Assembly: GCA_030431455.1 (NCBI GenBank)
Contig: JAUIJE010000002.1
Location: 381,294-445,293, forward strand
Length of the DNA: 64,000 bases
Direction: 5' to 3'
DNA from: a bacterium
Lineage (GTDB): Bacteria > Myxococcota > UBA727 > JAUIJE01
The translations under genes were made by a program, and so were the position numbers. The notes beneath the pieces are model-generated. The model ran no database searches. It had not been told where the DNA came from and saw only the letters and a program-made list of their open reading frames with translations. Shown piece by piece: positions 1-64,000 of the stretch. The number at the start of each line of letters is the position of its first letter. The first letter of the stretch is position 1.

Positions 1-930
1 GGATCGGTGCGGCTGCAGGTGGCCAACGTCGAGGCGGCCCAGACCGACGTGGTCACCGCCACCGAGGCCCTCGGGGGCTATGTCTCGGTCAAAGGCAAAG
101 ACCGCGTGACCGTGCGCGTGCCCGCGGCGCGATTTTTTGAACTCGTCGAGCAGGTGAAAAAAATCGGCGTGCTCCTCGACGAGACCCTCGAGGCCAAGGA
201 CGTGACCGCCCAGGCCTACGAGCTCGAGTTGCGCCTCGACACCGCACGCAAATCCCACGCCCGGCTGAGCGCGCTGCTCGAAAAGGCGGAGAAGGTCGAG
301 GACCTGCTCAAGATCGAAGCCGAACTGCGCCGGCTCACCGAGGAGATCGAAGTGATGCAAGGCCAGCTGCGCCTGCTCATGGACCAGGTCACGATGTCGA
401 CGCTCACGGTGATGCTCTACCGCGCGGGTCCGCCCCCGCAGCAGGCGCGCACCCAGTCCCCGTTTTCGTGGGTCAACGCGGTGGGGCCGCGCCGGGCCTG
501 GGAGATGCCCACGTACAACCTGCCCCCGGGGCCGTTCACCGCGGCCCCCCTGGAGACCCCGGCGCGGTTTTTGGCGCTCGGGGTCGAAGATTTCGAACTG
601 CGGGCGCTCTCCAGCGAAGAGAGCCGCCTGTGGGTGCGCACCTTCGAGGTCACGGGGGGCGCGCTCGATTTTTGGGACAAGGCGCTGCGCAAGGACTTTG
701 AAGAAGGCCGGGGCCTGACCCTGGGCGACGGCGAAGAAGTGACATTGCACGGGCTGACCGGCCGCGCCTACATCGTGCCCACCCAGGTGGGCCAGACGGA
801 CGTCAAATACTTCGTGGCCGTGTTCCGCCAGAGCGGGCTGTTCTCCGAGGACGTGGTCGTCGTCGAGCTGTGCAGCAAGGTCGAGCAGTTCGACGAGGAC
901 CTGGCCGCACTGCGTCAGAGCCTGCGGTAA
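1..930 (+). CDS. DUF4349-like protein, 5' end cut by window
   Basis: The frame is open from base 1, so the true start lies upstream; the first in-window start codon (GTG at 7) is already inside the conserved part. The visible part has an ALGGYV block near the N-terminus, a charged heptad-rich coiled coil at about residues 60-125, and then a loosely structured C-terminal half. This order matches the periplasmic part of DUF4349 proteins, which are usually anchored by an N-terminal lipobox or signal that would sit off the window. No catalytic motif is visible. The next gene starts 45 bp later on the same strand and could share its transcript. The family call is fairly good; the function is unknown. 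Confidence 0.7.
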   Translation, partial: GSVRLQVANVEAAQTDVVTATEALGGYVSVKGKDRVTVRVPAARFFELVEQVKKIGVLLDETLEAKDVTAQAYELELRLDTARKSHARLSALLEKAEKVEDLLKIEAELRRLTEEIEVMQGQLRLLMDQVTMSTLTVMLYRAGPPPQQARTQSPFSWVNAVGPRRAWEMPTYNLPPGPFTAAPLETPARFLALGVEDFELRALSSEESRLWVRTFEVTGGALDFWDKALRKDFEEGRGLTLGDGEEVTLHGLTGRAYIVPTQVGQTDVKYFVAVFRQSGLFSEDVVVVELCSKVEQFDEDLAALRQSLR

Positions 931-975
931 CGTTCCCCTCTGGGCGCGGGCCCGGGCCTCTGGCATGGTCGGGCC

Positions 976-2709
976 ATGGACGAGCGCAGCAAATCCCTGA
1001 TCGACCACATCCGCGAATCGGTCATCGGCACCGACCGCGTGATCGAGACCCCGTTTGGTCACCGCCGGGTCACCTACGCGGACTACACCGCCTCGGGCCG
1101 GTGCTTGTCGTTCATCGAGGACTACATCCGCGATGAGGTGATGCCGCTGTACGCCAACACCCACACCGAAACGTCGGGCACGGGGGCCCAGACCACGCGC
1201 TTTCGCGAAGAGGCGCGGGCCATCGTGCACGACGCGGTGGGGGGCGGCGACGACGACGTGGTCATCTTCTGTGGCTCGGGTGCCACCGGGGCGATCCACA
1301 AGCTCATCGAGTGCCTCAACCTGCGCATCCCCGCCGACCTCGACGACAAGTACGATCTGTCCCGTCACATCCCGGACAACGAACGCCCGGTGGTGTTCAT
1401 CGGGCCCTACGAGCACCACTCCAACGAGCTGCCCTGGCGGGAATCCATCGCCGACGTGGTCACCATCGACGAGGACGCCGACGGACGCATCCACCGCGCC
1501 CACCTCGAAGAGGCCCTGGAAAAGTACCGGGACCGACCCCTCAAGATCGGCAGCTTCTCCGCCGCCTCCAATGTGACTGGAATTGGTTCCGACACCTACG
1601 GGATCTCGGCGTTGCTGCACCGCTACGGGGCCCTCGCGTTCTGGGATTTCGCCGCCGCCGGTCCCTACGTGAACATGCAAATGAACCCCCCCGCGGACGA
1701 CGGGCTCGCCTACAAAGACGCGCTGTTCTTGTCCCCCCACAAGTTCGTGGGCGGGCCGGGCACGCCCGGTCTGTTGGTGGTGAAAAAACACCTCCTCAAA
1801 AATCGTGTGCCCAGTGTGCCCGGCGGCGGCACCGTGGCCTACGTCAACCCCGCCGACCACCGCTACATCGACGACCCCGCCCACCGCGAAGAGGGGGGCA
1901 CCCCGTCGATCATCGGCGCGATCCGCGCCGGTCTGGTCTTTCAACTCAAACAAGCGGTCACCGTCGAGGCCATCCAGGAGCGCGAGCGGTCCTTCATCGA
2001 GCGCGCCATCACCCGGTGGGCCGCGCACCCCCGCATTAACATTCTGGGCAACAAAGACGGCTGGCGCCTGTCCATCGTGTCGTTCAACATTCGGTATCCC
2101 CACGAGGGCAAAGGCGACCGGTATCTGCACCACAACTTCGTGGTCGCCCTGCTCAACGACCTGTTCGGCATTCAGGCGCGGGGCGGCTGCAGCTGCGCGG
2201 GGCCCTACGGGCACCGGCTGCTTCACATCGACCTCTCCCAATCCCGCGCCTTCGAACACGAAATCGTTCGTGGCTGTGAAGGCATCAAGCCCGGCTGGGT
2301 CCGGCTCAACTTCAACTACTTCATCTCCGAGACCGCGTTCACCTTCCTGCTCGACGCCATCGATCTCATCGCCGACGAAGGCTGGAAGCTTTTGCCCCTC
2401 TATCGCTTCGACCCCGTGACCGGCCAATGGCACCACCGCCAAGGCAGCCCAGAGCCGCCGATGTCACTGCATCACATCAGCTACCGCGACGGCCGCATGC
2501 AGCACCGCACCCGGGTGTCCACCGAGCCCGAGTGGGCCCTTCACGGCTACCTCGAAGAGGCCCGCAAGCTCATCGCCGCGGCCGAGCAACAATGCCAACT
2601 CCCGGATGCACCGGTGCAGGTGGACCGGCCCGCGGTGACCCCGGAGTTCGAGACCTTGCGGTGGTTCCCCCTGCCCGACGAAATCGTGCAGCGGGTCCGC
2701 GCCGGCTAG
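976..2709 (+). CDS. PLP-dependent class V aminotransferase / cysteine desulfurase-like enzyme
   Basis: The 577-residue protein has the fold-type I PLP layout: a Gly-rich phosphate-binding stretch (CGSGATGAIHK) near residue 95, an aspartate in a FWDFAAAGPY segment, and the Schiff-base lysine in LSPHKFVGG at about residue 260. A Cys-rich loop, RGGCSCAGPYGH, near residue 405 resembles the active-site Cys loop of SufS/IscS-type desulfurases. It is longer than typical IscS or SufS (about 400 residues) and carries an extra C-terminal domain of about 150 residues. The ATG at 976 follows a weak ribosome site. The substrate cannot be told from the sequence. It ends 28 bp before the convergent SET gene. 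Confidence 0.8.
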   Translation: MDERSKSLIDHIRESVIGTDRVIETPFGHRRVTYADYTASGRCLSFIEDYIRDEVMPLYANTHTETSGTGAQTTRFREEARAIVHDAVGGGDDDVVIFCGSGATGAIHKLIECLNLRIPADLDDKYDLSRHIPDNERPVVFIGPYEHHSNELPWRESIADVVTIDEDADGRIHRAHLEEALEKYRDRPLKIGSFSAASNVTGIGSDTYGISALLHRYGALAFWDFAAAGPYVNMQMNPPADDGLAYKDALFLSPHKFVGGPGTPGLLVVKKHLLKNRVPSVPGGGTVAYVNPADHRYIDDPAHREEGGTPSIIGAIRAGLVFQLKQAVTVEAIQERERSFIERAITRWAAHPRINILGNKDGWRLSIVSFNIRYPHEGKGDRYLHHNFVVALLNDLFGIQARGGCSCAGPYGHRLLHIDLSQSRAFEHEIVRGCEGIKPGWVRLNFNYFISETAFTFLLDAIDLIADEGWKLLPLYRFDPVTGQWHHRQGSPEPPMSLHHISYRDGRMQHRTRVSTEPEWALHGYLEEARKLIAAAEQQCQLPDAPVQVDRPAVTPEFETLRWFPLPDEIVQRVRAG

Positions 2710-2737
2710 AACACGTCTCGAATCGCCTTTGGCGCTA

Positions 2738-3364
2738 TCAAGATGCGTTCTCGGCACATGTCGCGGAGGACGGCGCCTCCGGCTCCCAGGCGGGGTCGGG
2801 CTCGGCCCCGAAGCTGCGGTAGTCGGTGGTCAACTCGTCGCCGGCTTGGATGGGGCCGGCCGCGGTCCGCCGAAAGAAAAGCACCGGCACCCCCGACACC
2901 ACCCCCGCCCGGTGGGGCCGGTCGGCGTGTACGGTGTTGGGCGCGCTCGCGTGGTTGATGAGGTCGTCGAAGAAGCTGCTCACGTGGCGCTTGGCCCCGC
3001 CGGACGACAGATGGTCCCACAGGCGGTCCCGGCGCTCGCCCCACGACCCACTGGGGTCGAGGGCAAAGGTGGCCAGCGCGTCGTCGAGCACCGCCTCGTC
3101 GAGGTCGATGGGGTCGACCGGCCCGAACACCCGGCGGCCGACCGGGATGTACGGCGCCTCGCGGAGCCGAAAGTAAAAGCGGGTGGTGGGCCACACCAGT
3201 GCCTCGGGGATGTCGTAGACCACTTCGCCGGGGGCGAACGCGCGGGCCGCGAACAGACCGAGCCCCTTGTGGCCGGCGGCGCCGATGCGCACCGCGTCGC
3301 TGGGGAAGCCGTCCTCGTCGCGGAAGAAGATGCGGTTGCGGAGAAAAGAGACAGCGCGAGACAT
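2738..3364 (-). CDS. SET-domain protein (putative lysine methyltransferase)
   Basis: A 208-residue protein that is almost entirely a SET domain. It shows GLGLFAARAFAPGE near the N-terminus (S-adenosylmethionine-binding strand), DLINHASAPNT (the NH-x-PN knot motif, here NHASAPN) and GDELTTDYRSF (the ELTxDY motif) near the C-terminus. SET proteins methylate lysine side chains; bacterial ones are scattered and their targets are mostly unknown. The ATG at 3364 is preferred over an upstream start at 3442 because the extra 26 residues look like leader sequence. The C-terminus is Asp/Glu/Pro-rich and ends in ATCAENAS, lacking the post-SET Cys cluster of many eukaryotic enzymes. Confidence 0.75.
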   Translation of the reverse strand: MSRAVSFLRNRIFFRDEDGFPSDAVRIGAAGHKGLGLFAARAFAPGEVVYDIPEALVWPTTRFYFRLREAPYIPVGRRVFGPVDPIDLDEAVLDDALATFALDPSGSWGERRDRLWDHLSSGGAKRHVSSFFDDLINHASAPNTVHADRPHRAGVVSGVPVLFFRRTAAGPIQAGDELTTDYRSFGAEPDPAWEPEAPSSATCAENAS

Positions 3365-3475
3365 GGCGATCCCCGGCGCCCGTCGGGGGGCGCAATGATG
3401 GTGGAGGGATGAGGAGAGGGGCGGGGCTCGCCGCGGCGGCAAGGCGCGAAGGCCGCCACGGCGAGACCGGGTGGG

Positions 3476-4513
3476 CTATTGGCAGCCGATCCAGGAAAAC
3501 GGCACCGCCCACTGGTTGACGTAGACCATCAACGTGCCGCTGGCGTCGTCGAGGATGTCGTCTTCCGGCGGCTGGCCGTTGACCATCAAGGTGACGGTCC
3601 AGAGCAGCAGGGGGTTGCCCGGGCCCACCGCGTAGGTGCCGCCGGTCCCGGGCAACGGACCGTTGGGCCCGAGCTCCCGGAACGTCAGGGCCCGGGCGGG
3701 CGAGGCACCGAAGAGGAGTTGGAACGAGTGAAGGCCGCCTCCGTCGGTGTAGCTGCCCTGCCACACGCTGGCCGACGAACAGCCCCGGCCCATGAGTTGG
3801 TGGTCGAGGATCTCGAGCACGAGGGTGTCGCCCGCGTCCACCCGGGTGGTCAGGGTGTAGGGCGCGGGCAGGGGGATGGACGTCATCACCGCCACCACCG
3901 CGTGGTCGCCTTGACCGTGTTGGGCGGTGGCGGGGAGGTCGAAGGGCATCTGGTTGCCGTGGGGCAATACATAACCATTGGGGATGCGCTCCACGCCGGC
4001 GACCACCAGCGATGAGATCTCGAGCCCGGTTTGGTTGCGGATCGTGGTGAGGCCGATGCGCTCGACATCGAAGCTGCTCACGATTTCGCGGCGGCCCCCG
4101 ACGAGCGCGAGCAGCCCGGGGGTGTCGCCCACCGACACCGGGCCGGTGGTGAAGTCGGGGAGCTCGACGACGATCTCGTCATCGGTCATCGACAAGATGG
4201 TGGCTTCCCCGGTCCCGGTGCAGCCGAGCCCACAGGGCAACACCACCGACGCGGAGCTCTGCATTTGGGAAAAGCCGTCGCCGACCACCGTGACCACGTC
4301 GCCGGGCCGGCCGTGGGGGGGGACCACATCGTCGATGCGCCAGCCCGCAGGTTCGATCAGGGGGCGGACCTTGAACTTCGCGAGCAGCTCGGGGCGCTTG
4401 AGCACCCCCTCGTTGATCTTGAGCTTGTACACGCCACCGTCCGCGCGCGCGGCGGACCCCGCGCTGAGGGCGGTGAGGACGACGAGAAGGGATGGGAACA
4501 GATGGCGGGTCAT
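3476..4513 (-). CDS. Secreted protein with IPT/TIG-like domain
   Basis: The 345-residue protein begins with a clear Sec signal peptide (positively charged start, hydrophobic LLVVLTALSAG core, cleavage near ARADGG). At about residues 60-135 it has a beta-rich segment with PPHGRPGDVVTVVGDGF, typical of IPT/TIG immunoglobulin-like domains. The rest (about 150-345) has no motif I recognise and contains several Cys. An exported structural or binding role is likely, but no enzyme motif is visible. A hairpin covering its ribosome site (4519-4539) suggests translational control. Confidence 0.6.
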   Translation of the reverse strand: MTRHLFPSLLVVLTALSAGSAARADGGVYKLKINEGVLKRPELLAKFKVRPLIEPAGWRIDDVVPPHGRPGDVVTVVGDGFSQMQSSASVVLPCGLGCTGTGEATILSMTDDEIVVELPDFTTGPVSVGDTPGLLALVGGRREIVSSFDVERIGLTTIRNQTGLEISSLVVAGVERIPNGYVLPHGNQMPFDLPATAQHGQGDHAVVAVMTSIPLPAPYTLTTRVDAGDTLVLEILDHQLMGRGCSSASVWQGSYTDGGGLHSFQLLFGASPARALTFRELGPNGPLPGTGGTYAVGPGNPLLLWTVTLMVNGQPPEDDILDDASGTLMVYVNQWAVPFSWIGCQ

Positions 4514-4518
4514 GGGAT

Positions 4519-4539
4519 CTCCTGGTTGAACACCAGGAG
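4519..4539 (-). promoter_or_regulatory. Hairpin masking the ribosome binding site of the 3476-4513 gene
   Basis: On the minus strand CTCCTGGT and ACCAGGAG form a perfect 8-bp inverted repeat around a 5-base loop. The 3' arm contains AGGAG, the ribosome site, about 5 bases before the ATG at 4513. The 5' arm carries the complementary CTCCT, so folding would hide the ribosome site. This is seen directly; the regulatory role is inferred. Confidence 0.6.
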
Positions 4540-4926
4540 GGTTCGCAAGCCCCGGACCAGTCCAGAAACACCAAAAAGATCAGCGTGTTAAGAGAGCGGG
4601 GGACCCATCACACCAAAACTTGTGCACCACTTTTTGTGTCGATCGGCGCAAACCACGAGCCGGCCGCCGGGGGATATGGGGAACGCCGGAGTACTGGGTG
4701 GTTCTGGGGTACAGGCCCACCCACTGTGGGTGGGCGCGGACCGCGCACCCCCACCACCACGCCGGGTGCACCCCCGTCGTGCTGCAGCTTCGTGCAACAT
4801 GTTGTCGGCCCGCGCGGCTCTTTGACCGATTCCGAACGACGCGGCCGCCAGTTGCGGGGGCGGGCCCGGCGCGCGGCGAAGACCGCTTGCGGCTGCGGGC
4901 CAGAACAGATCTGCCCCGCCCGCGGC
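4540..4926. other. Intergenic stretch with one perfect inverted repeat
   Basis: No convincing gene is seen here. The clearest element is a perfect 9-bp inverted repeat, GCCCACCCA at 4715-4723 and TGGGTGGGC at 4727-4735, separated by CTG. It lacks a T-tract on either strand, so it is at best a weak terminator for the minus-strand 4927-6408 gene, or a protein-binding dyad upstream of 3476-4513. Confidence 0.5.
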
Positions 4927-6408
4927 TCAGGGCAGGTCGGCGCAGCACCGGAAGCCGGTGGAGTAATCCCAGTACGGTGTGGTGTGGGCGGTGGTGAGGT
5001 AGTTGCAGCCGGGGTTGTTGTTGACGGTGTCGACGTAAAAGCCGCCCCGGAAGTGGCCCGTGGGGTCGGCGGTCCACTCGTGCAGGTTGCCCATCATGTC
5101 GTAGGCCCCGTCGTCGCTGACGCAGCCGGCGTTCTGGCCGGTGTCGTCGAGGCTGGCGGGCAGCTGGTTGATGCAGTTGTGGTTGAGGTTGGAGAACACC
5201 CAGTTCGCGTTGGTCTCGAAGTACTGCATCGCGGGGTGACAAGCGCGCGCGTCGTTGCACACGCCCGGCTGCACACTGTTGCCGTAAGGATAGGTGGTGT
5301 TGTTGGCGCCTTTGCAGGCGCGCAGCCATTCGTTGTCGGAGCACAGTCGTTTGCCGGCTTGGGCGCAGGCGGCCCCGGCCTGGTCGCCGGAGATGTAGCC
5401 CTGGGGTTGGACCCCGGCGACGCTGAGGGCGCGCACCGTCTTGTTGCCTGGGTTTTGGTAGGGGGAGTGGGGGGCGAGGGTGCCGCCGGGCAAGACCTCG
5501 ACGAGCATGGCCTCGTAGCGGTCGACGCAGAAGTCGGTCACCGGGGTCATGCCCGCCGGGCAGCCGCCGACCCCCGCCGCTTCGGTGGGCACGCCGTTGA
5601 CGAGGGGGAAGGAGCTCTCGTCGCAGGTCGGGATGGGGTTTTCGAAGCAGGACCCGACCGAGATCTCTTGCAGTGACATGGTGAGGGTGAAGGGCCCGGC
5701 GAGGTCCTCGCCCGCGCCGTTGGTCCAGGTGTCGGCCACGAGATAGAGCGTCTCCCCCGGGGCCACGGCCACGCCCAGGGTCGTGTTGTGGCGGTCGAAG
5801 CAGGTGGCGGGATCGGGCGCGCTCAACAGGTGCAGGTCGATGTCGACGTCGTCGCCGGGCACGTCGTCGACGGTGATGGTGAGCTGCTGGTCGGCGGGGC
5901 CGCCGGCGGGGATGTGCAACAAAAAGACATACCCTCCGCCGAGCTCAGGGGTGCCCGGCGCGCAAGGCGCGTAGGTGTCGCCCGCGTCCGACGGGGCAAA
6001 GGTGGTGTCGCCGGCGTAGGTGAAGGGGAAGTCGTCGACGACGATCGGCGCATCAAACGTGCCGAGCACCGGCTCAGGTTCGGGTTCGGGCCCGGCATCG
6101 GGGATCGGTTCGGGTTCGGGCTCGGGCCCGGCGTCGGGGATCGGCTCGGGCTCGGGCTCGGGCCCGGCGTCGGGTGTCGGTTCGGGTTCGGGTCCGGCGT
6201 CGGGTGGAGCGTCGGGTTCTGGCCCGGCGTCGGGTGCGGCGTCGGGCTCTGGCCCGGCGTCGGGGACGTGGGTGGTCTGTTCGGACGTGGCCGCGTCGAA
6301 CAGATCGTGGCCGGCGTCGTCGAGGTTGCCGGTACAGCCGCCAAAAAGACCGTACGCGGTGATCACAAAAATGGGGAAGAGCGATCGCTGCACCATGCGC
6401 ATCAACAT
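4927..6408 (-). CDS. FGE-sulfatase-like lipoprotein with Pro-Asp-Ala-Gly repeat linker
   Basis: A lipoprotein signal (FVITAYGLFGGC) is followed by a repetitive Pro/Asp/Ala/Gly/Glu linker (about residues 40-115), a beta-rich PPC-like domain (about 120-250), and a C-terminal formylglycine-generating-enzyme fold (about 270-490). The last shows ACAQAGKRLCSDNEW, YPYGN, GAYDMMGNLHEWTADPTG and GFRCC, which are SUMF1/FGE signatures. FGE-fold lipoproteins of this type often bind ligands rather than oxidise sulfatase Cys, and no sulfatase lies nearby. ATG at 6408 is chosen; GTG at 6432 and ATGs at 6402 and 6396 are alternatives. A TTCAGCG-type repeat pair lies about 50-70 bp upstream. Confidence 0.75.
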   Translation of the reverse strand: MLMRMVQRSLFPIFVITAYGLFGGCTGNLDDAGHDLFDAATSEQTTHVPDAGPEPDAAPDAGPEPDAPPDAGPEPEPTPDAGPEPEPEPIPDAGPEPEPEPIPDAGPEPEPEPVLGTFDAPIVVDDFPFTYAGDTTFAPSDAGDTYAPCAPGTPELGGGYVFLLHIPAGGPADQQLTITVDDVPGDDVDIDLHLLSAPDPATCFDRHNTTLGVAVAPGETLYLVADTWTNGAGEDLAGPFTLTMSLQEISVGSCFENPIPTCDESSFPLVNGVPTEAAGVGGCPAGMTPVTDFCVDRYEAMLVEVLPGGTLAPHSPYQNPGNKTVRALSVAGVQPQGYISGDQAGAACAQAGKRLCSDNEWLRACKGANNTTYPYGNSVQPGVCNDARACHPAMQYFETNANWVFSNLNHNCINQLPASLDDTGQNAGCVSDDGAYDMMGNLHEWTADPTGHFRGGFYVDTVNNNPGCNYLTTAHTTPYWDYSTGFRCCADLP

Positions 6409-6458
6409 AAAGAGCCAACCCCGGGTGCTCACCGGACGAGTGACCGATTCGATCGTGC

Positions 6459-6476
6459 TTCAGCGATCTTTCAGGC
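6459..6476. promoter_or_regulatory. Direct-repeat pair TTCAGCG-N4-TTCAGGC
   Basis: TTCAGCG (6459-6465) and TTCAGGC (6470-6476) have an 11-bp start-to-start spacing. This matches the helical spacing used by OmpR/PhoB-family response regulators. It lies upstream of the FGE-like lipoprotein and matches two pairs near 50.6-50.8 kb. The binding protein is inferred only. Confidence 0.45.
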
Positions 6477-6493
6477 GCGGCCGACGCGAAGTG

Positions 6494-7117
6494 TCAGGCG
6501 CGGGGGGTCACGACGCGAAACACCAAGGCCCCCAGCGGGGTCGCGCACAGCGCGCCCACGACCTGGGCGAGCAGCAGCGGCGTGCCCTCGAGCCAGCCGT
6601 ACCGCCACACGATGATGGCCACGAGGATGCCGGCGATGAACAGGAAGATGTGCAGGAACATGATCAGCGAGCGGGACAACCCCAGGCGCAGCATCGCCCC
6701 GCCGGCCAAGGTCGGCGCCGCCACCCCCCCGCACACGATGCTCGTGCCCACCGCCACCCACGTCCAGACCTGGGACTGCACAGTGGCATTGGGCAGGTCC
6801 ATGGCCTGGGTGACCAAGGTGGTGATCACCCCGAGACCAAACCCGAGCGAGAACACCACCGCGAACAGGATCGAGACCACTTCGCTGGTGCGGTGAAAGC
6901 GCAGGCCGAACAGCCCCGCTTCGCGTTTGCCCACCGAGATCCCCAGCCCGGCAAACGCGAAACTCACCCCGAGGAAATACACCGGCCACAGGAAGTAGAG
7001 AACCTCGCCCACGCTCTGCTCGATGCCGCCGATGGCGAGGCGAAACAGGATGCCCAAGCCGCCGAGGATCAAAAACAGAATGCCCAAGGGGACAAAGCCC
7101 TTGTTCCAGGTCGTCAT
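6494..7117 (-). CDS. Multi-pass membrane protein of unknown function
   Basis: The 207-residue protein is strongly hydrophobic, with about six predicted transmembrane segments (for example LGILFLILGGLGILF near the start, SILFAVVFSLGFGLGVI in the middle and FLHIFLFIAGILVAII near the end). I recognise no family. ATG at 7117 is preferred because a GGAG lies seven bases upstream; ATG at 7135 is in frame but badly placed relative to the same GGAG. It may be co-transcribed with the upstream lipoprotein methyltransferase, from which it is separated by about 70 bp. Confidence 0.6.
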   Translation of the reverse strand: MTTWNKGFVPLGILFLILGGLGILFRLAIGGIEQSVGEVLYFLWPVYFLGVSFAFAGLGISVGKREAGLFGLRFHRTSEVVSILFAVVFSLGFGLGVITTLVTQAMDLPNATVQSQVWTWVAVGTSIVCGGVAAPTLAGGAMLRLGLSRSLIMFLHIFLFIAGILVAIIVWRYGWLEGTPLLLAQVVGALCATPLGALVFRVVTPRA

Positions 7118-7187
7118 GTCTGCTCCGGCCGTCATCTCCCCACCGTGAACACCAGGGCCCTCGGGGGCAACCCGCGCGTGCGCGCGC

Positions 7188-8060
7188 TCACTGCTGCTTT
7201 TGGAACTTGAGCACGTACCGATCGGTGCGAAACCCGACTTTGTAGCTCACCGCCTGCAGGTCATCGGTGGGGTCGCGCAAGAACTGGCCTTCCTCCACGA
7301 GCACAAACCCGGCGTCGGTGACCTCTTGCACCACGATGTCGCGCTCGAGCCGGTGCAAGGTGCTCGCCGCCTCCAGCCCGCTGCCTTCCGGTGCGTGGTG
7401 GTCGGCGATGACGTAGACCCCACCGGGCTTGAGCGCGTCGTAGATCTCCCGGTTGAGCTGGGCCCGGTCGCCGCCCGCGGCCACCACGTCGTGGTACGAA
7501 AAAATGAACGTCACCGCGTCGAGGTCTTTGACGTCGTCGGGCAATACATCCGCGAACTCCCGATCCAACCGCACGGTGTTGGCGTTGATCGGCCGCGCGA
7601 GCCGGGCCGGCCAGGACTCGCTCACGAAGTTCTTCAGTACATGGGCATTGTTCTGCCCGTAGACTTGGCCGTCTGGCCCCACCGCCCGGTTGAGCAACTC
7701 CAGGGTATAGCCGGCCCCGGTGCCGAGGTCGGCCACCCGCCAGCCCGGCTGCACCCCAATGAAGCTGAGAAGCTCCGCGGGGTGCCGGCGCCCATCCATG
7801 TCACGGTCCTTGTCGGTGCGGTCCTCGGCTTCGACCACTTGGGTGGCGAGGGCGCTCACCTCGTACGGCACCACCTCGACCGCCCGGGCCGCGGGCGCGT
7901 CGGCGGGGGCCGCGGCGCTGTCCACAGTTGCGGAATCGCTCTCGCCGGTGGCGGCGGGGTCCTCTTTCTGGGCGGCCTCGTCGGTGCTGCAGGCGCCGAG
8001 CGCGGCGGCCAGCCACAGGGCAGAACCAAAACGGATTGCGGTCGAGGGTTGGTGGAACAT
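7188..8060 (-). CDS. Lipoprotein with class I SAM methyltransferase fold
   Basis: The protein starts with a lipobox signal (LWLAAALGAC) and an Ala/Asp-rich linker of about 45 residues. From about residue 90 it has a Rossmann methyltransferase fold: motif I is VADLGTGAGY, then a DAVTFIFSYHD motif IV region and LKPGGVYVIADHH. This is the layout of predicted methyltransferases of the COG4798 type, several of which are exported. A methyltransferase outside the cytoplasm is odd because SAM is cytosolic, so the fold may be adapted to another role. The ATG at 8060 has a strong AGGAGG six bases upstream. Confidence 0.75.
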   Translation of the reverse strand: MFHQPSTAIRFGSALWLAAALGACSTDEAAQKEDPAATGESDSATVDSAAAPADAPAARAVEVVPYEVSALATQVVEAEDRTDKDRDMDGRRHPAELLSFIGVQPGWRVADLGTGAGYTLELLNRAVGPDGQVYGQNNAHVLKNFVSESWPARLARPINANTVRLDREFADVLPDDVKDLDAVTFIFSYHDVVAAGGDRAQLNREIYDALKPGGVYVIADHHAPEGSGLEAASTLHRLERDIVVQEVTDAGFVLVEEGQFLRDPTDDLQAVSYKVGFRTDRYVLKFQKQQ

Positions 8061-8125
8061 GTTCGCCTCCTGTCGGCGGCGGTAGCCGACCGCACCCGCC
8101 GCGTCCAGGCCGGCATCGTCGCCGG

Positions 8126-8653
8126 TCAGGCCAACCAGTCGTGGTCTTCGATGATGTGGCGCAAGCGGGCCTTGACCGAGGCCGCGGGGTCAAACCGCCC
8201 GCGGATGAGCTGGGTCTGGACCTTGGCCCGCAACGGGGGGTGTTGTTCGCCCACCACCGCGAGGGCGTTGTAGGCCCAGGCCCGGACAAACTTGTTGTCC
8301 GACTCCGCCCAGTCGAGCCCCCGCTCGAACACGTCCTGCGCGTGCGTGACCGGAATGTTGATGCGCGCCACCGTTTGCAGGACGTGCAACGCGGCGGGCC
8401 AGGCGGTGACCTGCCCGAGCAAACCGCACAGGGCGTTGCGCTGCGGCCCGGTGAACCCGCCGCCGGCCTCAGCGTGCCGCTTGACCAGCCACGTCGCGTT
8501 GGCCTGCAGCCGCTCGTCGTCGTCGCCCCCCCACCGCAACAGCTGGCGCACCGCCGCGGGGGTCATCTCGAACGATTGGTACACCTTTTCGAGCATGGAG
8601 CCGGCGGTGACATCGATGCGCAAAAGGGCGGTCTTGAGATCCACGGCGCGCAT
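8126..8653 (-). CDS. HEAT-repeat-like helical protein
   Basis: A 175-residue protein that is predicted to be almost all helical and contains repeated two-helix units with Ala/Leu/Arg spacing, such as FVRAWAYNALAVVGE and SVKARLRHIIEDHDW. This is typical of HEAT-like repeats and of small helical proteins related to DNA-alkylation-repair or PBS-lyase repeats. No catalytic residue is evident. The ATG at 8653 is the first plausible start; longer upstream extensions of this frame have composition typical of antisense sequence. Confidence 0.55.
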   Translation of the reverse strand: MRAVDLKTALLRIDVTAGSMLEKVYQSFEMTPAAVRQLLRWGGDDDERLQANATWLVKRHAEAGGGFTGPQRNALCGLLGQVTAWPAALHVLQTVARINIPVTHAQDVFERGLDWAESDNKFVRAWAYNALAVVGEQHPPLRAKVQTQLIRGRFDPAASVKARLRHIIEDHDWLA

Positions 8654-8722
8654 TAAAACACGCCGGAAGCCCGGGGCAAAGCAACCGCGGCAGGGGCGGC
8701 AAAAAGTGGTAGGGTCTGGTCC

Positions 8723-9433
8723 ATGCACATTGTGTTGGCGTTGATGACCCTGGCGGCGGCGGACCCCGCCACCGCCGACGACGGGGCTTGGGGCCAGGCC
8801 CCGGAGAGCACGTCGTGCGGGGTGCTGGTCAACCCCGGCGGCGCGGTGGTGTCCGACGGCGACGTGGCCGCCCACGCCCCCACCGTGTGGGGGCTGGGGG
8901 TCTGCGCGGCCTCGAGCGTGGCGGGCATCGTGGGGTCTCTCGGGTGGGCCGCGGTGGTGCTCGGGGGCAGCCTCTGCGGGGGTTCGTTTTTGTTGTTCTC
9001 CCCGTGGGGCATCGCCCTGGTCCTGGGCGCGGTCGGGCTCGGGCCCTTGCTCGCGGGCATCGCGGGGCCGGGGGCGGTGACCGCGACCATGGCGTGGGGG
9101 CCGTTCGGCGAAGACCGGCGGTGGTCGCTGGTGGGGGCGGCGGTGCCGGGCCTTGTGTTCGGCGCGTTGGCCGGGCTCGCCGCGGTGGTGTTGCCGATGG
9201 TGTTGATCGCGGCCCTGGCCACGTCCAACCTGGGGCTGCTCCCCATCGCGCTCGGGAGCTATGGGGTGCTGGGCGCGTTGTTCGGCATGGCCGCGTTTGG
9301 CCTCGCCGCGGTGTTGTCCCCGAGCATCTCCGTGCTCGGCGTCGCCAGCCACATCACCGCGGTGCGGGCGGGATTGGTGTCGGTTCTCGACGTGCCCGCC
9401 CCGGCATCGCCCGCCGCGGCCCAGGCCTATTGA
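8723..9433 (+). CDS. Exported multi-pass membrane protein, unknown
   Basis: The 236-residue protein has a short signal-like start (MHIVLALMTLAAADPATA), a soluble stretch of about 30 residues, and then four to six Gly/Ala/Val/Leu-rich membrane segments between residues 55 and 225. I recognise no family and see no catalytic motif. It ends 3 bp before the stop of the convergent GH92 gene. Confidence 0.55.
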   Translation: MHIVLALMTLAAADPATADDGAWGQAPESTSCGVLVNPGGAVVSDGDVAAHAPTVWGLGVCAASSVAGIVGSLGWAAVVLGGSLCGGSFLLFSPWGIALVLGAVGLGPLLAGIAGPGAVTATMAWGPFGEDRRWSLVGAAVPGLVFGALAGLAAVVLPMVLIAALATSNLGLLPIALGSYGVLGALFGMAAFGLAAVLSPSISVLGVASHITAVRAGLVSVLDVPAPASPAAAQAY

Positions 9434-9436
9434 GGC

Positions 9437-11698
9437 TCACTCCCCCGCGAGGCGCTCGAGCAATGGGTCTGCTTGTCCCCACCCGGTGGGAGCGGCGCCC
9501 AAGGCAAAGACCAAGGTGGTGGCGTCGGCGAGCTCAGCGTGGGTGAGCCAGGCACGATCGTGGGCGGCGCCGTCGAGGGTCACCCCCGTGATGTAGTCGC
9601 CGGTGCCGGTGGTGGAGATGGTGAGCCCGCTTGGCAATGTGACTTGATGAAAGAGCGGGGGCACCAAGATCCACAGGTCGGAGCCGGGCAAAGGGAAAAG
9701 ACCGAGGGCGCTGAGCACATACCACGCGGACAAGGTGCCGGCGTCGTCGTTGCCGTCGAGCCCCCAGGGCGAGGCGTCGTATTTGGTGGCGCGGATCCAG
9801 GCCAGGTACTTGGCGGTGTCGGCGGGGGCGCCGGCCATGGACAGCGTGAACACCGCGTGCAGGTCGGGTTCGTTGCCGTGCCAATAGTACGGGTCCGGCT
9901 GCCGAATCTCGTCGATGAGGTAGCGCGGCGGGGTCGCCATCGCCTGATCGAAGAACGAGCGGGTGGTGGCCAAAAACGCGTCTCGCCCGCCCAGCCCTTC
10001 GACCAGGCCGGGGAGATCGTAGGGCGCCGCGTACAAATAGTGCCAAGCTGCGCCCTCGGCGTAGTCCTCGTCCATCTTGGTGGGGTCAAAGCCATCGTCA
10101 TCGGGACGGTCAAAGCTGCCGTCGAGGTTGCGGCCCCGGAAGAACCCGGCCACGGGGTCAAAATGCCCCCGCACCAGCCGCGCCCGTTGCCGGAAGTCGT
10201 CCGCCCGGTCGTCGTCGAGGTGGGCGAGGACCTGCCCGATGGCAAAATCGGCCCAGCCCCACTCGGCGGCGTGGGCCACCGGGCGCCCCATCTGTTCCCG
10301 GGGACAGAACCCTTCGGCCCGGCACGCGGCATAGCCCGCGCCCCGTCCGCTCTCGGCGTCGTCGAGCATCACCGCCAGGGCCTGGTCGGTGTCAAATGTG
10401 TCTGCACCCCGCAGCCAAGTGTCGGCGAGGATGATGCTCGCGGGAGAGCCGAGCATGGTGCCGGTCTCGTTGATGGCCAACGGCCAGCGGGGCAGGCCCC
10501 CGTGCTGGGCGGCCATGGTGAGGATGGAGCCGGCCATGTCCGCGGCGCGCTCGGGAAACAGCCACGCGTACAGGGGGTGGGCGGTGCGGTAGGTGTCCCA
10601 CATCGAGAGCTCGGAGTAGAACGTGTCCCCGTCGTGGACGGCCCGGTCCAGGCCGCGGTACCGCCCCCCCTCGGCGTAGTCGGTGGGGCACAAAAGCGCG
10701 TGGTACAGGGCGGTGGTGAAGATGGTGCGCGCGGTGGGGTCCTCGGTGGCGCCGAGATGGGCCACGTCGAGCAGCGGGCGCCACGCGTCGCGGGCGGCGG
10801 CGGCGATGTCGTCGATGGTGCGGCCCTCGGTTTGCCCGCGGTTTTGTCGGGCTTGGTCGAGGTCGATGAGGGACAGCCCCACGTCGGTGCGTTGTACCGG
10901 CTCGGCGAGGTGGGCGTACAGGCCGATGTCGGCCCCGGCCGCGCTGGTCTCGTCGTCGTGCAGGCCGAATTCGTCCCAGGTCCCCACCGCGCGGGGGGGC
11001 GGGGTGAGGCGCAACGAAAAGAAGATGTCGAACGCGCGATCGGTGCCGGTGAAGCGTCCGGCCGATCGCAACCGGCCCTCGATGAGACCGGTGGCGAGGT
11101 CGGCGGTGACCTCAGCGTCGGTGGTCCCGTTGCGGCCGATGCCGTGGCTCACGTCGATGATGAGCACCGGGTCCTCGGTGTCGTCGGGGAAGGTGTGTCG
11201 CTGGGCCCCGGCGTTCTGGCTGGCGGTGAGCGCGACCGCGATGCCATCCTCCAATGTCACTTGGTAGAGGCCGGCGGCGGCGGTCTCATCATCGTGGCGG
11301 TAGGCTTGGCGGTAGCCATCTTCTTGGGTCTTCTGCGGGCTCATGCCCGCGGTGGGCATCAGCAACAGCGTGCCCAGGTCTTCGATCCCGGTGCCGTGCA
11401 AGTGCAAATGGGAAAAGCCATCGATGTACCGGTCGTTGAACCAGTAGCCCGAGGTGTGGGCAAACCCCATCAGCTCCCGCGAAAAGTCGTCGGACGTGTC
11501 GGGGCCGACCTTGGCCATGCCAAAGGGCAGGCTCGCCCCCACGAACACCTGAGGCTGGCCCCAGCCACCCCCGCCGGTGCCGATGGTGGGATCGACGAAC
11601 ATCACCGGGTCCTCGTCGAGCCCGGGGGGCGTTGAGGCGGGACAGCCCACGAACAACACGAGGGCCCAAAGCCCGGCGAAGAGGGAAAAGCGCGGCAT
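9437..11698 (-). CDS. GH92 family glycoside hydrolase (alpha-mannosidase-like), lipoprotein
   Basis: A 753-residue lipoprotein (lipobox ALVLFVGC). Right after the anchor is VDPTIGTGGGGWGQPQVFVGASLPFGM, split here as the GH92 signatures VDPTIGTG and LPFGMAKVGPDT, followed by GFAHTSGYWFNDRYIDGFSHLHLHGTG. Later come WDTYRTAHPL, the (alpha/alpha)6 barrel and PWGLDGNDDAGTLSAWY near the C-terminus, all usual for GH92 exo-acting Ca-dependent alpha-mannosidases. The length fits the family (about 750 residues). It probably acts at the cell surface on alpha-linked mannose of yeast or plant glycans. No sugar-uptake genes are adjacent. ATG at 11698 is chosen because it begins the signal peptide. Confidence 0.85.
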   Translation of the reverse strand: MPRFSLFAGLWALVLFVGCPASTPPGLDEDPVMFVDPTIGTGGGGWGQPQVFVGASLPFGMAKVGPDTSDDFSRELMGFAHTSGYWFNDRYIDGFSHLHLHGTGIEDLGTLLLMPTAGMSPQKTQEDGYRQAYRHDDETAAAGLYQVTLEDGIAVALTASQNAGAQRHTFPDDTEDPVLIIDVSHGIGRNGTTDAEVTADLATGLIEGRLRSAGRFTGTDRAFDIFFSLRLTPPPRAVGTWDEFGLHDDETSAAGADIGLYAHLAEPVQRTDVGLSLIDLDQARQNRGQTEGRTIDDIAAAARDAWRPLLDVAHLGATEDPTARTIFTTALYHALLCPTDYAEGGRYRGLDRAVHDGDTFYSELSMWDTYRTAHPLYAWLFPERAADMAGSILTMAAQHGGLPRWPLAINETGTMLGSPASIILADTWLRGADTFDTDQALAVMLDDAESGRGAGYAACRAEGFCPREQMGRPVAHAAEWGWADFAIGQVLAHLDDDRADDFRQRARLVRGHFDPVAGFFRGRNLDGSFDRPDDDGFDPTKMDEDYAEGAAWHYLYAAPYDLPGLVEGLGGRDAFLATTRSFFDQAMATPPRYLIDEIRQPDPYYWHGNEPDLHAVFTLSMAGAPADTAKYLAWIRATKYDASPWGLDGNDDAGTLSAWYVLSALGLFPLPGSDLWILVPPLFHQVTLPSGLTISTTGTGDYITGVTLDGAAHDRAWLTHAELADATTLVFALGAAPTGWGQADPLLERLAGE

Positions 11699-11828
11699 AC
11701 GAACGCGTACCGGGCCCACCCCCGGGGGAAAAGGGGGCGCCCCCGTCCGGTGTCGCACACTGTGCCAACCGGCGCGGTCGACGGGCCGCGGTTGCCGCCG
11801 GGGGCGCAGAGTCGGTACACCAGCACCG

Positions 11829-12050
11829 ATGAGGCCCCCGTCCAAACACCGCCAAGCGTTCGTGGTCTGGCTCGCGATCTATCCGCTGATCACCGTCGTG
11901 CTGTGGGCGTTCGGTCCCCACCTCGGGCGGTTGCCGTTGCCCCTGCGCACGTTGGCGCTCACCGGCGTGCTCGTGCCGGTGATGATCTACGGGTTGGTGC
12001 CGCTGATCTCGCGGGGCCTCGACCGGCTGTTGCCCCCGGGGAGCGGATGA
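11829..12050 (+). CDS. Small two-helix membrane protein
   Basis: A 73-residue protein with two hydrophobic helices (VVWLAIYPLITVVLWAF and LALTGVLVPVMIYGLVPL) separated by a short polar turn. The same helix pair resembles the membrane tail of some proteins that carry an antibiotic-biosynthesis-monooxygenase domain, but here it stands alone. Its stop overlaps the next start in ATGA, indicating translational coupling with the Tat-exported metalloprotease. Confidence 0.6.
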   Translation: MRPPSKHRQAFVVWLAIYPLITVVLWAFGPHLGRLPLPLRTLALTGVLVPVMIYGLVPLISRGLDRLLPPGSG

Positions 12051-12979
12051 CGCGTTGGTCGCGCCGGGACTGGCTGGTCGGGGGCGCCGGCCTCCTGTCC
12101 GCCGCGGTGGCGCCGGGCCGGGCCCGGGCCGACGTGGTCAAGCACGTCACCTACGCCCAATGTCACTTTACGCTCGAGGTGGGGCGTCAGCCGCCGGTGC
12201 CGGTGGGCACGCTGGCCTCCTGGGTGGAGCGGGCCGCGGCCATGGTCGTCGACTACTTCGGCGCCTTCCCGGTGCCGGACTTGAAGGTCGAGATCGTGAC
12301 CGGGGGCTTTGGCGCGCTCGGCTGGGGCCAACACTTTCGCGGCCGCCGCCTCGAGATCCACGCCGGGCGCCGGACGGACAAAGCGGACATCCGGCGCGAC
12401 TGGGTGATGGTGCACGAGATGATGCACTGCGCCTACCCTTGGCTCGACCGGCGCCACCGCTGGATGCGCGAAGGGCTATCCACTTATTTGGAGAGCATCG
12501 TGCGGGCCGAGGCCCAGGTCATCGGCGCCGATGACGTCTGGGCGCGTTGGCTCGACAAGATGCCCCACGGCGTGCCCCGGGGTGAGGGCTTCGACGACGA
12601 CGGATCGTGGGGCGCGACCTATTGGGGCGGGGCCTTGTTCTGGTTGCTGTGCGACCTCGAGATCCGCCGCCGCACCCAGGGAGCAAAGACATTGCGCGAT
12701 GGGCTGCGCACGATCTTGAAGACCCTGGGCAGTTCGCGCCGGGCGCGGCCCATCGCCAAGGTCATGGCCACGGGGGACAACGCCACCGGCACCACCGTGT
12801 TCACCGATTTCTACGCCGCGTACGGCCGGCGGGGCGATGCCATCGACCTCGACGCGCTCTGGCGCCGGTTGGGCGTGGCCAACCGGCGGGGCCAGGTGGT
12901 GTTCGATGACGGCGCGCCCGAGGCCGCGCTGCGAAAGTCCCTGACCGCCCCGCGCCACCGCCTGCCCCCGCTGCGCTGA
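12047..12979 (+). CDS. Tat-exported HExxH metalloprotease (gluzincin-like)
   Basis: A 310-residue protein with a twin-arginine signal (SRRDWLVGGAGLL) cleaved near ARA. The zinc-binding motif HEMMH sits at about residue 124 (HExxH), and a Glu in WMREGLSTYLE, about 19 residues later, fits the third zinc ligand of M1/M61-type gluzincins. A Tyr in YWGGALFW is also typical. It is shorter than M1 aminopeptidases, so it is probably an isolated catalytic domain acting in the periplasm. It is coupled to the upstream small membrane gene. Zinc peptidase activity is likely but the substrate is unknown. Confidence 0.75.
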   Translation: MTRWSRRDWLVGGAGLLSAAVAPGRARADVVKHVTYAQCHFTLEVGRQPPVPVGTLASWVERAAAMVVDYFGAFPVPDLKVEIVTGGFGALGWGQHFRGRRLEIHAGRRTDKADIRRDWVMVHEMMHCAYPWLDRRHRWMREGLSTYLESIVRAEAQVIGADDVWARWLDKMPHGVPRGEGFDDDGSWGATYWGGALFWLLCDLEIRRRTQGAKTLRDGLRTILKTLGSSRRARPIAKVMATGDNATGTTVFTDFYAAYGRRGDAIDLDALWRRLGVANRRGQVVFDDGAPEAALRKSLTAPRHRLPPLR

Positions 12980-13312
12980 TCCGCGCGGACCGGGCGTCGC
13001 GACACCGATGTAAATTACCGTAAATATTGATATTTTAGGCACCGTTCACGGCCCGGCCGCAACTGCGTCCCCGCCCGATCGGATGTCATGAAGAGGGTCT
13101 GCCCACGACGCGCGCCGGAGCGGCGGGGGCAGGTGACTTTCATGCGGGACCCGTCGCGACCAAGGGCGAGGGGTGGGACCGGTCTGTCCGGTCGGGGCCG
13201 CGGCGTGAAGGTGGGGGTGGGCCCTCGGGCAAGGTGGGCTAACCCCCCAAAATCACGAGTTTTTTAAATCTGCGCCAAATCTGATCAGGGCCGCTGGTGG
13301 TACGCTGCGCCG
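12980..13312. other. Intergenic stretch with A+T-rich island
   Basis: No gene is supported here. Bases 13008-13036 form a sharp A+T-rich island containing TAAATTACCGTAAATATTG in a sequence otherwise above 70% G+C. A second A/T patch, GAGTTTTTTAAATC, lies at 13258-13270, about 45 bp before the 13313 gene. Either could hold promoter elements for the long run starting at 13313. No T-tract hairpin was seen. Confidence 0.5.
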
Positions 13313-15244
13313 GTGGTGCCCGCACGGATCCTGGCCCTGTGTTGTGTGGCGGTGGCCGCGGGCTGCCCCGCGGGCCCGGGCGAGCGCGACGCCGGCGGGC
13401 CCGGCGCGTCCGTCGTCGACGCCGGGCGCACCGTGGGCGCGGACGCGGGGGGCGCGGACGCCGGAGCCGAACCTTTGCGCGACGCGGGCCCGCGCGATGC
13501 GGGTCGCGGGTCGGACGCGGGGGACGTGCTCGACGCGGGCGAACGCCCCCCCGACGCCTCCGTCGTCGACGACGCCGGCCCGTTCGACGCGGCCGCGGGG
13601 CTCGACGCGGGCGCCGTCGACGCGGCCCTGGCCGTCGACGCGAGCCTGCCGGACGCCGGGGCCCCTGATGCCGGCCCCGGCTGCGCGCCCCGCTTCATCC
13701 CCGGACCGGGCTGCCCGGGTCACGACGCCGCCCTCGCGGCCAAAGCCCACCAGTACGAACGCGCCTTTCACGTCGTGGCCGCGGCGCCCTACCACGCCAC
13801 CACCGACGTGGTGGTGACCGATCCCGCCGCCCGGGCCCGGCTCGATGACTTTCTCACCAATGATACGGGATGGGACTACGCCGGCTACACCGGGGTCGCC
13901 CTCGGAGACGATGTCTTGCTGTGGCAGAAGACCGCGGGCCTGTACGCGGGGGCGGGCATCGCCGCCGACGCCTACCGCTATGCAGTGTTGCGCGACGAGG
14001 GCGCGCCCGTCGCCGAGGTCGACCGGGCCCGCGCCCACCTGCTCGACGGGCTCGAGGCCCTGCACCTGGCCAAGACCATTCCCAACACCCCCGGGGTGAT
14101 CGCCCGTGGGGTGGTGCGCACCGACATCGCGAGCCTCACCGTCGACCTCGTGCCCCTCTTCGACCAAAACGGCGACCCCCTCCCCGCGGACAAAAACAAC
14201 GGCACCTGGCGCGCGGACAACTCGGGCCTGTATCCGAACCACGCGTGGGAGGACTCGGTCAGCCGCGACCAGTACATCGGGTGGGTGGCGGCCTACGGCG
14301 CGGCCTGGGAGGTGGTGCAGAGCGATCCCAGCATTCCCTCGCTGTACAAAGACCGTCTGCAGACCGAGGCCGCCGATTTGGGCCAAGCCCTGATGCAGAC
14401 GACCTTGTTTGGCTACGACCTCGAGATCCCCGACGCGGACGGCCGCACCACCTATCATGGATACCTGCATGAAGAGGCCTACGACCGCACATACATTCCG
14501 TTCCTTCCCATCAAAAACGCCGCCAACGCGATCATGGCCCTCGGCATCGTCTCCACCCTCGCCTGGGTGTCGGGCGACGCGGCCCTGACCACCTACCTCC
14601 TCGACGAGCTCATCGCCGCCCGGGACCTCCCCGGCATCATCGAGACCGACATGCAGGTCGACCTCGGACCGAGCAACACCAACTTCAGCAGCTACAACAT
14701 GGTGTTTATGGGGGCTTGGCTCGCCTCGCGCACCCTCCCCGACGCCGCGGCCCGGGCCTCGGTCCGCGCCGCGCTCGACAGCGACATCTATGCCAAGCCG
14801 AACCCGCTGCTCGCCCCCAACCCCACCGCCTGGGGCCAAAGCCTCTACGACTTCATCTACGCCGCGGCCCAGGCGGACGCCTCCGCGGGTGGTCCAGGCA
14901 CATTGCCGGTCGACGACGCCGCGATCCAGCGGGGCGTGGCCACCCTCGCCGCGTTCGACGCCCCCCCGCTCTTTTCCGATGAGGTCCTCAACTGTGACCC
15001 CACCGAAGAAGCCGCGGGCAGCTGCGTGGCCATCGACGGCACCACCACCATCACCGTGCGGGCGGAAAAAGACCGCTTCGACGAGATCCAGGCCGAGGCG
15101 GTGGTGCCCCTGCCCGTGCGCCCCCGCAGCAACTACGAATGGCGCAGCAACCCCTTTCGCATCAACGGCCCGGCCGCGCCGGTGATGGTCTCGGGGGTGG
15201 ACTTCCGGTACGCCTATTGGATGGGCCGCTACCTGCCGCGATGA
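13313..15244 (+). CDS. Large secreted protein with Asp-Ala-Gly linker, unknown catalytic domain
   Basis: The 643-residue protein begins with a lipoprotein-type signal (LALCCVAVAAGC). A linker of about 105 residues rich in DAG and GADAG follows, then a folded C-terminal region of about 500 residues rich in Trp/Tyr and helical segments (TNDTGWDYAGYT, TAGLYAGAG, HGYLHEEAYDRTYIPF). The spacing suggests an alpha/alpha-toroid-like fold, but no family could be assigned. The start is GTG at 13313 or 13316. Its last codon overlaps the ATG of the next gene (ATGA). Confidence 0.6.
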   Translation: MVPARILALCCVAVAAGCPAGPGERDAGGPGASVVDAGRTVGADAGGADAGAEPLRDAGPRDAGRGSDAGDVLDAGERPPDASVVDDAGPFDAAAGLDAGAVDAALAVDASLPDAGAPDAGPGCAPRFIPGPGCPGHDAALAAKAHQYERAFHVVAAAPYHATTDVVVTDPAARARLDDFLTNDTGWDYAGYTGVALGDDVLLWQKTAGLYAGAGIAADAYRYAVLRDEGAPVAEVDRARAHLLDGLEALHLAKTIPNTPGVIARGVVRTDIASLTVDLVPLFDQNGDPLPADKNNGTWRADNSGLYPNHAWEDSVSRDQYIGWVAAYGAAWEVVQSDPSIPSLYKDRLQTEAADLGQALMQTTLFGYDLEIPDADGRTTYHGYLHEEAYDRTYIPFLPIKNAANAIMALGIVSTLAWVSGDAALTTYLLDELIAARDLPGIIETDMQVDLGPSNTNFSSYNMVFMGAWLASRTLPDAAARASVRAALDSDIYAKPNPLLAPNPTAWGQSLYDFIYAAAQADASAGGPGTLPVDDAAIQRGVATLAAFDAPPLFSDEVLNCDPTEEAAGSCVAIDGTTTITVRAEKDRFDEIQAEAVVPLPVRPRSNYEWRSNPFRINGPAAPVMVSGVDFRYAYWMGRYLPR

Positions 15245-16209
15245 GGCGCGTCTCCTTTTCCTTTCTGCTCTTGCTCGGGGCCTCGGCCCTGGCCTGCGCC
15301 ACCGCGCCCCCGGTGGACGACGCCCTGATCGAACGCGGGGCGCGCCGGGCCCCCCTCGCCCCCGATCAAGTGGCATTGCAGTGGCTGGGCACCGCGGGCT
15401 TTGTGCTCCGCACCCCCCACCACACCCTGGTCATCGACCCCTACCTCACCCGGGCGTCGGCGGGCCGGCTCGCGTTTGGCCGGTTGGTGCCCGCCACCGA
15501 GGTCATCGATCGCGCGGTGCCGCCCGCAGACCTGGTGGTCGTCGGCCACAGCCACTTTGACCACGCCCTGGACGCCCCCCACATCGCGGCCCGCGACGAC
15601 GCGTTGCTGCTGGGGACCGAGACCACGTGTCTGTTGGCCCGGCGCCTCGCCCCCGCGGCGCGCTGTCGCAACGTGGCCCGCCGGCCCCGCTATTCCCAAA
15701 AAGACCTGCGGATGCTGTTCGTGCCCTCGCAACACGTCGAGGCCCCCCTCATCGGGGTGCCCATCCCCGGCACGTTGGCGCGCGCGCCCCAAAGCGACCA
15801 AGCCCCCCACGCCATCGAGATGCCGATGGGCGGCGCCTTGATCACGGTGGTGCGCACCGGGGGCCTGACCTTGGTGCACATCTCCAGCTCCGCGTTGCCC
15901 GCCTCCCCCACCGCGCTGCCCGCGGCGGTGCCCGAGGGGGCCGACGTGGTCTTGGCCTCGTCCGCCGCCTATACCCATTTCCCCGACTACGTCTCGCGTC
16001 TGGTGAATGAACTCCGGCCGCGTCTCGTCATTCCCCATCATTTTGAATCCTTCATCACCCCCCTGGCCCCCGACCTCGACGACAGCGCCCGCGCCGACGC
16101 CGATGCCTTCGTGGCCGCGGTCCAGGCCGAAGGCGTGGCCGCCGAAGTGCCCGAACCCTTCGCCGAACGCGTGGTCTCCCCCGCGACCCTGCCCTCCCGC
16201 CTCCGTTGA
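15241..16209 (+). CDS. Lipoprotein with metallo-beta-lactamase fold (UlaG-like)
   Basis: A 322-residue protein with a lipobox start (LLLLGASALAC). It then has the MBL-fold hydrolase pattern: WLGTAGFVL, VIDPYLTR, GHSHFDHALD (HxHxDH zinc ligands, here HSHFDHALD) and a late His pair in VIPHHFESF. The overall shape is that of L-ascorbate lactonase or N-acylphosphatidylethanolamine PLD-like MBL proteins. It would act outside the cytoplasm. The ATG overlaps the previous stop in ATGA and the gene ends 30 bp before the sigma factor, so it could be the first part of a longer operon. Confidence 0.75.
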   Translation: MRRVSFSFLLLLGASALACATAPPVDDALIERGARRAPLAPDQVALQWLGTAGFVLRTPHHTLVIDPYLTRASAGRLAFGRLVPATEVIDRAVPPADLVVVGHSHFDHALDAPHIAARDDALLLGTETTCLLARRLAPAARCRNVARRPRYSQKDLRMLFVPSQHVEAPLIGVPIPGTLARAPQSDQAPHAIEMPMGGALITVVRTGGLTLVHISSSALPASPTALPAAVPEGADVVLASSAAYTHFPDYVSRLVNELRPRLVIPHHFESFITPLAPDLDDSARADADAFVAAVQAEGVAAEVPEPFAERVVSPATLPSRLR

Positions 16210-16239
16210 CGCTGGCCCGGCGCCGGGGCATGTCGCGGC

Positions 16240-16845
16240 ATGATTCTCGTCGAGGACCGCGCCCTGCTCGACGCCTTCCGCCGGGGCGAGCACGCCGCGC
16301 TCGAAACCGTCTATCGCGCCTACGTCGACCTCGTGGCCGCGGTGGCCCGGCGCGGATTTGTGCTCGACCGGCAAGGGGGCGCGCACGTCCCGGGCGCGGC
16401 CACCGACGCTGAACAACAGGACATCATCCAAGAGACCTTCACCCGGGCGTTCGCGGAGAAAGCGCGGCTCTCTTACGATGGGTTGCAGCCCTACCGCCCG
16501 TGGCTGATGCGCATCTGCAAGAACTTGATGATCGATCGGGTCCGCAAAGCCGGTCGCGAAATCAGCCACCCCGAGATCGATCTCGGGGCCGACGACACCC
16601 TGCCCGAACCCGAGCTCAGCCTCGACGAGCGCCGCCTGCAACATGCCACCGCCGCGTTTGTGGCCCAGCTCGACGAGCCGTCGGCGACGCTGTACCGGCT
16701 CCGCTACACCGAGGGCTTGCCCCAGCACCGGGTCGCCACCGAGATGGGGGTGGGCCGCAAGAAGGTCCGTTTGCTCGAGGCCGATCTGCGCGATGGGTTG
16801 TACCAGTGGTTGGCCGCCCGCGACCTCGTGGAGGGGTTGTCGTGA
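16240..16845 (+). CDS. ECF-type sigma-70 RNA polymerase factor
   Basis: A 201-residue sigma factor with region 2 (about residues 8-100: AFRRGEHAALETVYRAYVDL, then DIIQETFTRAF and PWLMRICKNLMIDRVRK) and region 4 (about 130-185: LPQHRVATEMGVGRKKVRLLE). There is no region 3, as in ECF factors. An unusual insertion of about 25 residues (GGAHVPGAATDAEQQ) sits inside region 2. It directs RNA polymerase to alternative promoters. The next gene may be coupled: GTG and ATG at 16842 and 16845 overlap its stop. Downstream are a lipoprotein, a membrane protein and a caspase-like protease, so it probably controls or responds to that set. Confidence 0.85.
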   Translation: MILVEDRALLDAFRRGEHAALETVYRAYVDLVAAVARRGFVLDRQGGAHVPGAATDAEQQDIIQETFTRAFAEKARLSYDGLQPYRPWLMRICKNLMIDRVRKAGREISHPEIDLGADDTLPEPELSLDERRLQHATAAFVAQLDEPSATLYRLRYTEGLPQHRVATEMGVGRKKVRLLEADLRDGLYQWLAARDLVEGLS

Positions 16846-16864
16846 TGCCGTCCGCGCACCGGCC

Positions 16865-16897
16865 GGGGCCCAGATCTGCGCGCGCCCGTAGGAGTCC
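16865..16897 (+). repeat. Shared element GGGGCCCA-N14-CGTAGGAG, copy 1
   Basis: GGGGCCCA (16865-16872) and CGTAGGAGTCC (16887-16897) with a 14-base gap. The same two blocks with the same gap occur at 20262-20294, before another Cys-rich Gly-Asp lipoprotein. It lies 79 bp before the ATG at 16977, which argues that this stretch is untranslated leader and not coding. Confidence 0.4.
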
Positions 16898-16976
16898 AAA
16901 AGCGGCCCAGCGGTCCGGTCGACAACCCCGGGGCCACGTGCTGTTGTGGGCCAAGAGGGGCGGGGACACCATCGGG

Positions 16977-18017
16977 ATGACGCGCGACATCGCACACCTG
17001 GGCGCCTGGGGCCGGCTGGCGGTCGGGGCGGGGGTGCTCTTGGTCGCCCTCGTCGGCTGCGTGCTCGACCTCCGGGGGAAAGACCGGTGCGAGGGCGAGG
17101 GCGATTGCATCAGCGGATACGACTGTGTGCAGGGACATTGTGAGTGGCCCCGGGGGGACGGGGCGTTGTGCGACAACACCTGCGACACCGCGCGCGACGG
17201 GGCCTGCGACGACGGCGGGGCGGGGGCCACGTTCGACCTGTGTACCCTGGGCACCGACTGCGCCGACTGCGGGGCGCGCGACGTCGCGGGCGACGGCGAC
17301 GGAGACGGGGACGGGGACTGCGAATCGGACTGCGCCGCGGAGGGCTACGCCTGCAATGAGGACGTGTGCATGGCCCAGTCCAAGTTTGAAGATGACTTGT
17401 ATGTGTGCGCCGATGCGTCCCCCGCGTGCCCCGGCGACCAGGTGTGTGTGCTCGGCTTGTGCGCGCCGCCCTGCGACGACGACACGGATTGTTTGATCGG
17501 GATGCAGTGCGACGAGTACAACACCGACCGGTGTCTGTACGACGACGTCAACGAGTGCATGGACGCGGGCGACTGCGACCCCAGCCAGAACTGCGTGGCG
17601 GGGTTGTGCGTGGGCACGGTGACACCGCTTGCATGTACATTGTACCGGCTTGACGACTGCGGCCCCCGCGAGCTGTGCCTCGATGTCGATGACGGGCCCA
17701 ACGTCACCACCGCGTGCGTGGAGATTCCCGCCTGCGACCAGTTCAACCAATGTGCGGACGGGGGCCAGGGATCGGTGTGCAACATCGACGACCGGGCCCC
17801 CGACAAACAGCGCATCTGTCTGGTGGGACGCTGCGTCGGCTCGTCCGACTGTCCGGTCAACCCCTTCGGGTGGGAGTGCCTGCAACCGGGGGGCAGCGAC
17901 GAGCTGGGTTGGTGCACGGACTTCGCGGTCGGCGCCCCGTGCACCGCCGAGACCGCCGACGCCTGCCCGGGCGCGGTCTGTGACATCACCGACGGCGTGG
18001 TGGGGGTGTGCACATGA
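16977..18017 (+). CDS. Cys-rich lipoprotein with Gly-Asp tract
   Basis: The 346-residue protein has a signal anchor (LAVGAGVLLVALVGC) then about 30 Cys residues spaced as repeated short EB/EGF-like modules, for example CEGEGDCISGYDC, CVQGHCEW, CDDDTDCLIGMQC and CMDAGDCDPSQNC. A short [10 protein letters not shown] tract lies near residue 105. Such modules are common in secreted myxobacterial lipoproteins and are probably disulfide-bonded. ATG at 16977 is chosen because it begins a clean signal peptide and leaves a conserved leader element upstream. Starts at 16842 or 16845 would add about 44 basic residues. Its stop overlaps the next ATG (ATGA). Confidence 0.7.
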   Translation: MTRDIAHLGAWGRLAVGAGVLLVALVGCVLDLRGKDRCEGEGDCISGYDCVQGHCEWPRGDGALCDNTCDTARDGACDDGGAGATFDLCTLGTDCADCGARDVAGDGDGDGDGDCESDCAAEGYACNEDVCMAQSKFEDDLYVCADASPACPGDQVCVLGLCAPPCDDDTDCLIGMQCDEYNTDRCLYDDVNECMDAGDCDPSQNCVAGLCVGTVTPLACTLYRLDDCGPRELCLDVDDGPNVTTACVEIPACDQFNQCADGGQGSVCNIDDRAPDKQRICLVGRCVGSSDCPVNPFGWECLQPGGSDELGWCTDFAVGAPCTAETADACPGAVCDITDGVVGVCT

Positions 18018-18679
18018 GCGGCCGCGATCCCCGCGTCGATCAGAAACTCGACCGCCTGCTCTCCGGGGGGCGTGGGCCGTCGGTGCAAGAAAAGGAAGCG
18101 ATGTTCGAGGCGGTGCTCCGGGACCTGCCTGCGACCCCCGGCCCGGACAAGACCGGGGGCAAGGCCCAGAGCCCGTTCGCGTGGTTGTCACTGTTGGCCG
18201 CCGCGGCCTGCGCGGTGCTGTTTGTCGTCGTCGGGGATGAGGCGCGGCCCGATGCGTTCACCGTGCGCGGTCCCGCCGACCGCAGCGAGGCCATCGCCCT
18301 GCACGCGGGGTGTGGGGAGGTCAGCCGCCGGGTGGGCGCGAGCTGGAACACACCCTTGTCCTGCTCGATGAATCATCCAGTGGCATTGCGCACGGTGCGC
18401 ACCGCCCCCGGGTGGTCGCTGAGCGTGGCGGTGTTCAGCCCGGACGGCACCTTGACCTGGGTGCTGCCGCCGTCGGGCGTGGCCGACGCCCAACCCGGCC
18501 CGGTGGGCACCGAGGACGTGACGTTTGCCCTCGACCGCCTTCCGCCCGGCCGCACCACGCTGCTCGCGACGTTCGCCGAAGGGGCGCTGTCCCGGGACGC
18601 GGCCCGGGCCCGGTTCGCCGCCCACCTCGAGGGCCAAGACGCGCCCGTGGTCGAGCTCGTGCTCGAGGTAAAACGATGA
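18014..18679 (+). CDS. Single-pass membrane protein between sigma factor and caspase (anti-sigma-like position)
   Basis: A 221-residue protein. The first 55 residues are polar and charged (SGRDPRVDQKLDRLLSGGR), a single transmembrane helix follows (WLSLLAAAACAVLFVVV, about residues 58-75), and the remaining 145 residues would be outside, with two Cys (HAGCGEV, LSCSMNH). This topology, with a short cytosolic N-terminus encoded just after an ECF sigma gene, is typical of transmembrane anti-sigma factors, but no zinc-binding anti-sigma motif (HxxxCxxC) is seen. Both ends overlap neighbours in ATGA, so it is tightly coupled. Confidence 0.6.
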   Translation: MSGRDPRVDQKLDRLLSGGRGPSVQEKEAMFEAVLRDLPATPGPDKTGGKAQSPFAWLSLLAAAACAVLFVVVGDEARPDAFTVRGPADRSEAIALHAGCGEVSRRVGASWNTPLSCSMNHPVALRTVRTAPGWSLSVAVFSPDGTLTWVLPPSGVADAQPGPVGTEDVTFALDRLPPGRTTLLATFAEGALSRDAARARFAAHLEGQDAPVVELVLEVKR

Positions 18680-20235
18680 CCGGGGCCCTGGCCGGTGCGT
18701 TGGCCGCGGCGTGGCTCTCGGCGGCGCCGCCGGCCGCGGTCCCGGCCCCGGCGGTGTTCGCGGTGCACATCGGCATCAACCAAGCCCCGGCGGGGAGCGC
18801 GCTGCCCGCGTTGCGCTACGCGGACGACGACGCGGTCCGCTTTTACCGCTTCACGCAGACGTTCACCGAACAAGCGTGGCTGGTCACGGTGTTCGACGAC
18901 CAGACCGCGCGCCGCCACCGCGACCTGCTCGGCCGCACCGTGGCCCCCCACCGGCGCGGGGTCGAGACTGTGCTCGACGAGCTGCAACGGGCCTTGGCCG
19001 ATGCAGAGACATCGGGCCGGCGCCGGGTGGTGATGTTCTCGTTTTCGGGCCACGGGGTGATGGGCCCGGGCGGGGCCGGCTTGGCCCTGTTGGACGGCGC
19101 CCTCGACCGGAGCTTTCTCGTCGAGAAGGTCGCCGCCCTCCCCGCGGACGAGGTGCACCTCTTCTTTGACGCCTGCCACGCCGAGGGCGTGGTGGGCGAA
19201 AAGGGGGCGATCCTCCAAGAACAAACCGTGGCCACCGCCCCCGCCGACCCGCGCATGGCCGCGCGGGTGTTTGCCGACGACTTTTTCGCCCGGCACCCGC
19301 ACATCGGGGCGGTGTTGGCGAGCGCGGCCGACCAACAGACCCATGAATGGTCGCGGCTCGAGGGCGGGGTGTTCACCCACGAGGTGTTGAGCGCCCTGCG
19401 CGGCTCAGCCGACATCAACGGGGACGGGCAGGTCGCCTACAGCGAACTGTCCGCGTTCGTGGCCGCGGCCAACCGCAGCGTCGCCGACCAAAAAGCGGTG
19501 CCCCGGTTGATCACCCGCCCCCCCCAGCTCAACCCCGGGGCGGTGTTGGTGGACGCGTCCTGGTTGCGAGCGTCGTCGTTCGTCGTCGGAGAGGGCGGGG
19601 CCTGGGGGCATTTTTACATCGAACGCGACGACGGGTTGCGGGTGCTCGACGCCCACCTCGACGCGGCCCAGCGTTTTCGGGTCGCGGTCCCCGCGGGAGA
19701 GACATTGTGGGTGCGCACCGCGGACAACGAAGCCCGGCTCGCGCTCGCCGAGAACGAAGTGGTCGATCTCGCCGACCTCGCCCTGCGGCCGGTGGACGCC
19801 CGGGGCCGCGGCAGCGTGGCCACGTCGTTGCAGGCCGGTCTGTTCCAGGCACCGTTTGGGCGCGCGTATTACGCGGGGTGGGTCGACTCGCAGGGGCTGC
19901 TGCCGGTGGCGTTCGCGCCGGTGGCGTCCGCGGTCGCCGCGCCGGTGGACGGCGCGCCGGGGGCCACCGCGGCGGACGCGCCCACGTCGTGGGCGATGAT
20001 CACCACCCTCGGGTTGTTGGGCGGCGCGGGGGTCGCGGCGGTGGTGGGCGCGGCGGCGGGGGTGGGCATGGCGGTGTCGCTGATGCAGTTTCATTCGACG
20101 GACCTGCAGGCGCCGGCGGCGGGTGCGGCCGGGCGCTTCTATGTGGCCCAAAATGTGGCCGCGGTGTCGGGCATCGCCGTGGTCCTGTTGGCCGGGGCCG
20201 CGGGGGGCGCGGCGCTGTGGTGGGCGGCGGAATAG
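18676..20235 (+). CDS. Exported caspase-like (C14) protease with EF-hand loop and C-terminal membrane helices
   Basis: The 519-residue protein has a signal-like N-terminus (about 1-30) and a caspase p20 domain (about 30-240). The start is VFAVHIGINQ; the catalytic His is in FSFSGHGV (residue 126) and the catalytic Cys in FFDACHAEG (residue 167). At residue 246 a calcium-binding EF-hand loop is seen (DINGDGQVAYSE). Two hydrophobic segments near the C-terminus (about 434-460 and 490-515) suggest membrane anchoring. The dyad makes peptidase activity plausible, with Arg/Lys specificity usual for metacaspase relatives. It is the last gene in an overlapping set downstream of a sigma factor. Confidence 0.8.
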   Translation: MTGALAGALAAAWLSAAPPAAVPAPAVFAVHIGINQAPAGSALPALRYADDDAVRFYRFTQTFTEQAWLVTVFDDQTARRHRDLLGRTVAPHRRGVETVLDELQRALADAETSGRRRVVMFSFSGHGVMGPGGAGLALLDGALDRSFLVEKVAALPADEVHLFFDACHAEGVVGEKGAILQEQTVATAPADPRMAARVFADDFFARHPHIGAVLASAADQQTHEWSRLEGGVFTHEVLSALRGSADINGDGQVAYSELSAFVAAANRSVADQKAVPRLITRPPQLNPGAVLVDASWLRASSFVVGEGGAWGHFYIERDDGLRVLDAHLDAAQRFRVAVPAGETLWVRTADNEARLALAENEVVDLADLALRPVDARGRGSVATSLQAGLFQAPFGRAYYAGWVDSQGLLPVAFAPVASAVAAPVDGAPGATAADAPTSWAMITTLGLLGGAGVAAVVGAAAGVGMAVSLMQFHSTDLQAPAAGAAGRFYVAQNVAAVSGIAVVLLAGAAGGAALWWAAE

Positions 20236-20261
20236 CTGCGGATCTGTTTTCTCCGACATTT

Positions 20262-20294
20262 GGGGCCCAAGTCCCACCTCGCGCGTAGGAGCCC
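20262..20294 (+). repeat. Shared element GGGGCCCA-N14-CGTAGGAG, copy 2
   Basis: GGGGCCCA (20262-20269) and CGTAGGAGCCC (20284-20294) with exactly the same 14-base gap as the copy at 16865. It lies 43 bp before the ATG at 20338. It could be a shared promoter or leader element of the two Cys-rich lipoproteins. Confidence 0.4.
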
Positions 20295-20337
20295 AGGAAA
20301 CCGAGACCCGGCGTCTCGCACAACCTGGAGTGTCCAC

Positions 20338-21024
20338 ATGGTGAAGCGTTCGATCTTGTTGTTCTTCTTGGCGTTGGCCCCGGCCGCGGTGTTCCCGGCC
20401 TGTGACGGCGGCGGGGGTGATGGGGATGGTGATGGGGATGGCGACGGCGATGGGGATGGCGACGGTGATGGGGATGGCGACGGTGATGGGGATGGCGACG
20501 GTGATGGCGATGGCGATGGCGACGGCGATGGGGATGGCGATGGCGACGCCAACTGCAGCGACGCGTGCCAGGCGATCGACGGGTGCGGGGGCATCACCGT
20601 GGCCGACTGCATGCCGGCCTGTGAGCAGAGCTTTTCCCAATCCGAACGAAACTGCGTGGCCGCGCAGAATACCTGCGCGGATGCCGACGCGTGTTTTCAG
20701 ACCGGGGACGGCGACGGCGACGGGGACGGCGACGGCGACGGCGACGGCGACATCGGGGACGACTGCGACACCGCCGCGGATTGCGACTCGGCCTATTGCC
20801 GGACCCCCGCGGGGGGCTTTCAAGGGCAATGCGCGGTCAACGACTTCGGCAACACCTGCGAAGGCCCGAGCGACTGCGAGTACGGCGCGTGTTTGGTGAG
20901 CTCGGACGGCAACGACGTGGCCGGCTACTGTTCGGCGACCTGCGAGAACTTCACCGATTGCCCCACGTTCTGGGACTGTGAAGAGCTGGGCAACGCCGCG
21001 GGCACCTACTGCGTGCAATCCTAG
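20338..21024 (+). CDS. Cys-rich lipoprotein with long Gly-Asp repeats
   Basis: A 228-residue lipoprotein (lipobox AAVFPAC). A Gly-Asp tract of about 22 units follows the anchor, then a Cys-rich module (NCSDACQAIDGC, CMPACEQS), a second shorter Gly-Asp tract of about 8 units, and a last Cys-rich module (DDCDTAADCDSAYC, CEGPSDCEYGAC). The Cys spacing matches the EB-like modules of the 16977 protein. Gly-Asp tracts may bind calcium or act as flexible surface stalks. The ATG at 20338 begins a good signal peptide. It may belong to the same response as the caspase set, from which it is separated by about 100 bp. Confidence 0.7.
   Translation: MVKRSILLFFLALAPAAVFPACDGGGGDGDGDGDGDGDGDGDGDGDGDGDGDGDGDGDGDGDGDGDGDGDANCSDACQAIDGCGGITVADCMPACEQSFSQSERNCVAAQNTCADADACFQTGDGDGDGDGDGDGDGDIGDDCDTAADCDSAYCRTPAGGFQGQCAVNDFGNTCEGPSDCEYGACLVSSDGNDVAGYCSATCENFTDCPTFWDCEELGNAAGTYCVQS
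20416..20547 (+). repeat. Hexameric GGNGAY microsatellite (Gly-Asp codons)
   Basis: A tandem array of GGN-GAY codon pairs inside the 20338 gene. The third positions vary (GGGGAT, GGCGAC, GGTGAT), so it is imperfect, but it could still slip in replication and change the stalk length. Confidence 0.7.
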
Positions 21025-21123
21025 TGGAAGCGACGAGACCCCCGCTCGCCCCGCGCGCGCCCGCAGCCGGGTGCCACCCGGTGGACGCAACCGGTGGCGG
21101 GTCTTGGCATGCGTCGTGGCCGT

Positions 21124-21150
21124 TCGCGGGGGGCGTTGCGCCCCCCGCGA
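21124..21150. terminator. Bidirectional hairpin between convergent genes
   Basis: A perfect 12-bp inverted repeat, TCGCGGGGGGCG (21124-21135) and CGCCCCCCGCGA (21139-21150), around a TTG loop. It lies between the ends of the convergent genes 20338-21024 and 21168-21917. There is no T-tract on either strand, so termination is inferred from position and stability. Confidence 0.6.
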
Positions 21151-21167
21151 CCCAGAACCGCCCGCGG

Positions 21168-21917
21168 CTATGCCCCTTTGGCCTGCTTCTGCTTCAGGTG
21201 CGCGGCCAGCGCGTCGATGCCCGCACGCCACACGGCCTGTTGGGCTTGGCGCTCTTTTTGTGACGAGAGCTTGTTCACGTGCACGCCGAGCTGGGAGCGC
21301 CCGTTGGGCTTGGGCATGATCTCGACCACCACCGTGCCGTGGTCGGTCTTGACCCGGGCCTGCAGCCCGCCGCGCGCGGCTTTGAACCGCAGGCCGTGCA
21401 ATGCCGGCTCCACCACCGGGCGCGCGGGCGGGGGCACGTCTTCGATCCACCCGCGCCGGCCGGCGGCCAAGGCCACCGCCCGCCGGGAGGTCTCCACCGA
21501 GGTGGGCACCACCCGGGTCAGGCTGAACTGAAAGTCGCCCTCACAGGATTGGTTGACCTCGCGCAGGCCCTTGGCCCGCTCGTACATCACGGTGAGCGAC
21601 TGGGCGTACCACGCAGATACATTGTGATCGACGGTCAGGTGCTTGGCGCTGAGCCGGTGGCCCTTTTGGGGCGCGCCGAATCGATCGAGCACCGCGAACC
21701 AATGGTCGAACCCGTGCCCGGTCTGTTCGATGCACTTCTTTTCGGACACCGCGCCCTTGGCCGGGCTTTGGCGTGCGGTATCCACTGTTTTTTGGGTGCG
21801 GTGGGTGCGCTTTTTGTCGAGGTCCACGAGCACGTGCTCCCGGGCCGCGGCGTAGCTTTCGCCGGTCTTTTGCGCCCGGGCGCGGATCTTCTTTTTCAGC
21901 TTGTTGGATTGGGTCAC
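21168..21917 (-). CDS. DUF4287 plus SRPBCC/AHSA1-like domain protein
   Basis: The N-terminal 30 residues are Lys/Arg-rich (NKLKKKIRARAQKTGESYAAAREHVL). At about residues 40-105 it has a DUF4287-type segment (KKCIEQTGHGFDHWFAVLDRFGA and WYAQSLTVMYERAKGLR), and the C-terminal 130 residues resemble an SRPBCC fold ending in the amphipathic helix WRAGIDALAAHLK. Such fusions are found in proteins of unknown role. GTG at 21917 is preferred because the family start lies close to the basic helix; a GTG at 21938 would add seven residues. Confidence 0.6.
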   Translation of the reverse strand: MTQSNKLKKKIRARAQKTGESYAAAREHVLVDLDKKRTHRTQKTVDTARQSPAKGAVSEKKCIEQTGHGFDHWFAVLDRFGAPQKGHRLSAKHLTVDHNVSAWYAQSLTVMYERAKGLREVNQSCEGDFQFSLTRVVPTSVETSRRAVALAAGRRGWIEDVPPPARPVVEPALHGLRFKAARGGLQARVKTDHGTVVVEIMPKPNGRSQLGVHVNKLSSQKERQAQQAVWRAGIDALAAHLKQKQAKGA

Positions 21918-22135
21918 TGTTTGGTCTCCAAGGCGCACCTCGGGCCTGACTGCCGCTCAAACCGAAGGTGCCACTTGAAGAACAAGTCGCTGGCCCGAGG
22001 TGTTGGTGACCCCTTTGCTCCCCGACGGGCCCGGCGGCAGCGGACCTTTGGGAGTTGGGCGAGGACCCATCGCCGCCTCGAGGCTAAGAAGCGTCGCCCG
22101 TGTCGTCAAGCCGCGGCGGTGGCGTAGGATGGGGC

Positions 22136-23101
22136 ATGTCCGACCGGAACCTCGAGGCGTTGTTGCGGGCGCTGGCCGCGGCCCACCAGGCCGGACTCGC
22201 GGGGGCGGGGTTGTGGGGGGCGGTGCGGCCGGCCACGCCGGGCCCCTGGGCGCCGGCGGTGGGCAAGGCGTTGACCCAAGGGGGAGCGCTGTCGCGGGCG
22301 CTGTCGGAGGTGGGGGCGATCTCCGCGGCCGAGTCCGCGCTCTTGGCCGCGGGAGAGAAGGCGGGCCGCATTCCAGATACATTGGGGGTGCTCGCGGACA
22401 TGGTCGGTCGTCGTCGCACGGTGCGGACCCGGGCGCTGATGGCGGTGGCCTACCCGGCGCTGTTGGTCGGCTTGGCCGGCATGTTGTTGCCCGCGCCGAT
22501 GGTGATCACCCAGGGGGTGGGCGCCTACCTCGCGGTGGCGCTGTGGCCGGCGGGGCTGGTGGGCGCGGGGTTGACGTTGGTGTTCGGGGTTGTGCCCCGG
22601 CTGCCCGCCGAGCACGGGCTGCGCCGGGGGTTGGTCCGCCTGGCGCTGTCGATGCCCGGGCTGGGCGGCGCGCTGCGGCGGCAGCAGCTATCCACATTTT
22701 GTGAGGTGCTCGGTCAGTTGCTGAGCGCGGGGGTGTCGATCACGGTGGCGCTGCCGGTGGCCTTGACGGTGTTGCCGGGCGCAGAGGACGCGGCGGTCGC
22801 GGTGACCCGCACCCTCGCCGCCGGGTCGGGGCTTTCCGACGCCCTGGCGGCGGCACCGGGGACATTCCCCCCGGCGCTGTTGGCGGCGTTGTCGGTGGGC
22901 GAGCGCACCGGGACCCTCGATCTGACCTTGGCCGCTTGGGCCGCGCAGGAGCGCCAGGCCGCCCAGCAACGGCTGCTGCTGGTGGTGGTCATGGTCGGGC
23001 TTTTGCTGTTCTTGCTCGTCGCCGCCGGCATCGGCTTTTCGGTGGTGCAAGGGGCGCAGCGCTACATCGACAGCATCGACGCCGCCACCCGCGTGGACTG
23101 A
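22136..23101 (+). CDS. Type II secretion/type IV pilus inner-membrane protein, GspF-like
   Basis: The 321-residue protein has the repeated T2SF architecture: a soluble helical domain (about 1-100, with SALLAAGEKAGRIPDTL), membrane helices near 105-165, a second T2SF domain (about 175-285, with LGQLLSAGVSI, ALSVGERTGTLDLTL) and a final helix at about 290-310. GspF/PilC proteins are polytopic core components of secretion or pilus machines. No GspE, GspD or pilin gene is adjacent, so this is an isolated paralogue. It is shorter than GspF (about 400 residues). It abuts the stop of the next, convergent gene. Confidence 0.75.
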   Translation: MSDRNLEALLRALAAAHQAGLAGAGLWGAVRPATPGPWAPAVGKALTQGGALSRALSEVGAISAAESALLAAGEKAGRIPDTLGVLADMVGRRRTVRTRALMAVAYPALLVGLAGMLLPAPMVITQGVGAYLAVALWPAGLVGAGLTLVFGVVPRLPAEHGLRRGLVRLALSMPGLGGALRRQQLSTFCEVLGQLLSAGVSITVALPVALTVLPGAEDAAVAVTRTLAAGSGLSDALAAAPGTFPPALLAALSVGERTGTLDLTLAAWAAQERQAAQQRLLLVVVMVGLLLFLLVAAGIGFSVVQGAQRYIDSIDAATRVD

Positions 23102-23809
23102 TCAGCCCCGCCGGGCGAACCAGCCGTGAATCAAGAACGTCTGCCCCACCACCCGCGCCCGGGGAAAGCCCGCCCGCTGCAACAGGTGCCGGAAGTCATC
23201 CCGCCCGATCAAGCTCAGCCGCGCATCGAACGCCGCCCGCATCTGCTCGACCTCGGGCGCGGTCTTTCCTGAGTAGCGCAGCATCTCCAGCCAGCGCGCC
23301 ATGTCGTCGTCAAAACCGGGGGCGCGCCGGTCCGCGATGAGGTCGGCGGAAAAGAGCACACCCTCAGGCCAGAGCCGGGCCGCGATGTCGGCGTAAAAGG
23401 CCTCGCGTCGCTTGGCGGTGGTGAGGAAGTGCGAGACCAAGAACGACGTGGCCAGGTCAAATGGTTCTGCATCGCCCAGCAGGGAAACCGGGCCGTGAAA
23501 GAACGTCACCCGGTCGAGCAGTCCCCGTTGCTCGCAGCCCTTGACGCACTGGGTGAGCATGTCCTGCGACGTGTCCAGGGCGACAAACTCCCACCGGGGG
23601 AAGGCGTCCGCGAGGTAGAACAGCTCCGCCCCGGTGCCGACCCCCACGAGCAGGGCCCGGGCGTTCTTGCGCACCCCGGCCTCGCGGAAGCAGAGCTGGG
23701 CCAAGAGATGGAGCGCGTCCTTGAGCGGCGAGAGCTTGTCGAACTCATGATCAAACTTCGCCGCCCGGTCCCGGTCGAACTCGTTTTGGAAGTGATCCCC
23801 ATCGGTCAT
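23102..23809 (-). CDS. Class I SAM methyltransferase, CmoA-like
   Basis: A 235-residue enzyme with motif I LLVGVGTGAELFYL, an acidic FVALDTSQDML motif II and HFLTTAKRREAFYADIA later, matching the layout of CmoA/tRNA-modifying or similar small-molecule methyltransferases. CmoA itself transfers a carboxymethyl group, but its specific residues could not be verified here. The ATG at 23809 is 8 bases after the stop of the upstream minus-strand lipoprotein, so they may be co-transcribed. Confidence 0.7.
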   Translation of the reverse strand: MTDGDHFQNEFDRDRAAKFDHEFDKLSPLKDALHLLAQLCFREAGVRKNARALLVGVGTGAELFYLADAFPRWEFVALDTSQDMLTQCVKGCEQRGLLDRVTFFHGPVSLLGDAEPFDLATSFLVSHFLTTAKRREAFYADIAARLWPEGVLFSADLIADRRAPGFDDDMARWLEMLRYSGKTAPEVEQMRAAFDARLSLIGRDDFRHLLQRAGFPRARVVGQTFLIHGWFARRG

Positions 23810-23816
23810 GTTTGCG

Positions 23817-24473
23817 TCAGCGGGCGTGCAAGCGCAGGTCGTCGATCACGAGGTCTTCGGTGCCGGGGCTCTGCTTTTCAAACAGGATCCAATAGGTTTG
23901 TGCGGTGGTGGCGGGGATGGGGTACTCCAGCACCTGCCACCCCGGTTGCCACTCCTCTTCCCCAATGAACTGGTGCGGGTCGTCTTCTCCGGGCGGGACC
24001 GCCGCGATGGTCCAGGTCGCGGGGGCATCGAGATAGACCCGCACCGACAATGACCCTGCAGCCGGGGCCGCGCCTTCGTCGCTGATCACAAACTGAAAGC
24101 CGTCGTACTGTCCCGCGGTGTAGCCCAAGGCCCCGCTGCCGCTGCACACCGGGTCGGTGACGGGGGTGAGCGCGCCGGAAAAGCCGTACATCTCCCAGCC
24201 CGCGGCCAGACCGTCGTCGTAGATCACCACGTCGTCGCCCGCGGGCGCCGGCGCGGGGCAGGTCGTGACCGGGCCCGCGTCCTGTCCGCCGCCCGCGTCC
24301 TGTCCGCCCCCCGCGTCTGGGCCCCCGCCCGCGTCGTCGTCGACCTGTCCCGCGTCGCGCGCGCCGCCGGCGTCGTCGTCGCCCCCCGCGGCATCGGCGC
24401 CGCCGTCCCCGGTGCACGCGGCCCAGCCCAGCACCACCCACGTCCAAAGCCCCCACCGCACCAGATCACGCAT
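23817..24473 (-). CDS. Lipoprotein with DAG/Gly linker and beta-rich carbohydrate-binding-like domain
   Basis: A 218-residue lipoprotein (lipobox VVLGWAAC). A Gly/Asp/Ala-rich linker (GGGQDAGG repeats) of about 50 residues follows, then a beta-sandwich-like domain (about 80-215) with QPGWQVLEYPI and a final YWILFEKQSPG, typical of expansin-like or carbohydrate-binding modules. There is no catalytic motif. The ATG at 24473 begins the signal. Confidence 0.55.
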   Translation of the reverse strand: MRDLVRWGLWTWVVLGWAACTGDGGADAAGGDDDAGGARDAGQVDDDAGGGPDAGGGQDAGGGQDAGPVTTCPAPAPAGDDVVIYDDGLAAGWEMYGFSGALTPVTDPVCSGSGALGYTAGQYDGFQFVISDEGAAPAAGSLSVRVYLDAPATWTIAAVPPGEDDPHQFIGEEEWQPGWQVLEYPIPATTAQTYWILFEKQSPGTEDLVIDDLRLHAR

Positions 24474-24530
24474 GCGCCCACGATACCGCCCCCCGCCCCC
24501 GCCGTCGCGTTCGCGGCCAACCCCTTGATG

Positions 24531-24541
24531 TTGCAACGCAA
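24531..24541. promoter_or_regulatory. Palindrome TTGC-AAC-GCAA (operator 1)
   Basis: TTGC and GCAA flank AAC. The core TGCAACGCA is repeated in operator 2, 74 bp downstream, and both precede the FabH-like gene. A dimeric repressor such as TetR or LacI is the likely binder, but it is not identified. Confidence 0.5.
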
Positions 24542-24602
24542 TGCAGCCCGCCACCAAAAACTCCTTGTCTAGAGCGGCCTCATCCGTCATGACCAACGAG
24601 TA

Positions 24603-24617
24603 TTGTGCAACGCACAA
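24603..24617. promoter_or_regulatory. Palindrome TTGTGC-AAC-GCACAA (operator 2)
   Basis: A perfect 6-bp dyad with a 3-bp centre that ends at the ribosome site AAAGGAG (24616-24622) of the FabH-like gene. Bound protein would block both transcription start and the ribosome site region. Confidence 0.6.
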
Positions 24618-24627
24618 AGGAGTTTGC

Positions 24628-25683
24628 ATGTCTGCGCAAAAGCCCCCCATCGGCATCGTCGGCCACGGCCTGTACCTGCCCCGCCCCCGCATGACCGCGG
24701 CCGAGGTGTCGCAGCGCACCGGGGGACGCTGGACCGCCCCGGCGGTGGAGCAAAAACTCGGCTTTGCCCAAAAGCCCATCCCCGGTCCCGAAGACGGCAC
24801 CCAAGAGATGGCGGTGCGCGCGGCCGAAGATGCCCTGCGCCGCACCGGCCTGGCCGCCGCCGACATCGATCTCATCTTGTGCATCGGCGAAGAACACAAA
24901 GAGCACCCGCTCACCACCTCCGGCATCTATGTGCAAGAGCGCCTGGGGGCGCACAACGCCTGGGCCATCGACGTGCAGCAGCGCTGCAACAGCACCGTGG
25001 CCGCGCTCAAGATCGCCAAGGACATGCTCATCGCGGACGAGCAGCTCTCCACAGTTCTGATTTGTGGCGGCTACCGCAACGGGGACCTGGTCAACTATGA
25101 AGACCCGGGCGCGAGCTTCCTCTACAACCTCGGGGCCGGCGCGGGGGCGCTGATCGTACAAAAGGGCCACGCCAACAACGAAATCCTCGGCACCCACATC
25201 ATCACCGACGGGAGCATGGCCCGGGACGTGGGCGTGCGGTACCTCGGCACCGCCCACCCCATCGAGTCCCTCGACGACGAGACCGTGGTCAAGCTCCGGC
25301 AGAAAGGCAACGCGTCCCTGGAGGTGTTCGACGCCGCGCACATGAAGGCGCGGCTCAACCAGGTCTCGATGGACAACTGGATGCGCTGTCTCGACCGCGC
25401 CCTGGACAAGAGCGGGCTTTCGCGCAGTGACATTTCATTTCTGAACGTCCTGCACTTCAAGCCCTCGATGTACACCCACCTCCTCGGCCTGCTCGAGCTC
25501 CGCGAGGACCAATCGGTGTATCTCGACCAGACCGGCCACATCGGCCAAGTGGACCCGATGATCGTCATCGACCAGGCGGTGCGCGACGGCCGGCTCAAAG
25601 AGGGCGCGGTGATGGCGATCTTGTCCGCCGGCATCGGCTATGTCTGGGGCGCGACCATCGTGCGCTGGGGCCCGGCGCGCTGA
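24628..25683 (+). CDS. 3-oxoacyl-ACP synthase III (FabH)-like enzyme
   Basis: The 351-residue thiolase-fold protein shows the catalytic Cys in QQRCNSTVAAL (residue 120), the catalytic His in VLHFKPSMY (residue 276) and the late Gly-rich DQTGHIGQVDP loop that replaces the FabH Asn motif in many secondary-metabolism KAS III relatives. It probably condenses an acyl-CoA with an acyl carrier or other nucleophile. The start is the ATG at 24628, with AAAGGAG six bases before it; an ORF extension to 24541 lacks a ribosome site. Two operators lie upstream. The 3' end overlaps the convergent oxidoreductase by 46 bp. Confidence 0.8.
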   Translation: MSAQKPPIGIVGHGLYLPRPRMTAAEVSQRTGGRWTAPAVEQKLGFAQKPIPGPEDGTQEMAVRAAEDALRRTGLAAADIDLILCIGEEHKEHPLTTSGIYVQERLGAHNAWAIDVQQRCNSTVAALKIAKDMLIADEQLSTVLICGGYRNGDLVNYEDPGASFLYNLGAGAGALIVQKGHANNEILGTHIITDGSMARDVGVRYLGTAHPIESLDDETVVKLRQKGNASLEVFDAAHMKARLNQVSMDNWMRCLDRALDKSGLSRSDISFLNVLHFKPSMYTHLLGLLELREDQSVYLDQTGHIGQVDPMIVIDQAVRDGRLKEGAVMAILSAGIGYVWGATIVRWGPAR

Positions 25684-26687
25684 GCCGCGGCGGGCGCGGG
25701 GTCGGCGGCGTGTACCTCGACCGAGACGTTGCCCACCTTGTGGCCGCTGTCCACCCGGCGGTGCGCCTCGGGCAAACGGTCGAACGAAAACGTCTCGTCG
25801 ATGCACACCGAAAGCTCGTCCCGGGCCAGGAGGTCCGCGACCTCGACGAGGGCGGCGCGCTTTTCCACCGACATGCCCAACACCACCCGCTGCTTGGCCC
25901 AGGGCCCCTGGAGAACAAACCGGGCCAAGCTGCTGGGGGCGAAGGTGGGATCGACGTAGCACGCGCGGTCCTTCATCACACAACGGCATTGGGCAAACGA
26001 ACGCTTGCCCACCGCATCGAGCACCACGTCGTAGCGGGTGGCGCGGTCGGTGAGCCGCTCGCGGGTGTAGTCGATGACGTCGTCCGCCCCCAGCCGCTCG
26101 ACCAGGGGGCGGTTGCCGCCGCTGCACACCCCGGTGACGTGGGCGCCGAGCCGCTTGGCGACCTGCACCGCGAAGCTGCCCACGCTCCCCGAGGCGCCGA
26201 TGACGAGCACGTGTTGGCCCGGCGTGACCCCCGCCTTGTCGCGCAGAAAAAACAGCGCGGTGGTGGGGCCGTCCACCGCCGCGGCCGCGGTCGCAAACGG
26301 GACCCCGGCGGGCAGCGCGACCACGCTCGCGGTCTCGGGCAGGCAGACGTACTCGGCGTGCGCCCCGAGGTGAAAGCCGCCAAAACCGAACACGCGATCC
26401 CCGGGCCGAAACCGCGTGACCTGCGCGCCCACCGCGTCGATGACCCCGGCGAACTCCGTGCCCAGCGTCCGGTACTTGCGGCGCGGGCCGGTCAGGCCGA
26501 TGAGCAGCCGGCCCCACACCGGCCGGCCTTGGCGCATCTGCGCCTCCGCTTGGGTCACGGTGGTGGCGAACACCCGGATTCGCACCTCGCCGGGTCGTGG
26601 TACGACAAGGGGCACCTCTTGCAGTTGGAGCACCTCCGGCGGGCCAAATCGTCGAAAGACCGCCGCCCGCATCATGTTGTTGGTCAT
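25638..26687 (-). CDS. NADP-dependent quinone oxidoreductase (zinc-less MDR family)
   Basis: A 349-residue medium-chain dehydrogenase/reductase. The N-terminal GroES-like half has RPGEVRIRV and TLGTEFAGVI, and a Rossmann half carries the dinucleotide-binding VIGASGSVGSFAVQVAK. The zinc-ligand Cys set of alcohol dehydrogenases is missing, pointing to the zeta-crystallin/quinone reductase group. It would reduce quinones or enones with NADPH. It is divergent from the TetR gene at 26753 with a perfect operator between them, so it is probably the direct target of that regulator. Its last 46 bp overlap the FabH-like gene on the other strand. Confidence 0.8.
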   Translation of the reverse strand: MTNNMMRAAVFRRFGPPEVLQLQEVPLVVPRPGEVRIRVFATTVTQAEAQMRQGRPVWGRLLIGLTGPRRKYRTLGTEFAGVIDAVGAQVTRFRPGDRVFGFGGFHLGAHAEYVCLPETASVVALPAGVPFATAAAAVDGPTTALFFLRDKAGVTPGQHVLVIGASGSVGSFAVQVAKRLGAHVTGVCSGGNRPLVERLGADDVIDYTRERLTDRATRYDVVLDAVGKRSFAQCRCVMKDRACYVDPTFAPSSLARFVLQGPWAKQRVVLGMSVEKRAALVEVADLLARDELSVCIDETFSFDRLPEAHRRVDSGHKVGNVSVEVHAADPAPAAAQRAGPQRTMVAPQT

Positions 26688-26732
26688 GTCCCGTCTCTCC
26701 CCGGCCGCGTTCACAAGGGCCCTCTCTGGTAA

Positions 26733-26747
26733 ACTACACCGTGTAGT
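26733..26747. promoter_or_regulatory. TetR-type operator ACTACAC-C-GTGTAGT
   Basis: A perfect 7-bp dyad around a single base in the 65-bp gap between the divergent oxidoreductase (start 26687) and TetR gene (start 26753). The TACACNGTGTA-type core is typical of TetR operators. The TetR protein would repress both directions. Confidence 0.7.
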
Positions 26748-26752
26748 GTAAT

Positions 26753-27400
26753 TTGGCAACTCGATCCGACGCCCCCTCTGGCCCCGGTCCCCGCCGGCGG
26801 TCCCAAAAGCGCGCGAGCATCCTCACCGCCGCGGCCCAGGTGTTTGCCGAGGTGGGGTTTGACCGCTGCAGCATGGACCAGATCGCCGAGGTGGCGGGCG
26901 CGAGCAAACGCACGGTCTACAACCACTTCGAGAGCAAAGAGGTCCTGTTCGCGGCGGTGATGGAGCAGTTCAGCGTCGACACCCGCACCCTCAAGGTCGT
27001 GGCCTACGACAAAGACGCGCCCCTCGCGGACCAACTCGGGCGGTTCGCCGAGGCGATGCTCGAGTTGACGCGCAATCCCATTTGGCTCGGCTTGATGAAG
27101 GTCATCGCCAGCCGGGACGCGTTCGTCGAGGAAGCGATGACCCGCGAGCGCCAACACGAGGACACCTTGGCCACCTGGTTGGTGGACGGCATCGCCGACG
27201 GCCGGCTGCAGGCCGACGACCCCGCGCTCGCCGCGGGGGCCTTTTGGGCGATGCTCTCGGGCGCGTTTTTGATGCCTGCGATCTTGGGGCAGCCTTTGCC
27301 CGAGGCCGCCACCATCCCGCTCAAACACGAGCTCATCGCGCTGTTCTTGGCCCGCTATGCCCTCGACGAGGGCGCGGCGGAGAGGGCCGGACCGGCATGA
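26753..27400 (+). CDS. TetR family repressor (AefR-like C-terminus)
   Basis: A 215-residue regulator. The helix-turn-helix is at about residues 35-60 (SMDQIAEVAGASKRTVYNHFESKEVL), a strong TetR signature. The rest is an all-helical ligand pocket resembling the AefR-type C-terminus. The start is TTG at 26753, six bases after the operator, with no better start upstream. Its stop overlaps the AraC gene (ATGA), so both regulators are made together. Confidence 0.85.
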   Translation: MATRSDAPSGPGPRRRSQKRASILTAAAQVFAEVGFDRCSMDQIAEVAGASKRTVYNHFESKEVLFAAVMEQFSVDTRTLKVVAYDKDAPLADQLGRFAEAMLELTRNPIWLGLMKVIASRDAFVEEAMTRERQHEDTLATWLVDGIADGRLQADDPALAAGAFWAMLSGAFLMPAILGQPLPEAATIPLKHELIALFLARYALDEGAAERAGPA

Positions 27401-28389
27401 GCGCGGTCACCGCGCAGATCGTGCGCCGGGTGATCGAGGTGAGCCAGGGCCCCGACGCCCCCGCCGCGCTGTGGCACCTCTCGGGGTTGCGCCCCGACGA
27501 CGAGAGCCCGCAGGTGGTGGCCGCGGACACCTACTACACGCTGCTCGAGCGGTGCGTGGCGGGGGGCGATGCCACCTTGCCGTTTCGGTACGCGGAGGCG
27601 GTGCGGCCGGAGGACTTTGGGGCCCTCGGGTTGGCGCTGAAGACCGCGGCCACGGTGCGCGACGCGCTGGCCCGGTTGGTGCGGTACATCCTCATCGTCA
27701 CCGACAGCCTCGCCTATGCCTGGGTCGAGCAGGAAGACGGGGCGGCGCTGTGGATGCGGGGGCGCCCCCCGGGGGCGCGGCCGGGCATCGCCGTCGCCAA
27801 TGAAATGGCATTGTGCGCGGTGCTGTCGTTGGTGCGGCAGATCGCCGAGGACGAGGTGGTGCCCGCGTCGGTGTCGTTCCGGCACCCTGCCCCCGACGAC
27901 GTCGCCGGCCACGCCGCCTACTTCGGTTGCCCGGTGGCCTTCGGCGAGCCGGCCGACGTCTTGGCCTTGACCGCGGCGGGGGCGGGGCAGGCCGTGCGGT
28001 TGGCCGACGAGGGGCTGAGCGCGTTTTTGTTGGCCCAGCTCGACGCCCAACATGCCCAGCGCGCGGATGGCTCGCTGGTGTGGCAAGTGCGCCGGGCCGT
28101 CACCGACGTGTTGTGCGAGGGCGCGCCGCGCAAGGTCGACATCGCCAAACGCCTGGCCCTGAGCGAACGCACGCTGCACCGGCGGCTCTCCGAGCGCGGC
28201 CTGACCTTTCAGCAGGTGGTGCACGACGTGCGGCGCGAGGTCGCGGAGACGTTGCTCGCGGGCCAGCGCCACAGCCTGAGCGAGGTCGCGTTCCTCACCG
28301 GGTTTGGCGATCAGAGCGCGTTCCAGCGCGCGTTCAAAGGCTGGACCGGCCAAACCCCGGGCGGCTACCAGAAGGCCGCCGCCCCCTGA
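27397..28389 (+). CDS. AraC family transcriptional activator
   Basis: The 330-residue protein has an N-terminal arabinose-binding-like/OruR-type sensor domain (about 15-210) and a C-terminal AraC DNA-binding domain with two HTH motifs: VDIAKRLALSERTLHRRLSERGLTF split here as SERTLHRRLSE for the first, and SEVAFLTGFGDQSAFQRAFKRW-like sequence (LTGFGDQSAFQRAF) for the second. It is translationally coupled to TetR. Direct repeats just downstream, before the DUF4386 gene, fit its binding sites. Confidence 0.85.
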   Translation: MSAVTAQIVRRVIEVSQGPDAPAALWHLSGLRPDDESPQVVAADTYYTLLERCVAGGDATLPFRYAEAVRPEDFGALGLALKTAATVRDALARLVRYILIVTDSLAYAWVEQEDGAALWMRGRPPGARPGIAVANEMALCAVLSLVRQIAEDEVVPASVSFRHPAPDDVAGHAAYFGCPVAFGEPADVLALTAAGAGQAVRLADEGLSAFLLAQLDAQHAQRADGSLVWQVRRAVTDVLCEGAPRKVDIAKRLALSERTLHRRLSERGLTFQQVVHDVRREVAETLLAGQRHSLSEVAFLTGFGDQSAFQRAFKGWTGQTPGGYQKAAAP

Positions 28390-28406
28390 GCCACGATTGG
28401 CCGAAT

Positions 28407-28470
28407 CGGTCAGGGCATTGGCCGGACCGGTCAAGAGCGCCGCCGCCATCACCCATACGGTCAGAGCATT
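28407..28470. promoter_or_regulatory. Three CGGTCA-type direct repeats before the DUF4386 gene
   Basis: CGGTCAGGGCATT (28407), CGGTCAAGAGC (28428) and CGGTCAGAGCATT (28458) start 21 and 30 bp apart, so all face the same side of the helix. This matches the tandem half-sites of AraC activators, and the AraC gene ends only 18 bp upstream. The ribosome site GGAGGA lies at 28484. Confidence 0.55.
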
Positions 28471-28494
28471 CCCCCCCACCGATTGGAGGACCGC

Positions 28495-29208
28495 ATGACC
28501 GCAACCCACCACCCCCACCGCCTCGCCCGCCTCACCGGCACCGCTTACCTCGGCATCATCGTCACCGGGCTGTTCGCGGAGTTTTTTGTGCGCATGGGCC
28601 TGGTCGCGCCCGGCGACGCGGCCACCACCGCGGCGCAGATCGCGGCCGCCCCCGACCTGTTCCGCGCCGGGCTGATGTCGGACGTGTTCATGATCGGGCT
28701 CGACGTCGCCGTGGCCATCGGCCTGTACGCCCTGTTGCGCGACATCAGCCGTCCATGGGCATTGCTGGCGACCGCGTTTCGCCTCATCCAGGCCGCGATC
28801 CTCGGCGCCAACCTCATGAACATGGCCAGCGCCCTGCAGTTCGCGACCAGCCCCGGCGGCGCCCACGACGCGTTCGTGCTCCACGCGATGTCACTGCACA
28901 GGACCACCTACGATCTCGGCTTGGTGTTCTTTGGGCTCTCCTGCCTCGCCCTCGGGCCCTTGCTGCGACGCTCGCGCCTGGTCCCCCCCGTGGCCGCGTG
29001 GGGCCTGGCGGTGGCCGGGGCGATCTACCTCGTGGGCTCGACCCTGGTGGTGCTCGCCCCGGGGTGGGCCGCGTCGTTTGACCCGATGTACGCGGTCACC
29101 CTCGTGGCGGAGCTGTCCGTGGCCGGCTGGCTCACCGTGCGCGGCGCCGCCCGCGCCGCCCGCGCGCCGTCGTCGTCCGCGCCCGCGCCCGCGTGGGTGA
29201 CGGCATGA
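28495..29208 (+). CDS. DUF4386 membrane protein
   Basis: The 237-residue protein has about six transmembrane segments and the DUF4386 N-terminal pattern RLARLTGTAYLGIIV. The central QAAILGANLMNM segment and the LGLVFFGLSCLALGPLL segment are typical. Function is unknown. ATG at 28495 has GGAGGA about five bases upstream. Its stop overlaps the hydrolase start (ATGA). Confidence 0.7.
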   Translation: MTATHHPHRLARLTGTAYLGIIVTGLFAEFFVRMGLVAPGDAATTAAQIAAAPDLFRAGLMSDVFMIGLDVAVAIGLYALLRDISRPWALLATAFRLIQAAILGANLMNMASALQFATSPGGAHDAFVLHAMSLHRTTYDLGLVFFGLSCLALGPLLRRSRLVPPVAAWGLAVAGAIYLVGSTLVVLAPGWAASFDPMYAVTLVAELSVAGWLTVRGAARAARAPSSSAPAPAWVTA

Positions 29209-30311
29209 GCGCGGCTTTTGCTTTGGTCTTGGCGGCCTGGGCCGCCACCGGTCCGGCGCCGTCCGCGCCGGGTCCGGTGGGGGTGCGGGTGGTCGACATC
29301 GCAGGCACCCAAGCCTGGCTTTGGTACCCGGCCGCCGCGCCGCCGCCCGGACCGGCTGTGCAGTATGATTACGAGGTCACGGTGTTCGCCGCCCTCGGTC
29401 CGCTGACCATCGGGCGGTTTGGCGGGACCGCCTCGCCCGGGGCCGCCCCCGCCCCGTCCCCCGCGCCGCGGCCCCTCGTGGTGCTCGAGCCCGGCCACGC
29501 CATCGGTCCCGCCGCCTATGCCTGGCTGGCCGAACCCCTCGCCGCCCGCGGCCTGGTGGTCGTGGCCCCGACCCGGCCAGGCTCGCTGTTCGGCGCCGAA
29601 GACGAACTGTGGCAAGCGGCGGTGACGCGGCCCGCCGCCACCGCCCGGTTCGTGGCCGCGGCCCGGGCTTGGTTCGCGGACAAAAGCGGCCGAAGGCCGG
29701 CGGTGGCCGACGACAAGGTGGCGGTGATCGGCCACTCCCTGGGCGGTCACGCCGCCCTCGCCGCGGGGGGCGCGCGCCTTGACCCCGCCGCGTTCGCCGC
29801 GCGGTGTGCGGCCCTCGACGAGCCGGCCGCCCACCCGGGGGGCTATCTGTGCGCGGTGTTCGGCGGGCGCACGCCGGACATGGCCGCGCTGGTCCCGCTG
29901 CCCCCCGGGCACGCCGGGCCGTGGCCGGCCACCGCCGTGCCCGGGGTGCGCGCGGTGGTGGCGCTGGCCGGCGACGCGTATCTCTACGACCGGGCCGGGC
30001 TCGCGGGGGTGCGCGTGCCCGTGCTCGCGGTGGGGGGCACCGCCGACCGGGACACGCCCTACGCCTGGGGCACGGGCCTGGTCGCGGCCCACGTCCGGCC
30101 CGGCCTCGCCCATCCCGTGGCGCTCCCGGGCGCGGGCCACATGGTGTTCACCGCGCGGTGCGCCGAGCAGCCTTGGCTGGTGGGCCTTGTCCCGTTTGGC
30201 TTTTGTGACCCCGACGAGGACCGGCGCGCCATCCAGCGCCAGGTCGCGGACGCGGTGATGGCGTTTTTGGCCCCCAGGTTGTTCGCGGGGGAGCGGCCGG
30301 TGCGCCCGTAA
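29205..30311 (+). CDS. Exported alpha/beta-hydrolase (PAF-acetylhydrolase/dienelactone hydrolase-like)
   Basis: A 368-residue protein with a short signal (AFALVLAAWAATG). The nucleophile elbow is GHSLGGHAAL at about residue 180, and an acid/His pair fits GTADRDTPYAWG and GAGHMVF. Two Cys (RCAALDE, YLCAVFGG) may form a disulfide. It probably cleaves esters in the periplasm. It is translationally coupled to the DUF4386 gene and probably under AraC control. Confidence 0.7.
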   Translation: MSAAFALVLAAWAATGPAPSAPGPVGVRVVDIAGTQAWLWYPAAAPPPGPAVQYDYEVTVFAALGPLTIGRFGGTASPGAAPAPSPAPRPLVVLEPGHAIGPAAYAWLAEPLAARGLVVVAPTRPGSLFGAEDELWQAAVTRPAATARFVAAARAWFADKSGRRPAVADDKVAVIGHSLGGHAALAAGGARLDPAAFAARCAALDEPAAHPGGYLCAVFGGRTPDMAALVPLPPGHAGPWPATAVPGVRAVVALAGDAYLYDRAGLAGVRVPVLAVGGTADRDTPYAWGTGLVAAHVRPGLAHPVALPGAGHMVFTARCAEQPWLVGLVPFGFCDPDEDRRAIQRQVADAVMAFLAPRLFAGERPVRP

Positions 30312-30329
30312 AACTGTGCATAGCTGGCG

Positions 30330-30365
30330 CCCAGGACGCGGCCTCAAAAGGCCTTTCGTCCTGGG
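30330..30365. terminator. Strong nested hairpin upstream of the HTTM pair
   Basis: CCCAGGACG (30330-30338) pairs with CGTCCTGGG (30357-30365), and an inner GGCCT pairs with AGGCC (30349-30353) around a 4-base loop. It lies 19 bp after the hydrolase stop and about 35 bp before the 30401 start. There is no long T-tract, so it may be a terminator or attenuator. Confidence 0.55.
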
Positions 30366-30400
30366 GCTGGCCGGGTAAAGTGGACGCGGGAGGCCCGCGG

Positions 30401-30901
30401 ATGGACCCGGACAAGAAAAAGGCGTTGCTGATCACGCTCTTGCTCGTGGCCTTGTTTGCCCTGCCCGGGGTGCGCAACCTGTTCCCCCGCAAATACCGGG
30501 CGCGGGATTCGTTCCCGGTCTCGACGTTCCCGATGTTCAGCAAAAAGCGCCCCCCCGAGCACCGCATGACCTGGGTGCGGGGCCGCGACGCGGGCGGGGC
30601 GGTGGTCGATCACCACCTGCGCAGCTGGGCTTACGACGCCGGCGGCATGAACCAAGCGATGGCCCACCTGCGGCCGATCCGAAAAGACGACGCCGCCCGC
30701 CGCGACAAGATGTGCCGCCGCATCGCCGAGCGGGTGGGGCGCGTGTCGCGCTACCAGGAGGTCGTGACCGTCGAGGTCGTCGACGCGTGGTACCGCCCGG
30801 AGAAGGTGTTCGGGCCCGACCGCGACGAGACCCCCGAGCGCGCGGAGGTGCTCGTCACCTGCGCCGTCGAGCGCGAGCCGGAGACGGGGGGCACGCCATG
30901 A
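30401..30901 (+). CDS. Membrane-anchored partner of HTTM protein
   Basis: The 166-residue protein has one N-terminal membrane helix (LLITLLLVALFALPGV) and an outer soluble domain rich in Arg/Lys. The start is ATG at 30401, with GGGAGG upstream; a longer start at 30380 is less likely. The segment FPVSTFPMFSKKRP is characteristic of small proteins encoded next to HTTM-domain proteins. It overlaps the next gene by ATGA, so the two proteins probably act together. Confidence 0.6.
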   Translation: MDPDKKKALLITLLLVALFALPGVRNLFPRKYRARDSFPVSTFPMFSKKRPPEHRMTWVRGRDAGGAVVDHHLRSWAYDAGGMNQAMAHLRPIRKDDAARRDKMCRRIAERVGRVSRYQEVVTVEVVDAWYRPEKVFGPDRDETPERAEVLVTCAVEREPETGGTP

Positions 30902-31890
30902 GCCCCGACGCCCCCCTCTGGCAGCGCGCGTTGTTCCCGCGCCACGCCGCGTTCAACCTCGCGGTGATGCGGTTGTTCGTCGGTGGGTTCGCCCTGTGGC
31001 ACTTGGTGACCTACCGCTACAGCATCATTCGGGTCTGTACCCGGACCGCCCCCGAGCACTACCGGCCGGTGGGCATCGCGTCGATCTTGCCCGCGCCGCT
31101 CCCCGACGAGCTGTTCGTGTTTTTGTTCTACTTGTCGGTGGTGGTCATGGGCGCGTTTGTGCTCGGCCTCGGCATGCGGCTGGCCGGCCCGGTGGGCGCG
31201 GTGCTGTTGTTGTTTGTGCTGACCTACCGCCAGAGTTTTGGCTTTGTGTACCACACGGAAAATCTCGTGGTGTTGCACGCGCTGGTGCTCGGCTTTTCCC
31301 GGTCGGCCGACGCGCTGTCCCTCGACAGCCTGCTCGCGCGACGCTGGCCCGCCTATGCACGATTTGAGGGGCTCGAGCGGTTGGCGGAAGGCAAGACGAT
31401 GATGCCCTCGTGGCGGTACGGCTGGCCGGCCCAGCTCATGGTGCTGCTCACCGGGGTCACGTACTGGGTGGCGGGCGCGGCCAAGCTCGGGGAGAGCGGC
31501 CTGGCCTGGGTGACCGAGGCGCACCTGCTCGACCACATCGGCAACAACGCGCTTCGCTATCACTTTTTCTCCGGGGGCGCGTCGTCGCTCACCCTCGTGG
31601 CCTACACGCTGCCGTTTTTTGTTTGGCCGATGCTCGCGGTGATGTCGTTGTTGTTCGAGCTGTTCGCGCCGGCCGCGATCCTCGACGAGCGGCTCGCGCT
31701 TGTGTTCGCGGTGGGGCTGTTCGGCTTTCACTGGGGGGTGCTCGCCCTGATGGGCATTCCCTTTTTGTACCAGCTCACCGGCGTCTGCTACGTCGTGTAC
31801 ATCCGGTGGGACAAGCTCGCCCACTTCGTGAAGCGCAAGGTCTGGCCGCGCCTGCGCCCGCCCCGTCCCGAAGGCGCGGTCTCGTCCTGA
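30898..31890 (+). CDS. HTTM-domain multi-pass membrane protein
   Basis: A 330-residue protein with about seven to eight membrane helices and the HTTM pattern: N-terminal RLFVGGFALWHLVTYRYS, middle TYRQSFGFVYHTENLVVLHALVLGFSRSAD and later LGESGLAWVTEAHLLDHIGNN. HTTM proteins are related to vitamin K-dependent gamma-carboxylase and are often horizontally transferred. Here the gene pairs with the 30401 membrane protein. The carboxylase Lys/His residues could not be confirmed. Confidence 0.75.
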   Translation: MSPDAPLWQRALFPRHAAFNLAVMRLFVGGFALWHLVTYRYSIIRVCTRTAPEHYRPVGIASILPAPLPDELFVFLFYLSVVVMGAFVLGLGMRLAGPVGAVLLLFVLTYRQSFGFVYHTENLVVLHALVLGFSRSADALSLDSLLARRWPAYARFEGLERLAEGKTMMPSWRYGWPAQLMVLLTGVTYWVAGAAKLGESGLAWVTEAHLLDHIGNNALRYHFFSGGASSLTLVAYTLPFFVWPMLAVMSLLFELFAPAAILDERLALVFAVGLFGFHWGVLALMGIPFLYQLTGVCYVVYIRWDKLAHFVKRKVWPRLRPPRPEGAVSS

Positions 31891-31944
31891 CGCCGGTTGT
31901 CGACGGCGCCGAGGTGGCGAGAGTCGATGTGGAGGTCTGACATC

Positions 31945-33672
31945 ATGCACGCTCTTTGCTCGCCAGCGGTTCGGCCGCGCTCCATCCTCGTGGCCGCGTT
32001 GCTGGTCGGCGGCTGCGCCGGCGCGCCGGTGGCCCCCACCGAAGATGCGACTCCCCGGGGCACGCCCGTCGAGGCCCAGACCGCCGAGGGGCCGGTGCGG
32101 GGACTGACCGACGGCGCGGTGTTTGTGTTCAAGGGCATTCCCTACGCGGCCCCCGCCGCCGGGGTGGACCGGTGGCGTCCCCCCAAGCCCCCCGCCGCGC
32201 GCGCCGACGTCTTCGACGCGAGCCGTTTTGGGCCCGCCTGCGAACAGACGGTGGCGTCCATCCCGACCTGGATGCTCAGCGAAGCCGGCGAGGTCGCGTT
32301 GTATGAAATGAGCGACCTGCAGGGCTTCGCCGCGCAGGAAAAGAGCGGCGACTGTCTGCGGCTCAACATCTGGACCCCGGTGCGGCCGGTCCCGGTCCCC
32401 GTCGAGGGACCACCCGCCGCGGGGTTGCCGGTGATCGTTCATCTGCACGGCGGCGGCCTGACCTCGGGGTCGGCCCAGCACCGGGCCCAGGACGGGCGCC
32501 GCTTGGCCCAAAAAGGCGTGCTCTTTGTGTCGATCAACTACCGGCTCGGGGCGATCGGTTTTCTCGCCGGCGACGGCCTGTTCGAGGGCGATGTCATGGC
32601 CGGCAACCGAGGATTCATGGATACCGTGCAGGCGCTCACCTGGGTCCGGGACAACATCGCCCAGTTCGGTGGCGATCCCGACAACGTGACATTGATGGGC
32701 CAGTCCGGCGGTGGCACCAACGTGTGGTCGACCTTGGCCTCGCCCGCGGCCGAAGGGTTGGTGCGCCGCGCGATCATCATGAGCGGACCGATCTATGACT
32801 ACCCGATCGAAGAACACAGAAAGCTGACCACCGATGTGCTCGAACAATGGGGTGCCCACCCGGGGGACGTTGCGTCTTTGGGCCACATCTCCGACGACGA
32901 CGCCGCCAGCACCGCCTCCACCACCACCTTGGTGGGATCGGACGGGTATGGGTCGATGAGCCGGACGTACCTCCCTTCGGCGGGGGCCACCGGCACAGCG
33001 TTCTTGCCCGACGACACACTCACCGCGATCGAAAAGGGCCGGCTCGACAAGATCGACATTCTCGCCGGCACCTGCGACGACGATGCCAAGGTTTCCATCA
33101 TCATGGTGCCGCTGCCCAACTTCTTCGCCATCGACATCTGGAATGGCTACATCGGCGGCCTCATCGCCGACACCGACGAGGGCTACGACGCGATGACAGA
33201 CAAGTACATCGCCGCCCGCCCCGCCATGGGCGCCACCCGGGCCAAAGAGCAGCTGCAGACCGATGCGTTGTACCGCATCCGCACGTTGCGGGCCGCGGCC
33301 GAGCACAGTGCCCGCACCCCCGAAGACGGGCAGGGCCGGACGTACGTGTACCAGTTCAGTTGGAAGACCCCGGCGTTCCCCGACGACCTCGGGGCGATGC
33401 ACGGGATGGACCTCATTTTCGCCAGCGGGAACATCGCGTCGTTTCCGCGGGCGCTGGGCATCCACGATGGGCACATCGATGTGTCCACCCAGCGCTTGTC
33501 CGACCAAATGCTCGACGCCTGGGTCAACTTCGCCAAGACCGGCACCCCGTCGTCGGACGCCCTGCCGGCGTGGCCGGAGTACGAGCCCGGGCAGCGCCAG
33601 ACCATGGTCTTCGATGTCGAAAGCAAGGTCGTGTCCGACCCGGACGGCGATCTGCGCCGCCTTTGGGAATAG
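31945..33672 (+). CDS. Type-B carboxylesterase, lipoprotein
   Basis: The 575-residue lipoprotein (lipobox VAALLVGGC) has the carboxylesterase/cholinesterase pattern: VFKGIPYAAP, LRLNIWTP, LHGGGLTSGSAQ oxyanion region, NYRLGAIGFL, GDPDNVTLMGQSGGG (catalytic Ser in GQSGG) and a later AKTGTPSSD segment. It would hydrolyse esters at the cell surface. ATG at 31945 is preferred because GGAGGT sits nine bases upstream; an upstream start at 31897 lacks one. Confidence 0.8.
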   Translation: MHALCSPAVRPRSILVAALLVGGCAGAPVAPTEDATPRGTPVEAQTAEGPVRGLTDGAVFVFKGIPYAAPAAGVDRWRPPKPPAARADVFDASRFGPACEQTVASIPTWMLSEAGEVALYEMSDLQGFAAQEKSGDCLRLNIWTPVRPVPVPVEGPPAAGLPVIVHLHGGGLTSGSAQHRAQDGRRLAQKGVLFVSINYRLGAIGFLAGDGLFEGDVMAGNRGFMDTVQALTWVRDNIAQFGGDPDNVTLMGQSGGGTNVWSTLASPAAEGLVRRAIIMSGPIYDYPIEEHRKLTTDVLEQWGAHPGDVASLGHISDDDAASTASTTTLVGSDGYGSMSRTYLPSAGATGTAFLPDDTLTAIEKGRLDKIDILAGTCDDDAKVSIIMVPLPNFFAIDIWNGYIGGLIADTDEGYDAMTDKYIAARPAMGATRAKEQLQTDALYRIRTLRAAAEHSARTPEDGQGRTYVYQFSWKTPAFPDDLGAMHGMDLIFASGNIASFPRALGIHDGHIDVSTQRLSDQMLDAWVNFAKTGTPSSDALPAWPEYEPGQRQTMVFDVESKVVSDPDGDLRRLWE

Positions 33673-33789
33673 CTGCGGCCCCGGGAGGGCCCCATCGGAC
33701 CAGGCGCGTTCTCCCATTCGCTGCAGTACCATTTTGATCAAAAAATCGGTGCCCTGTCCTCCGTGGATGGTCTGGCCAGAGGAGATGTG

Positions 33790-36327
33790 ATGCCTTCGAA
33801 TTCGGCCCCGCGGTATGTGATCGGCCTCGACGCCATCGGCGCGGACCAGGTGGGGGCCGTGGGGGGCAAGGCCGCGGGCTTGGCCGCGCTTTCGTCTTTG
33901 CCCGACGTCGTGGTCCCGCCCGGGGTGTGCGTGACCACCGCCGCGTACGCCCGCTGTGTGGCCGACGACCCGGAGGTGGCCGCGGGCCTGGCCGCCCTCG
34001 CCGGCGCGGGTTCGGCCGCGGGCCTCCGGGCCGCCCTGGCCAAGGTCACGGTGCCCGACGACATCGTGGCCGCGCTCGCGGCCGGGCTCGGCCCCGGCCA
34101 CAACACCCGCGCGTACGCGGTGCGCTCGAGCGCCACCGCCGAGGACCTGCCCGGGGCGTCGTTCGCGGGGCAGCACGACTCGTTCCTCGAGGTCCAAGGC
34201 CTGGCCGCGGTGCTCGACGCCATCCGGCGGTGCTGGGCGTCGCTGTTCACCGATCGGGCGATCGCCTACCGCCGCCAGCACGACCTCGACGCCCACGACG
34301 TGCAGATGGCGGTGGTGGTGCAGGAGATGATCGCGGGCCAGGCCGCGGGCGTGATGTTCACCGCGGACCCGCTCAGCGGCCGGCGCCAGGTGGTGTGCAT
34401 CGAGTCGGTGGCCGGGCGCGGCGACGATCTGGTCGCGGGGCGGGCGGCGCCGTCGACCCACCGGGTCGTGGACAATGCCATTGTAGAGCGGGCGGGGCCA
34501 CAGCCCGCGCCCCTCACCGACCCGCAGGTGCACGCCCTGTGTGCCCTCGGGGCGCGCATCGAGGCGCACCGGGGCGCGCCCCAAGACGTCGAGTGGGTGT
34601 GGGCGAACGGTGCCTTTTATATTGTGCAGAGCCGCCCGATCACCGCGCTGTTCCCGGTGCCCGCGGTCGATGACGGCGCCCTCCACGTGTACCTCTCGGT
34701 GGGGCACCAACAGATGATGACCGAGCCGTTCAAGCCGTTGGGCTTGTCGGTGTGGCAGATGACCACCCCGGCCCCGATGGCCGAGGCCGGCGGCCGGCTG
34801 TTCGTCGACGTGACCCGGCAGCTCAGCGACCCCGCGGTGCGCCCGGGCTTTTTGCGCATGGCGGGGCGGGCCGACCCGCTGGTGCGCGACGCCTTCGAGA
34901 CCCTGGTGGCCCGCGACGGGTTTTTGCCCCCGCCGCCCGCGCCCCCCGCGGGGGGCCCGCCGTCCCGTCCCCCCCCGCCGGCCCCGCCCGACTTTGGCCT
35001 GGTGCCCACGCTCATCGCCGAGAGCCGGGACGCGGTGGCCGCGCTCTCCCGGGAGCTCGCCCGGGCGTCGGGGCCGGCGGTGTTCGCGACCATCCGCGCC
35101 GATGTCGAGCGGCTGCGGCACCGGCTGTTCGATCCGCGGGGCCACGCGTTGGTCATCGCCGCGTTCGAGTCCACGTGGTGGCTCAACGACCACCTCGCCG
35201 CGTGGCTCGACCAACCCGGCGCGGCCGACGCGCTGGCCCAGGCCGCGCCCCACAATGTGGTGGCAGACATGGCCCTCGCGCTGCTCGACCTCGCCGATGA
35301 GGTGCGCGCGCACCCGGCGGTCATCGCCCACCTCGAGGCCCACGAGGACGACCTCGACCAGGCGTGGTCGACCCTGCCCGACGTCGCCGGGGGCCCGGCG
35401 GTGCGCGCGGCGCTTGACGACTTTTTGGCCGCCTACGGCATGCGCGGCGTGGGCGAAATCGACATCACCCGGCCGCGGTGGGTCGAGCAGCCGGGCGCCT
35501 TGGTCCCCACCGTGCTCGGTCATGTGCGGCACCTGGCCCCCGGGGAGCGCGCGCGGGTGGTGGCCCGGGGCCGGGCGGAAGCGGCCGCGGCCGAACGCCG
35601 GGTGCTCGACCGGTTGGCCGCCCTCCCCGACGGCGCGGCCAAGGCGGCCGAGGCCAAGGGCCACATCGACCGGCTGCGCGCCACCATCGGCTACCGGGAA
35701 TACCCGAAGCACGAGATGGTGTCCCGCTATGCCCTATATAAGGCGGCGATGGTCCGCGAGGCCGCCGGGTTGGTGGGCCCCGGGGGGCTTTGCGCGGCCG
35801 ACGACGCGTTCTTTTTGCGCTTCGACGAACTCGAAGCCGCGGTGGCCACCGGGCGCGTCGACCGGGCGCTCATCGCCCAACGCCAAGCCGCGTACCGCGC
35901 GCACAAGACCCTCGTGCCCCCCCGCGTGCTCACCTCCGACGGCGAGATGGTGCGGGGCCGGTACCGGCGGGACGACGCGCCCGCGGGCGCGCTCGTCGGG
36001 CTGCCGGTGTCGAGCGGCACGGTGGAAGGACGGGCCCGGGTGCTGTCCCGGATGGCGGACGCCGACCTCGCGCCGGGGGACATCCTGGTGACGCGCCACA
36101 CCGACCCGAGCTGGTCGCCGGTGTTTGTCCGCGTGGCCGGCTTGGTCACCGAGGTGGGCGGCCTGATGACCCACGGCGCGGTGGTCGCCCGGGAGGTGGG
36201 CCTGCCCGCGGTGGTCGGGGTGCAGGGCGCGACCCAAATGATTCAGGATGGCCAAATGATCCGGCTGAACGGCACCGCGGGTTGGGTCGAGCTGCTGCCG
36301 GTGGCCGAAGGGGAATCAGGCGGCTGA
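33790..36327 (+). CDS. rph: Rifampicin phosphotransferase-like PEP-synthase-family enzyme
   Basis: The 845-residue protein has the three-domain layout of PEP synthases/rifampicin phosphotransferases: an N-terminal ATP-binding domain (GGKAAGLAAL, RSSATAEDLPGASFAGQHDSFL split here as SSATAEDLPG), a middle domain with SVGHQQMMTEPFKPLGLS and, near the C-terminus, the phosphohistidine domain VTEVGGLMTHGAVVAREVG with His at residue 795. EGRARVLSRMADADL and PPRVLTSDGEMVRG also match the Rph pattern. Rph inactivates rifamycins by phosphorylating the ansa bridge using ATP. The length fits Rph (about 860). It could instead act on another ansa compound or phosphosubstrate. A tetR gene lies on its 3' side, overlapping by 12 bp. 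Confidence 0.75.
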   Translation: MPSNSAPRYVIGLDAIGADQVGAVGGKAAGLAALSSLPDVVVPPGVCVTTAAYARCVADDPEVAAGLAALAGAGSAAGLRAALAKVTVPDDIVAALAAGLGPGHNTRAYAVRSSATAEDLPGASFAGQHDSFLEVQGLAAVLDAIRRCWASLFTDRAIAYRRQHDLDAHDVQMAVVVQEMIAGQAAGVMFTADPLSGRRQVVCIESVAGRGDDLVAGRAAPSTHRVVDNAIVERAGPQPAPLTDPQVHALCALGARIEAHRGAPQDVEWVWANGAFYIVQSRPITALFPVPAVDDGALHVYLSVGHQQMMTEPFKPLGLSVWQMTTPAPMAEAGGRLFVDVTRQLSDPAVRPGFLRMAGRADPLVRDAFETLVARDGFLPPPPAPPAGGPPSRPPPPAPPDFGLVPTLIAESRDAVAALSRELARASGPAVFATIRADVERLRHRLFDPRGHALVIAAFESTWWLNDHLAAWLDQPGAADALAQAAPHNVVADMALALLDLADEVRAHPAVIAHLEAHEDDLDQAWSTLPDVAGGPAVRAALDDFLAAYGMRGVGEIDITRPRWVEQPGALVPTVLGHVRHLAPGERARVVARGRAEAAAAERRVLDRLAALPDGAAKAAEAKGHIDRLRATIGYREYPKHEMVSRYALYKAAMVREAAGLVGPGGLCAADDAFFLRFDELEAAVATGRVDRALIAQRQAAYRAHKTLVPPRVLTSDGEMVRGRYRRDDAPAGALVGLPVSSGTVEGRARVLSRMADADLAPGDILVTRHTDPSWSPVFVRVAGLVTEVGGLMTHGAVVAREVGLPAVVGVQGATQMIQDGQMIRLNGTAGWVELLPVAEGESGG

Positions 36328-36933
36328 GGCGGCCGGGCCCGCGCCTGGGCTCGGCCACCATTCGGGCAAGAGCGCGGCGTGGGCGCGGAGGTAGACCTCT
36401 CGGTCGCGGGGCGCGTCCTGTTGCAACCACACGGTCATCGCCCCCACCGAGGCATCGCCGATCCAGCGCGCGGCCACGGACACGAACAGGTCACGGGGCA
36501 CGTCGAGGCCGGGCGGGCCGAGGTGATGGTTTTCGATGAGGGTGCGGGCGGAGGCCGCGAAGTGAGCGCCCAACATCGCCGCCACCGGGCTTTGCGGGCT
36601 GGCCAGCTCACGCCGGTAGATCGTGGCGTGGGCCTCGAGGTGGGCGAGCACCGCGAGCACCACCCCCCGCATCGCGGTGCTGAGGTCCGAATCTGTGCCA
36701 AGCGCCAGGTGCGTCCCGCGCACCTCGTCGAGCTCGCCCCGGAGCACGTCCGCGAGCAGCTCCGCGGGGGAGCTGAGGTGCTGGTAGAGGGTGGTGCGGT
36801 GGAGCTGGGCCGCGCGGGCCAGCTCCGCGGTGGTCACCTCCGCCACCGGCCGGTCCGCGGCCAAGCGCAGGATCGCTTCGGCGAGCACCCGGCGGGTGCG
36901 GCGTTGGCGGGGGTCGAGATCTGGCGTTTCCAT
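36316..36933 (-). CDS. TetR family repressor
   Basis: A 205-residue TetR protein with HTH VTTAELARAAQLHRTTLYQHLSSPAELL split as TTAELARAAQLHRTTLYQHL near residue 45. The C-terminal ligand domain is helical (about 85-195). It is divergent from an SDR gene with a large dyad between them, so it probably controls that gene and itself. Its last codons overlap the rph-like gene on the other strand by 12 bp. Confidence 0.85.
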   Translation of the reverse strand: METPDLDPRQRRTRRVLAEAILRLAADRPVAEVTTAELARAAQLHRTTLYQHLSSPAELLADVLRGELDEVRGTHLALGTDSDLSTAMRGVVLAVLAHLEAHATIYRRELASPQSPVAAMLGAHFAASARTLIENHHLGPPGLDVPRDLFVSVAARWIGDASVGAMTVWLQQDAPRDREVYLRAHAALLPEWWPSPGAGPAASAA

Positions 36934-36948
36934 GCGGCCAGCCTAGCC

Positions 36949-36988
36949 ATAATCGACACATGTTGTCTAATCGACATGTGTTGATTAT
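36949..36988. promoter_or_regulatory. Large dyad operator between TetR and SDR genes
   Basis: ATAATCGACACATGT (36949-36963) and ACATGTGTTGATTAT (36974-36988) form a 15-bp inverted repeat with one mismatch and a 10-bp centre. Each half also contains an ACATGT palindrome, so two repressor dimers could bind. The site lies 16-55 bp upstream of the TetR start and 50-89 bp upstream of the SDR start. Confidence 0.75.
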
Positions 36989-37037
36989 GTTGGGGGGGCG
37001 CCCGAAAACCGGCCGCCACCACCCACAGGAGAGCGCC

Positions 37038-37793
37038 ATGGACATCCGATTCACCAACCAAACCGCCATTGTCACCGGGGCCGCCGCCGGCATCGGGTCC
37101 GCCATCGCCGACGAGCTCGCCATGTCGGGCGCGTCGGTCATCGTCGTCGATCTCAAAGCCGCCGACGCCGAGGAAAAGGCCGCCGCCCTGCGCGACAAAG
37201 ACGGCAAGGCTTGGGGCTTCGCCGCCGACGTCAGCGACCCCGGCGCGGTGGAGGCGATGGTCGCCTTCGCCCGCGAAAAGACCGGGGCCCTGCACCTGCT
37301 GGTCAACAACGCCGGCATCGGCGGCGCCCAGGCCCCCACCGGCGAATACCCCATCGAGAGCTGGCAGAAGGTCGTCGACGTCAACCTCACCGGGGTGTTC
37401 TACGGGATGCGCTACGGCATCCCCGCCATCGCCAAAGCGGGCGGCGGCGCGGTGGTCAACATCGCCTCCATCCTCGGCTCGGTGGGCTTCGCCAACTCCG
37501 CCGCCTACGTCGCGGCCAAACACGGGGTGCTCGGTCTCACCAAAAACGCCGCGCTCGAGCACGCGGCCCAGGGCGTGCGCGTCAATGCCATTGGACCGGG
37601 CTTCATCAAGACCCCGCTGCTCGCGGCCAACCTCGACGACGCCACCCAGGCGTTCCTCGCGGGCAAACACGCCCTCGGCCGCCTGGGCGAGCCCGAAGAG
37701 GTCGCCGCCCTCACCGCGTTTTTGCTCTCCGACCGCGCGAGCTTCATCACCGGCTCGTACCACCTGGTCGACGGCGGCTACACCGCGCAATGA
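37038..37793 (+). CDS. Short-chain dehydrogenase/reductase
   Basis: A 251-residue classical SDR. The cofactor motif is VTGAAAGIGSA, then VNNAGIGG, an NIASILGS Ser and an AAYVAAKHG Tyr-x-x-x-Lys catalytic pair. The Asp in VVDLKAAD near the end of strand 2 favours NAD over NADP. Substrate unknown. The ATG at 37038 follows AGGAGA. It is probably repressed by the divergent TetR protein. Confidence 0.85.
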   Translation: MDIRFTNQTAIVTGAAAGIGSAIADELAMSGASVIVVDLKAADAEEKAAALRDKDGKAWGFAADVSDPGAVEAMVAFAREKTGALHLLVNNAGIGGAQAPTGEYPIESWQKVVDVNLTGVFYGMRYGIPAIAKAGGGAVVNIASILGSVGFANSAAYVAAKHGVLGLTKNAALEHAAQGVRVNAIGPGFIKTPLLAANLDDATQAFLAGKHALGRLGEPEEVAALTAFLLSDRASFITGSYHLVDGGYTAQ

Positions 37794-37888
37794 CGCGCGC
37801 CGGTCAGGGGGCCGGATGACCGACCTCGACGGGGGGCCCGGGTGCTACGCTCTCGCGCTTGCCCCTCGCCCCCCGCCGGAGTCGTCCG

Positions 37889-39460
37889 ATGCGATCGAAC
37901 AACCGCCACCCCGCCCCGCGTGTCCCCGCCTGGCCCCTCGCCCTGGCGCTGCTCGCGCTCACCACCTGCACCCCCCTCGAGGCCCCGGCGCCCTTGGCCG
38001 CGCGGCCCACCGCTGAGACCGCCCAGGGCATCACCGATCCTGTGCTCCGGGCCGAGCGCAACGCCGCCATCCGCGAGACCGCGCTGTCGTACGGCATCAC
38101 CCAGGGCGTGCTGTTCGCGGGCATCGGCCAGGCCGAGACCGGGCTTTCTCATTGCGACAGCGAGGTGGGCTACGGCTGCCCGGGCCCGCCCAGCCCCGAT
38201 TGCGGCGGGGGCCCGATCTTGGCCGGGGGCGCGGACGGCCCTTGCGCCAACGAGCAAGGGGGCCTCGGCATGTTCCAGTTCGACGCCGGGACCTATGCCG
38301 ATACATTGGCGCTGTACGGCGAGGACGTGCTCACCTTCTCCGGCAACGTGGCGTTCGCGGTGGAGTTCATGATCGAACGCATCCGCATCTCGACCTACGT
38401 GCCCGGGGTGGACACCGCCGACGAAGCCATCGCCTGGATCAACACCGTCGAGGTCGACGGCAACAACTACGTGCCCTGGATCCAGTCCGTGACCCACTAC
38501 TACAACGGCTGCGTGCCCGGGCAGTGCAGCGTGTACGACCAACGCTATGCCCATTACGACGACTCCACCATCTACGTTCTCGACGAGATGGGCGAAGACT
38601 TCTGGAACGTGAGCCTCGCCCCCTGCGAAAACGTGCCTGCCGGGGGCCGGACCATCGAAGAGGACGACCCGTGTTTTCAGCGGTCGGGCTCGCCCGGCTC
38701 CTGGTATCCCCACGCGGGGGGCAGCGCCGGCGCGTTGCTGTTCACCTATACCTGGGGTGACGGGCCCGCGGACAACGTGGGCACCTGGCACGTGACCGTC
38801 GACCAAGCGGGCGACTACGAACTCTCGGTGTACACCGACGCCCACGCGCAGAGCCAACAGGCCGGGTATGTGATTGCACAGGACGGCGCCTCCCAGGCCG
38901 TGGTCATCGACCAGACCGCGGTCGATGGGTATCAATCGCTGGGCACCTTTTTCCTGTCACCGGACGAAGAGACGACGGTGGCGCTCGCCGATGCCACCGG
39001 GGAGCCGTACAACGGCGCGTCCACCCGCATCGTGTTCGACGCGCTGCGGGTGCTGCCCGCTGTCGGGGACGGGGACGGCGACGGCGACGGCGACGGGGAT
39101 GGCGACGGGGACGGGGACGGGGATGGCGACGGTGACGGGGATGGGGATGGGGATGGGGATGGGGATTGTCCTGCGGGCACGGTGGGGTGTGCGTGCGGAG
39201 AAGGATGCGGCGCCGACCTGCTCTGCTTCAACGGCATCTGCACCGAGCTGAGCGGCGGGGACGGAGATGGGGACGGCGACGGCGATGGGGACGGCGACGG
39301 CGACGGGGACGGGGACGGGGATGGCGATCCACCGCCGAGCGTGACCCCGGGACCGTTCGGGTGCGCGGCCGCGGGGGGCGATGTGAGTTTGCTCGTGCTG
39401 TGGGCGGGACTGTGGCGTCGGCGTCGGCGCCGGCCGCGCGGTCGCGCTATCCCCAAATAA
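37889..39460 (+). CDS. Surface lipoprotein: lysozyme-like domain, golvesin-like domain, two Gly-Asp stalks, MYXO-CTERM-like tail
   Basis: A 523-residue protein with lipobox (LALLALTTC), a lysozyme/transglycosylase-like domain (about 55-230) with a candidate catalytic Glu in [12 protein letters not shown], then a beta-rich golvesin-C-like domain (about 285-390, ending [11 protein letters not shown]). Two Gly-Asp tracts flank a small Cys module ([13 protein letters not shown]). The end, [27 protein letters not shown], here written as GCAAAGGD then LLVLWAGLW then an Arg run, resembles a MYXO-CTERM sorting signal. It could act on peptidoglycan of prey or self at the surface. The presence of both a lipobox and a C-terminal signal is unusual. 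Confidence 0.7.
39067..39167 (+). repeat. GGNGAY microsatellite, first stalk
   Basis: Gly-Asp codon tandem array inside the 37889 gene, with alternating third bases such as GGGGAT and GGCGAC, about 16 units. It may vary in length by slippage. Confidence 0.65.
39257..39329 (+). repeat. GGNGAY microsatellite, second stalk
   Basis: A second Gly-Asp codon array of about 12 units, separated from the first by one Cys-rich module, just before the hydrophobic tail. Confidence 0.65.
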
Positions 39461-40265
39461 ACGCGCGCATCGAGAGCGACCCCGCGTCGAACCCCACGAT
39501 GGGGGTGCGCACCGGGTCGTTCGCGTCGGACAAGGCCATCGCGTAGATCAAGGGCAGGTAGTGCTCGGGCGTGGGGTGGGCGAGGCGTGCATCGTCCCCC
39601 CCGTCGAGCAGCCCGACGATGGTGTCCGCGTCATGTTGCTGCACCGCCGCGAGGACCGCGTCATCAAAGCGCTGGGCCCAGGCGGGGGTGTCGTGGGTCC
39701 GCGCCTTCATCTGGTGAAACGCGTCGCGCAGGTTGTGCACGGTGTTGCCACTGCCGAGCACGAGCACGCCTTGGTCGCGCAAGTCGGTGAGCGATCGAGC
39801 GAGCTCAAAGTGTGCGCGCGGGGAGAGGGCCCGGTCGATGCTGAGCTGCACCACGGGCACGTCCGCGTCGGGGAACATCCACTTGAGCACGCTCCAGGTT
39901 CCGTGATCGAGGCCCCAGTCGGTGCGGAGCTGGGCGTCGTGGTGGTCAAGCGCCTGGCGCACCTGGGTCGCGAGATCTGGGCGACCGGGGGCGGGGTATT
40001 GCACCTCGAACAAGGGCCGCGGGAAGCCGCCGAAGTCGTGGATGGTCTTCGGCTGTGCCTCGCCGGTGAGGTAGGTGCCGGGCACGTACCAGTGCGCGGA
40101 CACCGCGAGGATGGCGCGGGGCTTCGGCACCATCTGGCCCAGCGCGGTGAACCCTTGTGACCAGCGGTTGTCCTCGATGGCGTTCATGGGGCTGCCGTGG
40201 CCGACGAACATCACCGGCATGCGCATGGTGGAGGGCGAATGCGCAGTGGCATTGTGGTCGGTCAT
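39447..40265 (-). CDS. 4,5-DOPA dioxygenase extradiol (DODA)-type enzyme
   Basis: A 272-residue zinc/iron-dependent class III extradiol dioxygenase family member. Metal and active-site motifs are [32 protein letters not shown] and [18 protein letters not shown]. It opens catechol-type rings in DOPA-like substrates. The length matches the family. The ATG at 40265 is close to the first conserved residues. A 34-codon frame that looks like a Tat signal overlaps this start in ATGA, so the gene may have lost its export signal by frameshift. It shares the last 14 bp with the convergent 37889 gene. Confidence 0.8.
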
Positions 40266-40366
40266 CGCGGTCTCCGGGGTCGAGGCGGGGCGGCGGCAAC
40301 CTCCGAGGAGGGGAACGCCGCGCCCGCGCCCAGCGCGGCGAGGAATGTACGTCGGGACGTGGCCAC
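40262..40366 (-). CDS. Short Tat-signal-like frame directly before the dioxygenase
   Basis: Thirty-four codons starting at GTG 40366, three bases after the YceI stop, with a SRRTFLAALGAGAAF core (twin-arginine plus hydrophobic stretch) and ending in TGA that overlaps the dioxygenase ATG. Some family members carry a Tat signal fused to the enzyme. Here a single-base shift would join them. It is either a separated leader or a frameshifted N-terminus. Confidence 0.4.
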   Translation of the reverse strand: MATSRRTFLAALGAGAAFPSSEVAAAPPRPRRPR

Positions 40367-40369
40367 TGG

Positions 40370-40921
40370 TTAGGCGGCCTTTTCTTGCGCCCCGACCTGC
40401 ACCGCTTGCACGTCGATGTCGATGTCGATGCGTTCGCCCACGAGCACGCCGCCGGCTTCGAGCACTTGGTTCCAGGTGAGGCCGAAGTCGCGCCGGTCGA
40501 CGGCGGTCTTGGCGGTGAAGGCCACGCGTTGGTTGCCCCAAGGGTCCTTGCCTTGGCCACCGTACTCGGCGTCGAGCACCACCGTGCGGGTGACGTCGCG
40601 GATGGTGAGGTCGCCGGTGATGCGGTACCGATCGCCGCCCGCGGCTTCGACCCCGGTGCTCACAAAACGCAGCGTCGGGAACTGCTCCACGTCGAAGAAG
40701 TCCGCAGACCGCAAGTGGTTGTCGCGGTCACCGACCCCGGTGTCGATGCTGGTGGCGTCGATGTCGACTTCGACCTTGGCCGCGGTCAGGTCCTCGGGGT
40801 CGAGCTCGAGCGTGCCTTGGTAGGCGGCGAAGCGGCCGCGCACCTTGGCGAAGACCATGTGCCGGACCGAAAAGCCGAGGCCAGAGTGGGTGATGTCGAT
40901 GTTCCAAGTGTTCGTTTTCAT
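40370..40921 (-). CDS. YceI-like lipid/isoprenoid-binding protein
   Basis: The 183-residue protein matches the YceI beta-barrel (lipocalin-like) family: WNIDITHSGLGFSVRHMVF at the N-terminus, KVRGRFAAYQGTLELD, NHLRSADFFDVEQFP and RDFGLTWNQVLEAGGVLVGE. Members bind polyisoprenoid or amphiphilic ligands; many are periplasmic, but no signal peptide is seen here, so this one may be cytosolic. ATG at 40921 has GAGGAG about eight bases upstream. It is divergent from the LysR gene at 41031, a common arrangement for regulated YceI. Confidence 0.8.
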   Translation of the reverse strand: MKTNTWNIDITHSGLGFSVRHMVFAKVRGRFAAYQGTLELDPEDLTAAKVEVDIDATSIDTGVGDRDNHLRSADFFDVEQFPTLRFVSTGVEAAGGDRYRITGDLTIRDVTRTVVLDAEYGGQGKDPWGNQRVAFTAKTAVDRRDFGLTWNQVLEAGGVLVGERIDIDIDVQAVQVGAQEKAA

Positions 40922-41030
40922 ATCGTTTTCTCCTCTTTCGCTCCCCTTGAGCGATGAGCACACCGTAGGTCCTGCCCAGAATCTGTACTAGATATGGAAA
41001 ATGGGCTTTACTGTCCCAAAATCAGGACCA

Positions 41031-41948
41031 ATGGTGAAAAACCCTATCGATCTCAATGAGATGCTGGTGTTCACCCGGGTGGTGCAGGCCGGCTCCTTTG
41101 TGGGCGCGGCCCGGCAGCTGGCCATGCCCAAGACCACGGTGAGCCGGCGGGTCTCGGCGCTCGAGGAGCGCCTCGGCGCGCGCCTCTTGCACCGGAGCAC
41201 GCGCAAGCTGCGCCTCACCGATGTGGGCGAGACCTTCTTTCGCCACGCCGCGCGGGTGGTGGCCGAGGCCGAGGAGGCCGAGCTCGCGGTGCTCCGCATG
41301 CAGGAGGTGCCCCGCGGTCGGTTGCGGGTCACCGCCCCGCTCAACTTCGGGTTCATGCGGAAGGTGGTGGCGTCGTTTTTGGTCGCGTTCCCCGAGGTGC
41401 AGGTCGAGCTTTTGTGCACCGACCGGTTGGTCAACTTGATCGACGAGGGGTTCGATGTCGCGGTGCGGGTGGGCCGGCTCGCGGACTCCAGTCTCATGGC
41501 GCGTTCGATCGGGGCGTTGCAAAGCTATTTGGTGGCAAGCCCGGCGTTTGTGGCCGCGCACGGGACGCCGGCCCAACCGGAGGACCTCGAACGGTTCGCG
41601 GCGGTGGTGTTTGCCGCCGGGGTCGGCGGGGGGCCGTGGCGCTTGGTGCAGGGCCAGCGCCATGTCACTGCGTCGCCCCCGGCGCGCCTCACCGTGAACG
41701 ACTTTGATTTCCTCGACGAGGCGGTGCTGGCCGGGCTCGGCGTTGCCCTGGTGCCCGCGTTTCGGTGCCACCCCCACCTAGAGGCGGGGCGACTGGTGCG
41801 GGTGCTGCCCGATTGGTGTGCGCCCGACATCCCCATGCACGCGGTCTACGCCACCAGCCGGCATCTTTCGCCGAAGGTGAAGGCCTTTCTCGACCACGTG
41901 CGGGGCGCGATGGCCACGCCGCCTTGGGAGCAGGACGCGGCGGCCTGA
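41031..41948 (+). CDS. LysR family transcriptional regulator
   Basis: A 305-residue LysR protein with N-terminal winged HTH (LNEMLVFTRVVQAGSFVGAARQLAMPKTTVSRRVS, e.g. AARQLAMPKTTVSRRVSAL) and two periplasmic-binding-like sensor lobes (about 95-295). ATG at 41031 follows an AGGA; an in-frame ATG at 41001 would add ten residues. It is divergent from the YceI and dioxygenase genes, which it probably controls. Confidence 0.85.
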   Translation: MVKNPIDLNEMLVFTRVVQAGSFVGAARQLAMPKTTVSRRVSALEERLGARLLHRSTRKLRLTDVGETFFRHAARVVAEAEEAELAVLRMQEVPRGRLRVTAPLNFGFMRKVVASFLVAFPEVQVELLCTDRLVNLIDEGFDVAVRVGRLADSSLMARSIGALQSYLVASPAFVAAHGTPAQPEDLERFAAVVFAAGVGGGPWRLVQGQRHVTASPPARLTVNDFDFLDEAVLAGLGVALVPAFRCHPHLEAGRLVRVLPDWCAPDIPMHAVYATSRHLSPKVKAFLDHVRGAMATPPWEQDAAA

Positions 41949-41969
41949 GCTGGGTCGTCGAGGCCCGTG

Positions 41970-44150
41970 CTAGGGCACGTCGGTGGTGCCGCGCAGCGCG
42001 AGCTCGAAGCGCAGCAGATCGCCGCTCGCCTGGGGCGGGTTGGTCGAGCGGGTCTCGATGGTGAGGCCAGAAACGGTCGGAACGAGCCCGCCGAGGTCGC
42101 CGAGCGTGGGGCTTGGCACCAAAAAGGTCAGCTCGGTCTGCCAGGCGTCGAGCAGCTCGGGGAGCACATGGGTGCGGAACAGCGACTCGAGCTCAGTCTC
42201 GTCGAGCGCGGGGGCGTCCTGTGCCCGGGGCCACGCCTCGACGCGAGGAGCCTCCAAAAGGGTCAGCGCCAGCGCGCCGTCTTGGATGGCAACGTCCGCG
42301 CCCCCTTCGAGGGAATAGCCGTACCGGTGGGTGATGCCCTCGAAGACGAGTTCGAGTTCGATTTGGCCCACGCCGAGCATGAGGTCGTGGCCCTCCTCGG
42401 GGGTGGCGGGGCGGAGCACGGGGGCCAGCTTGCCACTGATGATCGCCGAGGTCAGGCCGGGTCCGAGGTCGGGCGCGAACCGCGAGGTGGCGTCGAGCTC
42501 GAGCTGCCCGGCGTTCCACAGGCTGTGCAAGATTCCGTTGAGCACCGCGAGCCGCATCACAAACACAAACGCAGGCCCGCCGAGGAGCGACGCGGGATCC
42601 ATGCCCACGGGGTCGGCCACGCCACGGGACGCGGGATGGAGGGCGGGGGTGTCCGCGGACAACGTGAGCGACAGGGGCGTGGAAAGCGCGCCGTCGCCGG
42701 CGCCGGTGGGGGTGAGGTCGAGCGAGGTCAGGGCGCCGTCGATGACCAAGTCGATGTCGGGCACGGGGCCGGGGGACGTGACCTGGCTCTGGCCGACGAG
42801 GCCGTCGTCGAGGGCGGCCAACAGGTCTTGGACGACCGCCGGCACGACCGTCTCGTAGGCGGCGCGCACCACGAGGTCGAGTTCGGTCTCGACGGACGTG
42901 CGCAACAGCCCGCCCTCGAGCCCGAACCCCGCCGTGGCCTCCGGGTCGTCGAACACGCCGGTGAGCGGCGCGTGTGTGACCTGTACGCCCCCCGCGTTCA
43001 GCGTGACGGCCACGGGCGAGCCCGCGTCTGGCTTGTCAACATCGACCACGCCCTGGACCGTGACCTGGGGGGCGCTGACCGTGCCCGTGAGGTCTATGTT
43101 GCTGCCATCGAAAAACACGCTCCCCGCGGTCGCGACCTCGAACAGGGCATAGCTGAGCACGACCTCGATCCCGCCGGGCACGATGGCGAGGCTGGCCTCG
43201 ACCGGGCCGCTGTGCACATCGGGAAACTGCAGCACCAAGGTGGGCGGGTTGTTCACCACGGGGTCGGCCACATACCCGTGGTGATCGAGGTGGGTCATCA
43301 CCAGCCGCACCAGGTCCGCGATGTCGCCGGTCACGAGGGGGTCCGCGTCCAGATTGAGCAGCTGCCCGTCGTCGAACACGTCCTGGCCGAGCTGGGTGGT
43401 GGCCGCGTCATCGAGCACCACCTGCGGACGGCCCTGCTCGTCGAGCGCGGCGGTGTACGTGGGGGCCCAGAGCACGTCGCGGGCCACGCGGGCCGCGTCG
43501 CCGACCGCGTCCTGCGCCGTCACCTCCACATGATTGACGCCAAATGCTGGGGTCAAGAACGCCACGAAGCCCCCGTCGCCGTCGACGGGGGCAAGCGCCC
43601 CGTTGACCTCGACATCGACCGCGCGCGTGGTCGTGACCGTGCCGCGCACTTCGATGGCGGTGGTGCCGTCCGCGCCCAGCTCCGCGCCGGCGAGGGGGCT
43701 TTCGAGCACCAGGTCCGGGCGGCCGGCGTCGACCAGCAATGTCACTGCATCACACAGGTCTGCGCCCGCGGTGACGGAGACGCAGCCGGTGATCACCACC
43801 GCGCCCTCCGCGATCAGGGTGTACGCGCCGTTTGTGTCGTCGGGCCGGGCGATGCCCTCGACGTCGGTCGAGAAGGCGACGTCGAGGCCGGGCAGGGGGT
43901 CGCCGTCCGCGTCGGCGACGAGCGCGGTGACGACCACGGACTGTCCCACGTCGTGGACCGCGGGTTGGGGCGTGACCGACAGGACGATGGACGCGGGCGC
44001 AGCGCGGCCGCCGTCGACGGACACCCCGCCGTCCACGGTGACGCCCCCGTCGGGGCCCGGGCCGGTGCCCCCGTCGACGATCCCCCCGGGGCCGGCCGGG
44101 CACCCGGCGAAAAGAAGGAGCACAGCGGGCCAACAACCAAGTCGATGCAT
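41970..44150 (-). CDS. Large secreted lipoprotein with Ig-like and glucodextranase-like modules
   Basis: A 726-residue lipoprotein (lipobox AVLLLFAGC). A short Gly/Asp linker precedes a bacterial Ig-like domain (about 50-145), a beta module of the glucodextranase-B type (about 150-230, VEVRGTVTTTRAV and FGVNHVEVTAQDAVG), and then about 480 residues of repeated hydrophobic beta/helix segments that recall BPI-like lipid-binding folds (FVFVMRLAVLNGILHSLW). No enzyme motif is clear. A surface adhesion or lipid-binding role is possible. Confidence 0.55.
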   Translation of the reverse strand: MHRLGCWPAVLLLFAGCPAGPGGIVDGGTGPGPDGGVTVDGGVSVDGGRAAPASIVLSVTPQPAVHDVGQSVVVTALVADADGDPLPGLDVAFSTDVEGIARPDDTNGAYTLIAEGAVVITGCVSVTAGADLCDAVTLLVDAGRPDLVLESPLAGAELGADGTTAIEVRGTVTTTRAVDVEVNGALAPVDGDGGFVAFLTPAFGVNHVEVTAQDAVGDAARVARDVLWAPTYTAALDEQGRPQVVLDDAATTQLGQDVFDDGQLLNLDADPLVTGDIADLVRLVMTHLDHHGYVADPVVNNPPTLVLQFPDVHSGPVEASLAIVPGGIEVVLSYALFEVATAGSVFFDGSNIDLTGTVSAPQVTVQGVVDVDKPDAGSPVAVTLNAGGVQVTHAPLTGVFDDPEATAGFGLEGGLLRTSVETELDLVVRAAYETVVPAVVQDLLAALDDGLVGQSQVTSPGPVPDIDLVIDGALTSLDLTPTGAGDGALSTPLSLTLSADTPALHPASRGVADPVGMDPASLLGGPAFVFVMRLAVLNGILHSLWNAGQLELDATSRFAPDLGPGLTSAIISGKLAPVLRPATPEEGHDLMLGVGQIELELVFEGITHRYGYSLEGGADVAIQDGALALTLLEAPRVEAWPRAQDAPALDETELESLFRTHVLPELLDAWQTELTFLVPSPTLGDLGGLVPTVSGLTIETRSTNPPQASGDLLRFELALRGTTDVP

Positions 44151-44268
44151 CGCGGCAGGTTAGCCCCCCGGGTGGGCGGGCGCGAAACCCCCGGCGCGCT
44201 GCCTCGCAATGGACCTGTCGGCGCGGTGGTCGACGGGCCGCGCGACCTGGCGCGCGCGCCGTGACCCG

Positions 44269-45927
44269 TCAGCGGCAGCGCATGGCGCGCACGTCGACCG
44301 CCTCTTGCCACACGACGAGGAAGTCGCCCGAGGCGTGGGTCACGACCTCGACGCGCCCGGTGCCGCCGACCGGCCCGGTGAGGGCCTGCTCGTCGAGGAA
44401 CGCGCCACCCGCGCCGGTGTTCCGGCTCGCGTAGAGCCCTTCAAAGCCGCTGGTCCAGGCCACGGTCACGACCCCGCCCGGCCCGACGCTGACGCTGGGG
44501 CCATCGGTCCCGGTGTCCGCGTCCCCGAGCGGCAGCGGGGTGCTCCAGGTGCCGCCGGTGCGCACCGCCACCCAGGGGCGAAAGGGGGTGGTGAAGTTGG
44601 GGCGGAACTCGAACGCCACCGCGGCCACCCCGCCCGGGCCGGCGGCGACCTTGCGGATGCCGAAGCTGCCCCCGGCGCTGTTGTCCGCGGACACGACCGG
44701 GGGGGTGAGGGTGTCGCCGAGGATGTCGACCGCGCCCACGTAGAGTGAGTCGACCGGGGGCACAAAGTCACTGTATAGAATCTCGCCGCGTCCGCTCCCG
44801 TCGACCGCGGCGTGCATGGTGCTGAAGCTCGTGGGGTTCTGGGCGTCTACGAAGAAAGGATCGAGCAGCCCGCCGTTGCGGCGCCAGTCCCCGTTTTGCA
44901 GGGGGAGTGCGTAGTAGCGCGGACCCTGGCCGGTCTCGTTGAGCGCCCAGGCCGCGAGGCCAAAACCACCGGGGGCGGTGGCGAACACGACCTTGCCCAC
45001 GTGGTCGGTGTCGTTTTGCTCCAGCAATGTCCCTGGATTCCAGGTGCCCCCCACCCGGCGGGTCGAGACCACGCTGGTTCGGTTGTTGATCGGAACCGAC
45101 AGCACGACCACGGGCTCGCCGGTCGACGTGTCATAGCCCGCGTTCCATTCGTTGAGCTGGAGGGCCCCGTCGTACACGACCTCTTCGTTGCCCCACGCGT
45201 CGGTGGCCGCGCTGTACACACGGCCCCGCACGGTGTCGATGCCGGCGGCGTAGGTGGTGAAGAGCGCGGTGACGTCGCCGTCGTCGTCCACCGCGATCTC
45301 GTAGGTCGGGGTGAAGCCGGGGTTCACCGCGGAGAACAAATCGTAGGGCGCCGACCAGGTGTCGGTGCCAAAATTGTACCGCGCGACGGCCACGCCCTCG
45401 TAGCCAGAGTCGCGTTCGCCCCAGATGGCGGCGGCGTGATCGCCCATGAGCACAAGCTCGGGGAACTGGGCGCCGCTCGCGCCTTGGTTGAACGTGTCGA
45501 GGGTCAGCGGGGGGTCACAGTCGATCGTGGCCGCCACGACCCCGCCGTCACCGGCACCCCCGTCGGGCGCGCCGGCATCCGCGGCGCCCCCGTCGGGTGC
45601 GCCGGCATCCGCTGCGCCCCCGTCGACGCTGGCATCCGGCGGGCCGCTGTCGGGCACGCCCGCGTCCCCGTCCCCATCACCGTCTCCGTCTCCGTCGCCA
45701 TCACCGTCTCCGTCGCCATCACCGTCTCCGTCGCCATCACCGTCTCCATCGCCGTCTCCGTCGCCATCGCCGTCTCCGTCGCCATCCCCATCGCCGTCAC
45801 CGTCTCCATCGCCGTCGCCGTCCCCCGGGCCTGCGTCGTCGGGGGACGTGCCCGGGCAGCCGGTGCAAAGGGCGGCGGCCAAGCCGACGAGGAGAACAAA
45901 ACGAGGAGCCGAGAGCGCGCGAGACAC
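44269..45927 (-). CDS. Lipoprotein with very long Gly-Asp stalk and beta-propeller-like domain
   Basis: A 552-residue lipoprotein. GTG at 45927 is chosen: GGAGG lies seven bases upstream and the signal [14 protein letters not shown] follows; an ATG-like start at 46035 would put a stretch of non-signal sequence first. About 28 Gly-Asp dipeptides form a stalk, then a Pro/Ala/Asp/Gly repeat ([10 protein letters not shown]), then about 360 residues of repeated four-strand units with conserved [29 protein letters not shown] and [13 protein letters not shown] blocks, like a beta-propeller. Probably a surface-displayed binding protein. Confidence 0.65.
45663..45831 (-). repeat. GGNGAY microsatellite encoding the 28-unit Gly-Asp stalk
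   Basis: The longest tandem array of the window. Third-base choices vary and GGAGAC/GGCGAT pairs alternate, so it is not a simple identical repeat, but blocks of 12-18 bp recur exactly and favour slippage. Confidence 0.7.
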
Positions 45928-45962
45928 GAAGACCTCCAGTGGCGACAGACACCGCTGCGAAG

Positions 45963-45989
45963 AAAAAGGTACCCCGGGGGTCCCTTTTT
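45963..45989. terminator. Bidirectional intrinsic terminator with A and T tracts
   Basis: AAAAAGG and ACCCC on the left pair with GGGGT and CCTTTTT on the right (45963-45989), giving a G/C stem with an A-tract on one side and a T-tract on the other. Read on either strand it ends in T5. It would end transcripts of the MurE-like/43-codon minus-strand pair before the 44269-45927 gene. Confidence 0.75.
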
Positions 45990-46058
45990 GTGGCGCGCCG
46001 TAGAGGACGAGTTTCGAACGGCGTGTGCGGCCCATTCGGTTGCGGCCCAGCGCTGAAG

Positions 46059-46190
46059 CTAGCGCGCTCCCGGGGCCGGCTTGGCTGGTGGCGTATTTGC
46101 TTCTTCGTTCCGTTTTGGGTCCTTTTTCTTTTCCTTCGCCTCATTCTGTTTCTTTTTGCGGTTCTTCGCCTTCGGTGATTTATCGCCCAT
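46059..46190 (-). CDS. 43-residue lysine-rich protein (GDKSPK-start family)
   Basis: This short gene encodes a highly basic protein starting MGDKSPKAKNRKKKQNEAK and ending in Pro/Ala-rich sequence, with no hydrophobic stretch. Its GDKSPK start resembles small basic proteins that are annotated as hypothetical in many bacteria. ATG at 46190 overlaps the end of the MurE-like frame by 11 bases, with AAGGAA upstream. It has low G+C for the window (AAA, GAA, AAT codons). It could bind nucleic acid; no function is proven. Confidence 0.6.
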   Translation of the reverse strand: MGDKSPKAKNRKKKQNEAKEKKKDPKRNEEANTPPAKPAPGAR

Positions 46191-47346
46191 TTATCGTTTC
46201 CTTTCGTTGGCGCTCAATCGCGCGGAGCACAGACCGGTTTTCCGGACCTCCACCTGGATGGGAGCTGCTCAGCTGATGGCGGATGGCTGCCTCCGCGATG
46301 ACCACGTCGTCGAAGTCGACCGGTCCCTTTTTCAGGACTTGCACGGTCTCGTGGCCTTTCCCGGCGATCACCACCACATCATGACCACGCGCAGCGCCGA
46401 TGACGGCATAGATCGCTTGCCGTCGATCAAGAATCGTTGTGACGGAGCCCCGGCGAGACACGATGCCGGCCTCGATATCGCGAACGATGTCGAGCGGGTC
46501 CTCGTCTCTCGGGTTGTCGCTGGTGATCACCACATAGTCGGCGAGCTCACCCGCGACGCGGCCCATCTCGGGTCGCTTGCCCCGATCTCGATTTCCGCCG
46601 CATCCGAACACAACCAGAAGGCGCCCACGCCGTTGGTCTGCCACCCGCTTCATCGACGAGAGCACGTTGTTCAGTCCGTCTGGGGTATGGGCAAAATCAA
46701 CGAGGACCAGGAAGTCCTGCCCCGCATCGACAGATTCCAGCCGCCCTCGGGGCGCCGCACAGCGCGACAACGAAGATACGATCACGTTCTCGCGAACACC
46801 GAGGTGCCGGAGAACTTTCACGGCAGCCTTCATGTTCAGAGCGTTGAAATCACCCAGCAGATTCGAAGACAGGCCGACGACTTCGTCCCGGAACATGCTC
46901 GGATAGACTTTGAACCCGCGTCCTTCCGCCATAAACCCCATCTTGGTCGACGCGTAGCGTGCCATCGTGCCGTGATAATCAAGGTGGTCGCGCGTGATGT
47001 TGGTCAGCAGCTTGACGTCGAAGTCGAGGCCCCGAACTCGCCCTTGGTCGATGCCCTCAGACGTGACCTCGAGGATGAAGTGGGTGCCACCCGCCATCTC
47101 GTGGGCTTGGATCTGCTTCACGATGTCGGCACGGCAGGGCGTCGTGAGGTCCATTGATCCAGAGTTGAGTGTGCCGAGCACGAAGGGGCGGTAGCCCGCT
47201 CCCCGAAGACCTTCTCCGATCAGGTGGGCGACAGTTGTCTTGCCGTTGGTGCCAGTGATGGCGATGAGGGAAAGGCGCGTCGAGGACGTGCCTGGGTGTG
47301 CCGCCGCGAAACTCGCGGAGAAGTCGATTGAGTTCTTGATACGTAC
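46180..47346 (-). pseudogene. murE: MurE-like Mur ligase lacking N-terminal domain and start codon
   Basis: The frame contains the central ATP-binding and C-terminal domains of UDP-MurNAc-tripeptide ligase: P-loop TGTNGKTT, NITRDHLDYHG, GDFNALNMKAA, RGRLESVD, FGCGGNRDRGKR, and the DNPR motif that in MurE selects meso-diaminopimelate. Upstream of the P-loop the frame meets a TAG at 47347-47349 and no ATG, GTG or TTG lies between. The N-terminal substrate domain (about 100 residues in family members) is absent. Codon use and composition differ visibly from neighbours. It is either a remnant of an integrated element or an unusual two-domain ligase with a non-standard start. Next to tRNA-Arg. Confidence 0.65.
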
Positions 47347-47585
47347 CTACTGAGCGGCGAGAAGCTGCTCTGCTGCCACCATGGGCTTCGATCGCCGGTG
47401 TCCGCGCCGCGAATTGTCGGGCGTCCCGAATACCCGTCCCCGCAATCGGCCCGCTTTGTGGAGCGGGCATCGGCCCCTCCAGAATGGGCTCGACGTTGCC
47501 AAGGTTGGGCCCGAAAGCTGGGGCTCAGCGGCTACTTTGGGTCCCCAGGTTTGATCTGGCAAGAGGGTTCAAAAAGCGCCCCGAA

Positions 47586-47605
47586 AGGCGGTCAGCTAAC
47601 CGCCT
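47586..47605 (-). terminator. tRNA terminator hairpin
   Basis: AGGCGGT (47586-47592) and ACCGCCT (47599-47605) form a 7-bp stem with a 6-base loop, 22 bases past the 3' end of tRNA-Arg. On the minus strand TTTCGGGGCGCTTTTT follows, giving a late T run. Confidence 0.5.
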
Positions 47606-47627
47606 GACGAGGCAAGACTTTCAAGTG

Positions 47628-47704
47628 TGGCGCGCCCTGAGCGATTTGAACGCCCGACCCTCAGGATCGAAGCCTGATGCTCTATCCAGCTGAGCTAAGG
47701 GCGC
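47628..47704 (-). tRNA. tRNA-Arg (anticodon UCG)
   Basis: A 77-base gene including an encoded CCA. The acceptor stem is GCGCCCT paired with AGGGCGC, the D arm has GCTC/GAGC, the anticodon stem TCAGG/CCTGA closes the 7-base loop CTTCGAT with anticodon TCG, and the T arm is GGGCG-TTCAAAT-CGCTC (one G-T pair). It reads CGA codons. The 3' end faces the MurE-like remnant, so this tRNA may have served as an integration site. Confidence 0.9.
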
Positions 47705-47809
47705 GCAGCCCACCCCGAATACCGCCAAAGCGCGACGATGGGTAGCGGGTTCGCTCCCCCGACGTGGACATTCCCGGCGCTCTCGATGATCCTGCCCGCG
47801 GGAGGGCCC

Positions 47810-48187
47810 ATGAACGCACTGCGCATCGTCGGGTTGGTCGTGGCCGTCGTGGGCGTGGCCGCGGCGGTGTGTCCCCACTGGTTCGGGCCCCTCACGGGTG
47901 GTCCCGCGCCGGCCGCGGATCTTTTCGAGGCGGTCGAGCGGCGCGTGCGGGGCGGCATGGTCCTCGGCGTGGGCTTGGTCCTGGTCGCGGTGACCGCGCT
48001 GCGACCTTGGTCGGTCAGCGTCCCGTCCGCGATCTTCTATTTCATCACCGGGGCGCTCGCCGCCCGCGTGCTCGGCATCGTGCTCGACGGGACCAGCGCC
48101 AAACAGTGGCTTTGGGTCTCGGTGGAGGCGGTGGTGCTGGCGCTGATCGCCGCCTGGCTGTGGCGGGCCAGCGCGCCCGGGGCGTAG
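47810..48187 (+). CDS. DUF4345-like small membrane protein
   Basis: The 125-residue protein has four hydrophobic helices (VGLVVAVVGVAAAV, GMVLGVGLVLVAVTAL, AIFYFITGALAARVLGI and VVLALIAAWLW). The spacing of a conserved FFxxG-like stretch and Arg matches DUF4345 proteins. Function unknown. ATG at 47810 has GGGAGGG upstream; an ORF extension to 47738 is unlikely. Confidence 0.55.
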   Translation: MNALRIVGLVVAVVGVAAAVCPHWFGPLTGGPAPAADLFEAVERRVRGGMVLGVGLVLVAVTALRPWSVSVPSAIFYFITGALAARVLGIVLDGTSAKQWLWVSVEAVVLALIAAWLWRASAPGA

Positions 48188-48212
48188 CCGCGACCACAGG
48201 CCCCGCGCGAGG

Positions 48213-49586
48213 TCACAGCACGGTCAAACTGCGCCCCGCGCTCGTCGGGGACGCGGGGGCTTCGTCGCCGCACGGGGCCCAAGGGTCGGGGTCGTTCATC
48301 GTGCGGCCTTTGCCCAACGCGCGCACCCGACACCCGCCGCGACAGCTCGCGACGTTGCCGCACGTCGAGCAGGTCTCGTTGCCATCGAGCACACGCCACG
48401 AGCGCAACGTGGGCGCGTCGCGCCAGGCCTCCGCGAATCCGTGCTCGTGCAGGGTCCAATCCGCGGACGATTTGGTCGGCCCACAGCCGGTCACGTGGCC
48501 GTCGAAGGTGATGGTGGCCGAGGTCGTGCCCCCCACGCACCCAAACGCGGGGATGAGCTGGGTAAACGCCGGGGCGGGGGTGGGCATGCCGTCGAAAAAA
48601 TCCGCGGGGGGCGCGTCCCCGGGCCAATGTGACTGTACTTCATGGGCGGTGGCCACGACCACCCGCCGGTCGATGTGGTGGTCGTCCGCGCCGCCGGCTT
48701 CGCCCGACTGTCGGAAGGGTTTGAACACCACCCGGGACACGCCCAGCGACCGGGCCAGAGGGGCAAAGTCGGCCAACCGGTCGATGTTGTGGGGCGTGAG
48801 GGTGACGCGGAGGTGCACGTCGTCGGCGCCGGCCGCGACCAGGTGCTCGATGCCGCGGATGGCGTGGGCGAAGCGACCCGGTCCGCGCAGGTGTTCGTGG
48901 GTGGCCGCGTCGGGCCCGTCGAGGGACACGGAAAAGCAGCGCACCTGGGCGTCGACCATGGCGCGCGCGTTGTCGGCGGTGACCAGGGTCGCATTTGTGC
49001 AGAGCCGCGCGTCGAGGCGGTGCTGCGCCACCCCTTCGAGGATGTCGAGAAAGTCGGGCCGAATCATCGGCTCGCCCCCCGCGAGCACGATCACGGGCGC
49101 GCCGAGCGCATCGAGGTCGGCGAACAGCGCGTGCAGCTGGGCCACGGACAGCTCGTCGGCCGATCGCCGGGCCATCACCGGCACGAAGCAATGGGTGCAG
49201 CGCAGGTTGCACGCTTGGGTCAGCTCCACGTGGGTGATGAGCGGCGCGGAGGCCGCGCGCCAACCGGGCGGGTTGTCGCGCAGTTCGGCGTGGGAGCGGA
49301 ATCCGTCGTCGATGAAACCTTGCTGTTGCCAGTGGGTCAATGTCTCGGCATAGGCGCGCGCGTCCGTCCCGAAGCGGCGCTCGAACGCGGGGAACGCATC
49401 GACCAGACTCTGTTCGCGCGCGAGGTGAAACAGCGCGGTCTGGGCATGGTCGAACGCGTGGAACGACGCGTCCCGACGACGGTAGTAGAGCCCGCCGAAC
49501 GCTTCGCGCCGAAACAGATCGGGCCGGTCCCGCGAAGCAGCCACGCCGAACCCCGCCGCGGCCGACGAACAACCCTGTCCGCGCAC
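48213..49586 (-). CDS. Radical SAM/SPASM enzyme with N-terminal PqqD-like domain
   Basis: A 457-residue protein. The N-terminal 100 residues (RREAFGGLYYRRRDASFHAFD) resemble the PqqD-like RiPP-recognition fold. At about residue 125 the radical SAM core has CNLRCTHC (4Fe-4S cluster binding CxxxCxxC) and LAGGEPMIRPD. The C-terminal SPASM region carries further Cys groups (CVGGTT, GCGPTK, CSTCGNVASCRGGC), predicted to hold auxiliary clusters as in PqqE and MftC peptide maturases. The start is GTG at 49586. A 300-residue EF-hand protein lies 30 bp upstream on the same strand and could be a partner or substrate. Confidence 0.8.
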   Translation of the reverse strand: MRGQGCSSAAAGFGVAASRDRPDLFRREAFGGLYYRRRDASFHAFDHAQTALFHLAREQSLVDAFPAFERRFGTDARAYAETLTHWQQQGFIDDGFRSHAELRDNPPGWRAASAPLITHVELTQACNLRCTHCFVPVMARRSADELSVAQLHALFADLDALGAPVIVLAGGEPMIRPDFLDILEGVAQHRLDARLCTNATLVTADNARAMVDAQVRCFSVSLDGPDAATHEHLRGPGRFAHAIRGIEHLVAAGADDVHLRVTLTPHNIDRLADFAPLARSLGVSRVVFKPFRQSGEAGGADDHHIDRRVVVATAHEVQSHWPGDAPPADFFDGMPTPAPAFTQLIPAFGCVGGTTSATITFDGHVTGCGPTKSSADWTLHEHGFAEAWRDAPTLRSWRVLDGNETCSTCGNVASCRGGCRVRALGKGRTMNDPDPWAPCGDEAPASPTSAGRSLTVL

Positions 49587-49616
49587 CGCGCCTACCGCCC
49601 GGCCCGCGCCACCGGG

Positions 49617-50519
49617 CTACTCAATGTCATTGCCCGCGACCCAGCCGGCCCAGTCGCCGCCCACCGCGTCGGTGACCGCGGCCTTTTTCTCGGCCGCGTA
49701 GGCCGCGAGGTCGTCGGTGCCGAGCATCGACTTGACCTCGTCGTCGCTGAGATGGCCCGCGCGCCCCTTGGCGTTGAGACCGGGGATGAACCGCGCCAAC
49801 GAGGTCTCCGCCTCCTGCGCCGCCCGGTCCAAGCGGTCGGGGACCTCCCCCGCGAACGGCGCCCTGACCATCATCGCGTTGTAGGCCCAGGTCAGCGCGT
49901 CGGCGCCGGCGGGGCTGGCGGCGTGGTGCTGCGCGGTCTGTTCGATGCGGCGGGCCACCGACGGGCGCAGCGCGGCCCGCTTGGCCGCCGAGTCGTAGCT
50001 CGCCGAGTCTTGGAAAAACGCGAGCACCTCGGGGGCGGACTCGTGCAGCGCCGAACGGAGGAGCTTTTCTTCGACGAGATCGTCGACGGTGTTGACCGCT
50101 TGGCGGGCGACCATGAACTCCGCTTCGGTCACGCGCCCATCCCCGTCGCCGTCGGCGGCGGCGACTTGGCTTTTCACGCGCAACAGGAGGTTCATCACGC
50201 TCGACACCTGGGCGCCGTCCAACGTGTCGGGGTTGGTGCGGTAGCCGGTCAAGCCGCTGCAGCTCGAATGCACCGGCTGCGGATTGAGCGACGCGGGGGG
50301 CATGCCGCGCTCGGCCGAGACGTACCCCTCGAACTGGTCGAGCACGGCCTCGAGGTTCTTGGACGCCACCGGGTCGTCGGCCACCTTGGCCCGCAGCGCG
50401 TCGACGTCCAAAGAGCCGTCCGCCTTCTGCGCGTCCTTCACGCCGTCGATGACCTGGTCGAGGCTGCGCATCAACTGGGGCGGCGTGATTTGGGGAAAGG
50501 TCGGCTTCTTGATCGTCAT
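49617..50519 (-). CDS. EF-hand protein next to radical SAM enzyme
   Basis: A 300-residue, mostly helical protein. At about residue 120 it has a canonical EF-hand loop (DGDGDGRVTEAEF), and a second weaker Asp-rich loop appears near residue 255 (SDDEVKSML). A single region with PVHSSCSGLTGY holds the only Cys. No signal peptide is seen. ATG at 50519 has AGGAG about seven bases upstream; an upstream TTG at 50525 is less likely. It is co-directional with the SPASM enzyme with a 30-bp gap, so it may be a substrate or chaperone. Confidence 0.6.
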   Translation of the reverse strand: MTIKKPTFPQITPPQLMRSLDQVIDGVKDAQKADGSLDVDALRAKVADDPVASKNLEAVLDQFEGYVSAERGMPPASLNPQPVHSSCSGLTGYRTNPDTLDGAQVSSVMNLLLRVKSQVAAADGDGDGRVTEAEFMVARQAVNTVDDLVEEKLLRSALHESAPEVLAFFQDSASYDSAAKRAALRPSVARRIEQTAQHHAASPAGADALTWAYNAMMVRAPFAGEVPDRLDRAAQEAETSLARFIPGLNAKGRAGHLSDDEVKSMLGTDDLAAYAAEKKAAVTDAVGGDWAGWVAGNDIE

Positions 50520-50611
50520 GCTCAACTCCTGTGCCGGCTATAGACCGGGCCGAGGCAGTTTGGCCGTCGAGCCCGGGGGTGATCGAGCAAAGAGTGGTGG
50601 TTTCAGAATTT

Positions 50612-50629
50612 TTCAGCGCCGCTTCAGCG
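50612..50629. promoter_or_regulatory. TTCAGCG-N4-TTCAGCG repeat pair A
   Basis: TTCAGCG at 50612 and 50623 (11-bp spacing), about 95-110 bp before the EF-hand gene start at 50519. A similar pair B lies on the other side of the divergent region. Direct repeats with this spacing are typical for OmpR/PhoB-type response regulators. Confidence 0.55.
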
Positions 50630-50753
50630 GGTGGACACTTCGGCTCGCTCCGGGGGGGGGCCGAACCGACAGAAACATGTAGGGTCCCCCCACCCGTCCC
50701 CCTCGCGTCGGAACGCCAATGCGATTGGAAGTACACGCTCCGCGAGCCGGCCC

Positions 50754-50771
50754 TTCAGCGCGATTTCAGCG
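50754..50771. promoter_or_regulatory. TTCAGCG-N4-TTCAGCG repeat pair B
   Basis: TTCAGCG at 50754 and 50765 (11-bp spacing), about 85-100 bp before the GTG of the lectin-like gene at 50854. Identical 7-mers and gap as pair A. Confidence 0.55.
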
Positions 50772-50853
50772 TGAAGTGTGCGCCCGGTCATTGCCACGCG
50801 GGACGCGCCGCCTTTCCCAAGACACGTCGGATGCAGCCCCGTAGCGTGACGGG

Positions 50854-51603
50854 GTGACGCGCCGATTCGCCCAAAGCCCGCGCCCGCCCCGGTTCGTCCC
50901 TGCCCGGTGGCCGGTGTGGGCCATGGTGGTGTGCAGCACCGGGTGCGCGTTGCCCGACGACGCCCAGTACCAAAAGCCGTGCGACGCCGACGTGGCGTGC
51001 GAGGGCGACTACACCTGTGTCGCGGGACGCTGCCTGCCGGGGGCGGTGGACGCGGGGGGGGCCCCGCGCGAGGCGCACGGGGTCGACGGCGGCGGTGCAC
51101 TTGAGCCGGGGGCCGACGCCGGCCCGGCCCCCGACGGCGGCTATGTCGACATCGACTGCCGGGCCCAGGCGTTCGCCCCCCCATGTGACTGCTTCGAGGT
51201 CACGCTCTCGGGCATCGACCATCTCGTCTGCCCCCGCGCGGCCTTCCACAATCATGACGCCGAAGCGCGGTGCGCGGCCTGGGATGGCCAGCTCGCGAAA
51301 GTCGACAGCGCCGAACACCACCAAGCGCTGCTGTCGTATCTCGAGCAGCGCTTCGATCCGGCTCTGTTCGCCCGGTGGACCATCGGGTTGAGCGACGACG
51401 GGCCCCTGGGCACAGACGGCACCTTCACCTGGCCCGACGGGACGAGCCCCACGTACGTCCCGTGGGCGGACGGCGAGCCCCACGGCAGCGACCTCAACCT
51501 CGAAGACTGCGTGGTCATCGACCGACAAAGCGGCGGGGCCTGGCGCGATGTCCTGTGCACGGACGACGCGCCGTTCTTGTGCACCGCCCCCGACGAGGGG
51601 TAG
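50854..51603 (+). CDS. Lipoprotein with C-type lectin-like domain
   Basis: A 249-residue lipoprotein. The signal ends at VVCSTGC, an EB-like CDADVACEGDYTC module and a DAG-rich linker follow, and the C-terminal 130 residues are a C-type lectin-like domain: HNHDAEARCAAWDGQLAKVDSAEHHQALLSYL, WTIGLSDDGPLG, TFTWPDG, WADGEPHGSDLNLEDCVVI and a final FLCTAP. The calcium-binding region has EPH instead of EPN or QPD, so sugar specificity is unclear. The start is GTG at 50854. Confidence 0.75.
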   Translation: MTRRFAQSPRPPRFVPARWPVWAMVVCSTGCALPDDAQYQKPCDADVACEGDYTCVAGRCLPGAVDAGGAPREAHGVDGGGALEPGADAGPAPDGGYVDIDCRAQAFAPPCDCFEVTLSGIDHLVCPRAAFHNHDAEARCAAWDGQLAKVDSAEHHQALLSYLEQRFDPALFARWTIGLSDDGPLGTDGTFTWPDGTSPTYVPWADGEPHGSDLNLEDCVVIDRQSGGAWRDVLCTDDAPFLCTAPDEG

Positions 51604-51614
51604 GCCCGGCCCGG

Positions 51615-52739
51615 CTACGGTGCGGGCTGCACCGTGATGGCATACGACCGGCCGCCGCGCTCGACCCGCAGGCGGTGGGCGCCGCTGGTGGCGAACAAAA
51701 ACTGCTGCAGCTGGACCGGGGTGCGCAACCGGGTCTCCCCGAGGTGGGTGAGCACGTCGCCGTCGCGCAGACAGATGGCGTGAAAGTAGCTGCCCTCTTC
51801 GATCGCGAACACCTTGAACCCCGTGTTCTTTCCGTCGACAAACGCGGGCACGATCCGCGCCTTTTGCAAGGCCGCCTGTGGGTCCTTGCGCAGCCGCAGG
51901 CCAAGGTCACGGCTGAGGGTGATGCGCGCGCCGTCGGTGAGCGCGCAGCCCCGCTCCTCGACCACGTCCTGGTAAGCGCGCACCCCGGCCGCGGACACGA
52001 ACCGTTGTTCGCGGGGTGGGGCGTCGGCCACGCCCACCACCACCCCGCCGTCGACGTGACGATACCGCAGCGGCTGGCCGCGGGCGTCGCGCGGAATCTG
52101 GACCGTGTGCGCGGCCGGGAACGACCCGGTCTTTTTGTGCGCCGCCTGGATCTCGGAGATAAATGTGGACAGCAGGTGTTCGTTCTCGATCTCTTGGAGC
52201 GCTTCGAGCACTTCAATGAACGAGTGGGTCAACGCCTTGGCATCTTTCTCCCACGCGGCGCGGATTTTGCGGCGCTGCGCCGCGGGCAGCGCGGCGAACG
52301 TGGCTTGGCCCTTTTGGCGCACCGCGGGCGGCGTCGCGGATCGGGCCGCGCGGGTCTCGAGCGAAGGGCGCAACGCCTCCCGTTGGTCAGGGGGCGCTTC
52401 GGCGAGCATCGCGTCCAGCTGCTCCTCGGCTTCGGACTTGGTGTGATGCAGGGCCTCCGCCTCCTCGGCCCACACGAACAGTTGGCCCAAGCTCTGCCCC
52501 CACGCCGCCGCGTCGATGCCCTCGGCGCGCAACGCGCGGGCCAGCCGGACCCGTTCGTCGTCGGACAGCGCCGGGTGGCAGGGGTTGTCGTATCGAAGAC
52601 AGGGACCCTCGCCCTGGTGAAACGCCTCGAGCCGCTCGAACAGCGAACGGGAGGTCTGACAGAACTGTGCATCCCGCGCGGCCCCGGACGGTGCGGCGGC
52701 GGTGGTGGCGAAAAGCAGCAACAGGAGGGGCGATGACAT
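51615..52739 (-). CDS. Periplasmic protein with C-terminal GspC-like PDZ domain
   Basis: A 374-residue protein with signal peptide (LLLLLFATTAAAPSG). A large helical domain (about 30-200, with two Cys that may pair) precedes a C-terminal region of about 100 residues: RIVPAFVDGKNTGFKVFAIEEGSYF followed by LRDGDVLTHLGETRL and the strand SGAHRLRVERGG. That is the arrangement of the PDZ or homology-region part of GspC from type II secretion. No other T2SS gene is next to it. A substrate-recruiting or protease-adaptor role is possible. Confidence 0.6.
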   Translation of the reverse strand: MSSPLLLLLFATTAAAPSGAARDAQFCQTSRSLFERLEAFHQGEGPCLRYDNPCHPALSDDERVRLARALRAEGIDAAAWGQSLGQLFVWAEEAEALHHTKSEAEEQLDAMLAEAPPDQREALRPSLETRAARSATPPAVRQKGQATFAALPAAQRRKIRAAWEKDAKALTHSFIEVLEALQEIENEHLLSTFISEIQAAHKKTGSFPAAHTVQIPRDARGQPLRYRHVDGGVVVGVADAPPREQRFVSAAGVRAYQDVVEERGCALTDGARITLSRDLGLRLRKDPQAALQKARIVPAFVDGKNTGFKVFAIEEGSYFHAICLRDGDVLTHLGETRLRTPVQLQQFLFATSGAHRLRVERGGRSYAITVQPAP

Positions 52740-52779
52740 CGCCCAAGCCTACGCGGTGGCCGGGGCCTGTACAGGGGGC

Positions 52780-53742
52780 TTAGAAGTCGGCCACCTGGTG
52801 CACGAGCTGGGGTTGGTCGACGAACGGGTTGCGGTTTTGTTGTTCGGCCTCGATCGAATCATTGCGCAGCCGCTCGGCGTCGGACGGCGGGTCTTGGCAG
52901 TGCCAAGCGCGCAATGTCACTTCCTCGTCGGGGGGGATCGAAAGCTCGTAGCGCACAGAGAAATAGAAGTGTGCGCGGGCGATGTCGCCCCGCATCGCGA
53001 GCCGCACGGAAAAGACATCGTCCGGCCGTCCGTCGGCCGCGGGCCCGAGGGCCGAGCCTCCGCCCGCCCAATCGCAGCTGTTGCCGCTGCAGGTGACCGC
53101 GCCGAATTCGTGGTTGCCCCGCGCCCCGTTCGCGGGCGACACCGCGGGGAACAAGTGGTGCAGGTCGCCCTCGGCGGGGAAGTTCTCGGCGCCGTCGCTG
53201 CGCGGCCAGCTGTGTTCGGTGGTGATCTCCTCATCGCCGAGCCCGGGGGAGCGCGTGCCGTCCGCAGGGACCTGAATGCCGGTGTACGCGCAGGTGATGA
53301 GGTTGTTCTCGTCGACGTCGATGTCGCCGGTGATGCCGTACATCAGGTTGCGGGCCGCGTCGTAGCCAAAGCCCACCGCGTTGTCGCTGACAAAACTGTG
53401 CAGAGCGGCGGTGAGCGCGCCGTCCTGCAGGTCGGCCACGCCGGTGTAGTCATCGTCGTGCACCGTGGACGGGAACTCACACGCGGGCCCGGCGTCCACC
53501 CCGTTCACCACGTCGGGCAGACCCGCGTCCAGAGCGTCCCCCGCGTCTGCGCCGGGGTCCACGTCGGGCGCGCTCGCATCGCGCGGACTTTCGCCCGCGT
53601 CTTGGGCGCCCGCGTCTTGGGCGCCCGCGTCTTGGGCGCCCGCGTCTCGCGCGCCCGCGTCAACCACGGGCACGCCGGGGCATCCGGCCAGACACAGGAG
53701 GGCACACGCCCCCCACGCCCACGTGATGTTCCATCGGTTCAC
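52780..53742 (-). CDS. Endonuclease I family nuclease, lipoprotein
   Basis: A 320-residue lipoprotein (lipobox LALLCLAGC region ALLCLAGC). Repeated DAGAQ linkers follow, then a nuclease domain with EHSWPRSDGA, DLHHLFPAVSPANGARGNHEFG and late RNDSIEAEQQNRNPFVDQPQLV. These are the EndA/NucM (His-Me finger) signatures. It cuts DNA non-specifically at the cell surface or outside, consistent with degrading prey or environmental DNA. The start is GTG at 53742. Confidence 0.85.
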   Translation of the reverse strand: MNRWNITWAWGACALLCLAGCPGVPVVDAGARDAGAQDAGAQDAGAQDAGESPRDASAPDVDPGADAGDALDAGLPDVVNGVDAGPACEFPSTVHDDDYTGVADLQDGALTAALHSFVSDNAVGFGYDAARNLMYGITGDIDVDENNLITCAYTGIQVPADGTRSPGLGDEEITTEHSWPRSDGAENFPAEGDLHHLFPAVSPANGARGNHEFGAVTCSGNSCDWAGGGSALGPAADGRPDDVFSVRLAMRGDIARAHFYFSVRYELSIPPDEEVTLRAWHCQDPPSDAERLRNDSIEAEQQNRNPFVDQPQLVHQVADF

Positions 53743-53830
53743 GCGGTCAGCCTAGCAGAAATCGCGCCGCGCGCTCGAACAAGTACGGACACCGACCGCG
53801 GGGGCCAATGGGATTTACGTGTTCGTCCGC

Positions 53831-54064
53831 TCAGTGCGCGTGCCGGTGATGCAAGTCCGAACGATGGTCGTGCTCGTGCCCGTCGTGGCCGTCGTCGTGG
53901 CGATGCCAATGGGTGTGCACCACTTCGCGGTGTTCGTGTTCGTGGCCATGGGCGTCCGACGCCCCGGGTCACACGCCCAGGGCCATGAGGGCACCGGCCA
54001 CAAGCTGTGCGATCGTGAGCGGCGGCCACCACACCCCAGAGCAACGGTCCTGCCATCCCGAGGA
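53831..54064 (-). pseudogene. C-terminal remnant of an EamA-type transporter with His-rich tail
   Basis: Directly after the dienelactone hydrolase stop, the same frame reads WWPPLTIAQLVAGALMALGV, then TGA (53969-53971), then 45 codons of GHEHEHREVVHTHWHRH and ending DLHHRHAH before TGA at 53831. Some EamA/DMT transporters end with exactly this order: PLTxAQLxAGALMALGVWLHLTE followed by a His-rich tail ending in LHHRHGH. Only the last helix and tail remain, and a stop splits them. No ribosome site is seen. It is best read as a decayed gene end. Confidence 0.55.
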
Positions 54065-54940
54065 TTAGGCCAGAGCGGTGCGGAACAGCGCGAGGGTGCG
54101 GTCCCAGGCGAGCTTGGCGCTCGCCGCGTGGTAACGCGGGGTCGAGTTGTTGTGAAAGCCGTGCTTGGTGCCTTTGTAGGTAAACGAGGTGAACGTCACC
54201 TTGTGCTTTTTCAGCGCAGCTTCGTAGTCGGGCCGCATCGCGTTCACCCGGGGGTCGTCGTCGGCGTAATGCAGCAACATGGTGGCCTGGATGTGCGGCA
54301 CCTGGTCCAGGTCGGCGGCTCTTCCGTAGAAGGGCGCAGCGGCTTGTAGGTCTTTGCCCATTTTGGCGGCGAGGAAGTTGGCCACCCCCCCGCCAAAACA
54401 AAAGCCGGTGACGCCGAGCTTGCCGTTGCTGCGCGCGTGGCTCTTCACAAATCGCGCCCCGTTCAGCATGTCTGCGTAAATCCTGGCCGGGTCGAGCTTC
54501 CGTTGCATGACCTTGCCGTCGTCGTCATTTCCTGGATAGCCGCCGGCCGCGGTGAGCGCGTCGGGGGCGAAGGCGAGAAACCCTTCGGCCGCCACGCGGC
54601 GGGCCACGTCCTCGACGTAGGGGTTGAGCCCGCGGTTTTCGTGGACCACGAGCACGGTCCCCACCTTCCCCTTGGCGGTGGGCTCGACGAGATAGCCGCG
54701 CATCGTTTTGGTGGTGCCGCCCGGCGAGGGGTAGGTCACGTACCGCGCGTGGATGCGCGGATCGGTGAACGAAATCGTCTGGGCCCGCGCGTAGTTGGGC
54801 AACAGCGTCGTGGCCAAGGCCAGACCCCCGGCGCCGAAGCCCGCGGCCCGGCGGAGGAAGTCCCGGCGCTCCATCTGTGAATGGCAGTACTCGTCGTAGA
54901 GCGCGTAAATGTCGTCGGCGATGTCGGCGGGTGTTTGCAT
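54065..54940 (-). CDS. Tat-exported dienelactone hydrolase family enzyme
   Basis: A 291-residue alpha/beta-hydrolase. A twin-arginine motif (ERRDFLRRAAGFG) is followed by a hydrophobic stretch ending in NYARAQ. The domain has VVHENRGLNPYVEDVARRVA, the nucleophile Cys in GFCFGGG, and His in GTKHGFHN, matching DLH/YghX-type hydrolases. It would act in the periplasm. The ATG at 54940 gives 25 residues before the twin Arg, longer than usual but with no better start. Confidence 0.8.
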   Translation of the reverse strand: MQTPADIADDIYALYDEYCHSQMERRDFLRRAAGFGAGGLALATTLLPNYARAQTISFTDPRIHARYVTYPSPGGTTKTMRGYLVEPTAKGKVGTVLVVHENRGLNPYVEDVARRVAAEGFLAFAPDALTAAGGYPGNDDDGKVMQRKLDPARIYADMLNGARFVKSHARSNGKLGVTGFCFGGGVANFLAAKMGKDLQAAAPFYGRAADLDQVPHIQATMLLHYADDDPRVNAMRPDYEAALKKHKVTFTSFTYKGTKHGFHNNSTPRYHAASAKLAWDRTLALFRTALA

Positions 54941-55039
54941 GGGCCGACGATCGCCCGCCGCGCGGCCGGGCGCAAGCGAGGGAGGCCGTGCAGAGAGTTC
55001 GCGTGCCGACGGGACACGGGTGGTACGATTCTCATCGCG

Positions 55040-55681
55040 ATGTCGAACCTATGCCCCACCATCACCGGGCTCGCCGCCCTTGTGCTCGTCGGATGCACGG
55101 CGTCTGCCGTCGACCGGGACGGCGGGGGCAGACCGGCGGCGGACGCGGGCGGGGCGAAGACAGTCGACGCTGGCGACGAGCGACCCGATGGTGGCCACGG
55201 GTCGGTCGACGGCGGACAGTCAGCCGACGCTGGGGCGATGGAGCCGCCCTTCCCGGGGCGCTGTGTCATGTACGCCGATGGCGACGCGTATGTGCAGGAG
55301 TGCATCACCGATGCGGATTGCGCGTTTCGCAACCACGGTCCGCTTGTCCACCGGTGTGCCTTGGTCGAGGGCTATGGGTTTCAGACCTGTGTGCTCGACG
55401 GCTGCGCCACCGACGGCGACTGCCTCGCGTCGGAGATCTGCGTCGACATCGTGGTCGGCCGCTTCTGCTCACCTCTGTGCGACACCCCCGGAGAACTCTG
55501 CGGCCCGGCGGGCTACGGGGGGGCGGTGACGTGCCAGCAGCATGGAAACGATTGGGCTTGCGTCCCCACCGGTTGCGTCGACGATGCCGACTGCGCCGCG
55601 GCGCCGGGGGCGCGGTGCCGGTCCGACGACGACGCTGATGGCCTTTCGGTCTGCATCGTGGATTGCCCTGTCGGTTCCTGA
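55040..55681 (+). CDS. Cys-rich lipoprotein with DAG linker
   Basis: The 213-residue lipoprotein (lipobox AALVLVGC) has a linker with GGRPAADAGG and SADAG, then four EB-like modules: CVMYADGDAYVQECITDADCAF (e.g. CITDADCAFRN), CVLDGCATDGDCLASEIC, CSPLCDTPGELC and CVDDADCAAAPGARC. These modules match other secreted Cys-rich lipoproteins in the window (16977 and 20338). Function unknown. ATG at 55040 begins the signal. Confidence 0.65.
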   Translation: MSNLCPTITGLAALVLVGCTASAVDRDGGGRPAADAGGAKTVDAGDERPDGGHGSVDGGQSADAGAMEPPFPGRCVMYADGDAYVQECITDADCAFRNHGPLVHRCALVEGYGFQTCVLDGCATDGDCLASEICVDIVVGRFCSPLCDTPGELCGPAGYGGAVTCQQHGNDWACVPTGCVDDADCAAAPGARCRSDDDADGLSVCIVDCPVGS

Positions 55682-55683
55682 GG

Positions 55684-56034
55684 CTACTCCCTCAGGATCT
55701 TCTCCATGGTCTTGCCCTTGGCGAGCTCGTCGATGAGCTTGTCGAGGTAACGGATCTCTTGCATCAAGGGCTCTTCGATGTCCTCGACGCGCACGCCGCA
55801 GACCACGCCTTTGATCAACCGGCGCTTCTCTTGCATCGCCGGCGCCTCGTCGAAGAACGTGCGGAAGTCGTTCTCTTTTTTGATCTGCTTTTGCAGCCCC
55901 GCCTGGGTGTAGCCGGTCAGCCACTTGATGATGTGGTCGACCTCTTTCTGCGTCCGGCCTTTGCGCTCCGCCTTCTGCACATACATCGGGTAGACCTTGG
56001 CGAAGGCCATCGAAAAGATGCGGTGTTCGGCCAT
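55684..56034 (-). CDS. DUF2200-family protein
   Basis: A 116-residue protein with the DUF2200 pattern: [38 protein letters not shown] (e.g. [18 protein letters not shown]) and a C-terminal [20 protein letters not shown]. The family is small and its function is unknown; members are usually about 115-120 residues, as here. ATG at 56034 is preferred to an upstream frame start at 56109. Confidence 0.8.
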
Positions 56035-56146
56035 GGCTGCCTCCGGGGGTTCGGCCTGCGGCGACATCGTAGCCCGGCGGATGCGGCGGGGCCACCGGAC
56101 CCAGCACATCCTGGGCGCGCCGGCTTGCGTGGGCTAGACCGCGGGG

Positions 56147-57112
56147 GTGCCCGGTCCGAGCCGCTCCCGCGCCCACTTCGCCATGTTGCTGTATGCCGGG
56201 CTGATCAGCCTGTCGTTCTTCATCGGCGACCGCATCACCGGCGCGCTCGACCCCCAGGTGCTCACCCTCGAGCGGTTCGCCATCGGGGCGCTCACCTTCT
56301 TGATCGTGGTCTGGTCCCGGCCCGCGTTCGGGCGCCCCACCGCGCGTACGCTCCTGCGCGGCCTCGGGCTCGGGACAACGATGGTCGTTTACTTTGTGCT
56401 CATGTTCGAGGCGCTGCGGCGCACGACGTCGATCACCACCGGCGCGCTGTTTACGTTGATGCCGCTGTTGTCCGCGGCGGTGGCCCGCCCCCTCGTGGGC
56501 CAGCGCACCAGCCTCCGGCAGTGGGCGATGATGAGCGTGGGCGCGGCGGGCGCGATGTGGGTGGTGTTCGACGGGTCGTGGGACCGGGCGCGGGCGTTCG
56601 ACCTCGGGCCCGGGGCGTGGCTGTTCCTCGCCGGGTGCGTGGCGTTCGCGTTCTATTCACCGTTGGTGCGGAGATTTCACCACGGGGACGACCTGCTGGT
56701 GATGACCTTCTGGACCCTGGCCATGAGCACGGGGTTGCTCGCGGCGATCGCCGGGCCCCGGGCGCTGCACACAGATTGGCGGGCGGTGGGGTGGGAGGTG
56801 CACGCGGGCATCGCCTACCTCGGTGTGGTCAACACTGCAGTGACATTTTGGCTGGCCAAGTTCGCGAGCACGCAGCTCCCCTCGGCCAAGGTCATGGCCT
56901 ACACCTACCTGACCCCGGTGTTCGTGGTCCTGCTCGAGGTCGCTTTCGGCGAGGCCGCGCTGAGCGGGGGCTTGCTCGCGGGCTTGGTCGTGACCGCCAG
57001 CGCCACCGGGCTGTTTCTGGCCAGCCGCAACCGGACGGGGGAAAAAAATCCGTCTCCCCCGGACGCGGCCGAGACCGTCCGGCCGACGACCGACCCGGCG
57101 AAAAGCGGCTGA
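56147..57112 (+). CDS. EamA/DMT family transporter
   Basis: A 321-residue protein with ten transmembrane helices in two EamA repeats: LYAGLISLSFFIGDRITGAL with TLERFAIGALTFLI in the first, and GIAYLGVVNTAVTFWLAKFAS with YLTPVFVVLLEVAFGEAAL in the second. EamA proteins export metabolites or amino acids. It is intact, unlike the fragment at 53831. The start is GTG at 56147. The C-terminus ends in a polar tail with no His-rich sequence. Confidence 0.8.
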   Translation: MPGPSRSRAHFAMLLYAGLISLSFFIGDRITGALDPQVLTLERFAIGALTFLIVVWSRPAFGRPTARTLLRGLGLGTTMVVYFVLMFEALRRTTSITTGALFTLMPLLSAAVARPLVGQRTSLRQWAMMSVGAAGAMWVVFDGSWDRARAFDLGPGAWLFLAGCVAFAFYSPLVRRFHHGDDLLVMTFWTLAMSTGLLAAIAGPRALHTDWRAVGWEVHAGIAYLGVVNTAVTFWLAKFASTQLPSAKVMAYTYLTPVFVVLLEVAFGEAALSGGLLAGLVVTASATGLFLASRNRTGEKNPSPPDAAETVRPTTDPAKSG

Positions 57113-57437
57113 GGGGTTCTGGCGCAACCTGACAGAAAAGGCCCCGCCAGCTCTTTCAGGACCTGACAGGTGGCGCACCGGTTTTGTCAGGTCGCGGCCC
57201 CACGCGGCCTGGGCGACACGACGTGTCCCCTTCCAGTGACATCCCGGCCGCGCCCCCCGGCCGGGTCGGGATCGCAGCCCGCGGGCGGCCACGACCTCGC
57301 GGGACGGTTTCGTTCACGCGCGGACGGGGCCGAGGCAAAAGTCGTCGATCGGGGCCCGCACCACGACGTGCGGCCTCGCCGCATCACCGGATCGGTGACG
57401 GACGTGACCGCGCGAACGCTGTGACACATCTCTGCGC
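57113..57437. other. Intergenic stretch with ACCTGACA repeats and a small dyad
   Basis: ACCTGACA occurs at 57127 and 57161 in direct orientation and inverted as TGTCAGGT at 57185, so copies two and three form a dyad. A second dyad, TCACCG-GAT-CGGTGA (57384-57398), lies about 40 bp before the 57438 gene. Both could be regulator sites. No gene is seen. Confidence 0.5.
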
Positions 57438-58589
57438 ATGAAACGCGAACATGCCCTCCTCCCGCTTTTGACCATCACCCTCTGCCTCGCCGCCTGCGGC
57501 GGAAAGACCCAACCCGAACCCACCGAAGACTGGATCCCGGCCGATGACCTGCCCGATGACCTCGACGAGCCGGCCCTCGCCCCGGAGCTGGTCCCCGACC
57601 CGGATGACGCCGACGCGGCCGAACCCGACGAGGTCGAGCTCGCCGACGTCGACTACGAGCTGGCCGAAGAACGCACCGAAGAAGGCCCCCTCGACGCCGA
57701 CAACGAGGACGCCATGCTGCCCGAGCCGGTGGTGAGCGAACAAGCGCGGGTGGTGCCGGGGCCCCGGGCGGAGCTGCGCACGTACCGCGTGCTGCAATGG
57801 AACATCGCGGGGGGCAAAGAAAACAACTGCAAGACCGCCGGCATCACCAACGCGGTCCGCCGGTACGTCAAGAACAAGAAGATCGACTTCGTGAGCCTCA
57901 ACGAGGTGTGCCCGGCCCAGCACAGGGCGATCCGCAAAGCCCTCCGCAACCTCTGGGGCAAAGCCGCGGGCGCGAAGTTCTCCGCCTACGTCGGGGACGG
58001 CACCAACCGCATCGTCGGCAACAGCATCTTTTCCCGCTGGAACCTCAAAGAGATCACCAAGCGCAAAGTGGGCGAAGACCAATACGGCGACCGCTTCTTG
58101 TTGTGCGGCCAGCTGCGCAGCCGACAACACCTGCGCTTTTGCAGCGCGCACCTGAGCCCCGCCGACAGCAAAGCGACCAAACAGATGCAGCGGGTGCGCA
58201 AGCGCATCGAGGCCTGGTGGAACAACCGACGTGACACCGTGATCCTCGCCGGGGACATCAACCTCCAGGCCAACCACCCCGGCCTCAACAGTGTGTATGC
58301 ACCCGGGGTCAACACCAAGAACAACCCCGGCAACTTCGGTCGCTACCGCGAAGTAGACGACAACGACCCCGACCACTGCAAGGGCTTTGGCCAGCGCTCC
58401 ACCCCCGGCACCGCGGGTGGGCCCTGCCACGAGGGGGGCAAGATCGACTTCATCTTCGCGCGGCGCAATCGCATTGTGGAGAAGCGCTACGGGGGCAAGA
58501 CCCTCAACATCCCCACCGACTGCACCGGCAAGTGCTCCGACCACCGCGCGGTGGTGGGCCGCTACCGGTTGCGGGTGCGCATGGACTGA
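57438..58589 (+). CDS. Lipoprotein of the endonuclease/exonuclease/phosphatase (EEP) family
   Basis: A 383-residue protein with lipobox (LCLAAC) and an acidic linker (about 25-100). The EEP domain has VLQWNIAGG, FVSLNEVC, VILAGDINL, KIDFIFARR and CSDHRAVVG. These are the catalytic Asn/Glu/Asp/His positions of DNase I-like phosphodiesterases. It could cleave nucleic acids or phospholipids outside the cell. Cys in LLCGQL and RFCSAH may form disulfides. Confidence 0.8.
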   Translation: MKREHALLPLLTITLCLAACGGKTQPEPTEDWIPADDLPDDLDEPALAPELVPDPDDADAAEPDEVELADVDYELAEERTEEGPLDADNEDAMLPEPVVSEQARVVPGPRAELRTYRVLQWNIAGGKENNCKTAGITNAVRRYVKNKKIDFVSLNEVCPAQHRAIRKALRNLWGKAAGAKFSAYVGDGTNRIVGNSIFSRWNLKEITKRKVGEDQYGDRFLLCGQLRSRQHLRFCSAHLSPADSKATKQMQRVRKRIEAWWNNRRDTVILAGDINLQANHPGLNSVYAPGVNTKNNPGNFGRYREVDDNDPDHCKGFGQRSTPGTAGGPCHEGGKIDFIFARRNRIVEKRYGGKTLNIPTDCTGKCSDHRAVVGRYRLRVRMD

Positions 58590-58595
58590 GCTCGC

Positions 58596-58958
58596 TCAGC
58601 CCACCCCGCCGCTCACCGCCTCGACGTTGTGTCCGTCGGGGTCGAGCACAAACGCGGCGAAATAGTGCGGCCCGTACGCGGGCCGGGGCCCCGGTGCGCC
58701 GTGGTCTGTGCCTCCCGCGGCGCAGGCCGCGGCGTACCAGCGTTCGACCACGTCGGGGGCCGCGGCTTTGAACGCCAGGTGCACCGGCGCGACCCGCTCC
58801 GCGACGTGGAAGTAGACCGGGAACGAACCCTCGCGGTGAAAGGCGCAGTAGACGCCGTCGCGAAAACCCCGGACCGCCCAGCCGAGGGGGGCAAGGGCTT
58901 GGCGGTAAAAGTCGTGCGTGCGGGCCGCGTCGGCGACGGGGATGCTGATGTGATCCAT
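58596..58958 (-). CDS. VOC (glyoxalase/bleomycin-resistance) family protein
   Basis: A 120-residue single-module VOC protein with HISIPVADAARTHDFYRQALAPLGW at the N-terminus and YFAAFVLDPDGHNVEAV at the end, matching the beta-alpha-beta-beta-beta fold. It probably binds a metal or small toxin. ATG at 58958 has GGAGG eight bases upstream. A MerR-type promoter lies just upstream, so it is probably activated by the neighbouring MerR protein. Confidence 0.85.
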   Translation of the reverse strand: MDHISIPVADAARTHDFYRQALAPLGWAVRGFRDGVYCAFHREGSFPVYFHVAERVAPVHLAFKAAAPDVVERWYAAACAAGGTDHGAPGPRPAYGPHYFAAFVLDPDGHNVEAVSGGVG

Positions 58959-58978
58959 GGCGGTGACCTCCGCCCAAG

Positions 58979-59009
58979 AGCGTCGACCCTCCCTTGGGGG
59001 GAGGGTCAA
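58979..59009 (-). promoter_or_regulatory. MerR-type promoter with 19-bp spacer and dyad
   Basis: On the minus strand a -35 TTGACC (59009-59004), a 19-bp spacer and a -10-like GACGCT (58984-58979) surround the perfect dyad GACCCTCCC (58985-58993) and GGGAGGGTC (58999-59007). MerR regulators bind such dyads in overlong spacers and twist the DNA to activate. The merR stop codon overlaps the dyad, so it serves the VOC gene rather than merR itself. Confidence 0.8.
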
Positions 59010-59374
59010 GCCGAAGCGGCGGCCCGCGCGGTCACGTGGTGCAAGGCTTGCTCGAGCCGCCGTTGCTGGCGGGCGAGCGCGGCCTGTTCGCGGTCGATGT
59101 CGTCGAGCCGCGCCCGGATGAGCGCGGCCATGGGCGCAGGGGCGGGGCACGCGAGGGCGGCCTTGTCGACTTCGCCCAACATCGCGGCGATGTCCTCGAG
59201 GGAAAAACCGAGCGAACGGCCATGGGCGATGAGCCGCAACCGGTCGACGTCCGCCGCGGAGAAGTCGCGGTAGCTGGCGTCGCGGCGGAGCCCGGGGAGC
59301 AGACCCAGGCCGTCGTAGTGGCGGATGGCTTTGTGCGAAAGGCCGGTGAGTCGGGCGGCTTGTCCGATGCGCAT
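59006..59374 (-). CDS. MerR family transcriptional regulator
   Basis: A 122-residue protein with an N-terminal winged HTH (RIGQAARLTGLSHKAIRHYDGLGLL) and a dimerising coiled coil near the C-terminus (ARLDDIDREQAALARQQRRLEQAL, e.g. DDIDREQAALARQQRRLEQ). It lacks clear metal-binding Cys residues apart from one Cys in LACPAPAP, so the sensed signal is unknown. ATG at 59374 is preferred to TTG at 59380. Confidence 0.85.
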   Translation of the reverse strand: MRIGQAARLTGLSHKAIRHYDGLGLLPGLRRDASYRDFSAADVDRLRLIAHGRSLGFSLEDIAAMLGEVDKAALACPAPAPMAALIRARLDDIDREQAALARQQRRLEQALHHVTARAAASA

Positions 59375-59481
59375 GGGCAAACCCTCGCGGACGGGGGCCC
59401 GGGCGTCAACCGAGAACGCTACTGCATTCTCAACAACCGGGCCGGGTTTGCGCTCGTGCGTGCGCGACGGTACACCACCGC

Positions 59482-60624
59482 GTGCCCTCCGCCCCGTTCT
59501 CCACTGTTCCCACCGTCGAGCTGCACCGCCACTTCGAGGCCGGGATGCGGCCCGCGCTCATCGCCCAGCTCGCGCAAAAAAATGGCGTCACCGCGGTGCG
59601 CACCCGCGCGGGGGTGGAGATCGAGGGCATCAACCCGCAGGATCCGGACTCGGTGCTCGCCTATTACAAAAGTGTCGAGCGGGGCTTTTCGGGGCCGGGC
59701 GGCTTTGCCCGGTTCATCGATTCGTTTGGCTTGCCCCTGTCGGTGCTGTGCTCGCTCGAGGACCTCGAGCTCGCCGCGTTCGACCAGCTCGTGCAGCTCG
59801 CGGACGCCGGCAGCTTGCACACCGAGCTGCGCGGCTCCCCCTTTTCCTATCTCGAGCGGATCGACGCCAGCCTCGACGAGGTCGTGGCCGCGATCCAAGC
59901 CGGCGTCGACCGCGCCTACACCGAGCGGGCGGTGAGCGGCACGTTCATCGCCGCGTTCTCGCGCCAAAAAGGCCTCGGGCCGGAAAAAGGCCCCCCCGTC
60001 GGGCGCCAGGCCCCGGCGGTGGCCCAGCTCGTGGCCGAACGGCACACCGACGCGCGCCCCCTCGGCCTCGACATCGCCGGGTTCCCCGAGGACATCTACC
60101 CCCCGCGGCTGTTCGCCGAGGCCTTGGCCCCGGCCCGGGAAGCCGGCGCCCCGTTGACCATTCACTGCGGCGAGCAGGGCACCTATCCACAGTTCGAGGC
60201 GTCGCCCCCCGCGCTGGTGCTCGAAGCGGTCACCGTGCTCGGGGCCAAGCGGGTGGGGCACGGCACCTGCCTGATGGTCGACGAAGACGCGCGGGCCTTG
60301 ATGAAAGAACGCGACATCGGCGTGGAGTGTTGCCCGGTGAGCAACGTGAAGATGGGCTTTTTGCCCTCCGTGTCTGTGCACCCGGTGAAGGCGTTCTTGC
60401 GCCAAGGCCTGTTCGCGACCCTGGCCACCGATGACCCCCTGATGTTCGGTGACTTCACCGTGCGTTCGCTGCTCGAGCAGCACGGGGCCGCCCTCGGGCT
60501 CACCCCCGCGGACGCCTGGGCCTTGGCCGAAAATGGGGTCCGAACCGCCTTCGTCAGCGACGAGCGCCGGGCGGTGTTGACCGCGCGCCTCGAGACCCTG
60601 CGGGCCGCGGGGGGGGCGGCGTGA
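59482..60624 (+). CDS. Adenosine deaminase family amidohydrolase
   Basis: A 380-residue TIM-barrel enzyme with zinc and substrate motifs ELHRHFEAG (HxH-like), GLDIAGFPE, IHCGEQG, KRVGHGTCL, ECCPVSNVKMG and LATDDPLMFG. These match adenosine deaminases and related adenine or adenosylhomocysteine deaminases. The HRH instead of HxH of classic ADA fits the family variation. It would act on a purine nucleoside in the cytosol. The start is GTG at 59482. Its stop overlaps the next GTG. Confidence 0.8.
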   Translation: MPSAPFSTVPTVELHRHFEAGMRPALIAQLAQKNGVTAVRTRAGVEIEGINPQDPDSVLAYYKSVERGFSGPGGFARFIDSFGLPLSVLCSLEDLELAAFDQLVQLADAGSLHTELRGSPFSYLERIDASLDEVVAAIQAGVDRAYTERAVSGTFIAAFSRQKGLGPEKGPPVGRQAPAVAQLVAERHTDARPLGLDIAGFPEDIYPPRLFAEALAPAREAGAPLTIHCGEQGTYPQFEASPPALVLEAVTVLGAKRVGHGTCLMVDEDARALMKERDIGVECCPVSNVKMGFLPSVSVHPVKAFLRQGLFATLATDDPLMFGDFTVRSLLEQHGAALGLTPADAWALAENGVRTAFVSDERRAVLTARLETLRAAGGAA

Positions 60625-61460
60625 GGGGGGCGCGGGCTTTGCCGGGGGCGCTGTGTTTGCTCGCGGCGGGGGCCTGTGGGGACCCGGGCGCGGACGCGGG
60701 CCCGTCGGGGCCGGGCCAGTTCTGGGTGCCGGAGCGACCGGGCACGGTGAGCGGCTACATCCACGCGGTGTACGACCCGCTCCCCGACGAGTCGGTGGAT
60801 GGCGCCGCCGACGGCGGGGTCCTGCTCCGGGCCGGGACCTGCGCGGCCCGGGACGGCGACCACGCGGGCTTTGCTGTGACATTGGAGCGCGACGGCGCCG
60901 ACGCCGACCCCGTGGCCGGCACCGCCACCACCGGGGCCGACGGCCGCTTCAGCTTTGTCGACGTCGACCCCGGGGCCTACCGGGTCTCGTTCGCCCGCGA
61001 CGGGTTCTTGTTGCCGGCGACCTTTCGCGTCACCGTGGCCCCGGGCGAAATCGTGTCGCACACCCCGGTGTGCGCCCTGTGGCAGGGCCGGCCCCCGACC
61101 CCGGCGGACGTCACCCTCGCCCCCGATGGCGCGGGCTTTGCGGTGTCGTGGACCCAACCGGCCGGCGCGGTGGGGGCGGTGGTCGATCGCTGGTTGGTCT
61201 CCTACGGGCCCGCCCCGCACCCCGACGAGGACGTGGCCGGGTGTGAGCACCACGCGCCCACCTCGCTGCGGGGGGATGCCCACGACGTGGCCACCTTCGC
61301 CGCCGAGGGGCCAAGCCCGTTGGTGACGGTGGCGCCCGCGGCCCGGCTCACCCCCGGGGAAGGTCCAGAGACATTGGTGGTGGCGGTGGCCGCGCGCGAC
61401 CGCTTGGGCAACCTGTCGTGTTGGTCGGCGCCGGTGTCGGTCGATCTGTCGCACCCCTGA
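60621..61460 (+). CDS. Lipoprotein with carboxypeptidase-regulatory-like and FN3-like domains
   Basis: The 279-residue protein (lipobox LCLLAAGAC) has a CarboxypepD-regulatory-like beta domain (about 35-140: GADGRFSFVDVDPGAYRVSFARDGF, e.g. DPGAYRVSFARDGF) and an FN3-like domain (about 150-275, ending NLSCWSAPVSVDL). No enzyme motif. Starts at GTG 60621 overlapping the deaminase stop. Confidence 0.6.
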   Translation: MRGARALPGALCLLAAGACGDPGADAGPSGPGQFWVPERPGTVSGYIHAVYDPLPDESVDGAADGGVLLRAGTCAARDGDHAGFAVTLERDGADADPVAGTATTGADGRFSFVDVDPGAYRVSFARDGFLLPATFRVTVAPGEIVSHTPVCALWQGRPPTPADVTLAPDGAGFAVSWTQPAGAVGAVVDRWLVSYGPAPHPDEDVAGCEHHAPTSLRGDAHDVATFAAEGPSPLVTVAPAARLTPGEGPETLVVAVAARDRLGNLSCWSAPVSVDLSHP

Positions 61461-61489
61461 GTCGGGCCCCGCAGGCGGTGCGAAGCCTG

Positions 61490-61508
61490 GCCCGGGCCGT
61501 CCCCGGGC
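61490..61508. terminator. Weak hairpin between the convergent 60621 and ABC-F genes
   Basis: GCCCGGG (61490-61496) and CCCGGGC (61502-61508) form a 7-bp stem with a 5-base loop in the gap between convergent gene ends. It has no T-tract. Confidence 0.35.
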
Positions 61509-61520
61509 AGAAAGAAACCC

Positions 61521-63140
61521 TCAGTGCAGGCCGGGGGCCTCGTGGCCGGACTGGGCCACGTACTCGAGATAACCCCCGGGGTAGGCGTGCACCCCGTCGT
61601 CGGACAGCTCGAGCACCCGGTCGGACACCGCGCCGAGGAACGCCCGGTCGTGGGACACAAACAGGGCGGTGCCGTCGTAGTCCTTGAGCGCATCCAGCAA
61701 CATTTGTTTGGTCCCGATGTCCAGGTGGTTGGTGGGCTCGTCGAGGACCAAGAAGTTGGGCGGGTCGTACAGCATGCGGGCCAACACCAAGCGGGCCTTT
61801 TCACCCCCGGACAGGACCCGGCAGGGTTTTTCCACCTCGTCGCCGGAAAAGCCGAACGCCCCGAGCAGGGTCTTGAGCGCGCCCACGCTGGCGAGGGGGA
61901 ACGCCCCCTGCAGCGTCTCGAACACGGTGGCGTCCCCGTCGAGAATCTCCATGGTGTGTTGGGCGAAGTAGCCGAGCTTGACGCTGGCCCCGACGGTGAG
62001 CTCGCCCTGGTCCGGGTCGGTCTCGCCCACGATGAGCTTGAGCAGGGTGGACTTGCCCGCGCCGTTTTTGCCCATGATGCACCAGCGCTCGCCCCGGCGA
62101 ATGAGCAGGTCGAGCCCGTCGTAGATCACCCGGTCGCCGTAGCGTTTTTGCAGGCCGAGGATGCGCACCACCTCGTCGCCGGAGCGGGGCGGGGCCCGAA
62201 ACGAAAACGACTGGGCCTCGCGCCGCTTGGGCGGGGCCATGGTGTCGATCTTCTCGAGCTTTTTGACCCGGGACTGGACTTGGGCGGCGTGGCTGGCCCG
62301 GGCCTTGAAGCGCTCGATGAACGCTTTCTCTTTGGCCAGCATCGCCTGGTGTCGCGCGTATTGGGCCTCGACCTGGGCGGCCTGGATCGCGCGTTGCTGT
62401 TCATAAAAGTCGTAGTTGCCGGAGAAGTCGTTGAGCTCGCCCCCGTCGAGCTCCACGATGCGCGTGACCATACGATTCAAAAACTCACGGTCGTGGGACG
62501 TGATGATGAGCGCGCCCTCGTACGCCTTCAAAAACTGCTCAAGCCAAATGATGCTCTCGATGTCGAGGTGGTTGGTGGGCTCATCGAGGAGCAACAGGTC
62601 CGGCCGCATCAACAAGATCTTGGCCAGCGCCACCCGCATCTTCCACCCGCCGGAGAGCGCGCCCACGTCCTGGTCGAGGACCGCGGGGTCGAAGCTCAAC
62701 CCCGCGAGGATGTCCCGGGCCCGCGCGTCGAGGGCATAGCCGCCGAGCTCCTCGAAGCGGGTCTGCACCACCCCGAAGCGCTCGACCAACTTCTCGAGCT
62801 CGTCCGCCTTGTCCGGGTCGGCGAGGTCGCGCTCCAGGGCCGCGAGCTCGGCCTGCGCGGCCGAGACTTCCCCCGCCCCCGACGTGACCTCCTGGACCAC
62901 GGTCTTGCCCGCCATCTCGCCCACGTTCTGATCGAAGTAGCCGATGGTGACCCCGCGATCGACCACCACCTGGCCCCCGTCGGTCTCTTCCTCGCCGACG
63001 ATGAGCCGAAAGATGGTCGACTTGCCCGCGCCGTTGGGACCCACGAGCCCCACCCGCTCGCCCGCGTTCACCCCCATGGACGCATCCACAAACAGAATCT
63101 GGCGGCCGTGTTGCTTGGAGACCTTTTCGAGACGAAGCAT
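61521..63140 (-). CDS. ABC-F family ATPase
   Basis: A 539-residue protein with two ABC domains and no membrane segment: Walker A GPNGAGKST and GKNGAGKST, signature LSGGWKMRVALAKIL and LSGGEKARLVLARML, Walker B LLLLDEPTNHLDI and LVLDEPTNHLDI. The linker between domains (about 230-300) is helical and charged, as in EttA/YbiT-type ABC-F proteins that act on ribosomes. Some family members give antibiotic resistance by protecting the ribosome. The ATG at 63140 is well placed. Confidence 0.9.
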   Translation of the reverse strand: MLRLEKVSKQHGRQILFVDASMGVNAGERVGLVGPNGAGKSTIFRLIVGEEETDGGQVVVDRGVTIGYFDQNVGEMAGKTVVQEVTSGAGEVSAAQAELAALERDLADPDKADELEKLVERFGVVQTRFEELGGYALDARARDILAGLSFDPAVLDQDVGALSGGWKMRVALAKILLMRPDLLLLDEPTNHLDIESIIWLEQFLKAYEGALIITSHDREFLNRMVTRIVELDGGELNDFSGNYDFYEQQRAIQAAQVEAQYARHQAMLAKEKAFIERFKARASHAAQVQSRVKKLEKIDTMAPPKRREAQSFSFRAPPRSGDEVVRILGLQKRYGDRVIYDGLDLLIRRGERWCIMGKNGAGKSTLLKLIVGETDPDQGELTVGASVKLGYFAQHTMEILDGDATVFETLQGAFPLASVGALKTLLGAFGFSGDEVEKPCRVLSGGEKARLVLARMLYDPPNFLVLDEPTNHLDIGTKQMLLDALKDYDGTALFVSHDRAFLGAVSDRVLELSDDGVHAYPGGYLEYVAQSGHEAPGLH

Positions 63141-63158
63141 GGCCCGGTCCTAGCCGAG

Positions 63159-63195
63159 AAAAAGCCCCCGCGCCACCGACCTCGCGCGCGGGGGC
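63159..63195 (-). terminator. Intrinsic terminator of the ArsR/SRPBCC operon
   Basis: On the minus strand GCCCCCGCGC (63164-63173) and GCGCGGGGGC (63186-63195) form a 10-bp stem with a 12-base loop, followed by T5 (complement of 63159-63163). It lies downstream of the arsR gene (end 63216) and before the ABC-F gene start. Confidence 0.75.
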
Positions 63196-63215
63196 GCGTG
63201 CAGCTTCATTGTGAG

Positions 63216-63548
63216 CTACACCGGGCGCTCCGCTTCCTCGTCGAGCAGGGCCCGCAGCCGGTCCACCCGCGCGTCCCACTCCGCGGAGATCTGGGCCAGG
63301 TACTGCTGGGCGTCGGCCATGCGCTCGGCGCGCACCGCCCACACCATCTCGCGGCCCCGGCGTTCGCTCCGGGCCAGGCCCGCGTCGTCGAGCACGCGCA
63401 GGTGTTTGCGCACCGCCTGGCGGCTCATGGCCGTGCCCGTGGTGAGGGCGTGGATCGACTGCGGCCCGTCCTGCGACAGGCGCGCCACCAACCGCAGCCG
63501 GGTCTCGTCGCCCAGGGCGGAAAACAGGTCGGCGGCTTCGGCGAACAT
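63216..63548 (-). CDS. ArsR family regulator
   Basis: A 110-residue winged-helix protein with HTH at about residues 30-60 (GPQSIHALTTGTAMSRQAVRKHLRVLDDAGL, e.g. MSRQAVRKHLRVLDDAGL). It lacks the CxC metal site of arsenic sensors and belongs to the group usually paired with SRPBCC proteins. Its start ATG overlaps the upstream stop by one base (TGATG). Confidence 0.8.
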   Translation of the reverse strand: MFAEAADLFSALGDETRLRLVARLSQDGPQSIHALTTGTAMSRQAVRKHLRVLDDAGLARSERRGREMVWAVRAERMADAQQYLAQISAEWDARVDRLRALLDEEAERPV

Positions 63549-64000
63549 CACGCCCCCCGGGCCAAGAACTTGGCGATGAGGACAAGCTGCGCGGCCCAGC
63601 CCCCGTCGTTGTCGGCGAAGGCTTGGGCCCGGCGGTCGAGCGGAATCTGGGCAAAGCCGGACTCGACGATGGTCAACTCGGTGTGCGCGTCGTCCACCGC
63701 GCGCAGGGTAAACGTCACCAGCGTGGTCGGGTCGCCCGGCTTGACCTCGGCCGCGCCGGGGGTCCAGCGGAAGGCGAGGGTGGTGGGCGCGTCCACCGTG
63801 ACCACATCGAGGGGAAAGCGCATGCCCGCGAAAGGCTCCTGCGACTTGGCGACCTGCGCGTCGACCTGGGTGGGCTGAATCGACGCCCACACCCGCGCCC
63901 CGGCCACAAACGGCCCCTCGACCGCGGCGCCAAACCACGCGCCGAACTTTGCCGCGTCGCTGAGCGCGGCCCAGACCTTGTCCTGGGGCGCGTCGAGCAC
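63548..64000 (-). CDS. SRPBCC (AHSA1-like) protein, 5' end cut by window
   Basis: The frame is open to the window end; the first in-window GTG lies inside the conserved start (DAPQDKVWAALSD), so the true start is beyond 64000. The remainder (FVAGARVWASIQP, TLAFRWTP, TELTIVESGFAQI) is the START/AHSA1 fold of ligand-binding proteins commonly encoded with ArsR regulators. It ends by overlapping arsR by one base. Confidence 0.8.
   Translation of the reverse strand: MLDAPQDKVWAALSDAAKFGAWFGAAVEGPFVAGARVWASIQPTQVDAQVAKSQEPFAGMRFPLDVVTVDAPTTLAFRWTPGAAEVKPGDPTTLVTFTLRAVDDAHTELTIVESGFAQIPLDRRAQAFADNDGGWAAQLVLIAKFLARGA

Follow-up and report, generated by a model that had tools for sequence, protein, structure and literature searches.

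Why should a caspase be encoded beside an ECF sigma factor, and does the protease act on the regulator or does the regulator govern the protease? The role of most bacterial caspases is an open question, usually framed in terms of cell death. The gene set that raises it here lies in a 64,000-nucleotide stretch (the window), part of the 7.7-Mb draft genome of a member of the Myxococcota. A first-pass annotation had described, in order, an ECF sigma factor, a Cys-rich lipoprotein, a single-pass transmembrane (TM) protein and an exported C14 protease with an intact His/Cys dyad and an EF-hand loop. It had proposed that they form a coupled module for surface signalling or regulated cell death, to which two upstream genes might also belong.

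Four coupled genes in the window

The reading frames and the profile matches bear out this description of the four products, and the coordinates and frames of all four genes were confirmed as first described (Table 1). The sigma factor is matched over cut-off by Pfam Sigma70_r2 (E = 2e-8) and by NCBIfam TIGR02937 (E = 1.4e-16), with region 4 aligned below its cut-off; it has regions 2 and 4 and no region 3, the arrangement of an ECF sigma factor. The Cys-rich lipoprotein matched no Pfam family. An alternative in-frame ATG for its gene, at 16845, overlaps the stop codon of the sigma gene, but the start at 16977 fits a lipoprotein better because the lipobox LVGC agrees with it. The ATGA overlaps said to join the last three genes are real, one at 18014 (lipoprotein/TM protein) and the other at 18676 (TM protein/caspase). 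A third ATGA overlap joins the gene at 13313-15244 to that of an MBL-fold lipoprotein (15241-16209), and the gap from there to the sigma gene is 30 bp; given this upstream coupling and short gap, all six genes may share one transcript here. Gene 13313-15244 encodes a large lipoprotein-like protein whose N-terminal part is rich in Asp and Ala; none of the Pfam or NCBIfam families matched it. Directly after the caspase gene lies a lipoprotein-like gene (20341-21024) that may share its transcript; tandem repeats of 6/18 bp at 20419-20546 code for a (GD)n stretch in its product. A promoter scan covering sigma-70-type sites only found none, and terminator-like matches were no more frequent than in shuffled sequence.

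Table 1. Genes, sites and segments of the caspase gene set, in coordinates of the window
Feature	Coordinates	Strand	Evidence
ECF sigma factor, 201 aa	16240..16845	+	Sigma70_r2, TIGR02937; homologue beside 104/115 related caspases
Cys-rich lipoprotein, variable lineage-specific member, 346 aa	16977..18017	+	Lipobox LVGC, many Cys, near-copy homologues
Predicted membrane anti-sigma factor, 221 aa, TM helix aa 56-73	18014..18679	+	zf-HC2 homologues, single TM, AlphaFold2 model, ATGA on both sides
Proposed site-1 cleavage site R85/G86, anti-sigma factor	18266..18271	+	R/K in 108/110; linker 75-88 with pLDDT <50
Exported, probably membrane-tethered caspase (Peptidase C14), 519 aa	18676..20235	+	PF00656; fold match to caspases
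Catalytic His126	19051..19053	+	Invariant in 115/115
Catalytic Cys167, with invariant Asp165 two residues before	19174..19176	+	Invariant in 115/115
Proposed self-cleavage site K176/G177, loop after catalytic Cys	19201..19206	+	R/K in 115/115
EF-hand-type loop D246-E257, inside caspase domain	19411..19446	+	D246 and E257 invariant in A3
Proposed self-cleavage site R378/G379, before membrane anchor	19807..19812	+	R/K in 114/115
C-terminal hydrophobic helix pair, aa 438-474 and 478-518	19987..20229	+	Hydropathy, AlphaFold2 model

The triad is conserved in Myxococcota

A search of 58 genomes for the caspase gave matches in 39, and the surroundings of 49 copies were taken for gene calling; from a scan of one genome per species (84,980 species) the best 80 of 183 loci were added, and removal of duplicates left 115 non-redundant caspases. 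Genes outside the window were called by a simple codon-usage method and by searching open frames with HMMs, rather than taken from curated annotation. In this set (the 49 copies and the best 80 of 183 loci), a homologue of the TM protein lies near 110 of the 115 caspases and a sigma homologue near 104; several of the caspases with no TM or sigma partner sit at contig ends. Such conservation is far beyond chance. The neighbourhood in relatives had been named beforehand as the observation on which the reading of a coupled surface-signalling set should stand or fall; its presence supports that reading.

The order sigma factor-TM protein-caspase is found in most of the 49 copies, often with 4-bp overlaps, and in many loci of Archangium, Pyxidicoccus and Corallococcus the sigma and TM genes adjoin the caspase gene on the opposite strand. 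Among the best 80 of 183 loci, the titles are those of Myxococcota, 'Deltaproteobacteria' or uncultured proteobacteria and include Archangium, Corallococcus, Myxococcus, Pyxidicoccus, Plesiocystis and Enhygromyxa; the named relatives of the window caspase are Myxococcota. No plasmid copies were found by tblastn. The genome of the window itself has ten caspases, of both of the classes distinguished below, nine of which have sigma and anti-sigma genes. The tenth (L079) is an orphan paralogue, followed by a Cys-rich lipoprotein gene; neither a sigma nor an anti-sigma gene lies near it, and it has retained the dyad and the motifs described below.

Only the triad is constant across the copies. Homologues of the Cys-rich lipoprotein are confined to the nearest relatives (e.g. 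L038-L040) and a few others, and many other copies have a different lipoprotein instead, often right after the caspase. No homologue of the MBL-fold gene or of the 13313 gene was found beside any other copy examined, and their suggested membership of the module was rejected on this ground.

The membrane protein as a predicted anti-sigma factor

The anti-sigma-like position of the TM protein is matched by its family, since zf-HC2 was found in 13 of 58 homologues; the zinc-finger motif can be read in homologues (e.g. HLKSCDSC in L061), and the zinc ligands are lost in the window protein and its closest relatives. DUF4384 matched 2 of the 58. The AlphaFold2 model of the window protein consists of two N-terminal helices, the TM helix and a confident periplasmic beta-sandwich, for which a fold search of the PDB returned only generic beta-sandwiches (e.g. 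RhoGDI) with low TM-scores; residues 75-88 form a linker of the lowest model confidence (pLDDT <50). To judge from its homologues, the TM protein is probably an anti-sigma factor, and family and gene order suggest that it would bind and inhibit the sigma factor.

A caspase with two basic motifs and a calcium-type loop

PF00656 was the sole match of the caspase (E = 8e-10), with no TPR or CHAT match, and in Foldseek its model matched caspases; the caspase fold and the His/Cys dyad are both in place. About ten residues past the catalytic Cys, R/K followed by G occurs in 115 of 115 caspases, and a second R/K-G motif, past the beta domain and ahead of the C-terminal anchor, is present in 114 of 115 (R-G or a near form). 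In the AlphaFold2 model, pLDDT drops below 50 in residues 177-189, 378-384 and 419-436 only, and the first two of these disordered stretches start at the two R/K-G motifs. Characterised non-animal C14 proteases need Arg or Lys at P1, and their activation involves cuts after the catalytic Cys, which in type II metacaspases are calcium-induced and fall in the p20-p10 linker (PMC5756287). For the window caspase it is Asp165, at Cys-2, and the R/K-G motifs that point to cleavage after Arg or Lys.

The EF-hand-type loop (DINGDGQVAYSE, aa 246-257) carries D246, N248, D250 and E257 at positions 1, 3, 5 and 12, where acidic residues are sought, and represents the loop only of an EF hand. Its pattern is present in 112 of 113 class I and 40 of 42 class II caspases, and the family profile aligns it with solved EF-hand proteins. 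The first-pass picture of a calcium-linked envelope protease is supported to the extent that the caspase is predicted to be an exported protease with a calcium-type loop. Having two C-terminal hydrophobic helices, it is therefore probably membrane-tethered. Past the second motif, the C-terminus varies by lineage, ending in two TM helices, in a short end or in a long tail with no TM helix. Such a long tail follows the second R-G motif in L058, L126, L135, L153 and L162, where it might form an outer-membrane barrel.

A basic motif in the anti-sigma linker

One column of the anti-sigma alignment is R/K in 108 of 110 TM proteins (class I); of the two that differ, one is a weak match with a gap at this place and the other is truncated. 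Across the whole protein, no column holds any single residue at more than 86%. The column belongs to a linker motif outside the membrane, with the consensus [F/W]-x-[A/P/S]-[R/K]-[G/S] (phi-x-A-R-G; F82-T-V-R85-G86 in the window protein), at a median of 13 residues past the best hydrophobic window. In class I its distance floats, from 5-28 residues from the end of the TM helix and 10-30 residues to the next conserved column. Because of this floating distance, and because it falls in the least confident region of the model, we regard it as a linear motif rather than as part of the fold.

In its loose form, the motif is found in 6 of 14 other ECF-linked anti-sigma factors of the phylum, against 99 of 106 here (p = 1.6e-5), a useful but weak control because the loose pattern arises by chance, as the 6/14 indicates. 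A first control, with 30 sigma loci of the same genome, had given only five usable cases. Anti-sigma homologues with no caspase nearby are rare, and were dropped as a clean control since only four were informative and the outcome was mixed: L299 and L302 keep the motif, L303 is without it and L308 is ambiguous. Our guess is that L299 and L302 may be served by a caspase encoded elsewhere in the genome. In L303 (5020-6264), sigma and anti-sigma factor are apparently fused in one open frame, with the periplasmic domain kept.

The motifs of linker and caspase differ together in a second class

An out-of-sample set, termed class II, was formed by 40 loci with weaker caspase matches together with L084 and L085 from the same genome as the window. 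A sigma gene is present at 38 of these 42 loci and a TM protein at 39. In class II the motif reads R-x-K-G in the anti-sigma factor and in the caspase loop alike: Lys at P1 is found in 30/38 anti-sigma factors and 40/42 caspases, against 13/106 and 5/113 in class I, and Arg at P3 in 31/38 and 29/42, against 11/106 and 2/113. Since both classes share one genome, base composition does not explain the switch; since it is a single deep difference, no p-value for independent events is attached to it. The exceptions are five of 38 anti-sigma factors with Met at P1 (R-x-M-G; L233, L247, L251, L254 and L255), the caspases of which keep K/R-G. In the class II anti-sigma factors, the first strand of the periplasmic domain follows immediately on the motif. 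Covariation of R and K within class I was significant in a raw test and after stratification by composition (p = 3.5e-4), and not significant in a tree-based test (median p = 0.22); as it fails once the tree is allowed for, we do not rely on it as proof of co-evolution.

A proposed proteolytic switch and its alternatives

We consider it rather probable, from these sequence features, that the caspase acts as site-1 protease on its own anti-sigma factor. In this view the single-pass anti-sigma factor would keep the sigma factor at the inner membrane. The caspase would be exported and anchored on the outer side of that membrane, an Arg/Lys-specific cysteine protease kept as a zymogen with a calcium-type loop. 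An envelope signal, of which the variable lipoproteins are candidate sensors, would activate it, probably by self-cuts at K176/G177 and R378/G379; the active caspase would make the site-1 cut in the anti-sigma factor at R85/G86, where the linker lies exposed just beyond the membrane; the stub left in the membrane would then be cut by an RseP-type site-2 protease, and degradation of the remainder would free the sigma factor. This is the course that we infer for the cutting of the anti-sigma factor by the caspase, the self-cleavage, the order of events, the calcium dependence and the later degradation.

Both components expected of a system controlled by regulated intramembrane proteolysis (RIP) are present, a single-pass anti-sigma factor and, in the genome, site-2 proteases, two of the RseP type scoring over cut-off. 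Taken together, the exported protease, the exposed basic motif of the anti-sigma factor, the match between the motifs of the two proteins and the RseP-type proteases are accounted for most simply if the first cut is made by the caspase. The persistence of the triad even where its genes are divergent also speaks for this. Against it count the class II factors with Met at P1, the motif of L299 and L302, which have no caspase nearby, the outcome of the tree-based covariation test in class I, and the fact that the two classes are separated by one deep difference instead of many independent events; caspase anchors, too, vary by lineage, and an inner-membrane seat for all of them is an assumption. 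We see about even chances for the broader proposal that paralogous, envelope-anchored caspases with calcium-type loops are dedicated site-1 proteases in Myxococcota, with a shared cleavage motif that pairs each of them with its own anti-sigma factor, protease and substrate having diverged together.

The caspase might instead be an output: some other protease would cut the anti-sigma factor first, and the freed sigma factor would raise the operon that encodes it, and with it a caspase whose action lies elsewhere in the envelope. It is common for ECF sigma factors to drive the operons they belong to, shared transcription fits either direction, and L299 and L302 retain the linker motif with no caspase nearby. 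However, the motif common to the linker and the caspase loops, differing together between the classes, would be left unexplained, as would the linkage in divergent arrangements, and we hold this reading to be rather unlikely. The same motif data would also fit if the linker, uncut, occupied the caspase active site as an inhibitory pseudosubstrate, coupling control of caspase and sigma factor, and ATGA gene overlaps are frequent among stable partners; yet a Gly or Ser after the basic residue of an unstructured linker suits a substrate, and the model has no inhibitory fold around the motif, which makes such inhibition improbable. We find it decidedly improbable that the motif is structural, marking the membrane border or the start of the beta domain in a gene set that is only a regulon, with no proteolysis: its place immediately before the first periplasmic strand in class II would fit, but in class I it floats relative to both neighbouring conserved elements in a region modelled as disordered, and L303 retains the domain without the motif. 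A regulated cell-death module, in which the sigma factor would induce a caspase that kills the cell, was part of the first-pass reading and is scarcely credible: the caspase fold and the lysis of myxobacteria during development would favour it, but nothing in the data points there, no gene for killing, such as a pore-former or a nuclease, turns up repeatedly in the module, the protease is exported, and a single genome retains ten caspases, nine of which come with a sigma factor of their own.

The recurrence of the proposed switch across Myxococcota, often in several copies per genome, suggests that the caspases there control gene expression rather than cell death. If the caspase is indeed the site-1 protease, a large group of caspases gains a specific job, the release of a sigma factor by a cut at a named residue, and bacterial caspases of this kind are signalling proteases. 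The caspase fold would join those of site-1 proteases, with a second caspase-clan enzyme, after Csx29/Csx30, controlling an ECF sigma factor. In this genome, such cleavage could also account for the activation of 9 of the ~45-50 ECF sigma factors, about a fifth.

Comparison with known systems

The proposed switch resembles the RIP systems (DegS/RseP acting on RseA; RsiV, RsiW) in its ECF sigma factor, its single-pass anti-sigma factor and a first cut expected outside the membrane. In those systems the site-1 protease is DegS, signal peptidase or PrsW, whereas here it would be a caspase encoded in the same operon. With metacaspases and orthocaspases the window caspase shares the HC dyad, D-x-C, an expected basic P1 and activation cuts expected after the catalytic Cys (PMC5756287); unlike them, it has a signal peptide, an EF-hand-type loop in the caspase domain, an extra beta domain and a membrane anchor. 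The sole caspase-like solved structure that aligns with it by sequence, and weakly, is GSU0716 (3bij).

There is a functional likeness to Csx29/Csx30/CASP-sigma of type III-E CRISPR, in which a caspase-clan protease cuts the inhibitor of an ECF sigma factor in the cytoplasm (PMC10028731). The two would work alike at most: Csx29 is a cytoplasmic, RNA-guided TPR-CHAT protease associated with Cas7-11, and its inhibitor is unrelated, whereas here an exported C14 caspase faces a membrane anti-sigma factor. In the literature searched, which was without most subscription papers, we found no report of this anti-sigma factor or motif and no paper joining envelope caspases to anti-sigma cleavage. Sigma factors were noted in 2012 in four of the five metacaspase operons of M. 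xanthus, and likewise in operons of this kind from Anaeromyxobacter, Haliangium, Sorangium, Ralstonia and Fibrobacter (PMC3501461). The section of that paper on these Sigma-70/metacaspase operons describes the same sigma-caspase linkage as found here, without mention of an anti-sigma factor, a cleavage motif, export or a mechanism. Relative to that section, the linkage was thus already on record, and what the present analysis adds is the conserved basic motif in the anti-sigma linker and its like in the caspase.
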